DNA of 64,000 nucleotides, taken from the NCBI RefSeq assembly GCF_001426745.1, contig NZ_LMFI01000010.1, positions 849,722 to 913,721 on the forward strand, in the 5' to 3' direction. This document shows positions 1-64,000 of the stretch, one piece after another (the stretch's first letter is position 1; every line of letters starts with the position of its first letter). Made by a program: the position numbers and the translations under genes. The notes beneath the pieces are model-generated. The model was not told the origin of the DNA. It searched no databases and was given only the letters and a program-made list of their open reading frames with translations. This DNA is from Nocardioides sp. Root140. GTDB taxonomy: Bacteria > Actinomycetota > Actinomycetes > Propionibacteriales > Nocardioidaceae.

Positions 1-217
1 CGGTCTTGCGGATGTCGGAGGCCAGGTTGGCCAGGCCGAACTCGCCGAACCGGATGTTGTAGGTGATCACCCGCAGGCTGGTCGCAGCGGCACGAGCCTG
101 CTGGACGGGTGCGGCGGCCTGCGTGACCTCGGCCGGGGTGGCCGGAGCCGCTCCCAGCTGAAGCGGTACGACGAGTGCGGCGGCGACAGCGGCGCCGGCG
201 AAGGAACGAACGCGCAT
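1..217 (-). CDS. Secreted endonuclease/exonuclease/phosphatase-family protein, N-terminal part (3' end beyond window)
   Basis: Only the first 72 codons are present; the gene continues past the left edge. Starting at the ATG at 217 the protein opens with MRVRSF followed by an Ala-rich hydrophobic stretch and an AxA-like site, a Sec signal peptide. After a short linker comes LRVITYNIRFGEFG, the opening strand of the endonuclease/exonuclease/phosphatase (DNase I-like) fold, where the Asn is a metal/catalytic-site residue. It is therefore probably an exported phosphodiesterase or nuclease; the substrate cannot be told from this piece. A GGAG-like ribosome site precedes the ATG. Confidence 0.6.
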   Translation of the reverse strand, partial: MRVRSFAGAAVAAALVVPLQLGAAPATPAEVTQAAAPVQQARAAATSLRVITYNIRFGEFGLANLASDIRKT

Positions 218-347
218 GGGAGCTCCTCGAGAAGGGGTTCGGTGCATCTCGTCGTACCCGCTGCGGACCGGCGTACACACATATCGTCCCAACGGGCTCG
301 AGTGCTGAAGTGGTTCCCCGGGCAGCCACCTGAGCACTCGACTCCCG

Positions 348-1247
348 TCAGTGGGCCAGCAGCTGCTGCACGCAGGCGACTGCGGCCAGCTGACCTGCGG
401 CCGCGGCGGCCAGCACGGAGGCCATCGGCATCGGGAACGACGACCGATGGGCCAGGTCGCCGGCCGCGTGGACACCCGGGAGCGACGTACGCCCGAAGTC
501 GTCGACCGCGATGCAGCCGCTGTCCTGCAGGTCGAGGCCGAGCTGCTCGGCGAACGGGGCCGACTGCACGAGCCTGCCGGTGCCGACGAACAGTCCGGCG
601 ACGGTGAGGTCGTCGGCGCCGTCGAGCTCGACGCGCACCTCGTCGTCGGTGCGGGTCACGCCGAGCACGGGTTCCGCGTGCACGGTGGCGCCGAGGCTGT
701 CGAGCAGAGCGGCGTCATCGGCCGACAGCTCGGCACCCTCGGTGAAGACGGTCACCGACGACCCGATCGGGGCGAGCAGCCCGACCAGGTGGAGCACGGC
801 GGGCGGCCCGGCGAGCACGCCGATCGCGCGGCCGCTCAGCTCGTGGCCGTGACAGAACGGGCAGCCGTAGGCCAGCTCGCCCCAGATGTCGTCGAGGCCG
901 GGGGTGGCCGGCAGCTCGTCGCGGACGCCGGTGGCGAGGATGACCAGCCGGCTCTCGAGCACGCCGCCACCCGTGGTCACGACGAACCGCTCGCCGTCAC
1001 GGGCGACCGCGTCGACCGTCTCGTCGCGCACCTCCACGGTGTCGTACGCCGACAGCTCGGCGCGCGCCTGCTCGCGGAACTTCTCGGGCGGCGTTCCGTC
1101 GTTGGTGACGAAGTTGTGCATGTGGGAGACCCGGCCGTTGCGGTAGGAGCCGGAGTCGAGGAGCAGCACGGACTTGTGCATGCGGCCCAGGGTCAGGGCG
1201 GCCTGCAGGCCGGCGGGTCCGCCGCCGACAACGATCACGTCATACAT
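348..1247 (-). CDS. Thioredoxin reductase-like NAD(P)/FAD-dependent oxidoreductase
   Basis: A 299-residue flavoprotein of the thioredoxin-reductase fold. It has an N-terminal FAD motif (VVGGGPAG at about residue 6), a CPFC redox pair near residues 129-132 where thioredoxin reductases carry CxxC, and a C-terminal HAAGD FAD-binding motif. It probably transfers electrons from NADPH to a disulfide or small acceptor. The ATG at 1247 is chosen because AGAAAGG lies just upstream; an in-frame TTG at 1280 would start inside the promoter. It is divergent from a MerR regulator and shares a palindromic operator with it, so it is the likely target of that regulator. Confidence 0.85.
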   Translation of the reverse strand: MYDVIVVGGGPAGLQAALTLGRMHKSVLLLDSGSYRNGRVSHMHNFVTNDGTPPEKFREQARAELSAYDTVEVRDETVDAVARDGERFVVTTGGGVLESRLVILATGVRDELPATPGLDDIWGELAYGCPFCHGHELSGRAIGVLAGPPAVLHLVGLLAPIGSSVTVFTEGAELSADDAALLDSLGATVHAEPVLGVTRTDDEVRVELDGADDLTVAGLFVGTGRLVQSAPFAEQLGLDLQDSGCIAVDDFGRTSLPGVHAAGDLAHRSSFPMPMASVLAAAAAGQLAAVACVQQLLAH

Positions 1248-1279
1248 GGTGTGGGTGCCTTTCTCTTGACGATGCACCA

Positions 1280-1310
1280 AGCCTGTGACTTCATGTCAAC
1301 ATGAAGTCAA
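1280..1310 (-). promoter_or_regulatory. MerR-type promoter with 19-bp spacer and 24-bp palindromic operator
   Basis: On the minus strand TTGACT (1305-1310) and CAGGCT (1280-1285) are separated by exactly 19 bp. That over-long spacer is typical of promoters twisted open by MerR-family activators. The spacer is filled by a perfect 11-bp inverted repeat, TGACTTCATGT (1286-1296) and ACATGAAGTCA (1299-1309), with a 2-nt centre. The ATG of the regulator gene (1301) lies inside the right arm, so binding would also repress or autoregulate the regulator. Confidence 0.75.
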
Positions 1311-1711
1311 GCCCTCACTCGAACGGACCCTGGTCCGTCGGCCAGGTCGCCGAACGGTTCGACCTCCCGACCAACGTGCTCCGGCACTGGGAGACGGTCG
1401 GCCTGCTCACCCCCGAACGCGATTCGGCGGACCGGCGTCGCTACGGCCGGGAGGACGTCGTACGCATCGCGGTGATCCAGCGCAGCAAGTCCGCCGGCAT
1501 GAGCCTCGAGCAGATCTCGACCCTCCTCGACAGCGAGACACCCGACCGGCACAAGGTGCTCGAAGGGCACATCGCCGACATCGACCGGACCATCGAGGAG
1601 ATGCAGATCTCGCGCGCCATGACCGAGCACGCGCTGCGCTGCCAGGCCCACGACATCGCCCAGTGCCCGCGCTTTCGTAGCCACATCGACGACCTGCTGG
1701 CAGGGTTCTGA
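1301..1711 (+). CDS. MerR family transcriptional regulator
   Basis: A 136-residue regulator with the MerR winged-helix domain: WSVGQVAERFDLPTNVLRHWE (recognition helix-turn-helix), then the wing residues DRRRYG and a long dimerisation helix of about residues 75-115. Cysteines occur only at two positions near the C-terminus (RCQAHDIAQCP), so metal or redox sensing is possible but unproven. The gene starts within its own palindromic operator and lies divergent from the flavin oxidoreductase. Its stop is 2 nt from the monooxygenase gene at 1714, suggesting co-transcription. Confidence 0.88.
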   Translation: MKSSPHSNGPWSVGQVAERFDLPTNVLRHWETVGLLTPERDSADRRRYGREDVVRIAVIQRSKSAGMSLEQISTLLDSETPDRHKVLEGHIADIDRTIEEMQISRAMTEHALRCQAHDIAQCPRFRSHIDDLLAGF

Positions 1712-1713
1712 CC

Positions 1714-3192
1714 ATGACCCGCACACGTGAAGCGATCGTCGTCGGCGCCGGCCTGGGTGGCATCGGCATCGCCATCCAGCTCAAGCGCCTGGGCATCGAG
1801 GACTTCGAGATCCTCGAGCGCAACGACGACCTGGGCGGCACCTGGCACGTCAACCACTACCCCGGCCTGGCCGTCGACATCCCCTCGGTGACCTACTCGT
1901 TCTCCTTCGAGCCCAACCCGCACTGGTCGCGGTGGTACGCACCCGGTGCGGAGCTGAAGAAGTACTGCGAGCACGTCGCCGAGAAGTACGACGTACGCCG
2001 GCACATGCGCTTCGACACCGGCGTCGAGAGCGCGCGCTGGGACGACGACTCGGGTGAGTGGCACGTTCAGCTGGCCGACGGCAGCACCGAGCGTTCGACG
2101 TACCTCATCGTGGCGACGGGCTTCCTGTCCCAGCCGAAGGTGCCCGACATCGAGGGCATCGAGACGTTCACCGGCAAGGTCATCCACAGCACCGAGTGGG
2201 ACCACGACTACGACTTCACCGGCAAGCGGGCCGGGCTGATCGGCACCGGCGCGACCGGCGTGCAGCTGATTCCCGAGGTGGCCGAGCGGGCCGCCGAGCT
2301 GACCGTCTACCAGCGCACCGCGATCTGGGTGACACCCAAGCTCGACTTCGCGATGCCCGGCCTGGCCAGGCGCGCCTTCGGTGCGGTTCCCCTGACCCAG
2401 CGGGCGGCGCGGCTGTGGAACTCCACCGTGCTCGAGGCGCTGCTCGCCGGGGTGGTCAACTTCCGCCGCCTCAGGCCTGCGGTGAAGGCGGCCGAGCGGA
2501 TCGGGCGGCGACACCTGGCCCGCAGCATCAGCGACCCCGAGCTGCGCCGCAGGCTGACACCCGACTACGACTTCGGGTGCAAGCGGCCGACGTTCTCCAA
2601 CTCCTACTACCCGACGTTCAACAAGCCGCACGTGCACCTGGAGACCGGCGGCATCGCCCGCGTCGACGGCGACTCGATCATCACCGAGGACGGCACCCGC
2701 ACCGAGATCGACGTGCTGGTGCTGGCCACCGGCTTCAGCCTCTGGCAGACGAACTTCCCGGCGTTCGAGGTGATCGGGCGTGACGGGGTGAACCTCGGCA
2801 AGCACTGGCGCAACACCAGGTTCGCGTCCTACCAAGGCATCACGGTGGCGAAGTTCCCCAACTACCTGCACCTCGCGGCGCCGTACTCCTATGCGGGCCT
2901 GTCGTTCTTCACCACGATCGAGGCCCAGATGAAGCACGTCGACCGGCTCTTCGGCGAGCTGCGACGTCGTCAGGCGACCCGCTTCGAGGTGACCGAGTCC
3001 GCCGCCGACGCGTTCACCGACAGGATGCAGCGTCGCATCGACGACTCCGTCTGGACGCTGGGCGACTGCGCCACCTCGCGCAGCTACTACTTCAACGAGC
3101 AGGGCGAGGCGACTCTGGCCCGGCCGACCACGACCTGGCAGAACCACCGCGAGCAGGAGACGTTCCCTCTCGACGACTACGACTACGCCTGA
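1714..3192 (+). CDS. Flavin-containing / Baeyer-Villiger-type monooxygenase
   Basis: A 492-residue FAD- and NADPH-dependent monooxygenase. It has two Rossmann motifs, GAGLGGIG near residue 11 and GTGATG near residue 178. Between them is FTGKVIHSTEWD at about 152-163, matching the Baeyer-Villiger fingerprint FxGxxxHxxxW(P/D). Such enzymes insert oxygen next to a ketone or oxidise soft heteroatoms; the substrate is unknown. It follows the MerR gene with a 2-nt gap and is probably in the same transcript. Its stop lies at the edge of an inverted repeat shared with the convergent glycosidase gene. Confidence 0.85.
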   Translation: MTRTREAIVVGAGLGGIGIAIQLKRLGIEDFEILERNDDLGGTWHVNHYPGLAVDIPSVTYSFSFEPNPHWSRWYAPGAELKKYCEHVAEKYDVRRHMRFDTGVESARWDDDSGEWHVQLADGSTERSTYLIVATGFLSQPKVPDIEGIETFTGKVIHSTEWDHDYDFTGKRAGLIGTGATGVQLIPEVAERAAELTVYQRTAIWVTPKLDFAMPGLARRAFGAVPLTQRAARLWNSTVLEALLAGVVNFRRLRPAVKAAERIGRRHLARSISDPELRRRLTPDYDFGCKRPTFSNSYYPTFNKPHVHLETGGIARVDGDSIITEDGTRTEIDVLVLATGFSLWQTNFPAFEVIGRDGVNLGKHWRNTRFASYQGITVAKFPNYLHLAAPYSYAGLSFFTTIEAQMKHVDRLFGELRRRQATRFEVTESAADAFTDRMQRRIDDSVWTLGDCATSRSYYFNEQGEATLARPTTTWQNHREQETFPLDDYDYA

Positions 3193-3238
3193 CCGGCGCC
3201 GTCACACCCTAGGGATACCGCCGGTCAGCGAACGGGAC
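3189..3238. terminator. Inverted repeat between convergent genes, possible bidirectional terminator
   Basis: Perfect 10-bp arms, CTGACCGGCG (3189-3198) and CGCCGGTCAG (3229-3238), enclose a 30-nt loop between two convergent genes and overlap both gene ends. There is no T-run, so intrinsic termination is uncertain. Confidence 0.4.
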
Positions 3239-6200
3239 GATCTTCGCCTGGCTCGGACCGAACTTGAGGTATTCGATGTTGTAGCCCCACCACCCCTCCG
3301 CGTTGCGGGTTTCCCTGGGCCCGACTCCTCGGTCGAGCTGCACGTTGGCGAGGGCCGAGTTGTAGTCGATGACGATCTCGTTGTCGCCATCGACCAGATA
3401 TTCACTGATGTCCGCGACGGGGTCCATCCAGTTCACACCGCCAGTGAACTGGTTCTCGCCCACCAACGGGACCTGCCGTCCGGTGCCGTCGTCGATGGTC
3501 GACTTGCCGACTCCGCCGACGTCTCGCTTCACCTTCGTGGGGTTGGTGCTGACACGTCCGCCGACCTTGCGACCGTTGATCCAGACGTCCATGCTCTCCT
3601 CGAGCGAGTCACCGAAGTCGAGGTAGGCACCGCTGGCCGCATCCGCGTCCCAGTCGAATGTGGCCTCGTAGTGGCCGGTTCCTGAGACCGCCTTGCCCAC
3701 CTCGGGAATGTCGTTCCAGGTCTTCAAGGTGTCCAACTCCACATTGATCGGGGTGGTGACCGTCGAGGTCTTCCGGTTGGTCGTCGTCACGCCGTCGACG
3801 GTCTCGGTGCGGACCAGGTCGCCGACGGTGGGGCTCGGTCTCCACGAGTTCACGGTGAGGTCCCAGTCGGTGATGTCGTAGGAATCCGGGACGATCACGG
3901 TGTCGCGATAGGTCTTGCCGTTGCTGAGCTCCGTGGTGACCTCGCCGCTCTTCGTTGCCCGCACAGTCACGCCCTTCGCAACGGCGTACGACGAGTCCGC
4001 GTCAGTGGAGACGATGTGGAGCTTCTCCTTGCTGACCTTCTCGAAGGCCATCAGGGCGATGTTGTTGTAGTCGAGGTCGACCGGAACGACAGTCTTGCCG
4101 TCCTGCCAGCGATACCCGGCCAACTCGGTGGCCTCGCCCGTCCACGCGTCGATCGTGTAGGGAACGAACGTGCCCTGCATCTCGATGTCGGTCTTGATGT
4201 TGGTGCCGGGGTTGGGAGAGTCCCGCACCTCGGGACGCAGACTCTTGTCCCGGTAGGAACCGTCGTCGTAGTTGTAGACATACAGATACCGGTTGCCCTC
4301 CTTGTCCTCGCGCGTCTGGCTGAGCAGCTGCTCATTGGGCTCCGAATATCCCGCGTACGGCGAGACACCGAGCTCCTGCAACTTCTCGAGGACGTTGTCG
4401 CTGTAGCCGCCGGGAGTGGTGCTGAAGTAGTCGATGTCGTCGTCGACCGTCGCCTGCCTGACCGTCGGCAGCTCCAACATCTCGTCCATGACCTTTTTCA
4501 GGGCGCGGTCCAAGCCATCGTTGAACGGCGTCCGCGATGCGGCGTCATCAAGGACGACGACCTTGAGACCCCTCTTGGCCCAGTTGAGCAGCCGCCTGGC
4601 CCCGTCCATGTCGAGCCAGTCCTGATAGAGCACGACGGCCTTGTAGCCGGCCTTCTCGATGGTCTTGGTCCGCTGATCGAAGTGGACGTCGTCGTCGAAC
4701 AGGAACCTCGGGCTGAAGTAGTCATAGGTGTAGCCGTTGTCCTGCAGTTCCGTCGAGCGATAGTGGATGCCTTGGTGCGCACGCTGCCAGTTCATCGCCT
4801 GGTTGTTGCTCCCGGTGCCTCCACCAAATGCCAAGCCGTGAACGAACTTCTGCGTCACGAAACCGACGTCGGCGCGAGACTTGCCCGTCTGCATGAGCTG
4901 CTGGACGCGCCCAAGGTGCGCATTGAGCTCGTCGTAGTTCGCCGACGACGGCGCCCGTGTCGACACCAGGGTGAAGTCGCCACGAGTCACGTAGCCCGGC
5001 CACTGGTAGTTGCCGTACCCGAAACCGGAAGTCCAGATGTGCCAGATGGTCCGCTGCATGCCAGCGGCGAACTGCGAGTAGGCATCCTCGAGACGCAGCT
5101 GATGCGTGCCGTTCCACGCGAACTGCAGGGCAGTGGTCTCCGACGAGAGCACCTTGTTCTCCAACTTGGCGCCGCCCGTCCAATAGCGGAACATGTCGAC
5201 CTGGTTGTACTGGTTCCGGTTCTCAGCCTCGGGATAGTCCACATCCATCGCCGGCTCTGACATCTCGATCGGCTGGCCGTACGAGATCTGCGCTCGGGTC
5301 TCGATGCCCACCGAGTTCAGCCACTCCTTCATGGGCTGCAGCATCCGCTCGCGGTAGAGCTGGGTCATGACGTCCTGCCAGTCGTTGATGATCCGCTGGC
5401 GGCGGTCTTCGTCGCCGTCCAGCTTGTAGGTTCCAGCGGTCGCGACCCGGTGGTAGGGGTTGCTCCAGACATTGCCCACACCGTTGACGAGGAACAGGTA
5501 GGGCGTGATGTCGTAACCCTTACGTTCCTTGAACTCCGCGGCCATGTCCTCGGCCCACCAGGTGAACCCGTCGCCCGTGCTCATCTCGAGCGAGTCCATG
5601 AACAGCTGCACGTCGCCGTCCAGGATCTTGCGCCGCAGTGCGGGGTCGGCGAGATAGGGCTCTTCCCAGAACCTCCGCAGGGCATCCACCCCTCGCTCGT
5701 CGAAGTAGTTGGTGGCATAACTGGGCTCCGCGGACGGGCTGGAGGACTGGTAGGTCCCCTGGGTCCACAGGCCGAAGACCCGGTAGGTGCCGTCGGGGGG
5801 AGCGGTCCAGTCGAGATTCTGCGTCCACACATCGGCGCCCTGGGTGAGCTCGGGCACCAGGTCGATGAAGCTGTCCGGGTCGACAGTGTTTCCGTTCACG
5901 ACCTTGTATGCGTAGGCACTGACGAACGTGGCGCCGGCCTTTCGCGCGTTCTGCCCCGGCGCCGGTAGCGCCGTCAACTTCTGGCCGGGGGCGACCGTGC
6001 CGGTTCCGAGGGTCAGGTTCTGCATGGCCGACTGGCTGGCCGGGTCCATCCCGGGCACGTTCGAGGTTGACCAGTTCGTGCCGGACGTGAGGTAGACACC
6101 CATGCCCAGGTCGAGGAGCTTGTTCATCATCAAGTTCCACTTGTGGGTCCACATCTCGGTGCCGTACGCATACACGTCGTTCGGCGCGGCGGTGTCGTCC

Positions 6201-6544
6201 TGCATGCACAGTTCGACACCCCTGAACCCCGCGTCATAGAGGGCCTGGATCTCTTCGAGCAGGGTCTCGTCGGTGGCCGAGGCGTCGCCCAACCACCAGC
6301 GCACGTCGGTGCTGAACACCCGGTCAGGGTCGACGTACTTGCCCTCGAGTTGCTGCTCGAACGAACGGTCCCCGGCGGCTACCGAGGCACCCGCTGGTTG
6401 TCCACCATACGGCTGCGACACCGCCGCGGACGTTCGCTGCGGTTCCAGGGCGGTGGCAGTCAGGGGCGTCACCACCGTCAGCGCCAGTGCGGCGGCGAGG
6501 AGCCACCTGGACGCTGATGCCGGCCTCGTGTCGGGTGTCCTCAT
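3209..6544 (-). CDS. Secreted GH106-like glycoside hydrolase (putative alpha-L-rhamnosidase)
   Basis: A 1,111-residue exported enzyme. The N-terminus has basic residues and a hydrophobic core with an Ala-rich cleavage region, a Sec signal. The mature part begins with FSTDVRWWLGDAS and GFRGVELCMQDD, resembling the opening of the catalytic barrel in GH106 / GH101-related glycosidases. A beta-rich C-terminal part containing a jelly-roll-like carbohydrate-binding region follows. GH106 members remove alpha-L-rhamnose from pectin or glycans; the exact specificity here is inference. The gene looks lower in GC than its neighbours, suggesting acquisition. No transporter or sugar-catabolic gene lies next to it. 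The start is the ATG at 6544, although its ribosome site is weak. Confidence 0.7.
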   Translation of the reverse strand: MRTPDTRPASASRWLLAAALALTVVTPLTATALEPQRTSAAVSQPYGGQPAGASVAAGDRSFEQQLEGKYVDPDRVFSTDVRWWLGDASATDETLLEEIQALYDAGFRGVELCMQDDTAAPNDVYAYGTEMWTHKWNLMMNKLLDLGMGVYLTSGTNWSTSNVPGMDPASQSAMQNLTLGTGTVAPGQKLTALPAPGQNARKAGATFVSAYAYKVVNGNTVDPDSFIDLVPELTQGADVWTQNLDWTAPPDGTYRVFGLWTQGTYQSSSPSAEPSYATNYFDERGVDALRRFWEEPYLADPALRRKILDGDVQLFMDSLEMSTGDGFTWWAEDMAAEFKERKGYDITPYLFLVNGVGNVWSNPYHRVATAGTYKLDGDEDRRQRIINDWQDVMTQLYRERMLQPMKEWLNSVGIETRAQISYGQPIEMSEPAMDVDYPEAENRNQYNQVDMFRYWTGGAKLENKVLSSETTALQFAWNGTHQLRLEDAYSQFAAGMQRTIWHIWTSGFGYGNYQWPGYVTRGDFTLVSTRAPSSANYDELNAHLGRVQQLMQTGKSRADVGFVTQKFVHGLAFGGGTGSNNQAMNWQRAHQGIHYRSTELQDNGYTYDYFSPRFLFDDDVHFDQRTKTIEKAGYKAVVLYQDWLDMDGARRLLNWAKRGLKVVVLDDAASRTPFNDGLDRALKKVMDEMLELPTVRQATVDDDIDYFSTTPGGYSDNVLEKLQELGVSPYAGYSEPNEQLLSQTREDKEGNRYLYVYNYDDGSYRDKSLRPEVRDSPNPGTNIKTDIEMQGTFVPYTIDAWTGEATELAGYRWQDGKTVVPVDLDYNNIALMAFEKVSKEKLHIVSTDADSSYAVAKGVTVRATKSGEVTTELSNGKTYRDTVIVPDSYDITDWDLTVNSWRPSPTVGDLVRTETVDGVTTTNRKTSTVTTPINVELDTLKTWNDIPEVGKAVSGTGHYEATFDWDADAASGAYLDFGDSLEESMDVWINGRKVGGRVSTNPTKVKRDVGGVGKSTIDDGTGRQVPLVGENQFTGGVNWMDPVADISEYLVDGDNEIVIDYNSALANVQLDRGVGPRETRNAEGWWGYNIEYLKFGPSQAKIVPFADRRYP

Positions 6545-6585
6545 GATGGCTGACCACTGACCCTTCTTCTGCTGGTGGAATGTCT

Positions 6586-6599
6586 ACGAAATGATTCGT
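6586..6599. promoter_or_regulatory. Short inverted repeat upstream of the GH106-like gene (LacI-type operator candidate)
   Basis: ACGAA-N4-TTCGT lies 42 bp upstream of the glycosidase start. Read on the minus strand it resembles the TGAAACG...CGTTTCA type of LacI-family operator. No regulator gene is adjacent, so this is only a candidate. Confidence 0.35.
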
Positions 6600-6755
6600 T
6601 TCAATTCACCGGCACAGTAGGCACTGGTGGATGTCGACCACAAGCAGTTGGCCGACATCGGTCACCTACGTCGATCGTTTCAAGACCGACGACCACGCCT
6701 GACCCGGCGCCGTCACGGACAGGCGGAGGAGGAGGCCCGTGGCAGCGCCGGTCGG

Positions 6756-7307
6756 TCAGACGAGAACTTCCACCGGCGCGACCGACAGCGCGTGGCCGAA
6801 CCCGTCTATCACCGCGGTGAGGCCGGGGAGTGCCTCGCCGCTGATCGTGGTCACGCCGTCGCGGTCGGCCTCGATGAACGAGTCGACCACCAGGAACCCT
6901 TGTACGACGTGGCGGGCGCCCATCGACTGGAGCACCGGCCGCAGCGCGTAGTCGAGGGCGAGGGCGTGCGCCAGCGAGCCACCGGTGGCCAGCGGCAGCA
7001 CCACCTTGCCGGCCAGTGCGAACTGCGGGAGCAGGTCCAGCCAGGCCTTGAGCAGACCCGTGTAGGCCGCCTTGTAGACCGGCGTCGCGATCACCACGCC
7101 GTCCGCCCAGGCCAGCTGCGCGATCGACTCGGCGATCTCCGGGTCCTCGGTGTTGCCGGCCAGCAGGGCATCCGCCGGCAGGTCGAGGACGCGCAGGTCA
7201 CGAAGCTCGTGGCCGTCCTCCTCGACGGCAGCCGCGACGTGCGAGAGCAGCCGGGCCGACCGCGAGACCACCTTGGGTGAGCCGCTGACGGTGAGGATGC
7301 GGCTCAT
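6756..7307 (-). CDS. ssuE: NADPH-dependent FMN reductase (SsuE-like)
   Basis: A 183-residue flavodoxin-fold reductase that would supply reduced FMN to the flavin-dependent monooxygenase of the same operon. The N-terminal LTVSGSPKVVSRS is the FMN-phosphate loop (GSxxxxSxS) and ATPVYKAAYTGLLKAWLDLL is the characteristic SsuE segment. The start ATG at 7307 overlaps the stop of the aldo/keto reductase gene by 4 nt (ATGA), indicating translational coupling. It is the last gene of the leftward sulfonate operon. Confidence 0.88.
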   Translation of the reverse strand: MSRILTVSGSPKVVSRSARLLSHVAAAVEEDGHELRDLRVLDLPADALLAGNTEDPEIAESIAQLAWADGVVIATPVYKAAYTGLLKAWLDLLPQFALAGKVVLPLATGGSLAHALALDYALRPVLQSMGARHVVQGFLVVDSFIEADRDGVTTISGEALPGLTAVIDGFGHALSVAPVEVLV

Positions 7308-8353
7308 CGGGCTCCCCGCCCTTCCGGCCGGCGCCGCAAGGAGGCATCGGTGATCGCCGGGTGCTGCCAACCCTCGTCGGCCACGTTGTACGTCGTACCC
7401 GGCGGGACGATCTCGTCGATCCGGTCGAGGATGTCGTCGGTCAGCGTGATCTTGTCGGCGCCGAGCGCGGCCTCGAGGTGCTCGTGGGTGCGCGGTCCGA
7501 TGATCGCCGACGTGACCGCCGGGTGCTGCAGCACGAAGGCGAGTGCCAGGTGGATCAACGTCAGTCCGTTCTCCTCCGCCAGGTCGGTCAGGTCGAGCAC
7601 CGTCTCGAGCTTGCGGGCGTTGTCTGCCCGCGTCGGGTCGTGGCGGGCCGGCTGGCGACCGGCGCGCGTCGAGGTGGGTGCGGTGATCGCGTCGCGGTTG
7701 TAGCGGCCAGACAACCAGCCACCGGCCAGCGGGCTCCACGGCAGCACGCCCAGGCCGTACTGCTCGGCGACCGGCAGCACCTCGCGCTCGACGTGTCGCA
7801 CCAGCAGGGAGTACGGCGGCTGCTCGGTCACGGGACGTTCCCTGCCCCGGGCGTGTGCGACGTGCTGCGCCTCGACGATCTGGGACGGCTGGAAGGTCGA
7901 CGTACCGACGTAGCGGATCTTGCCCTGGTGCACGAGGTCGCTCAGCGCCCCGAGCGTCTCGTCGATGTCAGTGTCGGGCTCCGGGCGGTGCACCTGGTAG
8001 AGGTCGATCCAGTCCGTCTGCAGCCGGCGCAGGCTGTTCTCCACCTCACGGATGATCCAACGGCGCGAGTTGCCGAACTCGTTGACGTCCTCCCCCAGCC
8101 GGCCGTGGAACTTGGTGGCGAGGACGACGTTGTCGCGGCGACCCTTCAGCGCCTTGCCGACGATCTCCTCGGACTCGCCCTGGGAGTAGACGTCGGCGGT
8201 GTCGACGAGATTGATGCCCGAGTCCAGGGCCCGGTGGATGATCGCGATCGAGTCGTCGTGGTCGGGATTGCCGTGGCCGCCGAACATCATGGTTCCCAGC
8301 GTCAGCGGGCTGACCTTGAGGCCGGTGCGGCCCAGCGGTCGGTAGTCGGTCAT
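7304..8353 (-). CDS. Aldo/keto reductase
   Basis: A 349-residue NADPH-dependent aldo/keto reductase. The family signature is clear: LGRTGLKVSPLTLGTMMFG at the N-terminus, the catalytic Asp/Tyr segment in NLVDTADVYSQGESE, the Lys in VVLATKF, and the His in LYQVHRPEPDTD. The C-terminal TSAIIGPRTHEHLE is the cofactor-binding motif. In this operon it could reduce the aldehyde released by oxidative desulfonation, which is an inference from context. ATGA overlaps couple it to both neighbours. Confidence 0.87.
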   Translation of the reverse strand: MTDYRPLGRTGLKVSPLTLGTMMFGGHGNPDHDDSIAIIHRALDSGINLVDTADVYSQGESEEIVGKALKGRRDNVVLATKFHGRLGEDVNEFGNSRRWIIREVENSLRRLQTDWIDLYQVHRPEPDTDIDETLGALSDLVHQGKIRYVGTSTFQPSQIVEAQHVAHARGRERPVTEQPPYSLLVRHVEREVLPVAEQYGLGVLPWSPLAGGWLSGRYNRDAITAPTSTRAGRQPARHDPTRADNARKLETVLDLTDLAEENGLTLIHLALAFVLQHPAVTSAIIGPRTHEHLEAALGADKITLTDDILDRIDEIVPPGTTYNVADEGWQHPAITDASLRRRPEGRGAR

Positions 8354-9708
8354 GCGAGGTTCCTCTCGAGTGCTGTCTCAGCGGTGTAGAGGCTGTCCGG
8401 TCGGGACAGCCCGTAGTGGTCGCGCAGGGTGGTGCCGGCGTACTCACTGCGGAACAGGCCACGCTCGACCAGGATCGGCACGACGTGGTCGACGAAGGCC
8501 TCCAGCCCGGAGGGCAGGACGGCCGGCATGATGTTGAAGCCGTCGGCGGCGCCGGCGTCGAACCAGCCCTGGATCGCGTCGGCGACCTGCTCGGGAGTGC
8601 CGGTGAAGGTGCGGTGTCCGCGGCCTCCGCCGAGTCGCCCGATCAGCTGCCGCACGGTGAGGTTCTCACTGCGGGCCAGGGTGACGATCAGCGTGTAGCG
8701 GCTCTTCGCGCCCTCGATCTCGTCCTCGCCGGGGAGGTCGGCGGGCAACGGCCTGTCGAGCTGCAGTTGCTCCGGTGAGACGCGGAGGGTGCGGGCCAGC
8801 TGCGCGACGGCGTACTCGGGCACGATCAGCTCGTCGAGCTGCAACTCCTGGGCCAGCGCCTCGGCCTCGGTGGACCCGATCACCGGCACGATGCCGGGCA
8901 GGATCTTGATCGTGTCGGGGTCTCGGCCGGCGGCGGTGGTGCGCTGCTTGAGGTCGGCGTAGAACGCCTGCGCCTCCGAAAGGGACTGTTGCGCGGTGAA
9001 GACCGCTTCGGCGTACTTCGCGGCCAGCCCCTTGCCGTCCTCCGACGACCCGGCCTGCACGATCAGCGGGTGGCCCTGCGGGGAACGCGGGGTGTTCAGC
9101 GGCCCGCGCACCTTGAAGAACCGCCCCTCGTGGTCGATCGGGCGCACCTTCGCCTGGTCGCCCCAGACACCGGCCGCCTTGTCGAGCACGGCCGCGTCGT
9201 CGTCCCAGCTGTCCCACAGCTTGCGGGCGACGTCCAGGAACTCCGCGGCCCTTTCGTAGCGCTCGCTGTGCACCGGCTGGTCGTCGAGACCGAAGTTCTT
9301 CGCCGCCTCCGGCCCCGCGGTGGTCACCACGTTCCACCCGGCCCGGCCACCACTGGCGTGGTCGACCGAGGCGAAGCGACGGGCCAGGTTGTAGGGGTCG
9401 TTGTACGTCGTGGAGGCGGTGGCGATCAGGCCGATCCGCTCGGTGGCCGCAGCGATGGCGGTCAGCAGGACGGTCGGCTCGAGGGTGCCGCTCGGTCGTC
9501 GTCCGACCTGACCCCAGAGCACCGGTGAGTCGGCGAAGAAGATCGAGTCGAGCTTGCCGCGCTCGGCGATCTGCGCCAGCCGCTGGAAGTGCGCGATGTC
9601 GGTGTTGGACGTCGGGTCGCTCTCCGGCAGCCGCCATGACGCCTCGTGGTGGCCGGTGCTCATCAGGAAGGCGTTGAGGTGGAGCTGTCTTCTGGTCTGG
9701 CGGGTCAT
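8350..9708 (-). CDS. LLM-class FMNH2-dependent monooxygenase (NtaA/SnaA/DszA family)
   Basis: A 452-residue luciferase-like monooxygenase of the NtaA/SnaA/SoxA(DszA) branch. It starts with LHLNAFLMSTGHHEASWR and contains SGGRAGWNVVTT and PLIVQAGSSEDGKGLAAKYAEA, all typical of that branch. It uses FMNH2 delivered by a partner reductase (the SsuE-like protein downstream) to cleave C-S or C-N bonds of small molecules. Its place between ssuB and the reductase points to an organosulfur substrate. It is longer than SsuD, so alkanesulfonate is not assured. ATGA overlaps exist on both sides. Confidence 0.85.
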   Translation of the reverse strand: MTRQTRRQLHLNAFLMSTGHHEASWRLPESDPTSNTDIAHFQRLAQIAERGKLDSIFFADSPVLWGQVGRRPSGTLEPTVLLTAIAAATERIGLIATASTTYNDPYNLARRFASVDHASGGRAGWNVVTTAGPEAAKNFGLDDQPVHSERYERAAEFLDVARKLWDSWDDDAAVLDKAAGVWGDQAKVRPIDHEGRFFKVRGPLNTPRSPQGHPLIVQAGSSEDGKGLAAKYAEAVFTAQQSLSEAQAFYADLKQRTTAAGRDPDTIKILPGIVPVIGSTEAEALAQELQLDELIVPEYAVAQLARTLRVSPEQLQLDRPLPADLPGEDEIEGAKSRYTLIVTLARSENLTVRQLIGRLGGGRGHRTFTGTPEQVADAIQGWFDAGAADGFNIMPAVLPSGLEAFVDHVVPILVERGLFRSEYAGTTLRDHYGLSRPDSLYTAETALERNLA

Positions 9709-10466
9709 GCCGATTCCCTTCTCAGGTCGGACGCGGTGGTCTCGCCGACCCCGAGGGTGGCGAGCAGTTCCTTGCGGATCGCGGCGAACCGCGGGTCGGA
9801 CGGGTCCCGGTCGCCGTCGAGGTCGATGACCTGCTCGACGGCGATGCGTCCGTGGTCGAGGACGACGACCCGGTCGGCGAGCTTGATCGCCTCGTCGACG
9901 TCGTGGGTGACCAGCAGCACGGAGGGCTGGTGGGCGCGGTGCAGCTTGCGCAGCAGCTCGTGCATCTTCAACCTGGTAAGGGCATCGAGGGCGCCGAACG
10001 GCTCGTCGGCGAGCAACAGCTTGGGGTCGCGCACCAGGGACCTGGCCAGTGCCGCGCGTTGCTGCTCGCCTCCGGAGAGCTCGTGAGGCCAGGCCCCCTC
10101 CCGCCCTTCCAGGCCGACCTCGCGGAGCGCCGTTCGACCGGCGTCACGGGCCGCCTTGCCGCGTTGGCCGAGGGTAGTGTTGTCGAGCACCCGGGCCCAC
10201 GGCAGCAGACGGGAGTCCTGGAAGACCACGGCCCGCTCCGCCGGCACGACGATCCGGCCGCTGCCGGAGACCGCGCGGTCGAGGCCGGCCAGGGCTCGCA
10301 GCAACGTGCTCTTGCCGCAGCCGCTGGGGCCGAGGAGCGCGACGAACTCGCCCTCCTCGATGGTCAGGTCGACGCCGTTGAGCACGCCCTTCGGGCCGAA
10401 GCCGCGGACCAGGCTCTCGACGACCACGGGTGCGGTGGTGGGCCTCAGCCCAGAGTGCGCTGCCAT
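9705..10466 (-). CDS. ssuB: Sulfonate ABC transporter ATP-binding protein
   Basis: A 253-residue ABC ATPase. Walker A is GPSGCGKST, the signature is LSGGEQQRAALARS, Walker B is LLLADEPFGALD and the switch His is in VTHDVDEA. The DEPFGALDALTR segment is typical of the nitrate/sulfonate/taurine importer class. The start is the ATG at 10466; a much longer open frame upstream is a shadow of the permease gene. It overlaps the permease end by 22 bp and the monooxygenase start by 4 bp. Confidence 0.88.
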   Translation of the reverse strand: MAAHSGLRPTTAPVVVESLVRGFGPKGVLNGVDLTIEEGEFVALLGPSGCGKSTLLRALAGLDRAVSGSGRIVVPAERAVVFQDSRLLPWARVLDNTTLGQRGKAARDAGRTALREVGLEGREGAWPHELSGGEQQRAALARSLVRDPKLLLADEPFGALDALTRLKMHELLRKLHRAHQPSVLLVTHDVDEAIKLADRVVVLDHGRIAVEQVIDLDGDRDPSDPRFAAIRKELLATLGVGETTASDLRRESA

Positions 10467-11299
10467 CGCAGGGCCCTCCTCTCGATCAGGCGGACGGCGC
10501 CGTCGGAGAGCAGGCCCAGCAGTCCGTAGACGACGAGACCGACGACGATGATCTCGGTCTGTCCGTAGGTGCGGGCGAGCTCCATCATGTAGCCGATGCC
10601 GCTGGTGGCGTTGATCTGTTCGACGACGACCAGGGAGATCCAGGCGCCGGTGACCGCGAAGCGAAGGCCGAGCAGGAAGCCGGGCAGCGCACCGGGCAGG
10701 ACCACACGTCGCAGGAAGTCGGTCCGCGACAGGTCCACGGTCTGGGCCAGCTCGACGTACCGCAGGTCGATCTTGCGCAACGCAGAGTGGGTCTGGAGAT
10801 AGATCGGCACGAAGGCGCCGAGGGCGATCGTGTAGATCTTCATGTTCTCGCCGATGCCGAACCACAGGACCAGCAAGGGGATCAGGGCCAGCGACGGAAT
10901 GGCTCGCTTGATCTGCACGGGCCCGTCGATGACCGCCTCGCCGAACCGGCTGAGCCCGCTCACGAGGGCGAGCAGCAGTCCGACGACCACCCCGAGGGCG
11001 AGGCCGTACGTCGCCCGCTCGGCCGAGACCTTGAGGTTGTCCTGGAGCCGGCCGTCGGCGATCAGCTCGCGAGCCGTCGACCAGACCGTCCACGGCTCGG
11101 AGAGGATGCGCGGGTCGAGGACGCCGGACCACGAGGCCAGGAACCACGCGCCCAGGAGGAGCAGCGGGCCGATCAGGCCCGAGAGCCTGATCGGAGCGCC
11201 GGGGCCCAGCTTGCGGGCGAGTGGCCGCTGGTCGACGGTGAGCTCGACCGGCTTGCCCTCGGGTGGCGCCACCTCGGGCGGGGTGATCACCGCGGTCAC
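10445..11299 (-). CDS. ssuC: Sulfonate ABC transporter permease
   Basis: A 284-residue inner-membrane permease of the SsuC/TauC type with about six membrane segments and the coupling-helix EAA motif (VELAQTVDLSRTDFLRRVVL). The start is the GTG at 11299, which overlaps the stop of the binding-protein gene as GTGA; longer frames upstream read into the binding-protein gene. It forms the importer together with ssuA and ssuB. Confidence 0.85.
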   Translation of the reverse strand: MTAVITPPEVAPPEGKPVELTVDQRPLARKLGPGAPIRLSGLIGPLLLLGAWFLASWSGVLDPRILSEPWTVWSTARELIADGRLQDNLKVSAERATYGLALGVVVGLLLALVSGLSRFGEAVIDGPVQIKRAIPSLALIPLLVLWFGIGENMKIYTIALGAFVPIYLQTHSALRKIDLRYVELAQTVDLSRTDFLRRVVLPGALPGFLLGLRFAVTGAWISLVVVEQINATSGIGYMMELARTYGQTEIIVVGLVVYGLLGLLSDGAVRLIERRALRWQRTLG

Positions 11300-12354
11300 G
11301 AGATCTTGCCCGTCTCGTAGGCGGTGCCGCCGAGCTTCTCGAAGCGCCGGTCCCAGAGCACGGCGGCGTCGAACTCCTTCTGGTCGGTCTCGCGGGCCAG
11401 GAGGTCGACGGTGGCCTGGTGGTCCGTGATGTGCTGGCTCCAGTCCGTCGGGATCTCCGGGTGGCCGGTCGCCTTGATGAGGTACTCGCCGTCCTCCTTC
11501 GACAGGCCCTGGTCCTTCTCGTAGTAGCCCTCGAGCCATTCCTTGGGGTGCTCGTCGATCCACTTCTGCGCAATCGCCCACCGCTGCACGTACTCACGGA
11601 TCGCGGCGGCCTTGTACTCGTCCTCGAGCGAGCTCTTCAGGACGTAGAGGTGGCTGGGATCGTCGCGCAGGCCATGGCGGATCGTGGTCGCGCCGTCCTT
11701 GCCGTAGTTGGCCAGGTAGCGCTTGATCTGGGTGCTGCCGAGCGGTGCCACGTCGACCTCGCCGGCGGCCAGCGCGGTCGCGTAGACGTCACCGGTGCTG
11801 GGCAGCTCGACGAGCTTCACGTCGTCCTGCTCGAGACCGGCCTTCTCCAGGACCCGCAGGATGAGCGCGCCCTGGGCCTGGCCCGGGCTGTAGGCGATCT
11901 TCTTGCCGCGCAGGTCCTCCAGCGTCTTCACGTCGGCGCCGGGCTTGATGCCGAGCTCGTAGATCGGGTGCTCGATGGGGTCCTGGCGGTACTTCGCGGC
12001 CACGATCTTCACGTCGAGGCCGGTCCAGTGGGCGTGGATCGGCGGGATGTCGGCCACCGCGCCGACGTCGAGCGCCTTGGCCCGGAAGGCCTCCGTGGTC
12101 TGCGGCCCGCCACTGATCTGGGCGAACTCGATGTCGAAGCTGAACTTGTCCTTCTGCCCGGACAGCTCGAAGGCGACCTCCGTGGTCGGGTCTCCGACGA
12201 CCAGCTTGGTCTCCTTCGGCGCGCTGGTCGGCAGCGGCTCGTCGAGCCCGAGGTGCGGGCCGGCGGCGGCTTCGTCGCAGGCCCCGGTCAGTGCGAGCAG
12301 GGGGAAGAGTGCGGCCACGGCGATGAGGCGCCACGGGCGGATGGGTCGGGACAT
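11296..12354 (-). CDS. ssuA: Sulfonate/nitrate/taurine-type ABC transporter substrate-binding lipoprotein
   Basis: A 352-residue periplasmic-binding-type lipoprotein. The signal peptide ends in LALTGAC, a lipobox, so the mature Cys would be lipidated and membrane anchored. The body contains GAVADIPPIHAHWTG and DLRGKKIAYSPGQAQG, as in NMT1/SsuA-like binding proteins. It is the first structural gene of the leftward operon with AAGGA upstream of the ATG. A leader peptide and a stem-loop precede it, so sulfur (cysteine) availability probably controls expression. The ligand is inferred from context. Confidence 0.85.
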   Translation of the reverse strand: MSRPIRPWRLIAVAALFPLLALTGACDEAAAGPHLGLDEPLPTSAPKETKLVVGDPTTEVAFELSGQKDKFSFDIEFAQISGGPQTTEAFRAKALDVGAVADIPPIHAHWTGLDVKIVAAKYRQDPIEHPIYELGIKPGADVKTLEDLRGKKIAYSPGQAQGALILRVLEKAGLEQDDVKLVELPSTGDVYATALAAGEVDVAPLGSTQIKRYLANYGKDGATTIRHGLRDDPSHLYVLKSSLEDEYKAAAIREYVQRWAIAQKWIDEHPKEWLEGYYEKDQGLSKEDGEYLIKATGHPEIPTDWSQHITDHQATVDLLARETDQKEFDAAVLWDRRFEKLGGTAYETGKIS

Positions 12355-12386
12355 GGGTGTTCCTTTGCAGGTGCGTGCGGGAGAGG

Positions 12387-12445
12387 CGCCGTACGACGCC
12401 GGCGCGGGCGCCCTGCGTGAGTTCGCCCGTCGCCGGCGTACGGCG
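12387..12445 (-). promoter_or_regulatory. Stem-loop between leader peptide and ssuA
   Basis: CGCCGTACG (12387-12395) pairs with CGTACGGCG (12437-12445), and CCGGCG (12399-12404) with CGCCGG (12431-12436). This gives 15 base pairs interrupted by a 3-nt bulge. It lies between the leader peptide and the ssuA start with no T-run, so it may act by Rho access or ribosome-site occlusion rather than as an intrinsic terminator. Confidence 0.55.
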
Positions 12446-12528
12446 GAGAGAGGCCTGCGCCGCGACGGGTGCAGGCGGCCGGCTGACCAGTCGGAGTTGA
12501 TGGTCAGCGGCGAGAGTGGACCGAGGGG

Positions 12529-12603
12529 TCAGCGACAGACCGCGCTGGCGACACCCATGAGGTCGACCGCGCGGCGCTGGGTGAGGAGAGCGCTGCGGTT
12601 CAT
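12529..12603 (-). CDS. 24-residue leader peptide ahead of the sulfonate operon
   Basis: A small open frame, MNRSALLTQRRAVDLMGVA then SAVCR and stop, about 175 bp upstream of ssuA. It matches the pattern of actinobacterial attenuator leader peptides found before sulfur-assimilation genes: a basic RRxVDL core and a single Cys just before the stop codon. Ribosome stalling at the late Cys codon when cysteine is scarce is the presumed signal. The stem-loop downstream is the presumed switch. It is too short to be found by ordinary gene prediction. Confidence 0.75.
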   Translation of the reverse strand: MNRSALLTQRRAVDLMGVASAVCR

Positions 12604-12715
12604 GCCTCCATACAACAGTAAATTAGTAGTCTTTGTCGAGTTAAAGACCGGATCATGAGATCGACGTCCGGCATCCGACCCGGAATCCGTGCCGGACGGC
12701 GTACGTTGCACCGAC

Positions 12716-13543
12716 ATGACCACCCTCGCAGTGACCGGCTCGACCGGCGCCCTCGGCGGAACCGTCGCCCGCCTCCTCACCGATCTCGCACCGCGCCTGA
12801 TCGTCCGCGACGCCTCACGGGCACCGACCCTCCCGGGCAGCACCGTCGCCGTGGCGTCGTACGACGACGCAGTGGCGGCCGAGACTGCGCTGCGCGGTGT
12901 CGACGTGCTCTTCATGGTCTCGGCGGCCGAGTCGTCCACTCGGCGCGCGGAGCACCGCACGTTCATCGCGGCGGCCGCAGCCGCCGGGGTGCGCCACATC
13001 GTCTACACGTCGTTCGCGGGTGCGGCAGCGGACGCCACGTTCACCCTGGGCCGCGACCACCACGACGCCGAGGCCGCGATTCGCGAGTCCGGCATGGACT
13101 TCACGCTGCTGCGCGACAACTTCTACCTCGACGTACTGCCATTCTTCGCCGACGATTCGGGCGCGATCCGCGGGCCCGCGGGGAACGGTCGAGTCGCCGC
13201 GGTGGCCCGCGCCGACGTGGCCGACGTCGCGGCCGTCGTGCTCCGCGCACCACACGAGCACCGCAACGTCGCGTACGAGCTGACCGGCCCGGAGGCGCTC
13301 ACCCTCGACGAGGTCGCGGCCCGCGCCGGCATCGTGCTCGGCCGCGAGCTGCGTTACGAGGAGGAGACCCTCGGGGAGGCCTATGCCTCGCGGCGCGCGG
13401 CGTACGACGTCGGGCAGTGGCAGCTCGACGCCTGGGTGAGCACCTACACCGCGATCGCCGACGGCTCCACCTCACGTGTCACCGGCGATGTCGAACGGCT
13501 CACCGGCCACCCGGCCCGCACCCTCGAACAGGCACTCTCCTAG
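12716..13543 (+). CDS. NmrA-type NAD(P)H-binding oxidoreductase (QorB-like)
   Basis: A 275-residue atypical short-chain dehydrogenase. The N-terminal LAVTGSTGALGGTVARLL is the NAD(P) motif and SAAESSTRRAEHRTFIAAA belongs to the NmrA/quinone-oxidoreductase-2 branch. It probably reduces quinones or acts as a redox sensor. The ATG at 12716 is preceded by TACGTT at 12702-12707 with no ribosome site, so translation is probably leaderless; a longer in-frame start at 12689 is unlikely. Its stop overlaps that of the convergent hydrolase. Confidence 0.78.
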   Translation: MTTLAVTGSTGALGGTVARLLTDLAPRLIVRDASRAPTLPGSTVAVASYDDAVAAETALRGVDVLFMVSAAESSTRRAEHRTFIAAAAAAGVRHIVYTSFAGAAADATFTLGRDHHDAEAAIRESGMDFTLLRDNFYLDVLPFFADDSGAIRGPAGNGRVAAVARADVADVAAVVLRAPHEHRNVAYELTGPEALTLDEVAARAGIVLGRELRYEEETLGEAYASRRAAYDVGQWQLDAWVSTYTAIADGSTSRVTGDVERLTGHPARTLEQALS

Positions 13544-14172
13544 AGGTCCTCGCCGTCGGCGCGGCGCACGTAGCTGTGGCCGTCGGGCAGGAACTTCGCC
13601 ATGTGTCCCTCGAGCATGCGGTGCGCGGCCTCGGTGTAGATGCGGTCGTGGATGGCCAGGTTGAGCGGCGCATCCACCGCGCGGGTGAAGTCGATCGCCT
13701 CGGACACCTTCAGCCACGGGGCACTCGACGGCACCAGCAGCACGTCGACCCGCTGGTCGGGCAGGGTCAGCGCGTCACCGGGGTGGTAGACCGACTGCCC
13801 CTCGGACTCCACGACGTAGCCCGAGTTGAAGAACCGCGGGAACTCCGGGTGGATCACCGCGTGCAGCTCCCCCACGGCGCGCACCGGCAGGCCGGCGTCG
13901 AACGACTGGCCGGGCTCCACCACGGTGACCCGCTCGGCGACATCGGGCGCGTGCTCACGGATCTGCGCGGCCACGGCCTCGATGGTGAAGATCGGCGCGT
14001 CGGTGGCCCTGAGCCGACTCGCGTCGTAGTGGTCGGCATGCTCGTGGGTGATCAGCACGGCGGTGGCTCCGTCGACCGCCGAGGGTTCGGTGAACATTCC
14101 GGGGTCGAACACCAGGGCCTGGCCGCCGGCCTCGAGACGGACGCAGGCATGACCGAACTTCGTGATGCGCAT
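13540..14172 (-). CDS. Metallo-beta-lactamase-fold metal-dependent hydrolase (UlaG-like)
   Basis: A 210-residue member of the metallo-beta-lactamase superfamily. The metal site THEHADH lies near residues 42-48 and the N-terminus MRITKFGHACVRLE is typical of the UlaG/RomA branch. A further metal-ligand Asp sits in YHPGDAL. These enzymes hydrolyse phospho-ester or lactone bonds; the substrate is unknown here. It is a single gene, convergent with the NmrA-like gene, with a 4-nt overlap of stops. Confidence 0.8.
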   Translation of the reverse strand: MRITKFGHACVRLEAGGQALVFDPGMFTEPSAVDGATAVLITHEHADHYDASRLRATDAPIFTIEAVAAQIREHAPDVAERVTVVEPGQSFDAGLPVRAVGELHAVIHPEFPRFFNSGYVVESEGQSVYHPGDALTLPDQRVDVLLVPSSAPWLKVSEAIDFTRAVDAPLNLAIHDRIYTEAAHRMLEGHMAKFLPDGHSYVRRADGEDL

Positions 14173-14295
14173 GGCCCCACATTACGACCGGCGGCGGCAC
14201 GCTGACGGCCGAATCAATTTCGGCCCAGTGTCGATTTGCGCCGGGTTCGCGCGTCATCACGGTGACAGACTGACCAGCGGAGAGAGGATCACACC

Positions 14296-14682
14296 ATGAC
14301 CAGGTACGTCGTACTCCTGCCCGGCGACGAGGCCAGTTGGGAGAACGCCACCGAAGAGGCGCGCCAACAGGTCTACGGACTTCACGAGGAGTTCGCGAGG
14401 CAGCTGGCCGAGCGCGGGCACACGATCGTCTCCGGCGCCGAGCTGACGCACTCGCGGGAGGCCAAGGTCGTCCGCCGCAGCGGCGAGCAGGTCGAGATCA
14501 CCGACGGTCCGTACGCCGAGAGCGTGGAGCAGCTGACCGGGTTCTACATGATCGACAGCGACGACCTCGACGACCTGCTCCAGGTGGTCGCAGTTCTCGC
14601 CCCGACCGGCGGCGACGAACCGGTCGACATGGCCCACGCGCCCATCGAGGTGCGGGCCACGACGCATGAGGCGTCGGAGTGA
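14296..14682 (+). CDS. YCII (DGPF) domain protein, first copy
   Basis: A 128-residue YCII/DGPF-domain protein starting MTRYVVLLPGDE, with the hallmark DGPYAESVEQLTGFYMID. These small ferredoxin-like proteins are genetically tied to ECF42 sigma factors and their biochemical role is unsettled. GAGAGGA lies just before the ATG. The stop overlaps the next gene by 4 nt; it is the first gene of a three-gene operon with a second YCII protein and the sigma factor. Confidence 0.85.
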   Translation: MTRYVVLLPGDEASWENATEEARQQVYGLHEEFARQLAERGHTIVSGAELTHSREAKVVRRSGEQVEITDGPYAESVEQLTGFYMIDSDDLDDLLQVVAVLAPTGGDEPVDMAHAPIEVRATTHEASE

Positions 14683-15029
14683 AGATCCTCGTGCTGCTCG
14701 CCGAGCGTGATCCCGATGCGTGGCTGACCGCCTCGGAGGCCGACCGCACGGCCGGCTTCGACGCGCATCGGGCGTTCGACAAGGCGATCAAGGAACGCGG
14801 CGAGATCGTCGCCGCGGCGGCACTCGACGCGACGTCCACGGCCCGCACACTGCGCGCCGGCGTGCTCACCGAGGGGCCGTACGCCGAGAGCGTGGAGCAG
14901 CTGACCGGCTTCTACCTGATCGACGTCCCGTCCGTGGAAGACGCCCTCGAGCTGACCCGCATCCTGCCGGAGAACTACACGATCGAGGTGCGGCCCGCCG
15001 TCAAGATCGAGGGCTACGACGAGGAGTGA
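14679..15029 (+). CDS. YCII (DGPF) domain protein, second copy
   Basis: A 116-residue YCII/DGPF protein with EGPYAESVEQLTGFYLID, nearly the same motif as in the preceding gene, so it arose by tandem duplication. It starts at the GTG overlapping the previous stop and ends overlapping the sigma-factor start (GTGA). Translational coupling along the operon suggests matched amounts of both YCII proteins and the sigma factor. Confidence 0.84.
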   Translation: MKILVLLAERDPDAWLTASEADRTAGFDAHRAFDKAIKERGEIVAAAALDATSTARTLRAGVLTEGPYAESVEQLTGFYLIDVPSVEDALELTRILPENYTIEVRPAVKIEGYDEE

Positions 15030-16225
15030 ACGACGTCCTGGCGCAGGTCTGGCGCGACGAGTGGGGCCGGTTGCTGGCCCTGCTCGTCACCCAGTACCGA
15101 CGCCTCGACCTGGCCGAGGACGGTCTCGGCGACGCCTTCGAGGCCGCGGCACGCACCTGGCCGGGCGACGGCGTACCGACGAATCCGCCTGCCTGGCTGT
15201 TGACCGCAGCCCGTCGACGCATCCTCGACCGGCTGCGTGCGGAGGCCGTCGCGGCGCGCAAGCTGCCACTGCTGGCGGTCGATTCCGACGCGGAGGAGTT
15301 GGTGGACATGGACGAGGTGCCCGACGAGCGCCTGCGCCTCGTGTTGCTGTGCGCCCACCCCTCCCTGCCGCGCGAGGCGGCCGCCGCGCTGACCCTGCGG
15401 CTGGTGCTGGGCGTGTCGACCGCCGACATCGCCCGCCTCTTCCTGGTGAGTACGCCGACCATGGCCGCACGTCTCACGCGGGCAAGGAAACGGCTCGCGA
15501 ACGAACGCTTCGAGGTGCCCGACGACCTGGCCGAGCGGGTCGGGGTCGTGGCCGACGTGGCCTACCTGGCGTTCACCGCCGGCTACGCGCCCGGGTCCGG
15601 CGCCGACGTGCTGCGCGCGGATGTGTCGGGTGAGGCGATCCGACTGGTGCGCGTGTTGCGCTCCCTGCTGCCGGGCTCGGGCGACTGGTCCGACCTCGAC
15701 GCACTGCTGGCACTGATGCTGATCCAGCACTCGCGGCGCGACGCCCGGGTGGCCGACGGGGAGTTGGTGCTCCTGCCCGACCAGGACCGCACCCGATGGC
15801 ACCGGGACGAGATCGCGGAGGCCCTGCAGCTGTTGCTCCCGTTGGCCATGCGGCCCGCCACCTCCTACCTGCTCCAGGGGTTGATCGCCGCCGAGCATGC
15901 GGTGGCGGCGACCGCGGCCGACACCGACTGGTCGCGGATCGCCGGCCACTACGCCGAGCTCGAGCACCTGACCGGGTCCCCCGTCGTACGCCTCAACCGG
16001 GCGATCGCCGTGGCCGAGGCGGACGGGCCGCTGGCCGGGTTGGCCGTGCTCGACGGGCTCGAGCTGCCCGGTCACCGCCTGCCGGGCGCGCGGGCCGAGC
16101 TGCTGTCCCGCGCGGGGCGGACCGAGGAGGCCCGCCAGGAGTTCGACCGGGCGATCGACCTGTGCGACAACGACGCCGAGCGCTCCCACCTCGTCGCACG
16201 TCGCGCAATGTCCGATACTCCCTGA
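15026..16225 (+). CDS. ECF42-group RNA polymerase sigma factor with C-terminal TPR-like extension
   Basis: A 399-residue ECF sigma factor. Region sigma-2 lies at about residues 8-75 (RRLDLAEDGLGDAFEAA, then NPPAWLLTAARRRILDRLR). Region sigma-4 follows (LRLVLGVSTADIARLFLVS, then TMAARLTRARKRL). A helical C-terminal extension of about 200 residues is typical of ECF42, which works with YCII proteins and has no classical anti-sigma factor. The start is the GTG at 15026 overlapping the YCII stop. The last residues, SDTP-stop, are encoded by the first unit of a 32-bp-period repeat, so an insertion may have changed the original C-terminus. Confidence 0.85.
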   Translation: MNDVLAQVWRDEWGRLLALLVTQYRRLDLAEDGLGDAFEAAARTWPGDGVPTNPPAWLLTAARRRILDRLRAEAVAARKLPLLAVDSDAEELVDMDEVPDERLRLVLLCAHPSLPREAAAALTLRLVLGVSTADIARLFLVSTPTMAARLTRARKRLANERFEVPDDLAERVGVVADVAYLAFTAGYAPGSGADVLRADVSGEAIRLVRVLRSLLPGSGDWSDLDALLALMLIQHSRRDARVADGELVLLPDQDRTRWHRDEIAEALQLLLPLAMRPATSYLLQGLIAAEHAVAATAADTDWSRIAGHYAELEHLTGSPVVRLNRAIAVAEADGPLAGLAVLDGLELPGHRLPGARAELLSRAGRTEEARQEFDRAIDLCDNDAERSHLVARRAMSDTP

Positions 16226-16268
16226 CGTTCCGGTCCACCGATCGGGATACTCCCTGACGTTTCGGTCC
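16214..16268. repeat. Two units of the 23-bp / 32-bp-period repeat (family B)
   Basis: Two copies of the 23-bp repeat beginning GATACTCCCTGACGTT occur at 16214-16236 and 16246-16268, exactly 32 bp apart. The same repeat flanks the gene at 48348-49481. The first unit contains the stop codon of the ECF42 gene; the array fills the gap between that gene and the convergent SDR. Confidence 0.9.
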
Positions 16269-16282
16269 TCGCGTCAGGTGTG

Positions 16283-17023
16283 TCAGGCGGTGAGGCCACC
16301 GTCGACGACCAGCACCTGGCCGGTGATGTAGGTGTTGGCCGGGTCGGTCAGGAACAGCACGGCCCGCGCCACGTCGGAGGGCTCGCCGAGGCGGCCGGCC
16401 GGCGTACGACGCGTGATCTGGGTCAGCTGCGTCTCATCGAGGCCGTGGCTCATCTCGGTGCGCAGGTAGCCCGGCGCGACGCTGTTCACCGTGATGCCGC
16501 GCGAACCCAGCTCGCGGGCCAGGCCCCGGGTCATGCCGTCGAGGGCGGCCTTGGTCGCGCTGTACATCGAGAGCCCTCGGTAGCCCGACATCCCGACCAC
16601 CGAGGACACGTTGACGATCGAGCCGGAGCGGCGGGCCAGCATCACGCGCGAGGCGGCGCGGGTGACGTACGCCGTGCCCTTGATGTTGAGGTCGACGACC
16701 TGGTCGATCTGGTCGTCGCTGAACAACGCGATCACGCCCTCGGGGGCGACACCGGCGTTGTTGACGAGCACGTCGATGCGCCCGCGGCGACGCGCGACGT
16801 CCTTCACCCAGGCGTCGGCGGCCGCGGAGTCGGAGACGTCGACCGAGGCGAAGCCGAAGTGGTCGGGGAACTCCTTGGCCCACAGGTCGACCTGGTCGGT
16901 GGCGGACCGCGAGCAGGTCTCGACGACGTACCCGGCGGCGAGGTAGGCCTCGACCAGCCCGGCGCCGAGGCCCTTGCTGCCGCCGGTGATCAGGGCGACG
17001 CGGGTCTCTTCGGGTGCGGTCAC
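16283..17023 (-). CDS. SDR-family 3-oxoacyl-ACP reductase-like dehydrogenase
   Basis: A 246-residue classical short-chain dehydrogenase: cofactor loop [12 protein letters not shown], and a catalytic Ser...YSATK triad ([24 protein letters not shown]). The closest general type is FabG. The GTG at 17023 has GAAGGA upstream and overlaps the ligase stop by 4 nt. It lies last in a cassette of methyltransferase, acyl carrier protein and AMP-ligase, so a carrier-bound keto group is a likely substrate. Confidence 0.83.
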
Positions 17024-18465
17024 GGTTCCATCCTTCTCACTGTTTTCTGGCCCTGCGTGGCGATGGCCTCGACAAGGGTGATGCTGCGCGGGTGCCACGC
17101 GCGGGGCAGGTCGGCGACGGCGGCCTTGACCTGCCGTCGCAGTTCTTCCTCGTCGGTGCCGTTCACGGCGACGACCTCGGCCGCCACGATCGCACCGGTG
17201 AGCTTGTTGGCGCGACCGAACACCCGCGCCGCCGCCACCGAGGGCAGCGCGATGATCGCGTTCTCCACAGGCAGCGGGTGCACCTTGACCCCGCCGACGT
17301 TGATCACGTCGGAGTCGCGGCCACGGAACTCGACGCGGTCGCCGACGATCTCCACGAGGTCGCCGGTGGGCTTCCACGCGTCGTCGGCCGGGACGTCGGG
17401 GCGCCCCGCGTAGCCGAGCATTCCGGCCGTACGCCGGACGTGCAGCTCGCCGTCGACGATCTTCAGGTGGGCCTCGGGATTCTCGACGGAGACGAGCTTG
17501 TCGACGCCGAACCCGGCCCGGCCGTCACCGACCGAGACAATCGAGCCGAACTCGGTCGAGGCATAGACCTGCGAGATGCGCGCGGTCGGGAAGGTGCGCT
17601 CGAGGTCGGCCAGGAGGTCCGGTGGGATCGCCTCGCCGCCGAGGGTGATCTGCTCCAGCTCCGGGAGCTCGACGCCGCGGCTGCGAGCCTCGGTCAGCAG
17701 GAACCGCCAGTATGTCGGGGTGGCGCTCACACAGGTCACGTCGTGCTGCAGCAGCGCGTCGAGCCCGTCGCGCGGTTGACGCGGGAACGGCGCGACCAGG
17801 GTCGCCTGCGCGGCCACGACGTGCTGGAGCACCTGGATGCCGGCGAACTGCTGGGGCCCGTAGGCCAGCAGCCAGCGCTGGTGCGGTCGCGGGGCCACGG
17901 CCTCGACGGTGCGGGCCAGGATCTCCCAGTCGTGCCGGGCCGCCTTGGGCTCGCCGGTCGTGCCGGTCGTCCTGATCAACACCCGACCCGTCGCTTGTTT
18001 CGGTCGACCCGTCGCTTGTTCTGAAACTGGCGACGGGTCGATGAGAACTGGCGACGGGTCGATGAAGACTGGCGACGGGTCGGCGAGTTCGAGGAGGTCC
18101 GGGCGGCGGGTCACGACGAGCGTGTGGTCGAACGCGGCCAACTGGGGCAGGAGCTCACCGACAGGGGTGTCGGGCTGGTACTGGCAGGCCTCGACGCCGG
18201 CCAGCGCCGCGCCGGCCAGCAGCCGCAGGACCCACGCGGCGTCCGGCTCCACGATCGCGACCCGACGCACGCCTGCCAGACGAACTGGCGACGGGTCACC
18301 AACAACTGGCGACGGGTCGACACGAACTGGCGACGGGTCGGCGAAGGCGGCGGCCACGGCGTGGGCGTCACGCAGGAGCTCGGCATACGTCAGGGAACCC
18401 TCGGGCGTGACCACCGCGACCTGGTCGGGCGCGGCAGCCGCGGCACGCGAGAGGAGTCGGATCAT
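17020..18465 (-). CDS. AMP-dependent acyl ligase invaded by in-frame 21-bp repeats
   Basis: A 481-residue ANL-family adenylating enzyme. Core motifs are present: [10 protein letters not shown] (A3, residues 165-174), QVYASTEFG (A5), WKPTGDL (A7), [13 protein letters not shown] (A8) and the catalytic Lys in GQKTVRR (A10). It probably activates a carboxylic acid and loads it on the neighbouring carrier protein. Two in-frame repeat clusters interrupt the N-terminal subdomain: three DPSPV units at residues 43-61, then three DPSPV plus two QATGR units at 129-161. These are translated copies of family C repeats. Catalytic motifs are intact, so it may still be active. Confidence 0.85.
17985..18081. 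repeat. Family C repeats inside the AMP-ligase gene, cluster 1
   Basis: Two units reading GACCCGTCGCTTGTT (starting 17985 and 18006) are followed by three inverted units reading (A/G)ACTGGCGACGGGTC (starting 18025, 18046 and 18067). Spacing within each orientation is 21 bp, so the reading frame is kept (7 codons per unit). Confidence 0.9.
18283..18339. repeat. Family C repeats inside the AMP-ligase gene, cluster 2
   Basis: Three direct copies of AACTGGCGACGGGTC start at 18283, 18304 and 18325, exactly 21 bp apart. On the coding strand they give DPSPV pentapeptides. Confidence 0.9.
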
Positions 18466-18710
18466 GCGGGCGCAGCGACCTCGTAGAACGCCAGGATGTC
18501 GCCGACGGTCTGCGGCAGCTCATCACCGGAGGAGAACGGGTCGTTGCCGAACTCGTCCTCGAGCATGGCGGACAGCTCGGCCGCCTCGAGGGAGTCGAGC
18601 TCGAGCCCGTCGCCGTACAGGCCGGTGGTCGGGGAGACGTCGTCGGTGCTCTTGTCGGCACGCGTGAGGAACTGCGTGATCACCGCGAGGGTCTTGTCCT
18701 GATCGGTCAC
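18462..18710 (-). CDS. Acyl carrier protein
   Basis: An 82-residue carrier protein. The phosphopantetheine attachment Ser lies in LELDSLEAAELS and the helix-II environment is acidic, as in acyl or peptidyl carrier proteins. The GTG at 18710 is chosen because AGAAGGAAGG precedes it. It sits between a methyltransferase and the AMP-ligase, with a 4-nt overlap with the ligase start, so the pair probably forms a stand-alone loading module. Confidence 0.85.
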   Translation of the reverse strand: MTDQDKTLAVITQFLTRADKSTDDVSPTTGLYGDGLELDSLEAAELSAMLEDEFGNDPFSSGDELPQTVGDILAFYEVAAPA

Positions 18711-18745
18711 GGTCGGGCCTTCCTTCTGAGGGTCAAGTGTGTGGG

Positions 18746-19570
18746 TCACTGCGACGCCTTTGTCGCGGCGAGTATTCCGTAGCCGAGGGTGCCGTCGTTC
18801 CAGAACGCCTCGAGCACGTGCGTGGCCTGCACGAAGTCGGTGACGCCCTGTTCGCCGAGGAGGCCGGTGAGGGTGTCGGTGTGAGCGTCGACATTGGCAC
18901 GCCACGCGGCGAAGGTGGGCAGGGTCTCGGCGGAGACGTCGGTCGCCTCCAGCACGGTCATGCCGAGCGCCTCGAGACGCGAGGCGTAGTCCTCGAGTGG
19001 CTCCATGTGCGCGTCGCCGAACGCGGCACGCAGGGTCGCGAAGTCGTGGCGCCGGTCGCGCACCTCGAGGAACGGGATCTCGCGCTTGCGGATGATGTCG
19101 CACAGCACCAGCCGACCCTCAGGGGCCAGCACGCGCACCGACTCCGACAGCAGGCCGGCCCGGTCACGCATCAGGTGCGAGGACTCCAGCGCCCACACCA
19201 CGTCGTACGACGAGTCGGGCAGCCCGTTCGACGTCCCGTCACGCTGCTCGAAGCGGGCGTCGACACCGCGGGAGCGGGCCAGCGCGGTGGCCGCTGCGAC
19301 TCCGCTGGCCGACGTCGTGATGCCGAGGACCTTCGCCCCGAGCTGCTCCGCCAGGTCGCACGACTGGCGGCCGGTGCCGCACCCGATGTCGAGCACGCGG
19401 TCGCCCTCGCCGATTCCGGCCAGCTCGAGCATCTCGGAGGTCAGCGCACCGGTCGCCACGTCGAGCGCGGTGGTCGGCGTCGCGAAGTGCCCGTAGTGGA
19501 ACTCCTCGCCCATGATCAGCGTCCACGCCTCGTGCACGCGGTCATAGTGCGCGGCGGGCTGGGTGCTCAT
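18746..19570 (-). CDS. SAM-dependent methyltransferase
   Basis: A 274-residue class I methyltransferase with RVLDIGCGTGRQSCDLAEQL as the SAM-binding motif and an Asp-containing post-motif (ARFEQRDG). The sequence style resembles small-molecule C/O-methyltransferases of the UbiE/sterol type. It is the first gene of the leftward cassette with the carrier protein, ligase and SDR; the acceptor may be the carrier-bound acyl chain or the glycan made nearby. Confidence 0.8.
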   Translation of the reverse strand: MSTQPAAHYDRVHEAWTLIMGEEFHYGHFATPTTALDVATGALTSEMLELAGIGEGDRVLDIGCGTGRQSCDLAEQLGAKVLGITTSASGVAAATALARSRGVDARFEQRDGTSNGLPDSSYDVVWALESSHLMRDRAGLLSESVRVLAPEGRLVLCDIIRKREIPFLEVRDRRHDFATLRAAFGDAHMEPLEDYASRLEALGMTVLEATDVSAETLPTFAAWRANVDAHTDTLTGLLGEQGVTDFVQATHVLEAFWNDGTLGYGILAATKASQ

Positions 19571-19603
19571 GCGGGTGCTCCTTGGCTGGTCGTGAGGCGG
19601 ACT

Positions 19604-19642
19604 CTGGTTTCGAGATGGTCGCAGAACGACCTCCTCAACCAG
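19604..19642. repeat. Imperfect hairpin repeat (family D)
   Basis: The segment begins CTGGTTTCGAG and ends CTCCTCAACCAG. Its outer arms CTGGTT (19604-19609) and AACCAG (19637-19642) pair, and GGTCG/CGACC pair inside with a bulge. It lies in the promoter gap between the divergent methyltransferase and acetyltransferase genes. Its look is that of a dispersed intergenic hairpin element; only this copy occurs in the window. Confidence 0.5.
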
Positions 19643-19668
19643 CGGGGGTTTGTGGATATGGTGTCGCG

Positions 19669-20376
19669 GTGCGCCTCGCCCTTGCCGTCCTGATGATCGT
19701 GCTGCCCCAGCGCCTCAAGCACCTGCTGGCCCGTCATGTGCTGAAGTGGGACGTCGACCCCACGGCGTACATCGGGCGCAGCCTGGTCATGGTCCGCAAG
19801 GTCACCCTCGGGCCGGGCTCCAGCATCGGCCCGATGAACATCATCCGCGACCTCGAGGAGCTGCGGCTCGGGGAGGGCGCGAGCATCGCGACCCGCAACC
19901 GGATCGCCGGGATCCCGCTGGCCTCCACGGTGTTCAAGAAGCCGAACCGCAACCCGAGCCTGGTCCTCGGCGACTACGCGATGATCACGGTGGCCCACGA
20001 GCTCGACTGCTCCGACCTCATCGAGCTCAAGGAGTACGCCGTGGTGGCGGGCTTCCGCTGTTCGATCCTGACCCACAACCTGAACCTCGTGAAGGACCGC
20101 TTCGAGAGCAAGCCGGTGGTGCTCGGCGCGCGCAGCGTGGTGATGTCGAACTGCACCCTGCTCAGCAGCAGCGTGCCGGACCGCTCGATCATCTCGGCCG
20201 GCTCGGTCGTCACGACTCCGTTGACCACGAACCTGACGCTCTACCGCGGCAACCCGGCCGAGGCAGTCCGTTCGCTGCCGGAGAGCCTGAAGTTCTTCCA
20301 CCGCGTGGGCCTGCAGGCGCAGATCGCCGACGAGGTCGCGGCGCTGAAGAAGGAGACGCTGCAGGGAGAGGTGTGA
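19669..20376 (+). CDS. Hexapeptide-repeat acyltransferase
   Basis: A 235-residue protein with a left-handed beta-helix (LbH) transferase pattern: ILTHNLNLV, VVLGARSVVMSNCTLL and DRSIISAGSVVTT are typical turns. A short hydrophobic N-terminal segment precedes it. The GTG at 19669 is preceded by TATGGT (19657-19662) with 6 nt between, so it looks leaderless; a longer open frame from 19582 would be translated through the family D repeat and is rejected. It probably O-acylates a glycan intermediate. Confidence 0.75.
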   Translation: MRLALAVLMIVLPQRLKHLLARHVLKWDVDPTAYIGRSLVMVRKVTLGPGSSIGPMNIIRDLEELRLGEGASIATRNRIAGIPLASTVFKKPNRNPSLVLGDYAMITVAHELDCSDLIELKEYAVVAGFRCSILTHNLNLVKDRFESKPVVLGARSVVMSNCTLLSSSVPDRSIISAGSVVTTPLTTNLTLYRGNPAEAVRSLPESLKFFHRVGLQAQIADEVAALKKETLQGEV

Positions 20377-20377
20377 G

Positions 20378-21568
20378 TCAGCGGACAGCAAGCTGCAGGA
20401 TCTCCTCGAACTTGTCGGCGCAGCCGTCGAGCGCGAACTCCTGCTCGGCCAGGAAGCGCGACTTCTCCCCGAGCTCGTCGCGCAGCTCCCGATCGGCGAT
20501 GACCTCGCGCACCCACTCCGCAGCGGCCGGCAGCGACTCGGCATCGGGCGGCAGGACGCAGCCGTCGACCGACGCGATCATGCCGGCGGCCAGGTTCTCC
20601 GAGGGCATCAGGCCGAGCACCGGGCGTCCCGCACACAGGTAGGACAGCGTCTTGGAGGGTACCGAGAACGCGCCGGCGTCCTGCTCGAGCAGCACCACCA
20701 GAAGGTCGCCCGAGCCGAGCACCTCCGGCAGCCGGTCGTAGGGCTGGAACGGCAGCAGGGTCAGGGGGACGTCGAGGCGCGCCGCGGCGTCACGGAGCAC
20801 GTCGACCGCGGGGCCCTCGTTGACCACCACGAGGCGCACCGGCTGGCCGCCGTCGATGACCTCACGGGCCAGGCCGACCAGCAACGCCGGGTTGTGCTTG
20901 AGGCCGAGCGTGCCGGAGTAGAGCAGCGTCTTCACGTCGTCGAGCTCGTGGTCGACGGCCCAGTCGTTCTTGCGGTCGACCGGGTAGATCTCGTCGAGCG
21001 GCGCCCAGTTGGGGATCACCGTCGTCTTGTCGGAGGTGCCCCACTGGCGGTGCACGTCGAGGAACGACTCGGCGATCACGACCACGGCTGCCGCGCGCCG
21101 GGAGCACCACTTCTCCCCGGCCTCAATCGCCTTGCCCACAAGGGCAAACCCACGCGAGAGCTGCTTGCCGGCGAACGACTTGATGGCCACCGCCTGCACG
21201 TCCTGGTGCCACAGCACCCACGGCGTGCGGCGTACGAGGAGGAACGCCGCGAAGACCACCAGGGTCGGGATGGGGGCGTTGGCCACCATCACCGTGTCGG
21301 GACGTTCGGCGCGGGCCAGCCGGGCCAGCTCGAGGCCGAACCGCAGCTCCTGGACGAGGCGGCGGGCGAAGGCGAGCTTCTCGATCTTCTCGCCCTGGCC
21401 GATCGGCCGGAACCGGAGCGTCTCCCCCGCCTCCGCGGCCAGGTGGCCCTTGCCCGAGCTGTAGGCGTCGCACCACGAGTGGGTCACGTCGTGGCCGCGC
21501 CCGGCCAGCTCGCGGCTGAGCTCGACCTGGAAGGGGTGTCCGGCGTAGTCGTGGACGAGGACGCGCAT
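20378..21568 (-). CDS. Glycosyltransferase family 4 protein
   Basis: A 396-residue GT-B glycosyltransferase. The N-terminal MRVLVHDYAGHPFQVELSREL is the acceptor domain start. The donor half has LLYSGTLGLKHNP, then SVPSKTLSYLCAGRPVLGL, where the usual Glu of GT4 enzymes is replaced by SxKT. It is related to WbuB-type sugar transferases. It ends 2 bp from the convergent acetyltransferase and starts close to the epimerase stop upstream, so it is cotranscribed with the GDP-mannose epimerase-like gene. Confidence 0.82.
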   Translation of the reverse strand: MRVLVHDYAGHPFQVELSRELAGRGHDVTHSWCDAYSSGKGHLAAEAGETLRFRPIGQGEKIEKLAFARRLVQELRFGLELARLARAERPDTVMVANAPIPTLVVFAAFLLVRRTPWVLWHQDVQAVAIKSFAGKQLSRGFALVGKAIEAGEKWCSRRAAAVVVIAESFLDVHRQWGTSDKTTVIPNWAPLDEIYPVDRKNDWAVDHELDDVKTLLYSGTLGLKHNPALLVGLAREVIDGGQPVRLVVVNEGPAVDVLRDAAARLDVPLTLLPFQPYDRLPEVLGSGDLLVVLLEQDAGAFSVPSKTLSYLCAGRPVLGLMPSENLAAGMIASVDGCVLPPDAESLPAAAEWVREVIADRELRDELGEKSRFLAEQEFALDGCADKFEEILQLAVR

Positions 21569-21570
21569 GA

Positions 21571-22551
21571 TCAGCCGATCGAACGCTTCACCTGGTCGAA
21601 GACCCAGGCGTACGTCGAGGCGAGGCCGTCGGCCAGCGAGATCGACGGCGCCCAGCCGTAGGTCTCCTGGATCTGGGTGTTGTCACTGTTGCGGCCACGC
21701 ACACCCTGCGGTGCGTCGAGCTTGTGGTTGCGCTCGCACCGGATGCCGGCGATGCCCTCGACGATGTCGACCAGCTGGTTGATCGAGACGAGCTCGTCGG
21801 AGCCGAGGTTGACCGGGGCGTTCGAGTCGCCGGCCAGGATCATCTGCGAGCCCTTGAGACAGTCGTCGATGTACATGAACGAGCGGGTCTGCTCGCCGTC
21901 GCCCCAGATCTCGATCTGGTGCTCGCCGGTGATCGCGGCGGTGGCGATCTTGCGGCACACGGCGGCCGGAGCCTTCTCGCGACCGCCCTCCCACGTGCCC
22001 TCGGGGCCGTAGACGTTGTGGTAGCGCGCGATCCGGGTGGTGAGCCCGAAGTCCTCTTCGAAGTGGCGGCACATCCGCTCGGTGAAGAGCTTCTCCCAGC
22101 CGTAGCCGTCCTCCGGCATGGCCGGGTAGGCGTCGGCCTCCTTGAGGGCGGTGATGTCGGTGTCGGTCTGCTTGTCCGCGGCGTACACGCAGGCGGACGA
22201 CGAGTAGAAGTAGCGTTGCACGTCGTGCTCGCGGGCGGCCTGCAGCATGTGCGTGCTGGTCAGCACCGTCAGCATGCAGAGGGCCTTGTTGTTCTCGATG
22301 AAGCCCATGCCACCCATGTCGGCGGCCAGCATGTAGACCTCCTCGGCGCCCGCAGTCTGCGTCATCGCGGTGTCGAGCAGGGAGAGGTCGCCGACGACGT
22401 TCTCGGCGTCGGGGTGCACCTGGTACCACTCGGACTGCGGCTTCACGTCGACCGAGCGAACGGTCTTTCCCTGTCGCAACAGGTCGGCCACGAGGTGGCC
22501 TCCGATGAACCCGCCGCCACCGGCGACCAGGACATCCACGGGTTTCGACAC
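21571..22551 (-). CDS. GDP-mannose 3,5-epimerase-like NAD-dependent epimerase
   Basis: A 326-residue extended SDR. The cofactor motif is [10 protein letters not shown] and the catalytic pair is YGWEK. Several segments match the GDP-mannose 3,5-epimerase family closely: [20 protein letters not shown] (active-site Cys), [17 protein letters not shown] (base Lys) and [15 protein letters not shown]. That enzyme makes GDP-L-galactose and GDP-L-gulose from GDP-D-mannose. It is best known from plants but occurs in some bacteria. Its neighbour gmd uses the same donor, so two GDP-hexose branches start here. Activity is inferred from motifs. Confidence 0.82.
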
Positions 22552-22676
22552 GACAGCCCTCCAAGCGACTGGACAACGGTATGGAGAGGCCCCCGGCCCT
22601 CACGGAAGACTTCAACGACCCGGTTACCGGATGGTTATGCTTCTCGGGTTCACGAACCGGAAGGCTCCGTTCCCTG

Positions 22677-23606
22677 ATGGCTGTCCAGACCTGCCCCGCC
22701 TGCCACTCGCGCGGACTGCACCCCTATCCGGTGTCCCGGCGCACCGGGCGACGCAACTTCCGCTGCACCTCCTGCGGCCTGGTCGGCTGGGGGCAGCGCG
22801 ACGAGCTGGCGCCGGTCGAGACCGTCGGGCTCGACACGATCTCGGTCGAGCAACGCGAGGCGTGGTTCCAGCTCAAGCGCGACGGCGTCACCGCCGCCGC
22901 ATGGGCCGAGACCCTCGACGAGCTGTCATCCCGCCTTGGTCTCGAGACAGGCGCCGGCCAGCCGAAGATCTACGACATCGGCGCCGGCGACGGAGCGTTC
23001 CTCGACTTCGCCAGGTCACGCGGGTACGACGTCGGGGGCAACGAGCTGCTCGAGGCGGCCATCGAGATCGCGCGTTCGAAGTTCGACATCGACCTCGACC
23101 TCGGCGACCTCTCGGCCCTCGACCTGCCTGCAGCGAACGACGCCGTGACCCTGTGGTGCGTGCTGGCCCACGTGCCCTCCCCCGACGAGCTCCTCGACGA
23201 GTGCTTCTCGCTGCTGAAGCCCGGCGGCGTGCTCTTCCTGCAGACGCCGTACCGCTGCACGATCGACGCGATGGCACTCGGCGCGCTCCGGGCCTCGCGC
23301 GGACGGGTCAGCCGCTGGGTCGACCGCCGCATCGCGCAGCACCACTGGCTCCTGCACACCCGCCGCAGCATGACCGTCGCGTTGGAACGCGCGGGCTTCG
23401 TCGACGTACAGGTCACGCCGCAGGCGCGCTACTCGCTGCAGGCCGCGCCCTACCTCGCCTCGCTCGGCCTCAAGGGACGCGGCGGCGAAGTCGTCTCCAA
23501 GGGCGTGGATCGCCTGCTGGACAAGGGATTGGCGCCACGCATCGTGCTCGACGTCTATGCCCGACGCCCGCTCGCGGCCACTCCCGGCCAGGCGCTGACC
23601 GCATGA
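22677..23606 (+). CDS. Class I SAM-dependent methyltransferase with N-terminal zinc ribbon
   Basis: A 309-residue protein. Residues about 4-40 hold two Cys pairs (CPAC and CTSC), a zinc-ribbon as in sugar C-methyltransferases. The SAM motif [15 protein letters not shown] and [12 protein letters not shown] follow. The ATG at 22677 is chosen because the zinc ribbon starts there and GGAAGG lies upstream; the longer frame from 22581 runs through the divergent promoter. The stop overlaps gmd by 4 nt, so it is the first gene of a three-gene operon. Confidence 0.8.
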
Positions 23607-24577
23607 AGCGGGCCTTCATCACCGGGATCACCGGCCAGGACGGCTCCTACCTCGCCGAGCTGCTCCTCGAGAAGGGGTACGACGTCCACGGGCTGGTGCG
23701 GCGCGCCTCGACGCTGAACCGCAGCCGCATCGACCACCTGCACGACAACCCGCACCTGACGCTGCACTACGGCGACCTGACCGACGGGGTCAGCCTGGTC
23801 AACCTGATCCACAAGATCGAGCCGCACGAGGTCTACAACCTGGGCGCGCAGAGCCACGTGAAGGTGTCCTTCGAGATGCCCGAGTACACCGCCTCGACCG
23901 ACGCCGTCGGCACCCTCCGGTTGCTCGAGGCGATCCGCGCCGCCGGCATCGACTGTCGCTTCTACCAGGCCTCCACCTCAGAGATGTTCGGCGCGACGCC
24001 GCCTCCGCAGAGGGAGTCGTCGGCGTTCTACCCGCGGTCGCCGTACGGCGCGGCGAAGCTCTACTCGCACTGGGTGACGGTGAACTACCGCGAGGCCTAC
24101 GACCTGTTCGCGGTCTCGGGAATCCTCTTCAACCACGAGTCCCCGCGGCGCGGTGAGTCCTTCGTGACCCGCAAGATCACGCTCGGCGCGGCCGCCATCA
24201 AGCTCGGCGTCAAGGACCGGCTCGACCTCGGCAACCTCGACGCGGTGCGCGACTGGGGCTACGCGCCGGAGTACGTCGAGGGCATGTGGCGGATGCTCCA
24301 GCGCGACGTGCCCGACGACTACGTCCTGGCCACGGGCGTCGGCACCTCGGTGCGCGAATTCTGCGCCGCCGCCTTCGCCCACGTCGGGCTCGACTGGGAG
24401 GAGCACGTCACCCACGACTCCCGCTACGAGCGCCCGACCGAGGTCGACGCGCTCATCGGCGACGCGTCGAAGGCCCAGTCGCTGTTGGGCTGGAAGGCCG
24501 CGACCCTGCCCGACGAGCTGGCGCGCATCATGGTTGACGCCGACCTGGAGAAGATGGCGCGGCTGATCGAGCGATGA
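23603..24577 (+). CDS. gmd: GDP-mannose 4,6-dehydratase
   Basis: A 324-residue extended SDR converting GDP-D-mannose to GDP-4-dehydro-6-deoxy-D-mannose, the gateway to rhamnose- and fucose-type sugars. Diagnostic motifs: [20 protein letters not shown] at the start, [20 protein letters not shown], the catalytic YGAAK and [16 protein letters not shown]. The start ATG overlaps the methyltransferase stop (ATGA) and its end overlaps the next gene likewise. A 735-codon open frame from 22370 that includes this gene is a read-through shadow. Confidence 0.93.
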
Positions 24578-25626
24578 CCGGCCGCACGCACCTGGTCACC
24601 GGGGTCGGCGGGCAGGACGGCATCCTGCTGGCCCGGCACCTCCTTGCCGCGGGCGACCGGGTGATCGGCACGGTCACGACCCACGACGACCCTCGGCTGG
24701 CGGTCTACCTGCCCGGCGTCACCCTCGAGGAGCTCGACGTGCGATCGACCGCGTCCTTCGAGTCGCTGGTCCGCCAGCACCGCCCCGACGCCGTCCACAA
24801 CCTGGCCGCACTGTCGTCGGTCGGCGCGTCCTGGGACTCCCCCGAGCTGACCGATGCGGTCAACCACCGGGCGGTGCTCGGGATGCTGTCGGTGATCAGC
24901 TCGTCCGGCATGGACTTCATCCAGGCCTCGTCGTCCGAGATCTTCGGCCCGGTCGAGGCCGGAGCCGTCACCGAGGACACTCCGCTCAACCCGGTCAGCC
25001 CGTACGGCGAGGCGAAGACACACGCCCACGTGGCCGTGGCCGAGGCGCGCACCGCCGGCGCCCGGGCCAGCAACCTGGTGCTCTTCGGGCACACCAGTCC
25101 CCTGCACGACGCGGGTTTCGTGCTGCCCACCATCGCCCGCCAGGCCGCCGAGGTCGCTCTGGGCCGGGCCGACGGGATCGCCCTGCGCGACCCGTCGGTG
25201 ACCCGCGACTGGGGTGCCGCCGCCGACCACGTCCGGGCGTTCGCGCTGGCGGTGGGTGCGCCGTACGGCGAGTACGTGATCGCGACTGGTCGGACGCACC
25301 GCCTCGCCGACGTCGCGGCGTGGGCCCTCGAGGCAGCCCGCGCCGACCCGTCGCCAGTTCCGGACGACCCGTCGCCAGTTCCGGACGACCCGCAAAACTC
25401 ACGACGGGTCGATCAGAACTCACGACGGGTCGTCCGGGCGTCGGGTGAACAGGCGCGACGAAACGACTTCGGCGGCGCGTACGGCGACTCGACGCGCGCC
25501 GCGACCAACCTGGGCTGGTGGCCGACGATCACCCTGCGCGAGACGATCGAGCAGATGGTGCGCGCCGAGCTGGCCAGACTCCGCACCGGAGTGGCCGACG
25601 CGGTGACCTACCTCGATCCGGTCTGA
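24574..25626 (+). CDS. GDP-mannose dehydratase/NAD-epimerase family protein with in-frame repeat insert
   Basis: A 350-residue extended SDR related to Gmd: [16 protein letters not shown] at the start, [16 protein letters not shown], and YGEAK as the catalytic pair. It may be the 4-keto reductase or a second dehydratase acting on the Gmd product. Residues 258-288 ([19 protein letters not shown] and two NSRRV units) are encoded by family C repeats with 21-bp spacing. They lie in the C-terminal substrate domain, just before the conserved FGG segment. The frame is kept, so a functional protein is possible. Confidence 0.78.
25345..25431. repeat. Family C repeats inside the epimerase gene
   Basis: Units GACCCGTCGCCAGTTCCG start at 25345 and 25366, and a variant GACCCGCAAAAC at 25387. 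Inverted units AACTCACGACGGGTC start at 25396 and 25417. Each set is spaced by 21 bp, preserving the reading frame. Confidence 0.9.
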
Positions 25627-25663
25627 CCGCCGAGCCATGCAACGAGGACGGCCGGTGGCTGGG

Positions 25664-26494
25664 TCAGGGGCGGTGGTTGGTGGCCTGGATCCCGAAGTCC
25701 GAGCGCAGGGCGCTCCTCTCGAGGAGGCGCTGCCACACGGGCCCCTGTGTCGACCAGTAGGTGAACACCTCGACGTGGAAACGCTCGGACAGCAGGTCCC
25801 GGATGGCTTCCTCGTCAACGCCCTGTCGCACGACGTGGTACTCGACCAGGTCGGACTCGACAGTCTCGTCGTACACCCCACGGAGCCGGCGGATCCGGGT
25901 GGCGAGGCCACGCGCGTAGTTGCCCTGCCCGAGCCGCCAGGCGAAGTAGGTGCCGCGGCTGGCCAGGTGGGAGGCGCGCGAGCGGCGCGGGTAGAACAGC
26001 GGGTCCTGGACGGAGAAGATCGCCCCGTCTGGAGCGATGAGGTCCTGGAGACGGTGGAAGAACTTGAGGTACTCGGGGATGTGGTGCACGACGCTGATCA
26101 TCACCGCGAGGTCCCAGGTCTCGTCCTGGTCGAGCACGAACTCGCCGGTCTCGTCGTGGAACACCGACACCCGGTCATCGCCGGCGTACGACCTGCGCAG
26201 GTGGTCGGCGCTCGCCTCGCTGGCCTCGGTGACGGTCACCGTGGCACCGGCCGCCACGAGCACGTCGGTGAACGTGCCGTGCCCGGCACCGATCTCGAGC
26301 ACCCGGCAGGCACCCGTGCGCGAGATGGCGTCGTGGACCAGGCCGGTCAGCCGTCCTTCGATGTCCTCGCGCAGCCGACGGTGCCGCAGGTGCGGCGATC
26401 CCTTGACGTAGTCATGCCCTGCCGCGTGCCCCGAATCCTGCGCACGAACGACACTGTCCCCGTTGTTCACGCCGTCAACAATTGCACATGCCAA
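25664..26494 (-). CDS. SAM-dependent methyltransferase
   Basis: A class I methyltransferase of up to 276 residues. The SAM motif is RVLEIGAGHGTFTDVLVAAG, then ISVVHHIPEY and an extended C-terminal region of about 110 residues. It resembles methyltransferases of polysaccharide clusters. The start is uncertain: ATG at 26494 is the longest choice, with GTG codons about 10-20 residues further in. It is divergent from the glycosyltransferase gene at 26564. Confidence 0.75.
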   Translation of the reverse strand: MACAIVDGVNNGDSVVRAQDSGHAAGHDYVKGSPHLRHRRLREDIEGRLTGLVHDAISRTGACRVLEIGAGHGTFTDVLVAAGATVTVTEASEASADHLRRSYAGDDRVSVFHDETGEFVLDQDETWDLAVMISVVHHIPEYLKFFHRLQDLIAPDGAIFSVQDPLFYPRRSRASHLASRGTYFAWRLGQGNYARGLATRIRRLRGVYDETVESDLVEYHVVRQGVDEEAIRDLLSERFHVEVFTYWSTQGPVWQRLLERSALRSDFGIQATNHRP

Positions 26495-26563
26495 CCGCCG
26501 GGTACGCGGGAACCTGGAAACTCATACCCGTGAGTAGTCTTCCGCCATGAAGGAGCGCACCGC

Positions 26564-27637
26564 ATGAGGGTCCTGGTCGACGCGCTGGCCGCCGACTTCG
26601 GTGGCATCCGGACCTACGTCGAGAACCTGCTGGCCAGCTGGGACGAACAGGCCGATGACTTGGGCGACCACCTGCTGGTGATGGTCCGGGAAGGCTCCGA
26701 CCTCGACACCGGTCGGCACAGTCGTCACGAGGTGAGGATCCCGCGGCCCGGTCCGGTGGGCCGCCCGTTCAAGCAGTCCGTGGTCACCAGGAGACTGGTC
26801 ACCGACTTCGGCGCGGACGCCGTCCTGGCGACGATGCCGTCCACCAGCCTCGTGCGCGTCGGCGTGCCCCTCGGCGTGGTCGTCCACGACCTCCGCCACG
26901 AGCTGCGCCCCGAGCAGTTCTCCCGCCCGCGCCGGCTGTTGCGCCGGGTCGCGTACGACCGGGCCTACGACCTGGCCGACGTGATCGTCTCGGTGTCGCA
27001 GCGGAGCCTCGACGACCTGTTCCGTCTGCACCCCGACCTGCGTACGACGACCGCGGCCGTCGTGCACCACGGAGCCGACCACGTGCTGGCGTGGCCCAGG
27101 CCCGAGCAGACGGGCCCCGCAGTCACGTTCGCGCACCACTCCAACAAGAACCCCGGCCTGGTCCTCGACGCCTGGGCCGACGGGCGACGTCGAGGGATGG
27201 CGATGCCGCCGCTGACCGTGCTCGGCACCGGCGGCCAGCGCACCGCCCTGGCCGCCCGGGTCGCCGAGCTGCGCCTGACCGACCTGGTCACCCTCGCGCC
27301 GTACCTGCCCGAGCCCGAGTTCCGCGCCACCATGGCCGGCGCGTCGATGATCGTCTTCCCCTCCGACTTCGAGGGCTTCGGACTACCGGTCGTCGAGGGC
27401 ATGCTGCTCGGCATCCCGGTCGTGATCGGACCCGAGCCGGCCAGCCTCGAGGTCGCCGGCGGTCACGCCTCGGTGATGACGTCGTTCTCCGCACCTGCAC
27501 TGGCCAATGCCGTCGTACGCGCCGCGGGCTTCGACGCCGACCGCCTCGAGGCGGCCCGCGCCCACGCCGCGGAGTTCACCTGGCGCCGCACCGTCCAGCA
27601 GACCCGCGCCGCCCTCCTAGCGTGCGGCGGCAGGTGA
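26564..27637 (+). CDS. Glycosyltransferase family 4 protein
   Basis: A 357-residue GT-B retaining glycosyltransferase. It begins MRVLVDALAADFGGIRTYVE with the acceptor-domain Gly loop. The donor-domain motif FPSDFEGFGLPVVEGM has the E-x7-E pair that binds the nucleotide sugar. AAGGAG precedes the ATG at 26564. Its 3' end overlaps the convergent YidC-type gene by 21 bp. GDP-mannose is a common donor in this branch, fitting the neighbouring Gmd and epimerase. Confidence 0.85.
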   Translation: MRVLVDALAADFGGIRTYVENLLASWDEQADDLGDHLLVMVREGSDLDTGRHSRHEVRIPRPGPVGRPFKQSVVTRRLVTDFGADAVLATMPSTSLVRVGVPLGVVVHDLRHELRPEQFSRPRRLLRRVAYDRAYDLADVIVSVSQRSLDDLFRLHPDLRTTTAAVVHHGADHVLAWPRPEQTGPAVTFAHHSNKNPGLVLDAWADGRRRGMAMPPLTVLGTGGQRTALAARVAELRLTDLVTLAPYLPEPEFRATMAGASMIVFPSDFEGFGLPVVEGMLLGIPVVIGPEPASLEVAGGHASVMTSFSAPALANAVVRAAGFDADRLEAARAHAAEFTWRRTVQQTRAALLACGGR

Positions 27638-28405
27638 CCCGGGCGTCGGGAACCAGCGCCACACCACGGCCGACTGGCCGCAGGTCCACATCGCGTTGAC
27701 CACCCAGTAGACGAGCAGCGCCACCGGCACGACCCCGCCCGCGACGACCATGCCGACCGCGGACAACAGCGGCATCCACTGCTGCGCCTTGAGCATCGCC
27801 TCGGGCGCATCGGTCAGCACCGTGTTGGGCGCGACGAGGAACTTCTGGGTCACGAACGACAGGGCCGCCGCGGTGGCCGCGAGGCCAGCCACGACCAGCA
27901 GGTGCGTCGGCCCGCCACCGAGGTAGCCCCGGTCGGCCAGCGGCACGCCGACCAGCGTGGCCGCGCCCAGCGAGGCGACCAGACCGGAGCTCATCGCACC
28001 GACCGGCACACCGGCCGCGACGTCCGAGACGACCCGGTAGAGCGCGAACCAGATCGGCAGCTGCACCAGCAACGGCAGGCAGCCGAGACGTGAGACGCCG
28101 TGCTCGGCCGAGATCCGGCGCCGCTCGTCCAGGTAGGCCCGCATTCGTTCAGGGTCCTTGAGGTGGTCGCGATGCTGCTTGGCGAGCTCCTGCAGCTGAG
28201 GCCGGGCCCGCGCACCGGCGTGGGCCGTGCGCACGCCGTGCACCACCAGCGGCAGCAGGGCAAGGCGTACGACGACCACGACGGCGGCCAGGCAGACCAG
28301 CCAGGTGAGGCTGGACGTGGGTGCTGCGCCGAGGTGGGTGAGTGTGGTGTGGGCAGCGGCAACCACCGCTGCGAGGGCATGGGTCAACGGGTCGAGAAGA
28401 GACAT
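27617..28405 (-). CDS. YidC/Oxa1-type membrane insertase
   Basis: A 262-residue membrane protein. The YidC core is visible: an Arg in the first core segment (VRLALLPLVVHG), a charged cytoplasmic hairpin (KDPERMRAYLDERRRISAEHG), LPLLVQLPIWFALYRV and the C-terminal PVALLVYWVVNAMW. It is shorter than the housekeeping YidC, which sits next to rnpA/oriC in these bacteria, so this is probably a second, accessory insertase. It is followed upstream by a small two-helix membrane protein gene. Confidence 0.8.
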   Translation of the reverse strand: MSLLDPLTHALAAVVAAAHTTLTHLGAAPTSSLTWLVCLAAVVVVVRLALLPLVVHGVRTAHAGARARPQLQELAKQHRDHLKDPERMRAYLDERRRISAEHGVSRLGCLPLLVQLPIWFALYRVVSDVAAGVPVGAMSSGLVASLGAATLVGVPLADRGYLGGGPTHLLVVAGLAATAAALSFVTQKFLVAPNTVLTDAPEAMLKAQQWMPLLSAVGMVVAGGVVPVALLVYWVVNAMWTCGQSAVVWRWFPTPGSPAAAR

Positions 28406-28461
28406 GGAGTGCTCCAGGAGTTGGGATGGACGGACCTGACGGCTCGCGCGAGTGGCGAGGG

Positions 28462-28782
28462 TCAGGCGAGTCCGGGAGCACGTGGACGGATCGGGTGGTG
28501 GACGGGGTCGGTGACCCGGCCCAACGGCACGGGCGCGGCGTCACGACCGCGCGACGGCGAGGCGGCCAGCGCCCGGGCGGTGTGCCCGGCCATCGAGCTG
28601 CCGACGTGCGCGAGCGCCCCGACTGCGAGGGCGATGATGGCGAGCGCGACCGCCGCCAGGCCACCGTTCGACTCCGGCGTCGGGGCGAGCACGACAGGCG
28701 CCAGCAGGGCCAGGGCGGTGGCGACCAGCGACCCGATCAGCACGGAGGCACGCGCCCTGGCGTCGTCCTCCCGGTGGTTCAT
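28462..28782 (-). CDS. Small two-helix membrane protein of unknown function
   Basis: A 106-residue protein with two predicted membrane helices (LVATALALLAPVVLA and AAVALAIIALAVGALA) and a charged C-terminus. It resembles DUF6412-type proteins that accompany YidC-like genes in actinobacteria; this assignment is tentative. The ATG at 28782 follows TACGCT by 7 nt, so it looks leaderless. It and the yidC-like gene downstream (56-nt gap) probably share a transcript. Confidence 0.6.
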   Translation of the reverse strand: MNHREDDARARASVLIGSLVATALALLAPVVLAPTPESNGGLAAVALAIIALAVGALAHVGSSMAGHTARALAASPSRGRDAAPVPLGRVTDPVHHPIRPRAPGLA

Positions 28783-28808
28783 GCCGTCGAGCGTACGCCG
28801 GGGCGCAA

Positions 28809-30017
28809 TCAGCCCCAGATGCCCGACTTGCCGACCAGCTTGCCCTTCATCGAGCTGGCCAGCTTCGGGAAGCGGCTGCGCAGCCGGCCGTACTCCTCCG
28901 GCAGGGCCAGCCGGGCACTCTTTGCCGCATCGCCCAGGAGCTCGCGGCTCTTCTTCTTCCACGACCTCCGTCGCCAGGCCGCAAAGGCCTCCGCGTCCGA
29001 CGCGGCGAAGGCCGACGGCAGCGCCGAATCCTCGAGGCCCGCACTCGAGAGCCGGTAGGCCCGACGCAGCTGGCGAGAGATGCGCCTGCCCGACGAGTCG
29101 GTCCAGTAGGGGTACGCCGGCGCACCGCCGAGCGCCGAACGGTGCCGCAGCACCCGGTCGGCGTACTCACGGCACAGTGCGTCGACGGCCTCGCTCGAGC
29201 TGCGCAGCTCCGAGGTCGACCCGGTCTGGCGGGTCGACAGCTCGGTCGGGTTGTCAGGGTCGAACGCGTGGAAGTGGAAGAGCCGCAGCGGCTCGCCCGT
29301 GGTCAGCATGACGAGGCCGGACGAGTCGGCGCCGATCGGACGCTCGTGGAGGTTCACCACCGACACGTTGTAGCCGTAGTGGCGCAGGCTGCGGGCCTGG
29401 TAGAGCACGCTGCCGATGTCCATCCACTTCTGGTCGACGAACAGTCCCGAGAGGTAGTCGAAGAGGCACTCCTCCTTGAGGCGAGCCCACCACCAGTCGA
29501 GGAACTCCAGGGCCCGCCGGTCCCATGCGCCGAAGCCGAGGTTGTAGACGCCGACGGTGAGCAGGTGGCCCTGTGCGACCGGTCCCCCCTCGGGCAGCGG
29601 CTCGAGGAAGTGCGGGGTGAGCAGGATACCGCCGTCGCTGGCGTCGAGCTCCTTCGAGAGCTCCTCCATCGGCGCGGTGACGTAGGTGTCGGGATCGAGG
29701 TAGGCGACCTGCTCGGCCGTCTCGAGCACCCGCTTGAAGGCCAGCGGCTTGATCGCGGTGGCGAACTCGACGAGGTCGTAGATCATCGCCAGGTGGTCGA
29801 CCTGCGCCTGGGGAAGGCCCAGGAACGCCGTGGAGACGAGGCGTACGCCGGGCAGGTCGGCGTGACTGATGTCGGGGAGCTCGGAGTCGTTCGCGCAGTC
29901 GATCAGCAGCACGACGAGCTCGGCGTCCGGGTGATGCTCGGCAAGGCTCTCGGCCAGCGACAACGCCTTCGGAAGGTAGTTGGTGGCGAGGATCGTGCAG
30001 TAGGTCAGGTCCGACAT
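28809..30017 (-). CDS. Glycosyltransferase-like protein (GT-A fold)
   Basis: A 402-residue protein starting MSDLTYCTILATNYLPKALS, with the strand order of a GT-A glycosyltransferase and a DxD-type motif in YLDPDTYV. It resembles GT8/GT-like enzymes of cell-surface clusters. FVDQKWMDI and RLFHFHAFDPDNP are further conserved-looking blocks. The longer frame from 30149 is disfavoured because it crosses the divergent promoter. The C-terminal 100 residues are basic and may contact membrane or acceptor. Confidence 0.72.
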   Translation of the reverse strand: MSDLTYCTILATNYLPKALSLAESLAEHHPDAELVVLLIDCANDSELPDISHADLPGVRLVSTAFLGLPQAQVDHLAMIYDLVEFATAIKPLAFKRVLETAEQVAYLDPDTYVTAPMEELSKELDASDGGILLTPHFLEPLPEGGPVAQGHLLTVGVYNLGFGAWDRRALEFLDWWWARLKEECLFDYLSGLFVDQKWMDIGSVLYQARSLRHYGYNVSVVNLHERPIGADSSGLVMLTTGEPLRLFHFHAFDPDNPTELSTRQTGSTSELRSSSEAVDALCREYADRVLRHRSALGGAPAYPYWTDSSGRRISRQLRRAYRLSSAGLEDSALPSAFAASDAEAFAAWRRRSWKKKSRELLGDAAKSARLALPEEYGRLRSRFPKLASSMKGKLVGKSGIWG

Positions 30018-30141
30018 CGTGGCCTTCGCAGAAGAGTGGCGGTCGGCAGGTTCAACGACTGAGTCGAGGCCGGGATACGGGCATTTCGTGCGGCGTTCAA
30101 CACGGTGATCCGGGCCACGTATGGGTGTTATGTTCCTGCGC

Positions 30142-31029
30142 GTGTCCACATCTGATGCAGTCCTCCGCGATCTCTACCTCGACCTCGTCAAGCGCAGCCT
30201 GACCGGCGCCCTGGCCGAGGACAACGACACGATTCTCGGTGGCGCACGCAGCGTCGGCACCGGCACTCTCGGTGAGCCGGGCCTCAACCGGGCAACCGCC
30301 ACGCAGGTGCTCAAGCGTGGCGCGCACGCGGCCGGAAGGCTCGCGAACAGGTTCAACCTGGAAATCGCCTACAAGCGCCCGTACTCCCCCGAGCTGCGCG
30401 AGGTGGGGCAGGACTGGCCCTCGCGCTCGGAGTCGATGATCGGCCTGAAGCGGATGGACAACATCCAGGAGGCGATCGCCACGATCGAGGCCGAGGGTGT
30501 CCCCGGCGACCTGATCGAGACCGGCGTGTGGCGGGGCGGCGCGACGATCTTCATGCGCGCCAACCTCAAGGCGTGGGGCGACACCGCGCGCAAGGTGTGG
30601 GTGGCCGACTCGTTCCAGGGACTGCCCGAGCCGGATGCCGACCGGTATGCCGCGGACGCGGGCGACACCCACTACAAGTGGAGTGGTCTCGCGGTCGGCA
30701 CCAAGATCGTCGAGCACAACTTCCGCAGGTACGACCTGCTCGACGACCAGGTCGAGTTCCTCGTCGGCTGGTTCAAGGACACCCTGCCGACCGCCCCGAT
30801 CGACCAGCTCTCGCTCATGCGCCTCGACGGCGACATGTACGAGTCGACGATCCAGGCACTCGAGCCGCTCTACCCCAAGCTCGCCCCCGGCGGCTTCTGC
30901 ATCATCGACGACTTCGGCAGCCACGCCTCCCAGGCCGGCCAGGCGGTGCTCGACTACCGCGCCCAGCACGGCATCACCGACGAGATCATCCAGATCGACG
31001 ACTTCGGGGCCTACTGGCGCAAGAGCTGA
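30142..31029 (+). CDS. TylF/MycF-family sugar O-methyltransferase
   Basis: A 295-residue methyltransferase of the TylF/MycF family: LYLDLVKRSLTG, SMIGLKRMDNIQ, GDLIETGVWRGGATIFMRA (SAM loop), VWVADSFQGLP, and the metal-binding RLDGDMYEST and IIDDFGSH. These enzymes need Mg2+ and methylate deoxysugar hydroxyls. The GTG at 30142 is chosen because TATGTT ends 7 nt upstream, a leaderless arrangement; an ATG at 30121 would lie above that box. It is convergent with the acetyltransferase gene downstream. Confidence 0.88.
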   Translation: MSTSDAVLRDLYLDLVKRSLTGALAEDNDTILGGARSVGTGTLGEPGLNRATATQVLKRGAHAAGRLANRFNLEIAYKRPYSPELREVGQDWPSRSESMIGLKRMDNIQEAIATIEAEGVPGDLIETGVWRGGATIFMRANLKAWGDTARKVWVADSFQGLPEPDADRYAADAGDTHYKWSGLAVGTKIVEHNFRRYDLLDDQVEFLVGWFKDTLPTAPIDQLSLMRLDGDMYESTIQALEPLYPKLAPGGFCIIDDFGSHASQAGQAVLDYRAQHGITDEIIQIDDFGAYWRKS

Positions 31030-31035
31030 CTCCGG

Positions 31036-31680
31036 TCAGCCGCGACCGAGCCGCCGGTCGCGCTCTGCGGCGTGGGCGATGAACGCGTCGACGTCCTTGC
31101 CGGCGATCAGCGGGACGGCCTCGCGGACGTCCTCGTCGGGCCAGTCCCACCAGGCGATGTCGAGGAGCGCCTTGCGCTGCTCCTCGGGGAACCGGTAGGA
31201 GATCACCTTCGCCGGGTTGCCCCCGACGATCGCGTAGTCGGGCACGTCCTTGGTCACTACGGCGCCCGCGCCGATGATCGCGCCGTGGCCGATGCGGATG
31301 CCGGTGAGCACGATGGCGTTGTCGCACAGCCACACGTCCGAGCCGATCGACGAGTCCTCCGAAGGCATCGGGAAACCGTCCTTGCCGGCCCCCTCCATCT
31401 TCCAGAGGATGCGGTGCGGGTAGGTCGTCAACGCGTCCGTGGCGTGCCGTCCACCGAGCAGGATCAGCGCGTCACCGGAGATCGAGCAGTACTTCCCGAT
31501 CGTCAGCTTCGTGTTGTCGTGGTCGAAGACCTTGATCATCGGCGGGCCGCCGTACGTGTGCTCCCCGACGGTCACCCGGCCGGCCTTGACCAGGCGGTTC
31601 AGGTTGGCGATGTTCTTGCCGATCACGGCGTCGCGGCCACGCAGCAGGGCGTATTTCACGAAGCGGAGGAAGTTCAGCAC
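31036..31680 (-). CDS. CatB-related hexapeptide O-acetyltransferase
   Basis: A 214-residue LbH acetyltransferase of the xenobiotic (CatB) type. Hexapeptide turns include [37 protein letters not shown] and [17 protein letters not shown], then the typical tail [11 protein letters not shown]. The His in LGGRHATD is probably catalytic. The GTG at 31680 is preceded by GAAGGGG. It lies 13 nt after the flippase stop and is probably coexpressed with it, adding acetyl groups to the glycan. Confidence 0.85.
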
Positions 31681-31693
31681 AGGTGGGGCCCCT

Positions 31694-32995
31694 TCACAGG
31701 TCGGTGTCTGTCTGGCCAACGAAGGCGGCCGGGGTGAGGTCACGCGTGCGTCGGGCGTGCCGCCCGCCCCGGGCACGACCCGTGTGGCCCCAGAAGACGG
31801 ACCACCAGATTGCGGCGATCACGCCCTGACCGATCGCGCAGCCCCAGAACGCACCGACTGCCCCGTCGACCGCGGCGCCGGCCACCGTCAGCACCAGCAG
31901 GATCACTGTGCTGGCCACGTCGATCACCACGGTCTTCTGGATCGCGCGTACGCCGAGCAACCCGGAGCGCGGACCGGTGACCAGCGCCAGGAACACGATC
32001 TGCAGACCGGCCGGCAGCATCAACGGCTCGGTCACCTCCCAGGTCTCGCCGAGCACCGCACGACCCAGCCAGGTCGGCAGGAACAGCAGCACGAGCAGGT
32101 TCAGCACCGCCACCAGCACGGTGAGCACCGTCGTACGACGGGCATGGCGACGCAGCACGGCCCGACCGGCGTCGAGGTGCGCGATCTCGGCGATGCCGGC
32201 GGCCACCGACGCGGTCTGGAAGGTCATGAACGGCCGCACCAGCAGCAACGCGCCTCGCACGCCACCCAAGGCACGCGCTCCGGCGACGGCGGCGATCGCG
32301 ACGGTCGTGGCCAGCGAGGCGCCGTACGTCGCGACGAACGAGAGCATGTAGCGCCAGGAGAAGCTCCACTTCGACCGGAGCCACGACAGGTTCGGGGTGA
32401 TCCGGTGGTGGCGGTACTGCCAGAGGACCAGGAGCGCCGCGACGGCTCCGGTGCCGGCCCACGCCACCATGAACCAGGTGAGCGTCTGCCGGTCGAGCGC
32501 GAAGAGGGCCACGATCGCGGCGACGAGCAGGACCAGCCAGACCAGGTCGAGGGCCAGCGAGCGGGTCGGTCGGTGGGTCGCGAAGCCGAGATAGCGGCCG
32601 AGGTCGTGCAGCACGAGGAACGGCAGGCTCACCGCCAGGACCAGCAGGCCGTTGCGCAGGTCGGCGTCGAAGAAGTGCGCCACGAGGCCGCTGGCCAGCA
32701 CCACCAGCGCGATCAAAGATCCGACCACGCTGGCCGACCCGATCACCGCTCCCGGACGCTCCACGGCCTCCTCGGGGTGCACCAGGACGGGCTCGCAGAC
32801 CATCGCCCGGGCCAGCCCCTGGGCGGTCACGTAGACCATGAAGATGATGCCGAAGAGCCCGAAGGACGCGACGCCGAGGAAGCGTGCAGCCAGCACGGCG
32901 ATCAGCAGGTTCGAGGCGCCCGAGACGACCTGGTCGATCGTGATCACGCTCAGTCGACGGCCCGCCGACCCCACCGACTGCTTGCTCTGACTCAA
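31694..32995 (-). CDS. Wzx-like polysaccharide flippase / polytopic membrane protein
   Basis: A protein of about 433 residues with 12-14 hydrophobic segments, matching the MATE/Wzx family that flips lipid-linked oligosaccharides. The N-terminal [20 protein letters not shown] and [14 protein letters not shown] are typical of the first two helices. The TTG at 32995 is preferred because GAGGGATGGC lies just upstream; a GTG at 33070 would precede the likely -10 box. It probably exports the repeat unit made by this island. Confidence 0.75.
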
Positions 32996-33155
32996 GCCAT
33001 CCCTCGTTGTCCTCGGCCCCTGGCTGCGATCCTCCGGCAACGGACGGCCGCGGGTAGCGTAACCGAACACGTCTCCCGGACGTTTCCCTTACAACGCGCC
33101 TGATGCGGCGCGGCTACGCCCTTCACCATCGAGCACTGCCACCCGGAGGTTTCGC

Positions 33156-34037
33156 TTGTCGCCGTCAACACCCGAGGCGCGTGCCCACGACGGCGCAGTC
33201 CGCGAGTGGGCCACCCGGGCCGTCCAGTGGGATCCCGCCCGCAACACCATCAAGCGCGGCGTGCACCTTGCCGCCCGGGCGCGCGGCGTACGTCTGGAGC
33301 GCTCCGGCCGGGTGCCGGCGATCGCGAACCTCTACGCCGCCGGGTCGCCCAAGGCCGGCAGCCAGTGGATGAAGGCGCTCCTCGACCACCCCGTCGTACG
33401 CCGCCACACGGGGCTGTTCACGTTGCCCCAGCTCGACTACCAGCTGAAGCCCTCCAAGCCGTTCCCGGCGGGGACGTTCGTCCCGGGCCTCTACTTCAGC
33501 CACGACGAGTACCTCGCGATGACGCACCGCCACCCCTACCGCCTGATCTACATGTTCCGCGACCCGCGCGACCTCTTCGTCTCCGGCTACTTCTCCGCGA
33601 TCGGCACGCATCGGCCGGTCGCCGGCTACGAGGACTTCCGTGAGGACCTGCGGTCGAAGCCGATCGAGGAGGGGCTGCTCGAGGTGATCCGCCTCGGCGG
33701 CTCGCGACTGCTCGAGATGGCCACCTGGCTCGATGTCGACGACCCGAATGTCGCGACGTTCAAGCTCGAGGAGGTCTCGGCCGATGCCCGCACCAACCTG
33801 TCCGCGATCTTCAAGCACTGCGAGATCGACCTCACGCCCGACGAGTTCGAGACCGTGCTGTCCGACGTCTCCCGCGAGGCGTTGCAGGTCAAGGACCTGG
33901 CCCAGCGCGACGCCGGGTCCGAGTCGCACTACCGCCTCGACCGCAAGACCTTCCGCGACCTGTTCAACGAGGAGCACTACGCGGCCGTCGAGGCCCTCTC
34001 GCCGGGCCTCGCCGAGCGACTGGGGTATCCCGCATGA
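33156..34037 (+). CDS. Sulfotransferase
   Basis: A 293-residue PAPS-dependent sulfotransferase. The 5'-phosphosulfate loop is AGSPKAGSQWMK (residues 62-73) and the 3'-phosphate motif is FRDPRDLFVSGYFS. It would sulfate a sugar hydroxyl, giving a sulfated surface glycan. The start is a TTG at 33156, supported by GGAGG 7 nt upstream. The stop overlaps the next methyltransferase gene by 4 nt. Confidence 0.85.
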   Translation: MSPSTPEARAHDGAVREWATRAVQWDPARNTIKRGVHLAARARGVRLERSGRVPAIANLYAAGSPKAGSQWMKALLDHPVVRRHTGLFTLPQLDYQLKPSKPFPAGTFVPGLYFSHDEYLAMTHRHPYRLIYMFRDPRDLFVSGYFSAIGTHRPVAGYEDFREDLRSKPIEEGLLEVIRLGGSRLLEMATWLDVDDPNVATFKLEEVSADARTNLSAIFKHCEIDLTPDEFETVLSDVSREALQVKDLAQRDAGSESHYRLDRKTFRDLFNEEHYAAVEALSPGLAERLGYPA

Positions 34038-34849
34038 ACGGCCCCGGCATGACGACGTCCGAGCCCGCGGCGCCGCCCACGGCCGCGACCGGTGACGACC
34101 ACTTCCAGCCCGGTGAGACGCTGGCCCGCCTCTATCCCGAGGCTGCGGTCGGCGGCTTCACCCGGCACGACGGCTTCGTCGACTTCTACACGCGGGTCAA
34201 CGCCCTGCTGACGCCCGAGTCGGAGGTGCTCGACTTCGGCGCCGGCCGTGGCCAGTGGGCCCACGACCCGATGCCGGCCACCCATCTGGCGCTGCGGTCC
34301 TTCCACGAGCGGGTGCGCCGAGTGGTCGGCATCGACGTCGACACCGCCGTCATCTCCAACCCCACGCTCGAGGACGCCCTGGTCGTGCCCCCGGGCTCAC
34401 CGATTCCGTACCCCGACCAGAGCTTCGACCTGGTGCTGGCCGACTACGTGCTCGAGCACGTCACCGAGGCCGACGCACCCGGTGTCGCCGCCGAGGTGCT
34501 GCGCGTGCTGAGGCCCGGCGGCTGGTTCGCCGCGCGTACGCCGAACAAGTGGGGACTGATCGGACTCGGCGCCCGGTCCGTGCCGAACCACCTGCACACC
34601 CGGGTGCTCTCCAGGCTCCAGCCCGGCCGCAAGGCGGAGGACGTGTTCCCGGTGGAGTACCACATGAACACCCGACGACACCTCGCACGGCTCTTCCCCG
34701 AGCCGAACCGGCTGGTCGTCTACGGCCACAGCTCCGAGCCGACCTACATGGGCAACTCCGTGCCGGCCTGGCGGGCCGCGCAGTTCCTCGACCGGCTCAC
34801 CCCGCCCCGTCTGGCCTCCACCCTGATGGTGTTCGTCCAGAAGGCCTGA
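34034..34849 (+). CDS. SAM-dependent methyltransferase
   Basis: A 271-residue class I methyltransferase: SEVLDFGAGRGQWAHDP as SAM motif I, VGIDVDTAV as the acidic post-motif, SFDLVLADYVLEHV and VLRPGGWFAARTPN. Its type is common in glycan clusters. It is translationally coupled to the sulfotransferase gene (ATGA overlap), so both probably decorate the same sugar. A second ATG lies 5 codons downstream. Confidence 0.8.
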   Translation: MNGPGMTTSEPAAPPTAATGDDHFQPGETLARLYPEAAVGGFTRHDGFVDFYTRVNALLTPESEVLDFGAGRGQWAHDPMPATHLALRSFHERVRRVVGIDVDTAVISNPTLEDALVVPPGSPIPYPDQSFDLVLADYVLEHVTEADAPGVAAEVLRVLRPGGWFAARTPNKWGLIGLGARSVPNHLHTRVLSRLQPGRKAEDVFPVEYHMNTRRHLARLFPEPNRLVVYGHSSEPTYMGNSVPAWRAAQFLDRLTPPRLASTLMVFVQKA

Positions 34850-34868
34850 CGCCGACAGGAGCGTGCTC

Positions 34869-35312
34869 CTAGAGCCGGGCCAGCGCCGCCAGCACCTGTT
34901 CCTTGCGCGGCGCCCCGGTCGCCCGGGTGACCTCCCGGCCGTGCGGGTCGAGGACCAGCGTGGTCGGCGTACGCAGGATGCCCACGCGGCGGACCAGCTC
35001 GAGGTGGTGCTCGGCGTCGACCTCGATGTGCTCCACCCCGGGGACGATACCGGCGATGTCGGACAGCACCCGCCGGGTGGCGCGGCACGGGGCGCAGAAC
35101 GCGCTGGAGAACTGCAGGAGCGTGGCCTTCTCCCCCAGCGTGTGCTCGATGTCGGTGGCGTCGAGGATGCTCTCGACCCGCTCCTCCTCGACCTCGGGCG
35201 CGCCGTGCACCTTGTGCGTGCCGCGGAACCGGCCGTCGGCGTACGCCCGCCACACCCCGAACGCCAGGGCGAGGGGTACGACGACGAGCAGGACGATCTG
35301 GCCGGTGGTCAC
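34869..35312 (-). CDS. Membrane-anchored thioredoxin-family protein
   Basis: A 147-residue protein with one N-terminal membrane helix (IVLLVVVPLALAFGVW) and a thioredoxin domain with CAPC (residues about 73-76) and the cis-Pro loop RTPTTLVLD. It probably acts as a thiol-disulfide oxidoreductase at the membrane; orientation is unknown. It is followed upstream, in the same direction, by a ThiS/MoaD-like gene after a 39-nt gap. Confidence 0.82.
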   Translation of the reverse strand: MTTGQIVLLVVVPLALAFGVWRAYADGRFRGTHKVHGAPEVEEERVESILDATDIEHTLGEKATLLQFSSAFCAPCRATRRVLSDIAGIVPGVEHIEVDAEHHLELVRRVGILRTPTTLVLDPHGREVTRATGAPRKEQVLAALARL

Positions 35313-35351
35313 GTGAGCCTCAACCGACGTGCGCCGCCGGGTGTTCCCGGC

Positions 35352-35654
35352 TCAGCCACCGGCGAACGGCGGTAGGAACTCCACCGACTGGCCGGGTCGC
35401 ACCCGCACGGTGTCCGGATCCTGCCTCCCCGCGGGCTCGTCGTCGACCAGCACCGAGCACACCCCGATGACCCGCTCGAGGGTGTCGGAATCGGGGTGCA
35501 GGGCCAGCGCGCGGGCCCGGACCTCGGTCAGCGTGAGCGGCCCTTCGACCGCGAGCACGTCCTCGTTCACGCCCGACGCAGCCCGCGCGGAGGCCCAGTA
35601 GCGCACGATGATCTGCGTCTCTCTCTGCGGCGACGCAGCGGAATCAGGGGTCAT
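35352..35654 (-). CDS. MoaD/ThiS-family sulfur carrier protein
   Basis: A 100-residue ubiquitin-fold sulfur carrier ending in the required GG (PPFAGG). It begins with ordinary MoaD-like strands, [14 protein letters not shown], and has [10 protein letters not shown] at the C-terminus, where thiocarboxylation would take place. No molybdopterin or thiamine gene is adjacent. Its position beside a thioredoxin and glnR is a common actinobacterial arrangement. Confidence 0.85.
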
Positions 35655-35708
35655 GACCGATATCCTTCCTTATCTGCGTCTGCGGATCACCACGTGGAAG
35701 GAGCGCCC

Positions 35709-36437
35709 GTGAGCACACTTCTCCTACTGACCAGCGCCCTCCAACCGTCAGCCGACGTGCTTCCGGGGTTGGCCCTGCTCAACCACCAGGTCCGCATCCT
35801 CCCCTCCGAGGGCAGCGCCCTGCTCGAGGCGCCCGACGCCGACCTGCTCCTGGTCGACGGGCGCCAGGAGCTGGCCCACGCGCGTGACCTCTGTCGCCTG
35901 ATCCGCACGACCGGCTCCGACGCCCCTGTCCTGCTGATCACCACCGAGGGTGGCCTCGCGGTGGTCGCAGCCGACTGGGGCATGGACGACGTCGTGCTGC
36001 ACACCTGCGGACCGGCCGAGCTCGAGGCCCGGATCAAGCTCGCCATCGGCAGGCTGGCCCAGCAGCGCGAGGCCGACGATCCCGACGCCCACGTGATCCG
36101 CAGCGGCGAGGTGGTCGTCGACGACGCGACGTACACCGCCAAGCTCGGCGGCCGCACGCTCGACCTGACGTTCAAGGAGTTCGAGCTGCTGAAGTTCCTG
36201 GCCCAGCACCCGGGTCGGGTCTTCTCGCGCCAGCAGCTGCTCCAGGAGGTCTGGGGCTACGACTACTTCGGCGGTACCCGCACCGTCGACGTGCACGTAC
36301 GCCGCCTCCGCGCCAAGCTCGGACCGGAGCACGAGACGCTGATCGGCACCGTCCGCAACGTCGGCTACCGCTTCATGGTGCCGACCAAGGAGAAGGAAGA
36401 CGCCGCACAATCGGCCCAGGAGTCCGCCGACTCCTGA
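35709..36437 (+). CDS. glnR: GlnR-type OmpR-family response regulator
   Basis: A 242-residue orphan response regulator: receiver domain with the acceptor-position Asp50 (LLLVD) but an atypical acidic pocket, and a winged helix with [20 protein letters not shown] and [20 protein letters not shown]. Those segments match actinobacterial GlnR, which controls nitrogen assimilation (glnA, amtB). No partner kinase is present, as expected. The GTG at 35709 follows GAAGGAG. It is 23 nt upstream of mshD. Confidence 0.88.
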
Positions 36438-36460
36438 CCCGGGGTGGCTAGGGTCGCCCC

Positions 36461-37318
36461 ATGACCTCCGCACTGCTGACCGAGATCACCGCGCTCGACG
36501 ACGAGGTCCTGACCGCCCTGCAACGGATCCGCGCGGCGTGCGCGACCGGCGACCGGCAGGACCCGCTCGACGAGTCGGCCACCCTGCGCCTCAAGAACCG
36601 CGGACTCGAGGGCTCGCGCCTGTGGCTGATCGGCGACTCCGGCTTCGCCCTGCTGCACGACGAGGGCGTCGACCTCGCGGTGGCGCCCTCCGCACGCGGT
36701 GCCGGCTTCGGTACGACGCTCGCGGCCGAGGCCGCACCCCTGACACATTCGGCGTGGTCCCACGGCGACCACCCGGCGGCCGCCGTGCTCGCGAAGCGTC
36801 ACGGCTTCGACCGCGCCCGCGAGCTGTGGGTGATGCGTCGTCCCGTCTCCAGCGAGCTGCCCGCATCCTCAAGCACGGTTGAGATCCGCGGGTTCCAGCC
36901 GGGCGACGAGGCCGAGCTCCTGCGGGTCAATGCGGCGGCCTTCGCGCACCACCCCGAGCAGGGTTCGATGGACGCCGAGAACCTCGCGGAGCGGATGGCC
37001 GAGCCGTGGTTCGACCCGGCCGGCCTGCTCGTCAGCTTCGACGGCGACCACATGCTGGGGTTCCACTGGACCAAGCGGCACTCCGCCTCCACCGGCGAGG
37101 TGTACGTCGTCGGCATCGCCCCGGAGGCGCAGGGGCGCGGCCTCGGGAAGGCGCTGACCCTGGCCGGCCTGGAGCACCTGGCCGACCGGCTCACGTCCGA
37201 CGGAGAGGTCATCCTCTACGTCGAGTCCGACAACCTGCCTGCGCGGGCGGTCTACGAGGGGCTGGGCTTCACCCACGCGCCGAGCGACACGCACGTGCAG
37301 TACCGCCACCCGCACTAA
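36461..37318 (+). CDS. mshD: Mycothiol synthase
   Basis: A 285-residue tandem GNAT protein catalysing the last step of mycothiol synthesis, acetyl-CoA-dependent acetylation of Cys-GlcN-Ins. The C-terminal GNAT half has VYVVGIAPEAQGRGLGKALT, the acetyl-CoA loop; the N-terminal half is degenerate, as usual in MshD. GFHWTKRH and YVESDNLPARAVYEGLGF are typical. TAGGGT with 6 nt before the ATG suggests a leaderless transcript. Mycothiol confirms actinobacterial origin. Confidence 0.9.
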   Translation: MTSALLTEITALDDEVLTALQRIRAACATGDRQDPLDESATLRLKNRGLEGSRLWLIGDSGFALLHDEGVDLAVAPSARGAGFGTTLAAEAAPLTHSAWSHGDHPAAAVLAKRHGFDRARELWVMRRPVSSELPASSSTVEIRGFQPGDEAELLRVNAAAFAHHPEQGSMDAENLAERMAEPWFDPAGLLVSFDGDHMLGFHWTKRHSASTGEVYVVGIAPEAQGRGLGKALTLAGLEHLADRLTSDGEVILYVESDNLPARAVYEGLGFTHAPSDTHVQYRHPH

Positions 37319-38346
37319 CGGAGGGCGATCGCCAGGCGCGAGGCGATGTCGGCGACCGCGGCCGGACCCGACGTACCGACCCCGACGGTGTTGAAGAACC
37401 CGTGCATCAGGCCCGGTTCGCGTCGGTGCGTGACCGCCACTCCTGCTGAGCGCAGGTGCTCGGCGTACGCCTCACCCTCGTCGCGCAGCGGGTCGAAGCC
37501 GGCGGTCACCACGTGGGCCGGGGCCACCCCGGCCGGGATCGTGCCGAGCAGCGGCGAGACCCGCGGGTCCTTGCGGTCCTCGTGGTCAGGCACGTAGCTC
37601 TCGAGCGCGAGCTCGATGAACTCGTCGGTGAGGAAGAACCCCTGGCCGAACATCCGCCGGCTCTCCGTGGTGCCGACACAGTCGGTCATCGGATAGACCA
37701 GCAGCTGCCACACGGGCGGAACGTCGTCGTCGACCGTGGCCAGTGCCACCGTCGCGGCCAGGTTGCCGCCGGCCGAGTCACCGCCGACCGCGATCCGGTC
37801 GAGGTCGACCTTGAGCGAGGACGCCCGCGAGACCACGGTGCGGAACGCGGCCACCGCGTCGTCGTACGCCGCGGGGAACGGCGCCTCGGGCGCCAGCCGG
37901 TAGTCGACGGAGATGAGCTGTACGCCGGACCGCTCGGCCAGGAAGCGGCAGGCCTGCTCGTGCGTGCTGTGCCCGCCGCCGTAGATGAAGCCTCCGCCGT
38001 GGAGGAAGACCAGCGTCGGTCGCTGCTCGGAGCCCAGCAGCGTCGTCGGGACGTAGACCCGCGCGGGGATCCCGGCGAGAGAGATGTGCGCGGTCGACCC
38101 GATCGGCTGGTTGCCGCCGACCAGGACGCTCTGCGCGGCCAGCCGCTCGCGGCCGTCGGGGATCGGCAGGGTCTCGGCGGCCGTCTCACGAGCCACCTTC
38201 TGCAGCCGCAGCAGCAGCTGCGTGTCGACGTCGAGGGTCGCTCCGTCGAGCACGACCGGCTTGCCGGCGAGCCGGCGCTTGACCCCTGCGGGGAGGCTCA
38301 GCGCACCGGCCACGGTCAGCTTCTTGAGGCGATCTTCCAGAGACAT
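37315..38346 (-). CDS. Alpha/beta-hydrolase of the hormone-sensitive-lipase family
   Basis: A 343-residue esterase. The oxyanion motif HGGGF and nucleophile GDSAGG are both present, with the Asp/His of the triad in FDPLRDEGE and GLMHGF. It is the HSL (family IV) type of carboxylesterase. The ATG at 38346 is preceded by TAGGTT with 7 nt spacing, so it looks leaderless; the frame from 38415 is too long. Substrates are probably short-chain esters. It is convergent with mshD, sharing a 4-nt overlap. Confidence 0.87.
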   Translation of the reverse strand: MSLEDRLKKLTVAGALSLPAGVKRRLAGKPVVLDGATLDVDTQLLLRLQKVARETAAETLPIPDGRERLAAQSVLVGGNQPIGSTAHISLAGIPARVYVPTTLLGSEQRPTLVFLHGGGFIYGGGHSTHEQACRFLAERSGVQLISVDYRLAPEAPFPAAYDDAVAAFRTVVSRASSLKVDLDRIAVGGDSAGGNLAATVALATVDDDVPPVWQLLVYPMTDCVGTTESRRMFGQGFFLTDEFIELALESYVPDHEDRKDPRVSPLLGTIPAGVAPAHVVTAGFDPLRDEGEAYAEHLRSAGVAVTHRREPGLMHGFFNTVGVGTSGPAAVADIASRLAIALR

Positions 38347-38427
38347 GTCGAGAAACCTACCCGCGGTACGCCGGATCCGTGCGTGACGCACACCACGCGG
38401 GACGTCCCCAGCCATTCCAGTCGCTCG

Positions 38428-38480
38428 TGGGTGGCTGGTGGCTCTTCATCGCGCTGCGAACAGCCACCAGCCACCAACCA
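38428..38480. repeat. Left terminal hairpin of element A
   Basis: GGTGGCTGGTGGCT (38430-38443) and AGCCACCAGCCACC (38462-38475) pair perfectly. The loop begins CTTCAT and contains a small inner stem TCGC/GCGA. An inverted copy of the whole hairpin, loop included, lies at 39661-39714. Confidence 0.88.
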
Positions 38481-38521
38481 AGCCCACCCCCGCTGGCCCT
38501 TCCTCCGTTCGGCCCTGTCCA

Positions 38522-39568
38522 TCAGATCGGCGGAGGTCGCCGGTCCAGAATCTCATCAAGAGTCAGTTCGGGCGTGAGATGAAGCGGACGAACGAGGGTC
38601 CAGGCGCGCGGCATACGCGACGTTGCTGCCCGCGCACGGGCGGCATGCATGCGCGGCACCATGATCTTGGCCGCCAGTTCGCCCCGCACCGCGGCGAAGT
38701 ACTCGAGTCCATGGTTGCGCAGTCGCTGCTCTCGCGTGTTGTCCCTTCCTCGCTGAGGATCCGCGTCGTGATGGATCCCGTCGTACTCCCCGACCACTCC
38801 GGCCACGCGGTCGAGCAGGTCGGGGCGGGCCAGGAATCTGCCGCTCGAGCTGTAGAGGGTCGGGTTGCACAGCGGCCGCGGCAACCCCGCGTCCACCTCC
38901 CAGATGAGACGCATCTGCACCTCTTGGCGCGATTGGGCACCCTCTGATGCCAGCTCCAGCGCGGCGCGGAGAGTCGGCATCCCCACTCGTCGGGGCGCGG
39001 CATCGACATAGACGCCGAAGCGGGCGAGCGAGGTGAACTGCGCGTGGCACGCCATGTCGATCACCTCGACCGCCAGGCGTACGTCGTCGCTGTGCCGCAT
39101 CTCGTCCTGGATCGCTCGGTCAACGCTGGTGCAGCGGGCGCCCAGCCGGTGGACGATCTCATCTGGCCTGAATCCCTCGCGATGTACGCGCGCTCCTTCC
39201 AGCTCACGGCGATGGCGCCCGCGGGCAGCTACCACCGGTACAGGGAGTTCCCGCATGCGGTGGTCACGGCCGTCGAAGTACGGAGCACCGGCCAGGCGCA
39301 GGCTGGCCCATCCGGTGATCGCGGCGTCCGGGGGCAGCGCCGCCGCAACCTCGACGATGCGTTGGGTCGTCTCGTCGTAGATCGCGTCCGAGGGGACGAA
39401 CCGGTTCGGCGACGTACGCCGCCAGTGCGGGCCACGCGACTGGCCGTATGTCGGGCCCCGCTGCCCCGACGGGTCCACGGCCACGGGTACGACGAATTGC
39501 GGGCGCGCGATCCGGGGCGGTGGATCGAGCATCCATGCGCCTTCGAGGGGATCCTTCGGCAAAGCCAT
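38522..39568 (-). CDS. Unknown protein with AbiEi-like N-terminal and DUF559/PD-(D/E)XK-like C-terminal region (element A)
   Basis: A protein of about 348 residues and unknown function, paralogous to the gene at 48348-49481. Shared blocks include WRR-S, then GITGWASLR or AITGWASLR, and WEVDAGLPRPLCNP. The C-terminal block PDLLDRVAGVVGEYDGIHHD has the D...E-x-D pattern of DUF559/Vsr-like nucleases. The N-terminal part resembles AbiEi-type wHTH proteins. The GC content looks lower than in neighbours. It lies between two inverted hairpins. The start is uncertain: ATG 39568 is chosen; GTG 39592 has GGAGGA further upstream, and the open frame reaches into the right hairpin at 39712. Confidence 0.7.
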   Translation of the reverse strand: MALPKDPLEGAWMLDPPPRIARPQFVVPVAVDPSGQRGPTYGQSRGPHWRRTSPNRFVPSDAIYDETTQRIVEVAAALPPDAAITGWASLRLAGAPYFDGRDHRMRELPVPVVAARGRHRRELEGARVHREGFRPDEIVHRLGARCTSVDRAIQDEMRHSDDVRLAVEVIDMACHAQFTSLARFGVYVDAAPRRVGMPTLRAALELASEGAQSRQEVQMRLIWEVDAGLPRPLCNPTLYSSSGRFLARPDLLDRVAGVVGEYDGIHHDADPQRGRDNTREQRLRNHGLEYFAAVRGELAAKIMVPRMHAARARAATSRMPRAWTLVRPLHLTPELTLDEILDRRPPPI

Positions 39569-39660
39569 GACGACGAGCATCTCCGAAGTCACGGGGTCGC
39601 GGGCCCGTCCTCCACAGGCCACGGTGGGCTGAGACTGCTCCACCGACAGATCCACCCCTT

Positions 39661-39714
39661 CGTTGGTGGCTGGTGGCTGTTCGCGGCGCCATGAAGAGCC
39701 ACCAACCACCAACG
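39661..39714. repeat. Right terminal hairpin of element A
   Basis: CGTTGGTGGCTGGTGGCT (39661-39678) pairs with AGCCACCAACCACCAACG (39697-39714) with one G-T. The 18-nt loop is the reverse complement of the left hairpin's loop with three differences. Confidence 0.88.
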
Positions 39715-39772
39715 AAGCCCGCGATCGCCCGACCGGGCGCTCGCCGACTGCCCGAGTGCGCGGGAATCCTTC

Positions 39773-39793
39773 GTCACCTGCCGTTCACCATGC
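39773..39793 (+). promoter_or_regulatory. PHO box upstream of ppk
   Basis: TCACC repeats at 39774-39778 and 39785-39789, 11 bp apart, match the direct-repeat spacing of actinobacterial PhoP sites. They lie 19-39 nt upstream of the ppk start. Confidence 0.5.
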
Positions 39794-39811
39794 GGTGCCA
39801 CACTCGGTGGC

Positions 39812-41992
39812 ATGACGCACGACAGCCTCCCCTCGCACACGGCCGGATCACTCGACGAGGGGCCTGTCGACGCCGGGCTCCGCGTGGTGGGAGGCAGTGA
39901 GACCTTTGACGTCGAGCCGCCGTACGTCCCCGGCAAGGGTGAGCTGCCCCTCGAGGACTTCCCCGACCGGTTCCTCGACCGCGAGCTCAGCTGGCTGCAC
40001 TTCAACCAGCGGGTGCTGGAGCTCGCCGAGGACGAGGAGCAGCCGCTCCTCGAGCGGGCCCGGTTCCTGGCCATCTTCGCCAGCAACCTCGACGAGTTCT
40101 TCATGGTGCGGGTGGCCGGCCTCAAGCGCCGGATCGCCGCTGGAGTCGCCGTACGCGCGGCCAGCGGACACCTGCCGCGCGAGGTCCTCGACACCATCTG
40201 GGTCGGGACCAAGGAGCTGATGGCACGCCACGCGGCCGTCTTCGGCGACCAGATCGTGCCGGCGCTCAAGAACGAGGGCATCGAGCTGGTCCGCTGGGAC
40301 GACCTCGACAAGGACGAGCAGAAGCAGTGCAAGCGGCTGTTCAAGGAGCGGGTCTTCCCGGTCCTGACGCCGCTGGCCGTCGACCCGGCCCACCCGTTCC
40401 CCTACATCTCGGGGCTCTCCCTCAACATCGCCGTGCTGGTGCGCAACCCGAAGACCAAGAAGGAGCACTTCGCCCGGGTCAAGGTGCCGCCGATCTTCAG
40501 CCGGTTCGTGCCCGTCGGCAACCAGCGGTTCGTGCCGCTCGAGGACGTCATCGGCGAGCACCTCAAGCGCCTCTTCCCCGGCATGGAGGTGCTCGAGGCG
40601 CACACCTTCCGGGTCACCCGCAACGAGGACCTCGAGGTCGAGGAGGACGACGCCGAGAACCTGCTCGCCGCCCTCGAGAAGGAGCTGCTGCGTCGCAAGT
40701 TCGGCCCGTCGGTGCGCCTCGAGGTCGAGGAATCGATCAACCCGCGAATCCTCGACCTGCTGATCTCCGAGCTCGGCGTCACCCCCGAGGAGGTCGTGCA
40801 GCTGCCCGGCCCGCTCGACCTGCGCGGACTCCACGACATCGCCGACCTCCCCCGCGAGGAGCTCAAGTACGCCGCGTTCGTGCCGAGCACCCACGAGCTG
40901 CTGGCCGAGGTCGAGTCCGCGAGCCCGGTCGACGTGTTCAAGGCCGCGCGCCGACACGACGTGCTCCTCCACCATCCCTACGACTCGTTCTCGACGTCGG
41001 TCCAGAGGTTCATCGAGCAGGCTGCCGCCGACCCGCACGTGCTGGCGATCAAGCAGACGCTCTACCGCACCTCAGGTGACTCGCCGATCATCGACGCCCT
41101 CGTCGACGCGGCCGAGTCCGGCAAGCAGGTGCTGGTGATCGTGGAGATCAAGGCCCGCTTCGACGAGTCCAACAACATCCGCTGGGCCCGCAAGCTCGAG
41201 CACGCCGGCTGCCACGTGGTCTACGGACTGGTCGGCCTCAAGACCCACTGCAAGCTGTCGATGGTGGTGCGCGACGAACCCGAGGGCATCCGCCGCTACA
41301 CCCACATCGGCACCGGCAACTACAACCCGAAGACCGCCCGCCTCTACGAGGACTTCGGCCTGATCACCGCTGACCAGGCGATCGGCGAGGACGTCGCGCA
41401 CCTGTTCAACAACCTGAGCGGCTTCTCGCGCAACGCGTCCTACGACCAGCTGCTGGTCGCGCCCGACAGCGTCCGCGAGGGCCTGATCGAGCAGATCCAC
41501 GCCGAGATCGAGCACCACCTGGCCGGGCGCCCCGCGCGGATCCGGCTCAAGGCGAACTCGATCGTCGACGAGGCCACCATCGACGCGCTCTACCTGGCCT
41601 CGCAGGCCGGCGTACCCGTGCATCTCCTCGTGCGCGGCATCTGCGCCGCGCGCCCCGGCGTACCCGGCCTGTCGGAGACGATGGAGGTCCGTTCGATCCT
41701 CGGCCGGTTCCTCGAGCACAGCCGGGTCTTCGAGTTCGCCGGCGGCGGTACGCCGGTCGCCTGGATCGGCTCCGCCGACCTCATGCACCGCAACCTCGAC
41801 CGACGGGTCGAGGTGCTGGTCAAGCTGCCCACCGAAGACCTGGTCACCCGCGTCGCCAACGTGCTCGACCTGGCGTTCGACGCCGACACGGCCGCCTGGA
41901 CGCTCGGCTCCGACGCCGACTGGACCCGCACCGAGGGCACCCAGTCGCTGCACCAGATGCTGATCGCCCGCCAGCGCCGCAACAAGCGCTGA
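39812..41992 (+). CDS. ppk: Polyphosphate kinase 1
   Basis: A 726-residue PPK1 that makes polyphosphate reversibly from ATP. The four PPK domains are visible: [13 protein letters not shown] (N-domain), [15 protein letters not shown], the phospho-His in [12 protein letters not shown] (His about 479), and the C-terminal [18 protein letters not shown]. Length is normal for the family. The ATG at 39812 has no clear ribosome site. A PHO box upstream and the nearby pst operon indicate control by phosphate starvation. Confidence 0.95.
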
Positions 41993-41996
41993 GCGT

Positions 41997-43016
41997 CTAG
42001 CAGGTGGCGAGCAGCACCGGCCCGGCGGCGAGGTTCGCCATCGGGTAGCCGTCGCGCAACGCCGTGGCGGTGAGTACGACGTCCGCGTCGTCGGCCTCCG
42101 TCGTGGGGTCGGAGAACACGTCGGAGTAGGCCACCATCTGACCTGGGTCCTCGGCCGTGGCCAGCGAGCCGCGTGAGGAAGCGTTGCGCTCGGCCTGGTC
42201 GTCGTCGGCGAATCGGAACACCACGGAGAGCTGCTCGTCGGCCGACAGCGCGACCAGGTAGCCCTTCAGTGGCGACACCCCGCCGGCGTCGTCGACCAGA
42301 CCGTCGGCGACCGTCTGGGTCGCCTCGTCGGCCTGGCTCATCGAAAGCGCCTCGCAGGCGTAGTCCTCCAGGAACACTGTCGCGTCGAGCGGGTCGTCCT
42401 CGAGCGGGTCGGTGAGCGGGGTGACGTCGAGGCCGTCCTCGTCGCCCGTGACGGTCTTCATCGCGCTGCGCAGGTAGGTGGCCGAGTCGGAACCGACCAG
42501 GAGGCCCTCCTCCTCCACGAAGGCCACGCTCTGCAGCTCGTTGTTGGTGAGCCCGAGCGACGCGAGCACGTCGGGCCCGCCCTCCCACACGGCGCCGTCC
42601 ATGCGCTTCGACGACGGCTCGGTGTAGCCGGCCCCCTTGAACGCGGAGGCGACGTCATCGAGATCACCGGGCAGCTTGACGACCACGACCATGCCCTCGC
42701 GGGAGTGGCCCAACAGCTCCCAGTCGGCGTCGAGCGGGTCGAAGCCGAGCTGTGCCTCGATGTCATCGGCCGACCCGGCGAGCGAGGAGACCGACAGGTC
42801 GCGGTCCGTGGCGGCGGTGTAGACGTCGGAGTCACCCACCTCGTCGCGCACCCGCTCCCAGTCGGTCCAGGTCACCCGCAGCGTGTCGTCCGGCAGCAGC
42901 GCGGCCGCCTTCTCGAAGTCGCTGTCCCGCGGCCACACGAACCAGCCGACCGCCGCCGCAACTGCGGCGATGACGACCACCACCACGGTGAACAGGGCGA
43001 CACGTCGACGGGACAT
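41997..43016 (-). CDS. Membrane-anchored DUF3352-type protein
   Basis: A 339-residue protein with an N-terminal membrane helix (VALFTVVVVVIAAVAAAVGWFV) and a large external domain rich in Asp and Glu. The overall pattern, including SDFEKAAALLPDDTLRV, fits DUF3352 surface proteins of actinobacteria. The function is unknown. It lies between ppk and the Nudix gene on the opposite strand. Its start lies 72 nt from the divergent Nudix gene. Confidence 0.68.
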   Translation of the reverse strand: MSRRRVALFTVVVVVIAAVAAAVGWFVWPRDSDFEKAAALLPDDTLRVTWTDWERVRDEVGDSDVYTAATDRDLSVSSLAGSADDIEAQLGFDPLDADWELLGHSREGMVVVVKLPGDLDDVASAFKGAGYTEPSSKRMDGAVWEGGPDVLASLGLTNNELQSVAFVEEEGLLVGSDSATYLRSAMKTVTGDEDGLDVTPLTDPLEDDPLDATVFLEDYACEALSMSQADEATQTVADGLVDDAGGVSPLKGYLVALSADEQLSVVFRFADDDQAERNASSRGSLATAEDPGQMVAYSDVFSDPTTEADDADVVLTATALRDGYPMANLAAGPVLLATC

Positions 43017-43087
43017 CCGGGAGAAACCACCTCACGCCTGGGCAACGGACGCGGACCGGTCCGCGCACAAGGACATACGCTAGCGGC

Positions 43088-43945
43088 ATGCCGCAGGCCG
43101 ACATCATTGCCGCCGGTGCCGTGATCGTCCGCAAGGGCGGGGACGTGCTCATGGTGCACCGCCCGAAGTACGACGACTGGTCCTTCGCCAAGGGGAAGGT
43201 CGACCGCGGGGAACACGTCACGGCGTGCGCCGTCCGCGAGGTGCGCGAGGAGACCGGACTCGACGTACGCCTGGGCCGGCCGCTGCCCGACCAGCACTAC
43301 CGAGTCGGGACCCGCGACAAGGTCGTGCACTACTGGGTCGGCCGGGTCGTGGGCAGCGACGACGTGTCCGGCTACGCGCCGAACGACGAGATCGACGAGG
43401 TCCGCTGGGTCCCCGCCGACAAGGCCGAGCAGCTGCTGACCTATCCCCGCGACCGGGAGACGCTCGCGCTGGCCCGTGCCGCCAGGGGCCGTACGACGAC
43501 CCTGGTGGTGCTGCGCCACGCCAAGGCCCGGGCTCGCTCCTACTGGCGCACCGACGACCGCCTGCGCCCGCTGCTCAAGGTGGGCGCGGCCCAGGCGGAG
43601 CGCATCGTGCCCGTGCTGGCGGCGTACGACGTCCGCAGGCTGGTGTCCTCCTCCTCCAACCGGTGCGTGCAGACGCTGCTGCCGTACGCCGACGCGACCG
43701 CACGCGACATCGACACCCGTGACGCCCTGAGCGAGGAGGACGCCACCGCCGAGGGCGTGCTCGACGTGGTCGACGCGCTCGTCGAGGGCGGCAAGCGCAC
43801 GGTGCTGTGCACCCACCGACCGGTGCTGCCCGACGTCTTCTTCACCCTCGGCCTGGCCGATCCCGGGCTCGAACCCGGCCAGATGTTCGTCGTTCACCTG
43901 CGCGACGGCTCGGTGGTCGCCACCGAGTGTCATCTGGTGCGCTGA
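43088..43945 (+). CDS. Nudix hydrolase fused to histidine phosphatase (MutT1-like)
   Basis: A 285-residue fusion. Residues 1-135 form a Nudix domain with GKVDRGEHVTACAVREVREE and TGL, matching GX5EX7REUXEEXGU. Residues about 140-285 form a histidine-phosphatase domain starting VVLRHAKARARS (RHA in place of the usual RHG). This matches mycobacterial MutT1, which cleans up 8-oxo-dGTP and diadenosine polyphosphates. TACGCT and 6 nt precede the ATG, a leaderless pattern. The ppk-mutT1-pst order is common in actinobacteria. Confidence 0.88.
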   Translation: MPQADIIAAGAVIVRKGGDVLMVHRPKYDDWSFAKGKVDRGEHVTACAVREVREETGLDVRLGRPLPDQHYRVGTRDKVVHYWVGRVVGSDDVSGYAPNDEIDEVRWVPADKAEQLLTYPRDRETLALARAARGRTTTLVVLRHAKARARSYWRTDDRLRPLLKVGAAQAERIVPVLAAYDVRRLVSSSSNRCVQTLLPYADATARDIDTRDALSEEDATAEGVLDVVDALVEGGKRTVLCTHRPVLPDVFFTLGLADPGLEPGQMFVVHLRDGSVVATECHLVR

Positions 43946-44031
43946 ATCCGGGCTGAGTCAAGAGGCCCACGGGGCAGTTCACGTGATGGCCGTCTCTTCT
44001 CCGCCCACCGGCGACCAAAGGGCCGACCAGC

Positions 44032-44053
44032 GTTCACCGCTCGTTCACCGAGG
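44032..44053 (+). promoter_or_regulatory. PHO box upstream of pstS
   Basis: GTTCACC at 44032-44038 and 44043-44049, exactly 11 bp apart, is the direct-repeat unit of PhoP binding sites in actinobacteria. It lies about 75 bp upstream of pstS. A further single GTTCAC lies at about 43978. Confidence 0.8.
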
Positions 44054-44125
44054 CCGAGCAATCCGGTCACTTGGAGGGCTTTCACTCACTGGTGTCATCA
44101 ACATCAAAACATCAGGAGCACTGAA

Positions 44126-45250
44126 GTGAAGCGCACTTCTTTCCGTAGCATCGCGGCACCCGCAATCGCGACGATCGCCGTCTTCTCCCTTGCTGCCTGC
44201 GGTGGGGGAAATGACAGCAACACCGACCTCGAGGGCGACGCCGGCGACACCTCCGTCTACGAAGGCCTGTCCGGCACCCTCGCCGGTGGTGGCGCTTCGT
44301 CCCAGGGCTCGGCCCAGGACGCCTGGATCGCTGGTTTCTCCACGGTCGCCAGCGGCGTGACGGTCACCTACGACCCGCAGGGCTCCGGCGCCGGCCGCGA
44401 GAACTTCATCTCCGGCGGCTACAAGTTCGCGGGCACCGACGCCTACCTCAGCGACGAGGAGGGCGAGCTGACCGAAGCCACCAAGACCTGCGGCACAGCG
44501 CCGATCCAGATCCCCAACTACGTCTCGCCGATCGCGGTCATCTTCAACGTCGACGGCGTCGAGAACCTCAACCTCGCGCCCGACGTGCTGGCCGACATCT
44601 TCGCCGGCAAGATCAAGAAGTGGAACGACCCGCGCATCGTCGCTGACAACAAGGACGAGAAGCTCCCGAACGCGGACATCCGCCCCGTGCACCGCTCCGA
44701 CGAGTCGGGCACCACGGAGAACTTCACCGACTACCTCGACGCGGTCGCCAAGAAGAACTGGACGGCCGGTGTCGTCGAGACGTGGCCCAAGCAGTTCGGT
44801 GGCGAGGGTGCCAAGGGCACCGACGGTGTCGTGAAGTCCGTGACCGACGGTGAGAAGAACGCCATCGGCTACGCCGACGCCAGCAAGGCCGGCGACCTGG
44901 GCGTGGCCAAGATCAAGGTCGGCGACGCGTTCGTCGAGCCGTCCGCCGACGCTGCCGCCAAGATCCTCGAGGTCTCCCCCGAGGCCGAGGGCGCCGGCGA
45001 CACCGCGATGATCTACGACCTCGACCACACCACCACCGAGGACGGCGTCTACCCGATCGTGCTCACGTCGTACCTCCTGGCCTGCCAGAAGTACGACGAC
45101 GAGGCGACCGCCAAGCAGGTCAAGGGCTACCTGACCTACATCCTCTCCGACCAGGGCCAGACCATCGGCTCCGAAGAGGCCGGTTCGGCCCCGCTCTCCG
45201 ACGACCTGCGCACCCGCGCCCAGGAAATCGTCGCCAAGATCGGATCCTGA
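44126..45250 (+). CDS. pstS: Phosphate ABC transporter substrate-binding lipoprotein
   Basis: A 374-residue phosphate-binding lipoprotein. The signal peptide ends FSLAACGGG, with the lipobox Cys. Typical PstS motifs: GGGASSQGSAQDAW, YDPQGSGAGRENFISGG, and HRSDESGTTENFTDYL (phosphate contacts). The GTG at 44126 has AGGAG upstream. PHO boxes lie upstream and a terminator-like hairpin follows, so the binding protein can be made in excess over the membrane parts. Confidence 0.95.
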   Translation: MKRTSFRSIAAPAIATIAVFSLAACGGGNDSNTDLEGDAGDTSVYEGLSGTLAGGGASSQGSAQDAWIAGFSTVASGVTVTYDPQGSGAGRENFISGGYKFAGTDAYLSDEEGELTEATKTCGTAPIQIPNYVSPIAVIFNVDGVENLNLAPDVLADIFAGKIKKWNDPRIVADNKDEKLPNADIRPVHRSDESGTTENFTDYLDAVAKKNWTAGVVETWPKQFGGEGAKGTDGVVKSVTDGEKNAIGYADASKAGDLGVAKIKVGDAFVEPSADAAAKILEVSPEAEGAGDTAMIYDLDHTTTEDGVYPIVLTSYLLACQKYDDEATAKQVKGYLTYILSDQGQTIGSEEAGSAPLSDDLRTRAQEIVAKIGS

Positions 45251-45266
45251 TCGCTCAACAGGCTCA

Positions 45267-45304
45267 GGGGGTCGGGCCCGAAGTCGGGTCCGGCCCCCAG
45301 TTTT
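45267..45304 (+). terminator. Terminator-like hairpin between pstS and pstC (attenuator)
   Basis: GGGGGTCGGGCCCG (45267-45280) pairs with CGGGTCCGGCCCCC (45285-45298) around a 4-nt loop, with a few G-U pairs, and is followed by TTTT. Partial termination here would raise PstS relative to PstCAB. Confidence 0.75.
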
Positions 45305-45340
45305 GATTCCACCCCCCGTCCTGCAGTTCTTGGAGGTTCA

Positions 45341-46300
45341 GTGAGCACCATGGTCGACCCGGGCCCCGAGGCCCCCGAGGCCCCGCCGGTAGAGGCGAAA
45401 CCGCCGACCCGCCTCGGCGACCTGCTGTTCAGCAAGGTCTCGCTGGTCTCCGGTCTCATCGTGATCCTCTTCCTGGCCGGGGTGGGCACCTTCCTGCTCA
45501 TCCAGGGCCTACCCGCCCTCGACGCCTCCGGTGAGGCGACGTACGGCGAACCCGACATCTGGAAGTTCGTCGGGATGCTGCTCTACGGCACGATCTACGC
45601 GTCGTTGATCGCGATCGTGATCGTGACCCCGTTGGCCGTCGGCCTGGCGCTGGTCATCTCGCACTACGCACCCAAGGCGCTGGCCAAGCCGGTCGGCTAC
45701 CTGGTCGACCTGCTGGCCGCCGTACCCTCGGTCGTCTTCGGCCTCTGGGGGCTCGAGGTGCTCGCCCCCAAGCTGCTCCCGGCGTACAAGTGGCTCAACG
45801 AGCACTTCAGCTGGATCCCGCTCTTCGACGGCTCGGTGAACTCGCGTTCGCTGCTGACCGCGTCGATCGTGCTGGCGCTGATGGCGCTGCCGATCGTGAC
45901 CGCGCTGCTGCGTGAGATCTTCGCCCAGACCCCGCGGGCCCACGAGGAGGCCGCACTGGCCCTCGGCGCCACGCGGTGGGAGATGATCCGCCTCGCGGTC
46001 TTCCCCTACGCCCGCTCCGGCATGGTCGCCGCGATCCTGCTCGGCCTGGGCCGTGCCCTCGGCGAGACGATGGCGGTGGCCATGGTGCTCTCCGCGACCG
46101 GCACCGGCTACCTCACGCTGAGCATCATCTCGGCGGAGAACCCGAACACCATCGCCGCCTTCATCGCCAACAACTACGCGAACGCCTCGGGCGACAAGAT
46201 CAACACGATGATCTTCGCCGGCCTCGCCCTGTTCCTCCTCACTTTCGTCGTCAACTTCGCGGGCCGCTGGATCGCCACCCGCGGCCAGAACAAGGGGTGA
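45341..46300 (+). CDS. pstC: Phosphate ABC transporter permease PstC
   Basis: A 319-residue permease with six membrane segments, the PstC signature EVLAPKL, and the coupling-helix motif EEAALALGATRWEMIRLAVF. The GTG at 45341 has GGAGG upstream. It partners with PstA and PstB and is 4 nt from pstA. Confidence 0.93.
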   Translation: MSTMVDPGPEAPEAPPVEAKPPTRLGDLLFSKVSLVSGLIVILFLAGVGTFLLIQGLPALDASGEATYGEPDIWKFVGMLLYGTIYASLIAIVIVTPLAVGLALVISHYAPKALAKPVGYLVDLLAAVPSVVFGLWGLEVLAPKLLPAYKWLNEHFSWIPLFDGSVNSRSLLTASIVLALMALPIVTALLREIFAQTPRAHEEAALALGATRWEMIRLAVFPYARSGMVAAILLGLGRALGETMAVAMVLSATGTGYLTLSIISAENPNTIAAFIANNYANASGDKINTMIFAGLALFLLTFVVNFAGRWIATRGQNKG

Positions 46301-46304
46301 GGTC

Positions 46305-47384
46305 ATGACCCACACCGAAATCGCCGCACCGCAGGAGATGGCCATCCGGGCCGGCCAGCTGCCGCGCGCCGCGACGCTGCTGACCGTGGTCTTCGCGGTC
46401 GCCATCGGTGGCGTCGCCGGAATGTTGCTCGGCTCCGGATTCGCCGTCATGGTGCTGCTGGCCTGGCTGGTGTTCCTGGTCAGCCTGACCGCCTGGTCCA
46501 CGGCCGTCGAGGGACGCCGCAAGGCCACCGACCGCCTGGTCAACGCCCTGGTCTGGTCGACCTTCGCGGTCGCCATGATGCCGCTGCTCAGCCTGCTCTA
46601 CACGGTGATCGTGAAGGGCGGCCCGGTGCTCACGCCGAGCTTCCTGCAGAGCGACATGACGGGCTTCGCCTCGCTCGGCCAGGGCGGTGGCATCTACCAC
46701 GCGATCATGGGCACGATCATGGTCACCGCGATCGCCGCGATCATCGCGATCCCCGTTGGCCTGTTCACCGCGATCTACCTGGTCGAGTACAGCGCGGGCT
46801 CCCGCCTGGCGAAGGTGATCACCTTCCTGGTCGACGTGATGACCGGCATCCCCTCGATCGTGGCGGGCCTGTTCGCCCTGTCGCTGTTCATCGTGCTGAC
46901 CGGCGACCCGCTGCCCCGCCTCGGGCTCGGTGGCGGTGTCGCCCTGTCGCTCCTGATGATCCCGACCGTGGTCCGCTCCGTCGAGGAGATGCTGAAGCTG
47001 GTGCCCGACGACCTGCGCGAGGCGTCGTACGCCCTGGGTGTGCCGAAGTGGCGCACCATCGTCAAGGTCGTGCTGCCCACCGCGGTGGCCGGCATCGTCA
47101 CCGGCATCACCCTGGCCATCGCCCGCGTGGCCGGTGAGACCGCGCCGCTGCTGCTGATCTGCGGCACGTTCCCCGAGGCGAACTGGAACCCGTTCAGTGG
47201 TGCGGTCCAGACCCTGCCCGTCTACATCTACAGCTCGCTGAACGGCACCACCGACGCCAAGTACGGCGACATCTGGACCGACCGGGTCTGGGGCGCCGCC
47301 CTGGTCCTGATCATCATCGTGATGGCGCTCAACCTCATTGCCCGCATCATCGGCAACATCTTCGCCCCCAAGACCGGGCGCTGA
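46305..47384 (+). CDS. pstA: Phosphate ABC transporter permease PstA
   Basis: A 359-residue permease with PstA hallmarks: [39 protein letters not shown] and the EAA loop [20 protein letters not shown]. It is longer than usual because of an N-terminal pair of hydrophobic segments. The ATG at 46305 follows pstC by 4 nt. Confidence 0.93.
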
Positions 47385-47404
47385 ACGTAAGGAATCTGCA
47401 CACC

Positions 47405-48184
47405 ATGGCCAAGAGCATCGACGTCAAGGACCTCGACATCTACTACGGCGACTTCCTCGCCGTACAAGGCGTCAACGTCCACATCAAGGCACGGTCGGTG
47501 ACCGCGTTCATCGGACCGTCCGGTTGTGGCAAGTCCACCGTGCTGCGGTCGCTGAACCGCATGCACGAGGTGATCCCGGGCGCCCGGGTCGAGGGCAAGG
47601 TCGTCGTCGACGGCCAGTCCTTGTACGGCGCCGGGGTCGACCCGGTCGCCGTACGCCGGCAGATCGGCATGGTCTTCCAGCGGCCGAACCCGTTCCCGAC
47701 GATGTCGATCTACGAGAACGTCCTCGCCGGCAACCGGCTCAACGCCCGCAAGCTGAAGAAGCCCGAGGCCGACACGATCGTCGAGAAGTCGCTGCGTGGC
47801 GCGAACCTCTGGAACGAGGTGAAGGACCGCCTCGCCAAGCCCGGCATGGGCCTCTCCGGCGGCCAGCAGCAGCGCCTGTGCATCGCCCGCGCGATCGCCG
47901 TCGAGCCCGAGGTGCTGCTGATGGACGAGCCGTGCTCGGCCCTCGACCCGATCTCGACCGCGGCCGTGGAGGACCTGATCCACGAGCTCAAGTCCGACTA
48001 CACGATCGTGATCGTCACCCACAACATGCAGCAGGCCGCCCGCGTCTCCGACGACACCGGCTTCTTCAACCTGAAGGCGGTCGGCGAGCCCGGTCACCTG
48101 GTGGAGTTCAACCCCACCACCAAGGTGTTCTCCAACCCCGACGAGTCCGCCACCGAGGCCTACATCTCCGGCCGCTTCGGATAG
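47405..48184 (+). CDS. pstB: Phosphate ABC transporter ATP-binding protein
   Basis: A 259-residue ATPase: Walker [10 protein letters not shown], signature [16 protein letters not shown], Walker [15 protein letters not shown], and switch His in VTHNMQQA. The [12 protein letters not shown] block is diagnostic for PstB. Its stop codon TAG lies inside the first unit of the family B repeat array that begins element B. Confidence 0.95.
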
Positions 48185-48330
48185 TCCCTGACGTTTCGGC
48201 CCTTCCGTCGCGATACTCCCTGACGTTTCGGCCCTTCCGCCGCGATACTCCCTGACGTTTCGGCCCTTCCGCCGCGATACTCCCTGACGTTTCGGCCCTT
48301 CCGCCGCGATACTCCCTGACGTTTCGGCGC
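48180..48330. repeat. Family B array, left side of element B (five units, 32-bp period)
   Basis: Five copies of the 23-bp repeat beginning GATACTCCCTGACGTTTCGG start at 48180, 48212, 48244, 48276 and 48308. Spacing is exactly 32 bp. The first has GATAG, which supplies the pstB stop. The 9-bp spacers are nearly identical (TTCCGCCGC). Confidence 0.93.
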
Positions 48331-48347
48331 TTCCCTGAACGCTTGTC

Positions 48348-49481
48348 TCACGAGATCTTGCGCCGAAGGCGCAACAGGGCAACGCGCTCGGACTCGCCAA
48401 GGTTCCGTCGCTCTTCGACCGTGAAGGTCGGGATCCACCACCTCGGCAGCTCGGTCGTCCAGTGCCGACGGGACGGCGCCGCGAACTGCGCCCGTTCTCG
48501 CGTCGCCCGCATCCGACCGGCCAACGACTCGCGAAAAGTGGTCTCACCGCGACGCACCGTCAAGCATTCGAGCCCCACGTTGCGAAATCGCTCAAGCCGG
48601 GTAGCGTCGATGACCTCTCTGCCCGGTGCCAGATGGACGCCCCCGTCGTACTCCATGACCACTCCGGCGACCTCGTCCAGCAGGTCGGGCGTGCCGAGGT
48701 GATTGCCGTACCTGTCGAAGATGGGTCGATTGGCCATCGGCTTCGGAAGCTCTGCGTCGATCTGCCAGACCAGGCTTGTCCGCTGCTCCCAGGGCGACCA
48801 TGAGTTTTCTTCCAGGAACGCGCTGGCCTCGCGCAGCTGGGGCGCCCCCGTCCATCCCGGATGCTCGAGCCCATGCGCGCAGATCTCGTGTGCCGTGACC
48901 AGGTCGGAGTACGCCGCCATACTGAACGCCACGGACGCTTCCCGCATGCTGGTCGCATATCGCATCTCGTGCGTCAGGGACCGCACCGGATCGGTCGTGA
49001 CCACACCGTCGACGACCGTGAGATCTGTCGGCAAGAGCCGCTCCTCGACCACCACGAATCCTGGCTGGCTCCGGATGTTGCGGTCACCAGTCAATATCCG
49101 GATGGGCAGCTGGGTCGCACCGTCAGGTGCGTACCCGTCGAACCACACCGCGCCATACCAGCGCAGACTCGCCCACCCGGTGATGCCCGCCCCGAGCGGC
49201 ATGACCACGCTCGCTTCCACGATGCGCTGCTCGGCCCGATCCCCGTCGACGTACGCAGGCACGTAGAAGCCACGCGATGAGCGACGCCAGCCCGGACCAC
49301 GCGCTGCCTTCGCCGAAGGCCCACCCGGCCGCCCTACTCGGACCGGGAGGACCAGGCCATCCCGGTGAGCAGCCGGCCAGGGACACGTCAGATCACCACC
49401 GTGGGAGACGGCGTACGGCGGCCCTCCCCGCGCACCGATCGAGGGATGTGCTTCCTGTTCGCGCATGCACGGATGGTGCAC
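48348..49481 (-). CDS. Unknown protein with AbiEi-like N-terminal and DUF559/PD-(D/E)XK-like C-terminal region (element B)
   Basis: A protein of about 377 residues and unknown function, clearly paralogous to the gene at 38522-39568 but with a divergent sequence. Blocks in common: GWRRSSRGFYVP, GAGITGWASLRWYGAVWFDG, SPWEQRTSLVWQIDAELPKP and the C-terminal PDLLDEVAGVVMEYDGGVHL, where Asp, Glu and Asp fit a DUF559/Vsr-like active site. It lies between inverted family B arrays. The exact start is uncertain; ATG 49481 is the longest, ATG 49466 the next. Confidence 0.72.
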   Translation of the reverse strand: MHHPCMREQEAHPSIGARGGPPYAVSHGGDLTCPWPAAHRDGLVLPVRVGRPGGPSAKAARGPGWRRSSRGFYVPAYVDGDRAEQRIVEASVVMPLGAGITGWASLRWYGAVWFDGYAPDGATQLPIRILTGDRNIRSQPGFVVVEERLLPTDLTVVDGVVTTDPVRSLTHEMRYATSMREASVAFSMAAYSDLVTAHEICAHGLEHPGWTGAPQLREASAFLEENSWSPWEQRTSLVWQIDAELPKPMANRPIFDRYGNHLGTPDLLDEVAGVVMEYDGGVHLAPGREVIDATRLERFRNVGLECLTVRRGETTFRESLAGRMRATRERAQFAAPSRRHWTTELPRWWIPTFTVEERRNLGESERVALLRLRRKIS

Positions 49482-49551
49482 CGAACCGGCAATCTCTCGC
49501 TCGCGTCATCCACAGGTACGCCGGCCGCACTGCGAGAACAACCTTGGTCGA

Positions 49552-49638
49552 GGGCCGAAACGTCAGGGAGTATCCCGAAGCTGGGGCCGAAACGTCAGGG
49601 AGTATCCCGAAGCTGGGGCCGAAACGTCAGGGAGTATC
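49552..49638. repeat. Family B array, right side of element B (three inverted units, 32-bp period)
   Basis: Three copies in reverse orientation (starting GGGCCGAAACGTCAGGGAG) lie at 49552, 49584 and 49616, again exactly 32 bp apart. The 9-bp spacers (CCGAAGCTG) differ from those of the left array. Confidence 0.93.
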
Positions 49639-49655
49639 GAGAAGGGGGAAGCAGG

Positions 49656-50669
49656 TCAGCCGATGAAGATCTCGAGGGGGAAGTGGAGCAGGTAGTAGCA
49701 GATCACGGCGGCGAGGCCGGCCATCGGGAAGGTGAGCACCCAGGCCGTCACGATCGACTTTGCCACGCCCCAGCGCACGGCCGAGAAGCGCTTGGTGGCG
49801 CCGGCGCCCATGATCGCGGAGGTGATCGTGTGGGTCGTCGAGATCGGCGCGTGGAACGCGAACGCGGTCGTGTAGAGCACACCCGCACCGACCATCTCGG
49901 CGGAGAAGCCGCGCGGCGGGTCGAGGTGGATGATCCGGCGGCCGAGGGTGCGCATGATGCGCCAGCCACCGGAGTAGGTGCCGGCCGAGATCGCACCGGC
50001 GGCCGCGATGACCACCCAGAGCGGCAGCTCGTCACCGGCCGCGGCATGCCCGCTGGTGACCAGGGCCAGGAAGATCACGCCCATCGTCTTCTGCGCGTCC
50101 TGGAGGCCGTGGCCCAGGGCCAGGCCGGCCGCCGAGACGGTCTGCATCAGGCGGAAGCCGCGGTTGACCTTGTGGGGGTTGGCGCGACGGAAGAGCCACA
50201 TGATCAGCAGCATCACCAGGAACGCGGCGACGAAGCCGAACAGCGGCGAGAGCACCATCGGTATGAGCACCTTGTCGATGATCGTCTTCCACGAGACCGT
50301 GGCGCCGCCCACGAGCGCGGCGCCGACGAGGCCGCCGATCAGGGCGTGGGAGGACGACGAGGGCAGCCCGAAGTACCACGTGACGAGGTTCCACACGATC
50401 GCCCCGAGCAGGCCGGCCATCACGATGACCAGCCCGTGTTCGACGTCGAACCCACTGGTGTCGATCACGTCGCTGACCGTGTGCGCGACCTCCTGGCCGA
50501 GCAGCGCGCCGACGAAGTTCATCACCGCGGCGAGGATCAGGGCGACGCGTGGGGTCAGCGCACGGGTCGAGACCGACGTGGCGATCGCGTTCGCCGCGTC
50601 GTGGAAGCCATTGGTGTAGTCGAACGCGAGGGCGACGACGACCACCGCGATGACAATCGCGAGTTCCAT
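49656..50669 (-). CDS. PiT-family inorganic phosphate transporter
   Basis: A 337-residue permease with about ten membrane segments. Both PiT signatures are present: FDYTNGFHDAANAIATSVST near the N-terminus and PISTTHTITSAIMGAGATKR near the C-terminus. It is a low-affinity metal-phosphate or phosphate:H+ symporter, complementing the high-affinity Pst system. It follows the DUF47 gene with 4 nt between, an arrangement seen in many bacteria. Confidence 0.92.
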   Translation of the reverse strand: MELAIVIAVVVVALAFDYTNGFHDAANAIATSVSTRALTPRVALILAAVMNFVGALLGQEVAHTVSDVIDTSGFDVEHGLVIVMAGLLGAIVWNLVTWYFGLPSSSSHALIGGLVGAALVGGATVSWKTIIDKVLIPMVLSPLFGFVAAFLVMLLIMWLFRRANPHKVNRGFRLMQTVSAAGLALGHGLQDAQKTMGVIFLALVTSGHAAAGDELPLWVVIAAAGAISAGTYSGGWRIMRTLGRRIIHLDPPRGFSAEMVGAGVLYTTAFAFHAPISTTHTITSAIMGAGATKRFSAVRWGVAKSIVTAWVLTFPMAGLAAVICYYLLHFPLEIFIG

Positions 50670-50673
50670 CCGG

Positions 50674-51291
50674 TCAGGACTCCTTGACCGCGATCTGCTC
50701 CACGATGTTGGCCACCGTCTCGAAGGCGTCGATCGCCTGTTCGAGCGACTCCACGATGTCCTTCAGCTTGATCACCTCGAGGGCTTCGTACTTGCCGCTG
50801 AAGAGGCTCGCGAGGGTACGGCGGTAGTTCTTGTCGCCGGCGTTCTCGAGGCGGTTGATCTCGATCCAGTACTCGTCGAGGTCCTTCATCGCCTGGAGAC
50901 GCGGCATCGCGTCGGCGGTGAGCTCGGCGCAGCGCTGGAGCACCTCGACCTGCTTGGACAGCTCGGAGGGCAGGTGCTCCACCTCGTAGAGCAGGATGAG
51001 GTCGACGGCCTCGTCCATCTCGTCCATCACGTCGTCGAGCCCGGAGGCCAGCGAGTAGATGTCCTCGCGGTCGAACGGCGTCACGAACGTGCTGTTCACC
51101 CGCCGCACGATGGCGTGGGTGGTCTCGTCGCACGCGTGCTCGGCGGCACGCATGCGCTCGGCAACCTCTTCGCGGTTGCTGTCGGCACCGAGCATCTCGG
51201 CGAGGAGCGCGGCACCCCCGACGAGGTGCTGGGCTTGTTCGGAGAAGAGGTCGTAGAAGGAAGAATCGACCGGACGAAAGCGGAAAGCCAC
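50674..51291 (-). CDS. DUF47 / PhoU-like phosphate transport regulator
   Basis: A 205-residue helical protein: RFRPVDSSFYDLF at the start, DREDIYSLASGLDDVMDEMD (metal-binding helices) and DSNREEVAERMRAAEHACDE. DUF47 proteins partner with PiT transporters and probably restrict uptake. It is the first gene of the pair, with CAGGAG before the ATG and a TAGCAT box upstream. Confidence 0.9.
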   Translation of the reverse strand: MAFRFRPVDSSFYDLFSEQAQHLVGGAALLAEMLGADSNREEVAERMRAAEHACDETTHAIVRRVNSTFVTPFDREDIYSLASGLDDVMDEMDEAVDLILLYEVEHLPSELSKQVEVLQRCAELTADAMPRLQAMKDLDEYWIEINRLENAGDKNYRRTLASLFSGKYEALEVIKLKDIVESLEQAIDAFETVANIVEQIAVKES

Positions 51292-51367
51292 GGAAAACTC
51301 CTGATGAGGAGGACCTGAACGCTGAACATGCTAGGGCCAACGTCGGCGCGTCGCGCAACTTGACCCT

Positions 51368-53602
51368 TCAACGGCCCGGCGTGAACCCCCGCAGACGGAG
51401 GCTGTTCGTGACGACAAACACGGAGCTGAAGGCCATCGCGGCCCCCGCGAGCATGGGGTTGAGCAGCCCCGCAGCGGCCAGTGGGAGACCCGCGACGTTG
51501 TAGCCGAACGCCCAGAAGAGGTTCCCCTTGATGGTCCGGAGCGTACGGCGGGAGAGGCCGATCGCGTCCGCAGCGAGACCCAGGTCCTCCCGGACCAGGG
51601 TCAGGTCGCTGGCCTCGATCGCGACGTCCGAGCCGGAGCCCATCGCGATGCCGAGGTCGGCCCGGGCCAGCGCGGCGGCGTCGTTCACGCCGTCGCCGAC
51701 CATCGCCACGACCCGGCCCTCGTCCTGCAGGCGGCGCACCTCGGCCACCTTGTCGGCGGGCATCACCTCGGCGACGACTCGGTCGATGCCGACCTGGGCC
51801 GCGACGGCGGAGGCCGACCGCGCGTTGTCGCCGGTGAGCAGGACCGGCTCCAGCCCGAGCTCACGGAAGCGGCGTACGGCGTCCGCGGACGTCGACCGCA
51901 CGGTGTCGGCCACGACCACGACACCGCGGACCCGGTCGTCGACGGTGACGACCACCGCGGTGTGTCCCTTGGACTCGGCCTCGTCGAGGGCCGTCGCGAG
52001 TGCGCCGTCGACCGAAACCTTGCGCCCCACCGAGACGGCGCGGCCGTCCACGGTGCCGGAGACGCCGATGCCGGGCTGGTTGGCGAACCCGTCGACGGCG
52101 GGGAGCACGCCGTCGTACCCGGCGACGATCGCGCGGCCGACCGGGTGCTCGGAGCCGTCCTCGACGGCGGCGGCGAGCCGCAACACGGTGTCCTCGGACT
52201 CACCGGGGGCGGCCACGACCGACACCAGGGACATGCGCCCGTGGGTGACGGTGCCGGTCTTGTCGAGCACGACGGTGTCGACGCGACGGGTCGACTCGAG
52301 CACCTCCGGGCCGCGGATCAGGATACCGAGCTGGGCGCCTCGGCCGGTGCCGACCATCAGGGCGGTCGGCGTGGCCAGGCCCAGTGCACACGGGCAGGCG
52401 ATGATGAGCACGGCGACCGCGGAGGTCAGTGCGAACGACAGGGGCGCGTCGGCGCCGATCCAGAAGCCGAGGGTGGCCGCGGCGATGGCGATCACGATGG
52501 GCACGAAGATCCCGGAGACCCGGTCGGCCAGTCGCTGCACGGGCGCCTTGCCGTTCTGGGCGTCCTCGACGAGGGTCGCCATGCGGGCCAGCTGGGTGTC
52601 GGCGCCGACCCTCGTGGCGCGCACGACGAGCCGGCCGCCGGCGTTGACGGTGGCCCCGGTGACCGCGTCACCCGGCCCGACCTCGACCGGCACCGACTCA
52701 CCGGTGAGCAGGGAAGCGTCGACGGCCGACGTGCCGCTCTCGACCACGCCGTCGGTGGCCAGCCGCTCCCCCGGTCGTACGACGAACGCGTCGCCGACCA
52801 CGAGCTGTGCGACGGGGATGCGGGTCTCGACGCCGTCGCGCAACAGCGAGACTTCCTTGGCGCCGAGCTCGAGCAGTGTGCGCAGCGCCGAGCCGGCACG
52901 GCGCTTGGCACGGTCCTCGAACCAGCGGCCGACCAGCAGGAACGTGGTCACGCCTGCGGCGACCTCGAGGTAGATGTTGCCGGTGCCCGACTCGCGGCGG
53001 GGCCGCAGGTCGAACGGGTGCACCATGCCGGGCGTGCCGGCGGTGCCGAGGAACAACGCGTAGAGCGACCAGCCGAACGCGGCGATCGTGCCGACGGAGA
53101 CCAGCGTGTCCATCGTCGTGGTGCCGTGGCGCAGGTTGCGCCACGCGGCGAGGTGGAACGGCCAGCCGCCCCAGACCACGACCGGCGCGGCCAGGGTGAG
53201 CGAGGCCCACTGCCAGTACTCGAACTGGAACCGCGGCACCATCGCCACCACGATCACCGGGATGGTGAGGGCGGCGCTGATCAGCAGGCGCTGCAGGGAG
53301 GCCCGCGCCGCAGCGTCGGCGGCGTCCCCAGCGGCATCCTCAGCGGCATCCTCAGACACGGCAGGAGCCTCGTCGAGCGAGGTCGAGACCACGCCGTAGC
53401 CGGCGGCCTCCACCGTGGCCACGAGGTCGTCACGCGTGATCGTGTCGGCGAAGGTCACCTTGGCCTTCTCAGTGGCGTAGTTGACGCTCGCCTCGACCCC
53501 GGCGACCTTGTTGAGCTTGCGCTCGATGCGGTTGGCGCAGGACGCGCAGGTCATCCCCGAGATGAGGATCTCGGCCTCGGTCTGGGTCGACTCAGTGCTC
53601 AT
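51368..53602 (-). CDS. copA: Copper-translocating P1B-type ATPase
   Basis: A 744-residue heavy-metal ATPase with one N-terminal HMA domain (GMTCASC, residues about 16-22), eight membrane segments including the ion-binding CPC (about residue 402), the phosphorylated Asp in DKTGT (about 447) and the hinge GDGVND. It exports Cu(I). The ATG at 53602 is chosen over a longer frame because it overlaps the preceding gene's 3' end by 11 nt. It is the last gene of the csoR operon. Confidence 0.93.
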
Positions 53603-54476
53603 GGCCGTCTCCTTCCTCGGCGTGGTCGTCCTCGGCGGCACCGGCGCCCTGAACGGCGCCGACCGTGAACGCGACGCGGCGGACCGCGCCGTCGTGCTTG
53701 AACTCCAGGAACAGCCGGTGCGCACCAGAGGAGTCGGCGACCTCGAACGAGACCTGCGGGCCGGCCGGTCCCGCGAGCGGGTGCGCGTGGAGGTACTCGA
53801 ACTTCCGGGCCTCGATGACGACCAGGTGGCCGTTGGCTCCGAGGTAGGGCTCGATGTCGGTGACCGGCTTGCCGTGGCGCGAGATCGTGAAGGTGACCTG
53901 GTCGTCGACCCGGGTCATCGCGACGGCGTACGGGCCGGTGCGTTGGAGCACGGTCGCGGCGGGCACGGACTCGGGCCGCGGGTGGTGGCCGCGTACGACC
54001 AGGGGCGCGGTGGCCACGAAGTTCTCGCCGGCGGTGGTGGCGTCGGCGTACACCTCGTAGGTGCCGGGAGCCAGGTCGAGGCGCGCGGTCCAACGACCGT
54101 CGGCGGACATCGTGGGGTGCACGTGCTGGAAGCTGGTCAACGCCGGCGTGCCCACCACGATCAGGTGCAGGCGCTTCTCGTGCACGACGTCGTAGTCGCG
54201 CAGCGGTTCGCCGTCAGCACCCACGAGGGTGAAGGCCACCCTCTTGTCGTCACCCGGGTCGACCTCGGGCCGCGCGAGCTCGAGCGTGTACGCCGGCTCG
54301 TGGCCGGCGTGCTCGCCGTCCCCCTCGTGGCTGTCCGAACCGCCCATGCCCTCGTGCTCCTCGGCCGCCACCTCGTCGGTGACGTCGGGGCCGGCGGCGC
54401 GGCCGACGTACACCGCAAGGCCGAAGACGACCGCCAGGCCGACCACGAAGGTCGCGATCCTCGTTCCGGTGCTCAT
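53592..54476 (-). CDS. Membrane-anchored His/Asp/Glu-rich protein of the copper operon
   Basis: A 294-residue protein with one N-terminal membrane segment ([18 protein letters not shown]) and a large extracytoplasmic part. Two regions are rich in His and acidic residues ([21 protein letters not shown], and the tail AEEGDGHEH), both likely metal-binding. Beta-rich segments between them resemble the YtkA/FixH-type fold. It probably binds copper outside the membrane near CopA. The function is not established. Confidence 0.65.
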
Positions 54477-54691
54477 GACAGCTGGTAGCCGGCTTCGGTC
54501 ACGGCTGCCTCGACGGTCGAGCGGTCGAGCGGTTGGGCACTGGTGATGGTGACCTGCCCGGTCTCGAGGGTCACGTCGACGGCGTCGATGCCGGGGACCT
54601 CGAGCAGCTCTTCGGTGACGGACGCGACGCAGTGGCCGCAGGTCATGCCGGTGACGGTCCAGGTGCTGGTGCTGGTGCCTGTGGTGGACAC
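54473..54691 (-). CDS. copZ: Heavy-metal-associated (CopZ-like) copper chaperone
   Basis: A 72-residue HMA domain protein with GMTCGHC near residue 15 as the Cu(I) site. It probably carries copper to CopA. The GTG at 54691 has AAGGAG upstream; a longer open frame starts within the csoR gap. It overlaps the following membrane protein gene by 4 nt. Confidence 0.88.
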   Translation of the reverse strand: MSTTGTSTSTWTVTGMTCGHCVASVTEELLEVPGIDAVDVTLETGQVTITSAQPLDRSTVEAAVTEAGYQLS

Positions 54692-54716
54692 GGTGCTCTC
54701 CTTCGACGGGACGGGG

Positions 54717-55010
54717 TCAGGAACGGACGAGGCGGGAGATGGCGTCGGTGGCCTCGCGGATCTTCTCCTGGGCCTCCCGGTCACCGACTCGGGCCGCGTC
54801 GACGACGCAGTGGCTCATGTGCTCCTCGAGCAGACCGATCGAGACGGCGTGGAGCGCCTTGGTCATCGCGGAGACCTGCGTGAGGATGTCGATGCAGTAT
54901 TTCTCCTCCTCGACCATGCGCTGCAGGCCGCGGGCCTGCCCCTCGATCCTCTTGAGACGCTTGAGGTAGTCATCCTTGCGGTGGATGTAGCCGTGCTGGT
55001 GTTCGCTCAT
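54717..55010 (-). CDS. csoR: CsoR-type copper-sensing repressor
   Basis: A 97-residue helical repressor of the CsoR/RcnR family. The copper triad C-H-C is complete: EKYCID, KALHAVS and SHCV. It binds operators as a tetramer and releases DNA when Cu(I) binds. The ATG at 55010 lies 6 nt after TACCCT, so the transcript is likely leaderless; the frame from 55040 starts within the operator. It heads the copper operon. Confidence 0.92.
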   Translation of the reverse strand: MSEHQHGYIHRKDDYLKRLKRIEGQARGLQRMVEEEKYCIDILTQVSAMTKALHAVSIGLLEEHMSHCVVDAARVGDREAQEKIREATDAISRLVRS

Positions 55011-55016
55011 GAGAAT

Positions 55017-55036
55017 AGGGTACCCCCCTAGGGTAA
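55017..55036 (-). promoter_or_regulatory. CsoR operator and -10 box
   Basis: TACCCCCCTAGGGTA (55021-55035) is the classic G-tract palindrome bound by CsoR. It overlaps the TACCCT -10 box (plus-strand AGGGTA, 55017-55022) of the csoR gene, so binding would block transcription. Confidence 0.85.
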
Positions 55037-55050
55037 GCATCGCAAGAGCC

Positions 55051-55081
55051 GAAAAGAGCCGACTCCGTCGGGAGTCGGCTC
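55051..55081 (-). terminator. Rho-independent terminator after the small acidic protein gene
   Basis: On the minus strand GAGCCGACTCC pairs with GGAGTCGGCTC around a 4-nt loop, followed by TTTTC. It lies between the copper operon promoter and the gene at 55103. Confidence 0.85.
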
Positions 55082-55102
55082 GGGTCGGTGAACGACGGCA
55101 GG

Positions 55103-55300
55103 TCAGTCGGAGGGCGCAGGCGATTCCGGGGAGGAGGGCTCCGGCTCCGCCTCGACCGGAGTGACCCCGAGGATCAGGTCGATCTGCTCCTGGGTCAGTG
55201 ACTCGTCGGACTCGCTGGCCGCGATGATCAGGCTGGTGGTGAGTTCAACCTCATCCAACAGCTCCTGGTCCTCGAGCGTGACGTCGAACTGGTCGTGCAC
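55103..55300 (-). CDS. Small acidic protein of unknown function
   Basis: A 65-residue protein, VHDQFDVTLEDQELLDEVEL with a helical middle and an acidic Pro-rich tail (EAEPEPSSPESPAPSD). GAGAGG lies before the GTG at 55300; a longer start at 55348 is less likely. No domain is recognised; an anti-repressor or small adaptor role is possible but unsupported. A terminator follows directly. Confidence 0.55.
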   Translation of the reverse strand: MHDQFDVTLEDQELLDEVELTTSLIIAASESDESLTQEQIDLILGVTPVEAEPEPSSPESPAPSD

Positions 55301-55410
55301 GCGCAGCCCTCTCTCGTCCGAAGCGCCCCCGAGCCCGACTCTGGGCATGCCTCATGGACCATCGTGCCCTGTGTGGGGTGCTACGAAACGTAGGTGGCCA
55401 GCAAATGACC

Positions 55411-55454
55411 CAAAAATGACCCGAAGGCCCCACCCCCGCAGGGGGATGGGGCCT
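55411..55454 (-). terminator. Terminator downstream of cspA
   Basis: AGGCCCCACCCCC (55425-55437) pairs with GGGGGATGGGGCCT (55441-55454); on the minus strand it is followed by a T-rich run (CATTTTTGG). It sits about 55 nt after the cold-shock gene. Confidence 0.8.
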
Positions 55455-55508
55455 CCAGATGGAAGTCAGGTCAGGTGACCAGCTCCGTGTCGTGCTCGAT
55501 CGATTCGA

Positions 55509-55712
55509 TCAGAGCGGGCGAACGTTCTCCGCCTGCGGGCCCTTGGGACCCTGCGTGACGTCGAACTCGACCTTCTGGTTCTCGTCCAGCGACTTGTAGC
55601 CGTTGGTCTGGATGGCCGAGTAGTGCACGAAGACGTCGTCGCCGCCGTCCTCCTGGGCGATGAAGCCGAAGCCCTTCTCAGCGTTGAACCACTTGACGGT
55701 GCCCTGAGCCAT
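55509..55712 (-). CDS. cspA: Cold-shock protein
   Basis: A 67-residue OB-fold cold-shock protein. RNP1 is KGFGFI and RNP2 is DVFVHY, in [20 protein letters not shown] context. It binds single-stranded nucleic acids and acts as an RNA chaperone. AAAGGAG precedes the ATG at 55712. A canonical terminator follows. Confidence 0.95.
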
Positions 55713-56128
55713 TGCTCGTTACTCCTTTGTCGGGGCGAGAGGTCATCACTGCGACAACCCCGCATCAACTGCGGTGACACGTCGCTCCGACTCGTGGAGG
55801 CAGGCCCACGAAGAAGAAACGCCGTTGGATCACAAACTCCGCGGGCGTCAGCCATACTGGAACTTGCACCTGATGCAGACACGACACTACCAATCACGTA
55901 CGGAAAAGAAACCGTCAAACCACACCGATTTCTCCGGATCCGGTGAACTCTTCGCAACAGCGGTGTAACGGGTCCCTCTGCGCTCAGGCCAGTGCCGGTG
56001 CGGCGTACGACGCAGGCGGCGGGCGATCGATCGTCGTACGCCGGGGTGCAGACGATCGCATGGCGCGGGATATCGTGTGCCACCGCGGAACAGGAATCGC
56101 CGAACGCTCGCGCGACGTCCTGACCCGA
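55713..56128. other. Non-coding stretch between cspA and tRNA-Lys
   Basis: No credible coding frame. The left part is the leader and promoter side of cspA; 55880-55950 is relatively AT-rich. The right end has TATCGT about 60 nt before tRNA-Lys, a possible -10 box. Long open frames on either strand here lack ribosome sites and typical codon use. Confidence 0.5.
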
Positions 56129-56201
56129 GGGCCCTTAGCTCAATTGGCAGAGCTCCGGACTTTTAATCCGTTGGTTGTGGGTTCGAGTCCCACAGGGCCT
56201 A
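56129..56201 (+). tRNA. tRNA-Lys (TTT)
   Basis: A 73-nt cloverleaf: acceptor GGGCCCT with AGGGCCT, D-arm GCTC/GAGC, anticodon loop CTTTTAA (TTT), T-arm GTGGG TTCGAGT CCCAC. The 27-43 pair is a mismatch. A long perfect hairpin follows 6 nt after its end. Confidence 0.9.
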
Positions 56202-56206
56202 CCCGG

Positions 56207-56260
56207 GCACTGACCCGTCGTGAATTGTCCCGTCCGGAACAATTCACGACGGGTCAGTGC
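56207..56260. repeat. 22-bp perfect hairpin of the family C type after tRNA-Lys
   Basis: Arms 56207-56228 and 56239-56260 are perfectly complementary over 22 bp with a 10-nt loop. The arms contain GACCCGTCGTGAATT and its complement, a member of the family C repeats found inside two coding genes. There is no T-run. Confidence 0.85.
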
Positions 56261-56318
56261 GTCTCACATACGCGTCCGTGCGGCATAACGTGTCGCCGAG
56301 TGACTAGTTTTGCCTGAT

Positions 56319-57497
56319 ATGGCCCCCTTTTCGCGAGAAGAGCCGGGCGAGACCGACTCGGGCGAGACCGTGGAGGCCTCCGTACCGGCCACCCTGGATC
56401 CGTTGACCGCACCCCTCGCGGAGGTACTCGGCGAGGCGCCGCACGCATCCACCGACACACATCTCTCGATCTTCGCCGAAGAGGCGGACCACGCCGAGGA
56501 CGCAGAGGACGCCGACGAGGCGGACCACGCCGAGGCGGACGAGCCCGACGAGGCCGCGTCTGACGACGTCGAGCCGAACTCCGACTCCATGGTTGCCCCG
56601 CGCCCGACCGTCGCGGACCTGCCGATCGGCGTGGTCGACGTCGAGGACTTCAGTCCGTCGGCTCGCGTCGACGTCTTCGCGGCCCTGCGTGGTGACAGCG
56701 AACCAGTCGAGCCCGAGCCTGGATCACCCGAGCCCACGCCCGAGCCGGAGCCTGCGAGCGCCGGGCGTTTCGAGACCCTCGAGGAACTCCTGGCCTCGGC
56801 CACCCGGCGGTCCCACAGCCCGCAACCCGAGCCGGTCCGGGCCGCGGCCGAGGTCCAGCCCGACCCCGAACCCGAGCCGGTATCTGTCCCACCCGTACCC
56901 GAACCCGAGCCGGTGCCCGTCCTGCCCGAACCCGAGCCCGAACCCGAGCCGGAGCCCGTGCAGACCGCCGTGCTGCCCGCCGTGGTGGCTACCCCGTCGG
57001 AGAGCCCCACGGCGAGCATGCCCGTCGAGCAGAACGTCAAGCCGACCGTCGAGCCGGACCAGGAGAACGTCGACCTCTCACCACGAGGCAGCTCGAGAGC
57101 CCTCCTGCTGGCGCTGCTCGGGCTCGCAGCCGTGGCCACCGCGGCCCTGGCCTGGTGGGCCTCGCAGCACCCGTCGACGACCACGCTCGTGCTCGCCGGA
57201 GTGGCAGTCGTGGTCACGTTGGCGCTCTGGAGGGCGCACGGCCGGTCGGCGCCGTCGACGGTGATGATCGAGCGGGGCAACCTCGACATCCGGACCCGGG
57301 ACAGCCATCACCGCTTCGACCTGGCCAGTCCGACGACGAAGTACGAGACCGTCGGCACACCCGGAGGTCGCGGCTGGAAGGTGCTGATCCACCGCACCGG
57401 CATGCCGCCGTACGTCGTCGACGCGAGCCTGGTCGACGCCGCCGAGTTCACCCGGGTGCTCGAGCGACTCCAGCGTCAGGAGACCGGGATCCAGTAG
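56319..57497 (+). CDS. Membrane protein with acidic and EP-rich N-terminal region
   Basis: A 392-residue protein of unknown function. The first 250 residues are disordered, highly acidic, and rich in EPEPEP-type repeats. Then come two membrane helices (LLLALLGLAAVATAALAWWA and LVLAGVAVVVTLALW) and a C-terminal domain of about 100 residues that looks soluble and beta-rich. TAGTTT and 8 nt precede the ATG at 56319, a leaderless pattern. EP repeats can span the cell wall. It overlaps the convergent GNAT gene by 22 bp. Confidence 0.62.
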   Translation: MAPFSREEPGETDSGETVEASVPATLDPLTAPLAEVLGEAPHASTDTHLSIFAEEADHAEDAEDADEADHAEADEPDEAASDDVEPNSDSMVAPRPTVADLPIGVVDVEDFSPSARVDVFAALRGDSEPVEPEPGSPEPTPEPEPASAGRFETLEELLASATRRSHSPQPEPVRAAAEVQPDPEPEPVSVPPVPEPEPVPVLPEPEPEPEPEPVQTAVLPAVVATPSESPTASMPVEQNVKPTVEPDQENVDLSPRGSSRALLLALLGLAAVATAALAWWASQHPSTTTLVLAGVAVVVTLALWRAHGRSAPSTVMIERGNLDIRTRDSHHRFDLASPTTKYETVGTPGGRGWKVLIHRTGMPPYVVDASLVDAAEFTRVLERLQRQETGIQ

Positions 57498-57988
57498 CGG
57501 CGCTTGCCGTTGCGGACGTCCTCGAACTCGCCACCGTTGCCCTCGATGGTGCGACGCGACCCGACGTTCGACTCGTCGCAGGTGACCAGCACGCGGTCGA
57601 TGCCCAAGGACACGGCGATCGGCAGGGACAGCGCCAGGGCGCGCGACGCGTGGCCCTGACGGCGTCGGGACGGGCGTACGGAGTACCCGATGTGGCCTCC
57701 CTCCTCGAGCAGGAACGGGGTCAACGCGTGCCGGATGGCGAGGTAGCCGACGAACTCGTCCCCCTCGACAATCCACAGGAACGTGCAGTGCACCCGGTCC
57801 TCGGGCAGCACGGTCGCGGGGTCGGCCTGGGCCAGGCGGTCCGCGACCATCTGCTCGAACGAGGCCCGGTCGGTCGCCGGCCGCGGCCCGAAGAATCCGG
57901 ACCCGTCACGGTGCGTGTCGCCGAACTCGTCCTCGGCGGTGCACCAGGAGGCGTAGTGGCGGTCTTCGGGCTGGACCAGTTCGATCAT
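57476..57988 (-). CDS. GNAT-family N-acetyltransferase
   Basis: A 170-residue acetyltransferase: GHIGYSVRPSRRRQGHASRA is the acetyl-CoA loop (R/Q-x-x-G-x-A) and VLVTCDESNVGSRRTIEGNG is the typical C-terminal motif. It resembles uncharacterised GNATs that use small-molecule amines. The ATG at 57988 is preferred; the longer frame from 58030 reads through the promoter gap. Confidence 0.82.
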   Translation of the reverse strand: MIELVQPEDRHYASWCTAEDEFGDTHRDGSGFFGPRPATDRASFEQMVADRLAQADPATVLPEDRVHCTFLWIVEGDEFVGYLAIRHALTPFLLEEGGHIGYSVRPSRRRQGHASRALALSLPIAVSLGIDRVLVTCDESNVGSRRTIEGNGGEFEDVRNGKRRYWIPVS

Positions 57989-58062
57989 GGTGCGGATCAG
58001 ATCACAGGCCATCCGTCGGGACAAAACCAATATTTGCCGAGACCAACCTCTACTGTGCAGCC

Positions 58063-58719
58063 ATGTTCGACTACCGCACCGACGACCGCACGCCCGAGGA
58101 GATCGAGCGAGAGATCGAGGCGGCTGGCGGTCTGGCGCAGAGCACCCGCGAGCTGATCGATGCGGTGATCCGCAGCACCGTGCCCGACGACGAGCTGATC
58201 GCGGTCCGCAAGGAGATCGACGCGCTCACCGCCCGGTTGCGGACCAGCCAGCTGGCCGGCCCGTACGGCATCGCGGTCACGCCCGACGCCGTCGCACACA
58301 ACCACGGCAACAGCGTGGTCGGGCTCCGCAACGCGATCGCCCCGCCCCTGACGATGCAGCGCTCCAGCGAGGGGCGGGCCTGGGCCGACTTCACCCTCGG
58401 CGCCGCCTACGAGGGGCCACCCGGACTCGTCCACGGCGGCGTCAGCGCCCTGATCCTCGACCAGGTCTGCGGAGAGACGGCCGCGGCCGGCGGGGCGCCC
58501 GGCATGACCGGGCGACTGACCCTGAGCTACCGACGCGGCACGCCACTGGGCGACCTGCACGCCGAGGGACGCATCGTGAAGGTCGAGGGCATCAAGACGT
58601 ACGTCGAGGCGCACATCTCCGACGCCGAGGGACCCACGGTGTACGCCGAGGGCCTGTTCATCCTCCCGCGCTGGGCACGGGAGCTGACCGACCAGCCGAA
58701 GCCGTCGACGTTCGAGTAG
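58063..58719 (+). CDS. PaaI-family hot-dog-fold thioesterase
   Basis: A 218-residue protein. The C-terminal half is a hot-dog thioesterase with the PaaI motif GLVHGGVSALILDQVCGET and LTLSYRRGTPLG. The N-terminal 65 residues are helical. It would hydrolyse an acyl-CoA. TACTGT and 6 nt precede the ATG at 58063, a leaderless pattern. Confidence 0.82.
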   Translation: MFDYRTDDRTPEEIEREIEAAGGLAQSTRELIDAVIRSTVPDDELIAVRKEIDALTARLRTSQLAGPYGIAVTPDAVAHNHGNSVVGLRNAIAPPLTMQRSSEGRAWADFTLGAAYEGPPGLVHGGVSALILDQVCGETAAAGGAPGMTGRLTLSYRRGTPLGDLHAEGRIVKVEGIKTYVEAHISDAEGPTVYAEGLFILPRWARELTDQPKPSTFE

Positions 58720-58722
58720 CGC

Positions 58723-60180
58723 TCAGCCCGCGTCGACGTGGACGCCGCGCTTGCCCTGGTCGGTGAGACGCGCTTCCTCGGCGGCCACCTGCTCCAGCTC
58801 GGCACGACGCGCCTCGAGCATGGCGTCGAACTCGCCCGGCTCGCTGACGAGGTCCTTGGCGCCGCCACCGAGCCGCTCCAGCGCCACGCGGGCGAAGATC
58901 TGCTGCTCGGTGACCGTGCGCTCGGACCGGTCGTTGCCGATGAACGTGATCGCCCAGCTCAACAGGGCACCGATGCGGTTCTTGAAGCCGGTCAGGTAGA
59001 TCAGGTGCACGGCCAGCCACATCAGCCAGGCGATCACGCCGTTCAGCTTCAGCTTGCCGACGCTGGCGACCGCGCGGAACTTGCTGATGATCGCCATCGA
59101 GCCCTTGTCGAAGTACTTGAACGGCGCCTGCGGGGCCTTGCCCTTGAGTCGGTGGTCGATCTCCTTGGCGGCGTACTTGGCGCCCTGGATGGCCACCTGG
59201 GCGACGCCGGGGAGGTTGTCGAGCGAGATCATGTCGCCGAGCACGAACACCTCGGGGTGGCCCGGCAGCGTCAGGTCGGGGTTGACCGCGATGCGACCGG
59301 CCCGGTCGAGCGGGGCTCCGCTCTGCTCCGACAGCGTCTTGCCGAGCGGGTTCGCCTGCACACCGGCGGCCCAGATCTTGGCGACCGAGTCGATGCGACG
59401 GGTGGTGCCGTCCTTGTCCTTCAGCTCGAGCCCGCGCTCGTCGACGCTGGTGACCATGGCGCCGAGCTGGACCTCGACGCCGATCTTCTCCAGCTCGCCC
59501 TTGGCCTTGGTGCCGAGCTTGGCACCGAACGGCGGCAGCACCTGGGGCGCGGCGTCGACGAGGATGATGCGGGCCTGCTTGGTGTCGATGCTGCGGAAGT
59601 CGCGCTTGAGGGTCTTGTGGGCCAGCTCGGCGATCTGGCCGGCCATCTCGACACCGGTGGGGCCGGCGCCGACGACCACGAAGGTCAGCAGGTGGTCGTA
59701 GGGCTCACCGCGGCTGGCGGCGTTCTCGGCCATCTCGAAGGCACCGAAGATGCGGCCACGCAGCTCGAGCGCGTCGTCGATGCTCTTCATGCCGGGGGCG
59801 AACTCGGCGAAGTGGTCGTTGCCGAAGTAGGACTGGCTCGCGCCCGCCGCCACGATCAGCGAGTCGTAGTGGGAGACCGTCTCGCGACCCAGCACGTGGT
59901 GGGTGACGGTGCGCGCCTCGAGGTCGATGCCGGTGACCGTGCCGAGAAGGACCTGCGCGTTGTCCTGCTTGGCCAGCACCTCACGGGTCGGCGGCGCGAT
60001 CTCGCCCTGGGACAGGATGCCCGTGGCGACCTGGTAGAGCAGCGGCTGGAAGAGGTGGTGCGTGGTCTTGGCGACCATGGTGACCTCGACGTCGGACCGC
60101 TTGAGGGCCTTGGTGCCGAACAGCCCGCCGAACCCGGAGCCGATCACGACCACCTGGTGCTTGCCGTTGTTGCTTGCCAT
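58723..60180 (-). CDS. ndh: Type II NADH dehydrogenase
   Basis: A 485-residue single-subunit NADH:quinone oxidoreductase. FAD motif VVIGSGFGGLFGTKALKR near the N-terminus, NADH motif VVVGAGPTGVEMAGQIAEL, and FVLGDMISLDNLPGVAQVAIQG, typical of NDH-2. A C-terminal hydrophobic helix (AWLMWLAVHLIYL) attaches it to the membrane. It feeds electrons into the quinone pool without proton pumping. It has GTAGGGA upstream. Confidence 0.93.
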   Translation of the reverse strand: MASNNGKHQVVVIGSGFGGLFGTKALKRSDVEVTMVAKTTHHLFQPLLYQVATGILSQGEIAPPTREVLAKQDNAQVLLGTVTGIDLEARTVTHHVLGRETVSHYDSLIVAAGASQSYFGNDHFAEFAPGMKSIDDALELRGRIFGAFEMAENAASRGEPYDHLLTFVVVGAGPTGVEMAGQIAELAHKTLKRDFRSIDTKQARIILVDAAPQVLPPFGAKLGTKAKGELEKIGVEVQLGAMVTSVDERGLELKDKDGTTRRIDSVAKIWAAGVQANPLGKTLSEQSGAPLDRAGRIAVNPDLTLPGHPEVFVLGDMISLDNLPGVAQVAIQGAKYAAKEIDHRLKGKAPQAPFKYFDKGSMAIISKFRAVASVGKLKLNGVIAWLMWLAVHLIYLTGFKNRIGALLSWAITFIGNDRSERTVTEQQIFARVALERLGGGAKDLVSEPGEFDAMLEARRAELEQVAAEEARLTDQGKRGVHVDAG

Positions 60181-60395
60181 TCCCTACGGGCCTCTCTGTT
60201 TAACGCACGACGTCGATTGCTTGCCGTACCCCATGATCCCATCCGTCGGTCAATTCTCCGAACCGGGCCTGCACCGGAAAATTCGGCCAAGAAGATTGGT
60301 CGTTCAGGTTTCAACCGCCGAGATGCTGGGCAAGGGGAGGTCATGTGCCCCAATATGGGTGCGATCCCGAAATCGACGCTAGGTGCGCCATTGCC

Positions 60396-61334
60396 GTGAG
60401 CAGAGGTGAACTGACCCTCGAGTCCAGCCCGCGATCCGTGTCGGACGCGCGCCGCTGGGTCGCTTCGGCGTGCCATGACCTCGAACGGGAGGACCTCGTC
60501 GAGGCCGCCCAGCTGGGCGTCTCCGAGCTGGTCACCAACGCCCTGCTGCACGGCGCGCCCCCGATTCACGTGCGGGTGCGCGGCACCCATCGGCACCCGC
60601 GCATCGAGGTGCTCGACGGCTCGCGCACGCCACCCTCCCCGAACCACCGGATGACCCACGACGACGAGCTGCTGGCCACGATCGGCCGAGGCCTCGGCAT
60701 GGTGGCGATGTCCTCTCATGCCTGGGGCGCCGAGCTGCTCGACGACGGCAAGGTGGTCTGGTTCGAGCCGGCCGTCGACCCCGTGGACGAGCCCGACCTC
60801 GAGGGCCAGGTCTATCCCTCGAACAGTCCCGCCACCGGCCAGCCGTCCATGATCCGGAGCGATGACGGTCTACGCATCGACTACCCGACCTTCCCGGTGC
60901 AGCTGTTCGTCGACTGGCGACGCCGGTTCCGGGACCTGCACCGCGAGCTGCGGCTCCTCTCACTGGCGCACGAGGACGACTACCCGGTCGCCAAGACCCT
61001 CACCGACCTGTTCGACCGGTTCTACGAGGAGGTGCAGCACACACTCGGCGTCGACGACATCCAGCGGGCGGTCGAGTCCGGGGTCACCACGGCGTCCATC
61101 CTCCTGGTCATCGCCCCCGAAGCACCGGCCGTCGTCGAGCAGATGATCGACGTCCTCGAGCTCGCCGACTCCTTCTGCCGCACCGAGCGCCTGCTCTCGC
61201 TCGCCTCCACCCACCAGCAGCGCGACTTCCAGAGGTGGTTCCTCGGCGAGCTGATCAGGCAGGCCAACGGCGAACCACCGGTGATCTGGACCGGCGACGA
61301 CTCCGTCCACCTGCCGCAGCCACGCATCTCGTGA
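60396..61334 (+). CDS. Anti-sigma-like ATPase (HATPase_c_2) with C-terminal helical domain
   Basis: A 312-residue protein. The N-terminal 125 residues form a histidine-kinase-like ATPase of the RsbW type, with LGVSELVTNALLHG (N-box) and GRGLGMVAMSSHAWG (G-box). The following 185 residues are helical and not recognised. The GTG at 60396 is preferred; TAGGTG lies 10 nt upstream. It may bind an anti-anti-sigma or sigma factor. Its stop overlaps the first crcB gene by 4 nt (GTGA). Confidence 0.75.
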   Translation: MSRGELTLESSPRSVSDARRWVASACHDLEREDLVEAAQLGVSELVTNALLHGAPPIHVRVRGTHRHPRIEVLDGSRTPPSPNHRMTHDDELLATIGRGLGMVAMSSHAWGAELLDDGKVVWFEPAVDPVDEPDLEGQVYPSNSPATGQPSMIRSDDGLRIDYPTFPVQLFVDWRRRFRDLHRELRLLSLAHEDDYPVAKTLTDLFDRFYEEVQHTLGVDDIQRAVESGVTTASILLVIAPEAPAVVEQMIDVLELADSFCRTERLLSLASTHQQRDFQRWFLGELIRQANGEPPVIWTGDDSVHLPQPRIS

Positions 61335-61747
61335 GGGGACAGCAGATCACCCCGTCGCAGCTGGCGGTGGTGTCGCTCGGGGGCGCGCTCGGCGCATGCG
61401 CGCGCTGGGCACTGTCGACCCGGTTCCCGGTGGGCGACGACTTCCCGTGGGTCACCCTCTGCATCAACGTCGGCGGCTCCCTGCTGCTGGCGCTGCTCCC
61501 CGCCCTGCTCGTCGTACGCCGCCACCAGCTGCTGCCACTCTTCCTCGGCACCGGGGTGCTCGGCGGGTTCACCACGCTGAGCACCTTCTCGGAGGAGACC
61601 CGGGCGCTGCTCGCGAGTGGCTCGTTCCTGGCCGTGCCCTACGTGCTCGTCACGGTGCTGGCCGCGGCGTTCGCCGTCGAGCTCGCCCACCACTGGTCGA
61701 CGCCCGCGGCCCAGCAGCTGTTCGACGACGAGGAGGGCGACGAATGA
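61331..61747 (+). CDS. crcB: Fluoride channel CrcB/Fluc, first subunit
   Basis: A 138-residue four-helix membrane protein: GGALGACARWALSTRF, then CINVGGSLLLALLPAL (Asn and Gly near the Na+ site) and GVLGGFTTLSTFSEET (TLSTF Phe box). It forms a fluoride-selective channel with its partner encoded downstream. The GTG start overlaps the preceding ATPase stop. Confidence 0.9.
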   Translation: MRGQQITPSQLAVVSLGGALGACARWALSTRFPVGDDFPWVTLCINVGGSLLLALLPALLVVRRHQLLPLFLGTGVLGGFTTLSTFSEETRALLASGSFLAVPYVLVTVLAAAFAVELAHHWSTPAAQQLFDDEEGDE

Positions 61748-62073
61748 CCATGCTGCTCGTCGCACTCGGTGCGGCCGTCGGCGCACCCCTGCGATTCGTG
61801 GCCGGCCACCACCTCGACCGCGACGTGCCTCGCGGCACCCTGCTGGTCAACGTGGCCGGATCGTTCCTGCTCGGCCTGTTCAGCGGCCTCGCGCTGTCGG
61901 ACCACGCCTGGGCGCTGCTCGGCGTGGGCTTCTGCGGCGGGCTCACCACGTACTCCTCGTTCGCCGTACAGACCTCGCGCCTCGGCGTCCGGCGCGGTAC
62001 GGCGTACTCCGCCGCCACGCTGCTGGCGTCGCTGGCCGTGTGCGCCCTCGGCTACTGGAGTGTCCGGCCGTGA
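61744..62073 (+). CDS. crcB: Fluoride channel CrcB/Fluc, second subunit
   Basis: A 109-residue paralogue of the preceding gene: GAAVGAPLRFVAGHHLDRDV, LLVNVAGSFLLGLFSG and GFCGGLTTYSSFAVQT. Two adjacent divergent crcB genes usually encode heterodimeric antiparallel channels. An ATGA overlap couples translation. The protein is short but complete. Confidence 0.9.
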   Translation: MTMLLVALGAAVGAPLRFVAGHHLDRDVPRGTLLVNVAGSFLLGLFSGLALSDHAWALLGVGFCGGLTTYSSFAVQTSRLGVRRGTAYSAATLLASLAVCALGYWSVRP

Positions 62074-62091
62074 CGCATCGGCCGTGAGGGC

Positions 62092-62442
62092 TCAGGCGTA
62101 GCCGAGGCCGTGCAGCTCGGCCTCGCCGATGCCGAAGTGGTGCGCGATCTCGTGGACCACGGTGATCCGCACCTCGTCGACCAGCTCCTCCTCGGTCTCG
62201 CACATCTCCTGCAGCGGGTTCCGGAAGATGAAGATGCGGTCGGGCAGCGCCGCCGAGTGGTTGGCCGTGCGCTCGGTCAGCGCGACGCCGTCGTAGAGCC
62301 CCAGGAGGTCGGGGTCGTCGGCGGGCGGCTCGTCCTCGACGAGCACGACGAGGTTGTCCACGAGCGCGGCGATCTCGTCGGGGATGTCGTCCAGCGCCCG
62401 GTCGACGAGCGCCTCGAAGGCGGTCCGGTCGAGCTCGATCAT
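62092..62442 (-). CDS. Minimal zincin-type metallopeptidase-like protein
   Basis: A 116-residue protein with VVHEIAHHFGIGE, an HExxH zinc motif with a downstream Glu. It matches the small metallopeptidase family of actinobacteria with a one-domain zincin fold. The ATG at 62442 overlaps the methyltransferase stop by 4 nt. The substrate is unknown and peptidase activity is not established for the family. Confidence 0.82.
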   Translation of the reverse strand: MIELDRTAFEALVDRALDDIPDEIAALVDNLVVLVEDEPPADDPDLLGLYDGVALTERTANHSAALPDRIFIFRNPLQEMCETEEELVDEVRITVVHEIAHHFGIGEAELHGLGYA

Positions 62443-63293
62443 GCTGCCGGGTTGGTGGCCGTGACCACCCAGGTGTGGGCGACGGGGCGCACGGCGCCGT
62501 CCAAGAGGTGACGGCGCAGCTCGGCCCGGACCTCGTCGACCAGGGAGGCCCAGCCGTCGGGTCCGAGCGTGGGCTCGAGCTCGGCGCGAGCGGACTGTCC
62601 GGTGGTGGTCGCCAGGATCACCGAGAGTCGTTCCTCGACACCGTCGGTGCCGTCGAACCCGTAGTCCAGCGGGGCGTCCTGGGCGACGAGGTCGACGTCG
62701 GCCCAGCCGGCCCCGGTCAGGATCTCGCGCACCCGCTCGGGCTCGCCGAACGCCTGCGGTCCGGGGGCGCCTGCGTCCTCGCCCTCGCCCTCGTCCGGCG
62801 CCATCCGTGCGGTGAGCACCTCGGTGCCCAGGGTGAAGATCTCGTTCTCCCCCGAACGCCAGCAGACGAAGGCCAGTCGGGCTCCCGGAACACAGGCGCG
62901 GCGGATGTTGGCGAAGGCCGCCACCGGATCCGCGAAGAACATCACCCCGAAGCGCGAGACGACCCGTTCGAACCCGCCGGCCCCGCCTTGGAGCAGGTCC
63001 TCGGTCTGGGCGTCTGCCAGGAGCACCTCGGCCGCAGGCACCCGGCGCCGTGCGGCCTCGACCATCGAGTCGGAGATGTCGACGCCGACCGGCGTCGTGC
63101 CTGCCGCGTCCGCCAGTTCGAGCAACGTGCCGAAGCCGCAGCCGACGTCGAGGACCCGCTGGCCCGGAACGAGCTCCGCGGCCGCGATGACGGCGTCGGC
63201 CATCGGCGCCATGGTGGCGTCGAAGATCCGCGCGTTGGCCACCCATCCGACGCCCGTGCTGGACCAGCCCTGCCGCATCTCTTCGTTGTCCAC
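62439..63293 (-). CDS. SAM-dependent methyltransferase
   Basis: A 284-residue class I methyltransferase: RVLDVGCGFGTLLELADAAG (SAM motif), VGVDISDSMVEAARRR and a UbiE-like body. The GTG at 63293 is preferred because TAGGTT lies 7 nt upstream, a leaderless pattern; a TTG at 63302 lies inside that box. It is coupled to the metallopeptidase-like gene downstream. Confidence 0.8.
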   Translation of the reverse strand: MDNEEMRQGWSSTGVGWVANARIFDATMAPMADAVIAAAELVPGQRVLDVGCGFGTLLELADAAGTTPVGVDISDSMVEAARRRVPAAEVLLADAQTEDLLQGGAGGFERVVSRFGVMFFADPVAAFANIRRACVPGARLAFVCWRSGENEIFTLGTEVLTARMAPDEGEGEDAGAPGPQAFGEPERVREILTGAGWADVDLVAQDAPLDYGFDGTDGVEERLSVILATTTGQSARAELEPTLGPDGWASLVDEVRAELRRHLLDGAVRPVAHTWVVTATNPAA

Positions 63294-63314
63294 GGTGACC
63301 AACCTAGGGGAACG

Positions 63315-63350
63315 AAAAAAGCGAGGCCCACGCTTTCGCGTGGACCTCGC
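63315..63350 (-). terminator. Terminator downstream of tRNA-Asp
   Basis: On the minus strand GCGAGGTCCACGC pairs with GCGTGGGCCTCGC (one G-T) around a 4-nt loop, followed by TTTTTT. A canonical intrinsic terminator just after tRNA-Asp. Confidence 0.92.
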
Positions 63351-63356
63351 ACTCTG

Positions 63357-63430
63357 CGACCCCGACGGGACTCGAACCCGCGGCCTCCGCCGTGACAGGG
63401 CGGCGCGCTAACCAACTGCGCTACGGGGCC
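63357..63430 (-). tRNA. tRNA-Asp (GTC)
   Basis: A 74-nt cloverleaf on the minus strand: acceptor GGCCCCG with CGGGGTC, anticodon loop CTGTCAC (GTC) closed by CCGCC/GGCGG, T-arm GCGGG TTCGAGT CCCGT. The 3' CCA is not encoded. Confidence 0.95.
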
Positions 63431-63525
63431 AGGTTGTGCTTCCCAGTTTCTCACTGCGAAGCCGCTGAACAATAACCCATGGTTGCCGGTGCCGCACAAT
63501 CGGGCGGAAACCGCTGTTCAGCTGG

Positions 63526-63598
63526 TACCCCCAACGGGATTCGAACCCGTGCTACCGCCGTGAAAGGGCGACGTCCTAGGCCACTAGACGATGGGGGC
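63526..63598 (-). tRNA. tRNA-Glu (TTC)
   Basis: A 73-nt cloverleaf on the minus strand: acceptor GCCCCCA with TGGGGGT, anticodon loop CTTTCAC (TTC) closed by CGCC/GGCG, T-loop TTCGAAT. It lies 95 bp upstream of tRNA-Asp and probably shares its transcript. Confidence 0.95.
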
Positions 63599-63730
63599 TG
63601 GGACTGTGCCGCCCCCACGTCGTACGACGCACGGGCAGGCCGATACAGCATAGGGGCAGGCCCGGGAAGTCACCAAAGCGAGCGCGTTTTCACCGATCCC
63701 CCGGGTCTGGGGTAATCTTCTCCGCGGCCC

Positions 63731-63804
63731 GGCCAGGTAGCTCAGTTGGTACGAGCGACCGACTGAAAATCGGTAGGTCGGCGGTTCGACCCCGCCCCTG
63801 GCCA
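63731..63804 (+). tRNA. tRNA-Phe (GAA)
   Basis: A 74-nt cloverleaf: acceptor GGCCAGG with CCTGGCC, anticodon loop CTGAAAA (GAA) closed by ACCGA/TCGGT, T-loop TTCGACC. It is divergent from tRNA-Glu. Confidence 0.95.
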
Positions 63805-63810
63805 CCACCT

Positions 63811-63850
63811 GAAGGCCGCAGCCCGGACTCCTCCGGACTGCGGCCTTCTT
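63811..63850 (+). terminator. Terminator downstream of tRNA-Phe
   Basis: GAAGGCCGCAGCCCGG (63811-63826) pairs with CCGGACTGCGGCCTTC (63833-63848) with one mismatch and is followed by TT. Confidence 0.8.
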
Positions 63851-63954
63851 GCAGGTCCGGAGGCGTGAGCACGACCGCGCTGAGTGCGCGTACTCACCAC
63901 GGTTGAGCCGCGCGGACGACGCGCGAACCGGCGCCGAGGCGCGACGATCAGGAC

Positions 63955-64000
63955 ATGTTCCGATACGCCGACCCCGAGGCCTGCCCGGCCTGCCGCGCCC
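63955..64000 (+). CDS. Start of a zinc-ribbon protein (cut by window end)
   Basis: Only 15 codons are visible, MFRYADPEACPACRA. The CPAC pair suggests a zinc-ribbon protein of the type common in actinobacteria. AGGA lies immediately before the ATG. The function cannot be judged from this piece. Confidence 0.5.
   Translation, partial: MFRYADPEACPACRA

Follow-up and report, generated by a model that had tools for sequence, protein, structure and literature searches.

Nuclease-like genes of Nocardioides and other actinobacteria framed by matching hairpins: probable parent loci of a REPIN-like repeat system

Within a 64,000-nt stretch of the Nocardioides sp. Root140 genome (hereafter the window), a gene encoding a nuclease-like protein (gene A) lies between two matching hairpins, an arrangement that recurs around related genes in other genomes. 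For the two hairpin types that were counted, dispersed copies are abundant only where a family gene framed by that type is present. As a probable explanation, the gene with its hairpin pair is a parent locus for a REPIN-like repeat system whose enzyme is unrelated to RAYT. In this reading, the partnership between gene and repeat is a matter of observation, while binding, cutting and copying are steps that we infer.

Element A comprises two copies of a 58-nt near-palindrome, at 38425–38482 on the 3′ side of gene A (left) and at 39658–39715 on its 5′ side (right), which are 91% identical as inverted copies and fold at −37.0 and −42.7 kcal/mol, respectively. The two matching hairpins that the preliminary description placed around the gene are therefore real; the arms of 14 and 18 bp that it gave are present, but are imperfect and somewhat longer. 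The longest listed ORF of gene A (38522–39712, minus strand, TTG start) does extend into the right hairpin, as had been noted, but an alignment of paralogues, read by eye, suggests a true start near 39568 (MALPKDP), in which case the right hairpin is probably upstream of the gene and untranslated. From this likely start, gene A (38522–39568, minus strand) would encode a 348-aa AbiEi-like plus Vsr-like nuclease protein, an assignment drawn from the ORF, the alignment start, the fold and invariant residues. Motif TGGTGGCTGGTGGC (at most one mismatch) has four matches in the window against 0.06 expected, and within the 5.43-Mb genome exact matches to the arm GGTGGYTGGTGGCT are confined to the four arms of element A. 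Allowing one mismatch raises the total for this arm to 20, near the 16 of a reversed-pattern control; the A-type hairpin has about three relatives, and its dispersal is weak.

Pfam returned only GP68 for the protein of gene A, below the cut-off, and nothing for that of its paralogue B; among 42 relatives there were matches to DUF559 (6/42), MTES_1575 (REase; 5/42) and AbiEi_4 (4/42). Over about residues 211–317, an AlphaFold2 model of A (pLDDT 91.0) aligns with the domain of the homing endonuclease I-Bth0305I (Z 11.2; 94 residues aligned at rmsd 3.0) and with Vsr (Z 9.4; 98 residues at rmsd 2.8). Residues 26–208 align with the AbiEi antitoxin 6y8q (Z 7.1, rmsd 5.0, 162 aligned), in a Z range where common arrangements may score, and Rv2827c gives Z 6.2. 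A first-pass Foldseek search with the model had no hits that passed E ≤ 0.001, which leaves the second-look structural aligner as the basis of the fold claim. Residues E216, D250, G257, E261, D263 and G264 (numbered from 39568) are invariant in the 42 relatives, and the A family has, as modelled, a predicted PD-(D/E)XK-like fold with conserved acidic residues E216, D250, E261 and D263. Pfam matches in relatives, the model and the structural alignment all support the layout of an AbiEi-like N-terminus and a DUF559/Vsr-like domain first proposed from the sequence.

A collection scan gave at least 42 relative loci with organism names; those listed are mostly from Nocardioides and kin, but also from Kribbella, Cellulomonas, Cellulosimicrobium, Nocardia, Rhodococcus, Prescottella, Nakamurella, Corynebacterium, Curtobacterium and a Chloroflexi MAG. 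Flanks were compared at 44 of 46 loci (40 of the 42 listed relatives and the four of the Root140 genome); L100 and L104, which contig ends truncate, were excluded, and L107 and L108, with broken frames, were used by coordinates only. By inverted score alone, 31 of the 44 loci exceed the maximum (34) of 975 shifted same-locus windows, although one of the 31 (L096) is doubtful, with distant positions that probably match by chance. These shifted windows, together with reversed-pattern motif counts, rule out chance or a generic GC-rich feature. The inverted score is the higher in only 16 of the 31 loci, so hairpin orientation is mixed in the core family, whose near-palindromes frame genes in either orientation; Kribbella L103 and Rhodococcus L115 score high only in direct orientation. 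Mirror-image placement thus holds at element A and is ruled out as a rule for the core family. The test showed nothing at L112 (Rhodococcus). Gene D of the Root140 genome fell below the cut in the shifted-window test and passes the core-gene test described below with other boundaries, and L114, also below the cut, scores 93 with wider flanks.

A profile search of 38 genomes set apart a core tier, 67 genes from 35 genomes that all score above 240 bits, from the divergent genes, the best of which reaches 174 bits. Flanking hairpins score at least 40 for 64 of the 67 core genes (35 same-genus genomes); gene C of Root140 (38) and G074 L304 (32) fall below this value and show hairpins by eye, and G081 L297 (24) shows no flanking hairpins by eye. 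In the divergent tier, all 22 genes sampled from a longer set, mostly for intact frames, score at least 40, and 20 of the 22 have inverted copies. A mismatched-pair control reaches 40 in 5.7% (core) and 11.5% (divergent) of cases because genomes share repeat types and neighbourhoods. The divergent AbiEi/DUF559-type genes (L306–L325, L305, L068) have longer, more complex repeats, often with CCCCGG...CCGGGG stems. The preliminary description had named two findings that would count against its reading, namely closest relatives that all carry the gene in the same location but lack hairpins, and hairpins that have no link to the gene family. Neither was encountered: relatives do carry hairpins, and at framed loci across genomes the hairpins are tightly linked to the family.

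Hairpin similarity goes with protein similarity. Left and right hairpins of one unit have a similarity of 0.53, against 0.14 with other units, and for 43 of 65 genes the closest relative by protein ranks in the top five by hairpin; the Mantel correlation between protein and hairpin (two of the 67 core genes left out) is weak at 0.19. The alternative that hairpin type is set by the genome and not by the gene is unsupported, the hairpins of within-genome paralogues being no more similar than those of genes from separate genomes (0.15 in each case). The left and right copies at a parent gene are 92% identical in their outer columns and 64% in the central ones, figures to be read with the caveat that local alignment inflates the ends. 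The idea of a plasmid- or phage-borne element was rejected on a single partial, 33%-identical match among 72,556 plasmid records and the absence of any match among 50,697 phage records.

Searching the Root140 genome with protein A recovered three further full members (B, C and D), 36–51% identical to A, and one distant partial match; there are no near-identical gene copies. All four core-family genes are framed by hairpins, each by its own sequence, gene D by a third type and gene C by a fourth. Gene B lies in the window, 10 kb from A, between pstB and pit (48348–49424, minus strand; listed ORF to 49481), and its product is 36% identical to A. To its left the B repeat, with a GATACTCCCTGACGTTTCGGCCC core and a period of 32 nt, stands in a tandem array of five (48179–48331, plus strand), and to its right are three copies in inverted orientation (49551–49645, minus strand). 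A solitary B-type repeat of two direct copies, with no family gene beside it, is found at an ORF end (16214–16270, plus strand), where the pair overlaps the ORF's stop codon and faces the end of a dehydrogenase-like ORF encoded on the opposite strand. Genome-wide, the B motif CCCTGACGTTTCGG has 58 exact and 19 one-mismatch copies and its reversed pattern none; exact copies of the C motif occur at its own locus only, along with two one-mismatch matches. One transporter-like gene (EamA-like by eye; L064 979–2216, G000:C11) is flanked by inverted B-type repeats, from which it follows that such framing can arise at other genes too. The possibility of a RAYT partner elsewhere in the genome was rejected, as a search for Y1 transposase (PF01797) found no match there and found matches in 5 of 14 control genomes.

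Across 38 genomes, motif counts that include the framing copies tie dispersed hairpins to the resident gene. The CCCTGACG type (motif TASTCCCTGACG) has 6–87 copies in the 11 genomes where it frames a core gene and 0–2 in the remaining 27; the reversed control gives 0–3 on either strand. Eight of these genomes have that hairpin type in the gap between pstB and pit and hold 6–87 copies, G099 being lowest with 6 despite its framed gene. G056, G064 and G080 hold 16–34 copies though their gap is different or empty, and each carries another core gene elsewhere that is framed by the TASTCCCTGACG type. The CTGAGGACG type (motif ATCTGAGGACGY) has 12–36 copies in five genomes with that gap type and 0–7 in the other 33, among them G084, G075, G019 and G089 with 4–7 copies without a CTGAGGACG-framed gene. 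The three genomes that lack core genes altogether (G047, G028, G117) have zero TASTCCCTGACG and at most one ATCTGAGGACGY. Rank tests of count against framing type give 2e-7 (TASTCCCTGACG) and 1e-5 (ATCTGAGGACGY), values that ignore kinship among related genomes. Dispersal is clear for B and for two types across the 38 genomes, weak for A and absent for C. The existence of members without dispersed sites speaks against a role in defence, in which the nuclease would attack incoming DNA and the hairpins would mark or regulate self; a part for Vsr-type nuclease and winged-helix domains in modification-independent defence proteins has been proposed, as described in PMC3710099, but we give this explanation very little credence.

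At 18 solitary sites from seven genomes there is no family gene, and 17 of them align to the parent hairpin over at least 60 columns, L268 and L276 weakly; the remaining site, L274, aligns only over 14 nt. Because the 18 were picked as paired motifs, their full length is partly a matter of choice. Several solitary copies lie, by eye and uncounted, at gene ends. Such positions would suit RNA elements, that is, hairpins that act at the transcript level, either terminating transcription or marking RNA for processing, with the protein binding or cutting them, and model A also has weak fold matches to mitoribosome proteins. We consider this highly improbable, however, as terminators need no type-specific sequence shared with one nuclease gene and the best structural matches are DNA endonucleases. 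The same positions weigh against the hairpins as regulatory sites, at which an AbiEi-like repressor with a nuclease-fold tail would bind operators at its own gene and across a dispersed regulon. According to PMC3985639, the operator in AbiEi's own promoter consists of a pair of 23-bp inverted repeats, 3 bp apart, to which the protein binds, and one hairpin does lie 5′ of gene A; the second copy, however, is 3′ of the gene, and the nuclease residues are invariant in 42 members, which makes regulation a very improbable account.

The locations of the genes bear on whether the whole unit moves. The pstB gene was matched in all 118 genomes searched, Root140 included, and the pstB–pit gap (47405–50669 in the window) was read in Root140 and in 40 of the 42 best-matching of the 117 others; G100 and G046, which reach contig ends, were left out, G100 having shown no family gene there in a separate search. 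A family gene occupies 26 of the 41 gaps, 24 in one orientation and two (B of Root140 and that of G107) in the other, which suggests long residence. All 26 occupied gaps have matched framing hairpins, with uncontrolled scores of 45–120, and the hairpin sequence differs widely between species. Twelve of the 41 gaps are without a core gene, and three show neither family gene nor pit. Other hairpins are present in some gaps that lack a core gene (G081, G117, G071, G077), and that of G074 holds an ORF that looks by eye like a distant AbiEi-type relative. The gap is thus a long-lived or favoured site. In other species, family members also occupy further gaps in the ppk / NUDIX / phoU / pit neighbourhood (L084, L099, L092, L087), as if this region attracted or kept them.

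Gene A itself lies between a hydrolase gene and ppk. In the genomes of 20 relatives, none of the matches listed for the hydrolase–ppk interval is to A beside ppk; the flanking matches are 136–292 nt apart in six of the 20, the interval measures 2.5–2.8 kb in G107, G003, G061 and G047 and ~1.1 kb in G040, and no family gene lies inside the 11 intervals that were fetched. In nine of the 20, no hydrolase match adjoins ppk among the matches listed. That A was not seen next to ppk in any of the 20 relatives examined, and that the genes on either side lie close together in six of them, is what would be expected of a small transposon with terminal repeats, whose nuclease would be the transposase, whose whole unit would move and whose solitary hairpins would be MITE-like leftovers; the varied places of family genes and the inverted framing repeats of 20 of the 22 divergent genes point the same way. 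The paralogues in the Root140 genome, however, are only 36–51% identical, none being a near-identical copy, 26 of 41 genomes have a family gene in the pstB–pit gap, core-family hairpins are of mixed orientation, and family genes are nearly absent from plasmids and were not found in phages. We therefore regard a transposon as unlikely, and the small mobile unit once proposed survives only in part: A is missing beside ppk in the relatives searched, but what is seen dispersed is the hairpin and not the gene.

Orthologous intergenic sites can hold different hairpin types in related species, some of which match the hairpin of the resident nuclease gene. Twelve solitary B-type sites of Root140 were looked up in two relatives, and both flanks were recovered for nine in G107 and seven in G003. 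At four sites (C1_848, C12_140, C11_197, C1_1130), G107 has its own variant, CCCTGACGTTCGG, the one that also stands beside its B orthologue; the Root140 B form is present at C11_182 and a decayed one at C1_504, C1_1422 carries a CCCCAACG-type hairpin, and C10_1210 and C10_728 hold other sequence. G003, which holds zero TASTCCCTGACG, has a hairpin like that of its own gap gene at C12_140 and C1_1299, a CCCTGAGG variant at C1_504 and only 36 nt at C10_1210; at C1_848, C1_1130 and C1_1422 it has a repeat that frames none of the nuclease genes recovered here. This last repeat (L329, L333, L349) has the core GCCGAGTCGGCACG at three orthologous sites.

A mechanism can be proposed for the REPIN-like system that we favour. 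The AbiEi-like winged-helix part may recognise the conserved arms as a pair of inverted half-sites, in the way AbiEi binds its operator, and the Vsr-like domain may nick or cut the hairpin or the DNA next to it. The repeats would then be spread and kept alike by repair or by copying from a second hairpin, candidate copying steps being a single-strand or cruciform intermediate or the conversion of an existing hairpin. The gene would often be kept at one place (the pstB–pit gap), like a domesticated RAYT. Several observations count against a REPIN-like system. Dispersal is not universal, C-type hairpins having no exact copies beyond their own locus and the A type about three relatives. Hairpins also turn up in some gaps that lack a core gene and, as B-type repeats, around a transporter gene. 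G099 has only 6 copies despite its CCCTGACG-framed gene, G084, G075, G019 and G089 hold 4–7 copies though they lack a CTGAGGACG-framed one, and the G003 repeat has no known parent. The Mantel correlation is weak, and the rank tests leave relatedness uncorrected. More broadly, the AbiEi–Vsr nucleases of actinobacteria could constitute a second, independently evolved class of REPIN-like replicators that maintains and renews its own hairpin populations by cutting and converting hairpin sites, so that one type would displace another at intergenic sites and types would compete for these sites in related species, a proposal that we offer tentatively and judge slightly likelier to fail than to hold.

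Among the papers listed by full-text searches of an open-access library without subscription papers or preprints, we found no description of DUF559/AbiEi/Vsr-like genes with flanking or dispersed hairpins. REP/REPIN populations are tied to one enzyme class, the RAYTs, in the parts of the literature drawn on here. If our reading is true, a non-homologous nuclease bears the same genomic signature, which would mean that repeat–enzyme partnerships arose more than once and would hint at what a DUF559/AbiEi-like group of unknown function does. Sites at which different species hold different hairpin types would then offer natural experiments on repeat maintenance in bacterial genomes.

Among known systems, a close likeness is to REP/REPIN sequences and their RAYT (TnpA_REP), in which, according to PMC2817692 and PMC8049555, the gene is framed by two palindromic repeats that have dispersed copies. 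Two framing palindromic repeats, dispersed copies of the same type, conserved ends with a variable middle and an apparent co-variation of protein and repeat are all shared, as would be the proposed spread of repeats, but by an unrelated enzyme (REPIN/RAYT as described in PMC2817692, PMC8049555 and PMC3733652). Inverted flanking copies, a RAYT trait, are the norm in the divergent tier (20/22) and mixed in the core family, whose repeats are near-palindromes. Unlike in RAYT systems, the enzyme is AbiEi-like and Vsr-like, and no Y1/HUH transposase of the IS200/IS605 type was found in the Root140 genome, so the system is not filed under RAYT, though it would work like one. Copy numbers are lower than those of REPs, which PMC2817692 puts at usually more than 100 per genome, and orientation in the core family is not always inverted. 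With Vsr, I-Bth0305I and DUF559 proteins, A shares the catalytic-domain fold (Z 11.2 and 9.4 for I-Bth0305I and Vsr), but its nuclease domain is fused to an AbiEi-like domain and accompanied by framing and dispersed hairpins; around the family we saw neither an intron nor a mismatch-repair context. With the AbiEi antitoxins (type IV toxin–antitoxin, COG5340; Rv2827c), A may share the N-terminal fold, and their 23-bp operator repeats, as given in PMC3985639, are close in size to the hairpin arms of the A family. In contrast to AbiE toxin–antitoxin loci, no AbiEii-type toxin gene was noticed adjoining A, between hydrolase and ppk, and A carries a nuclease-like C-terminal domain in place of the antitoxin arrangement.
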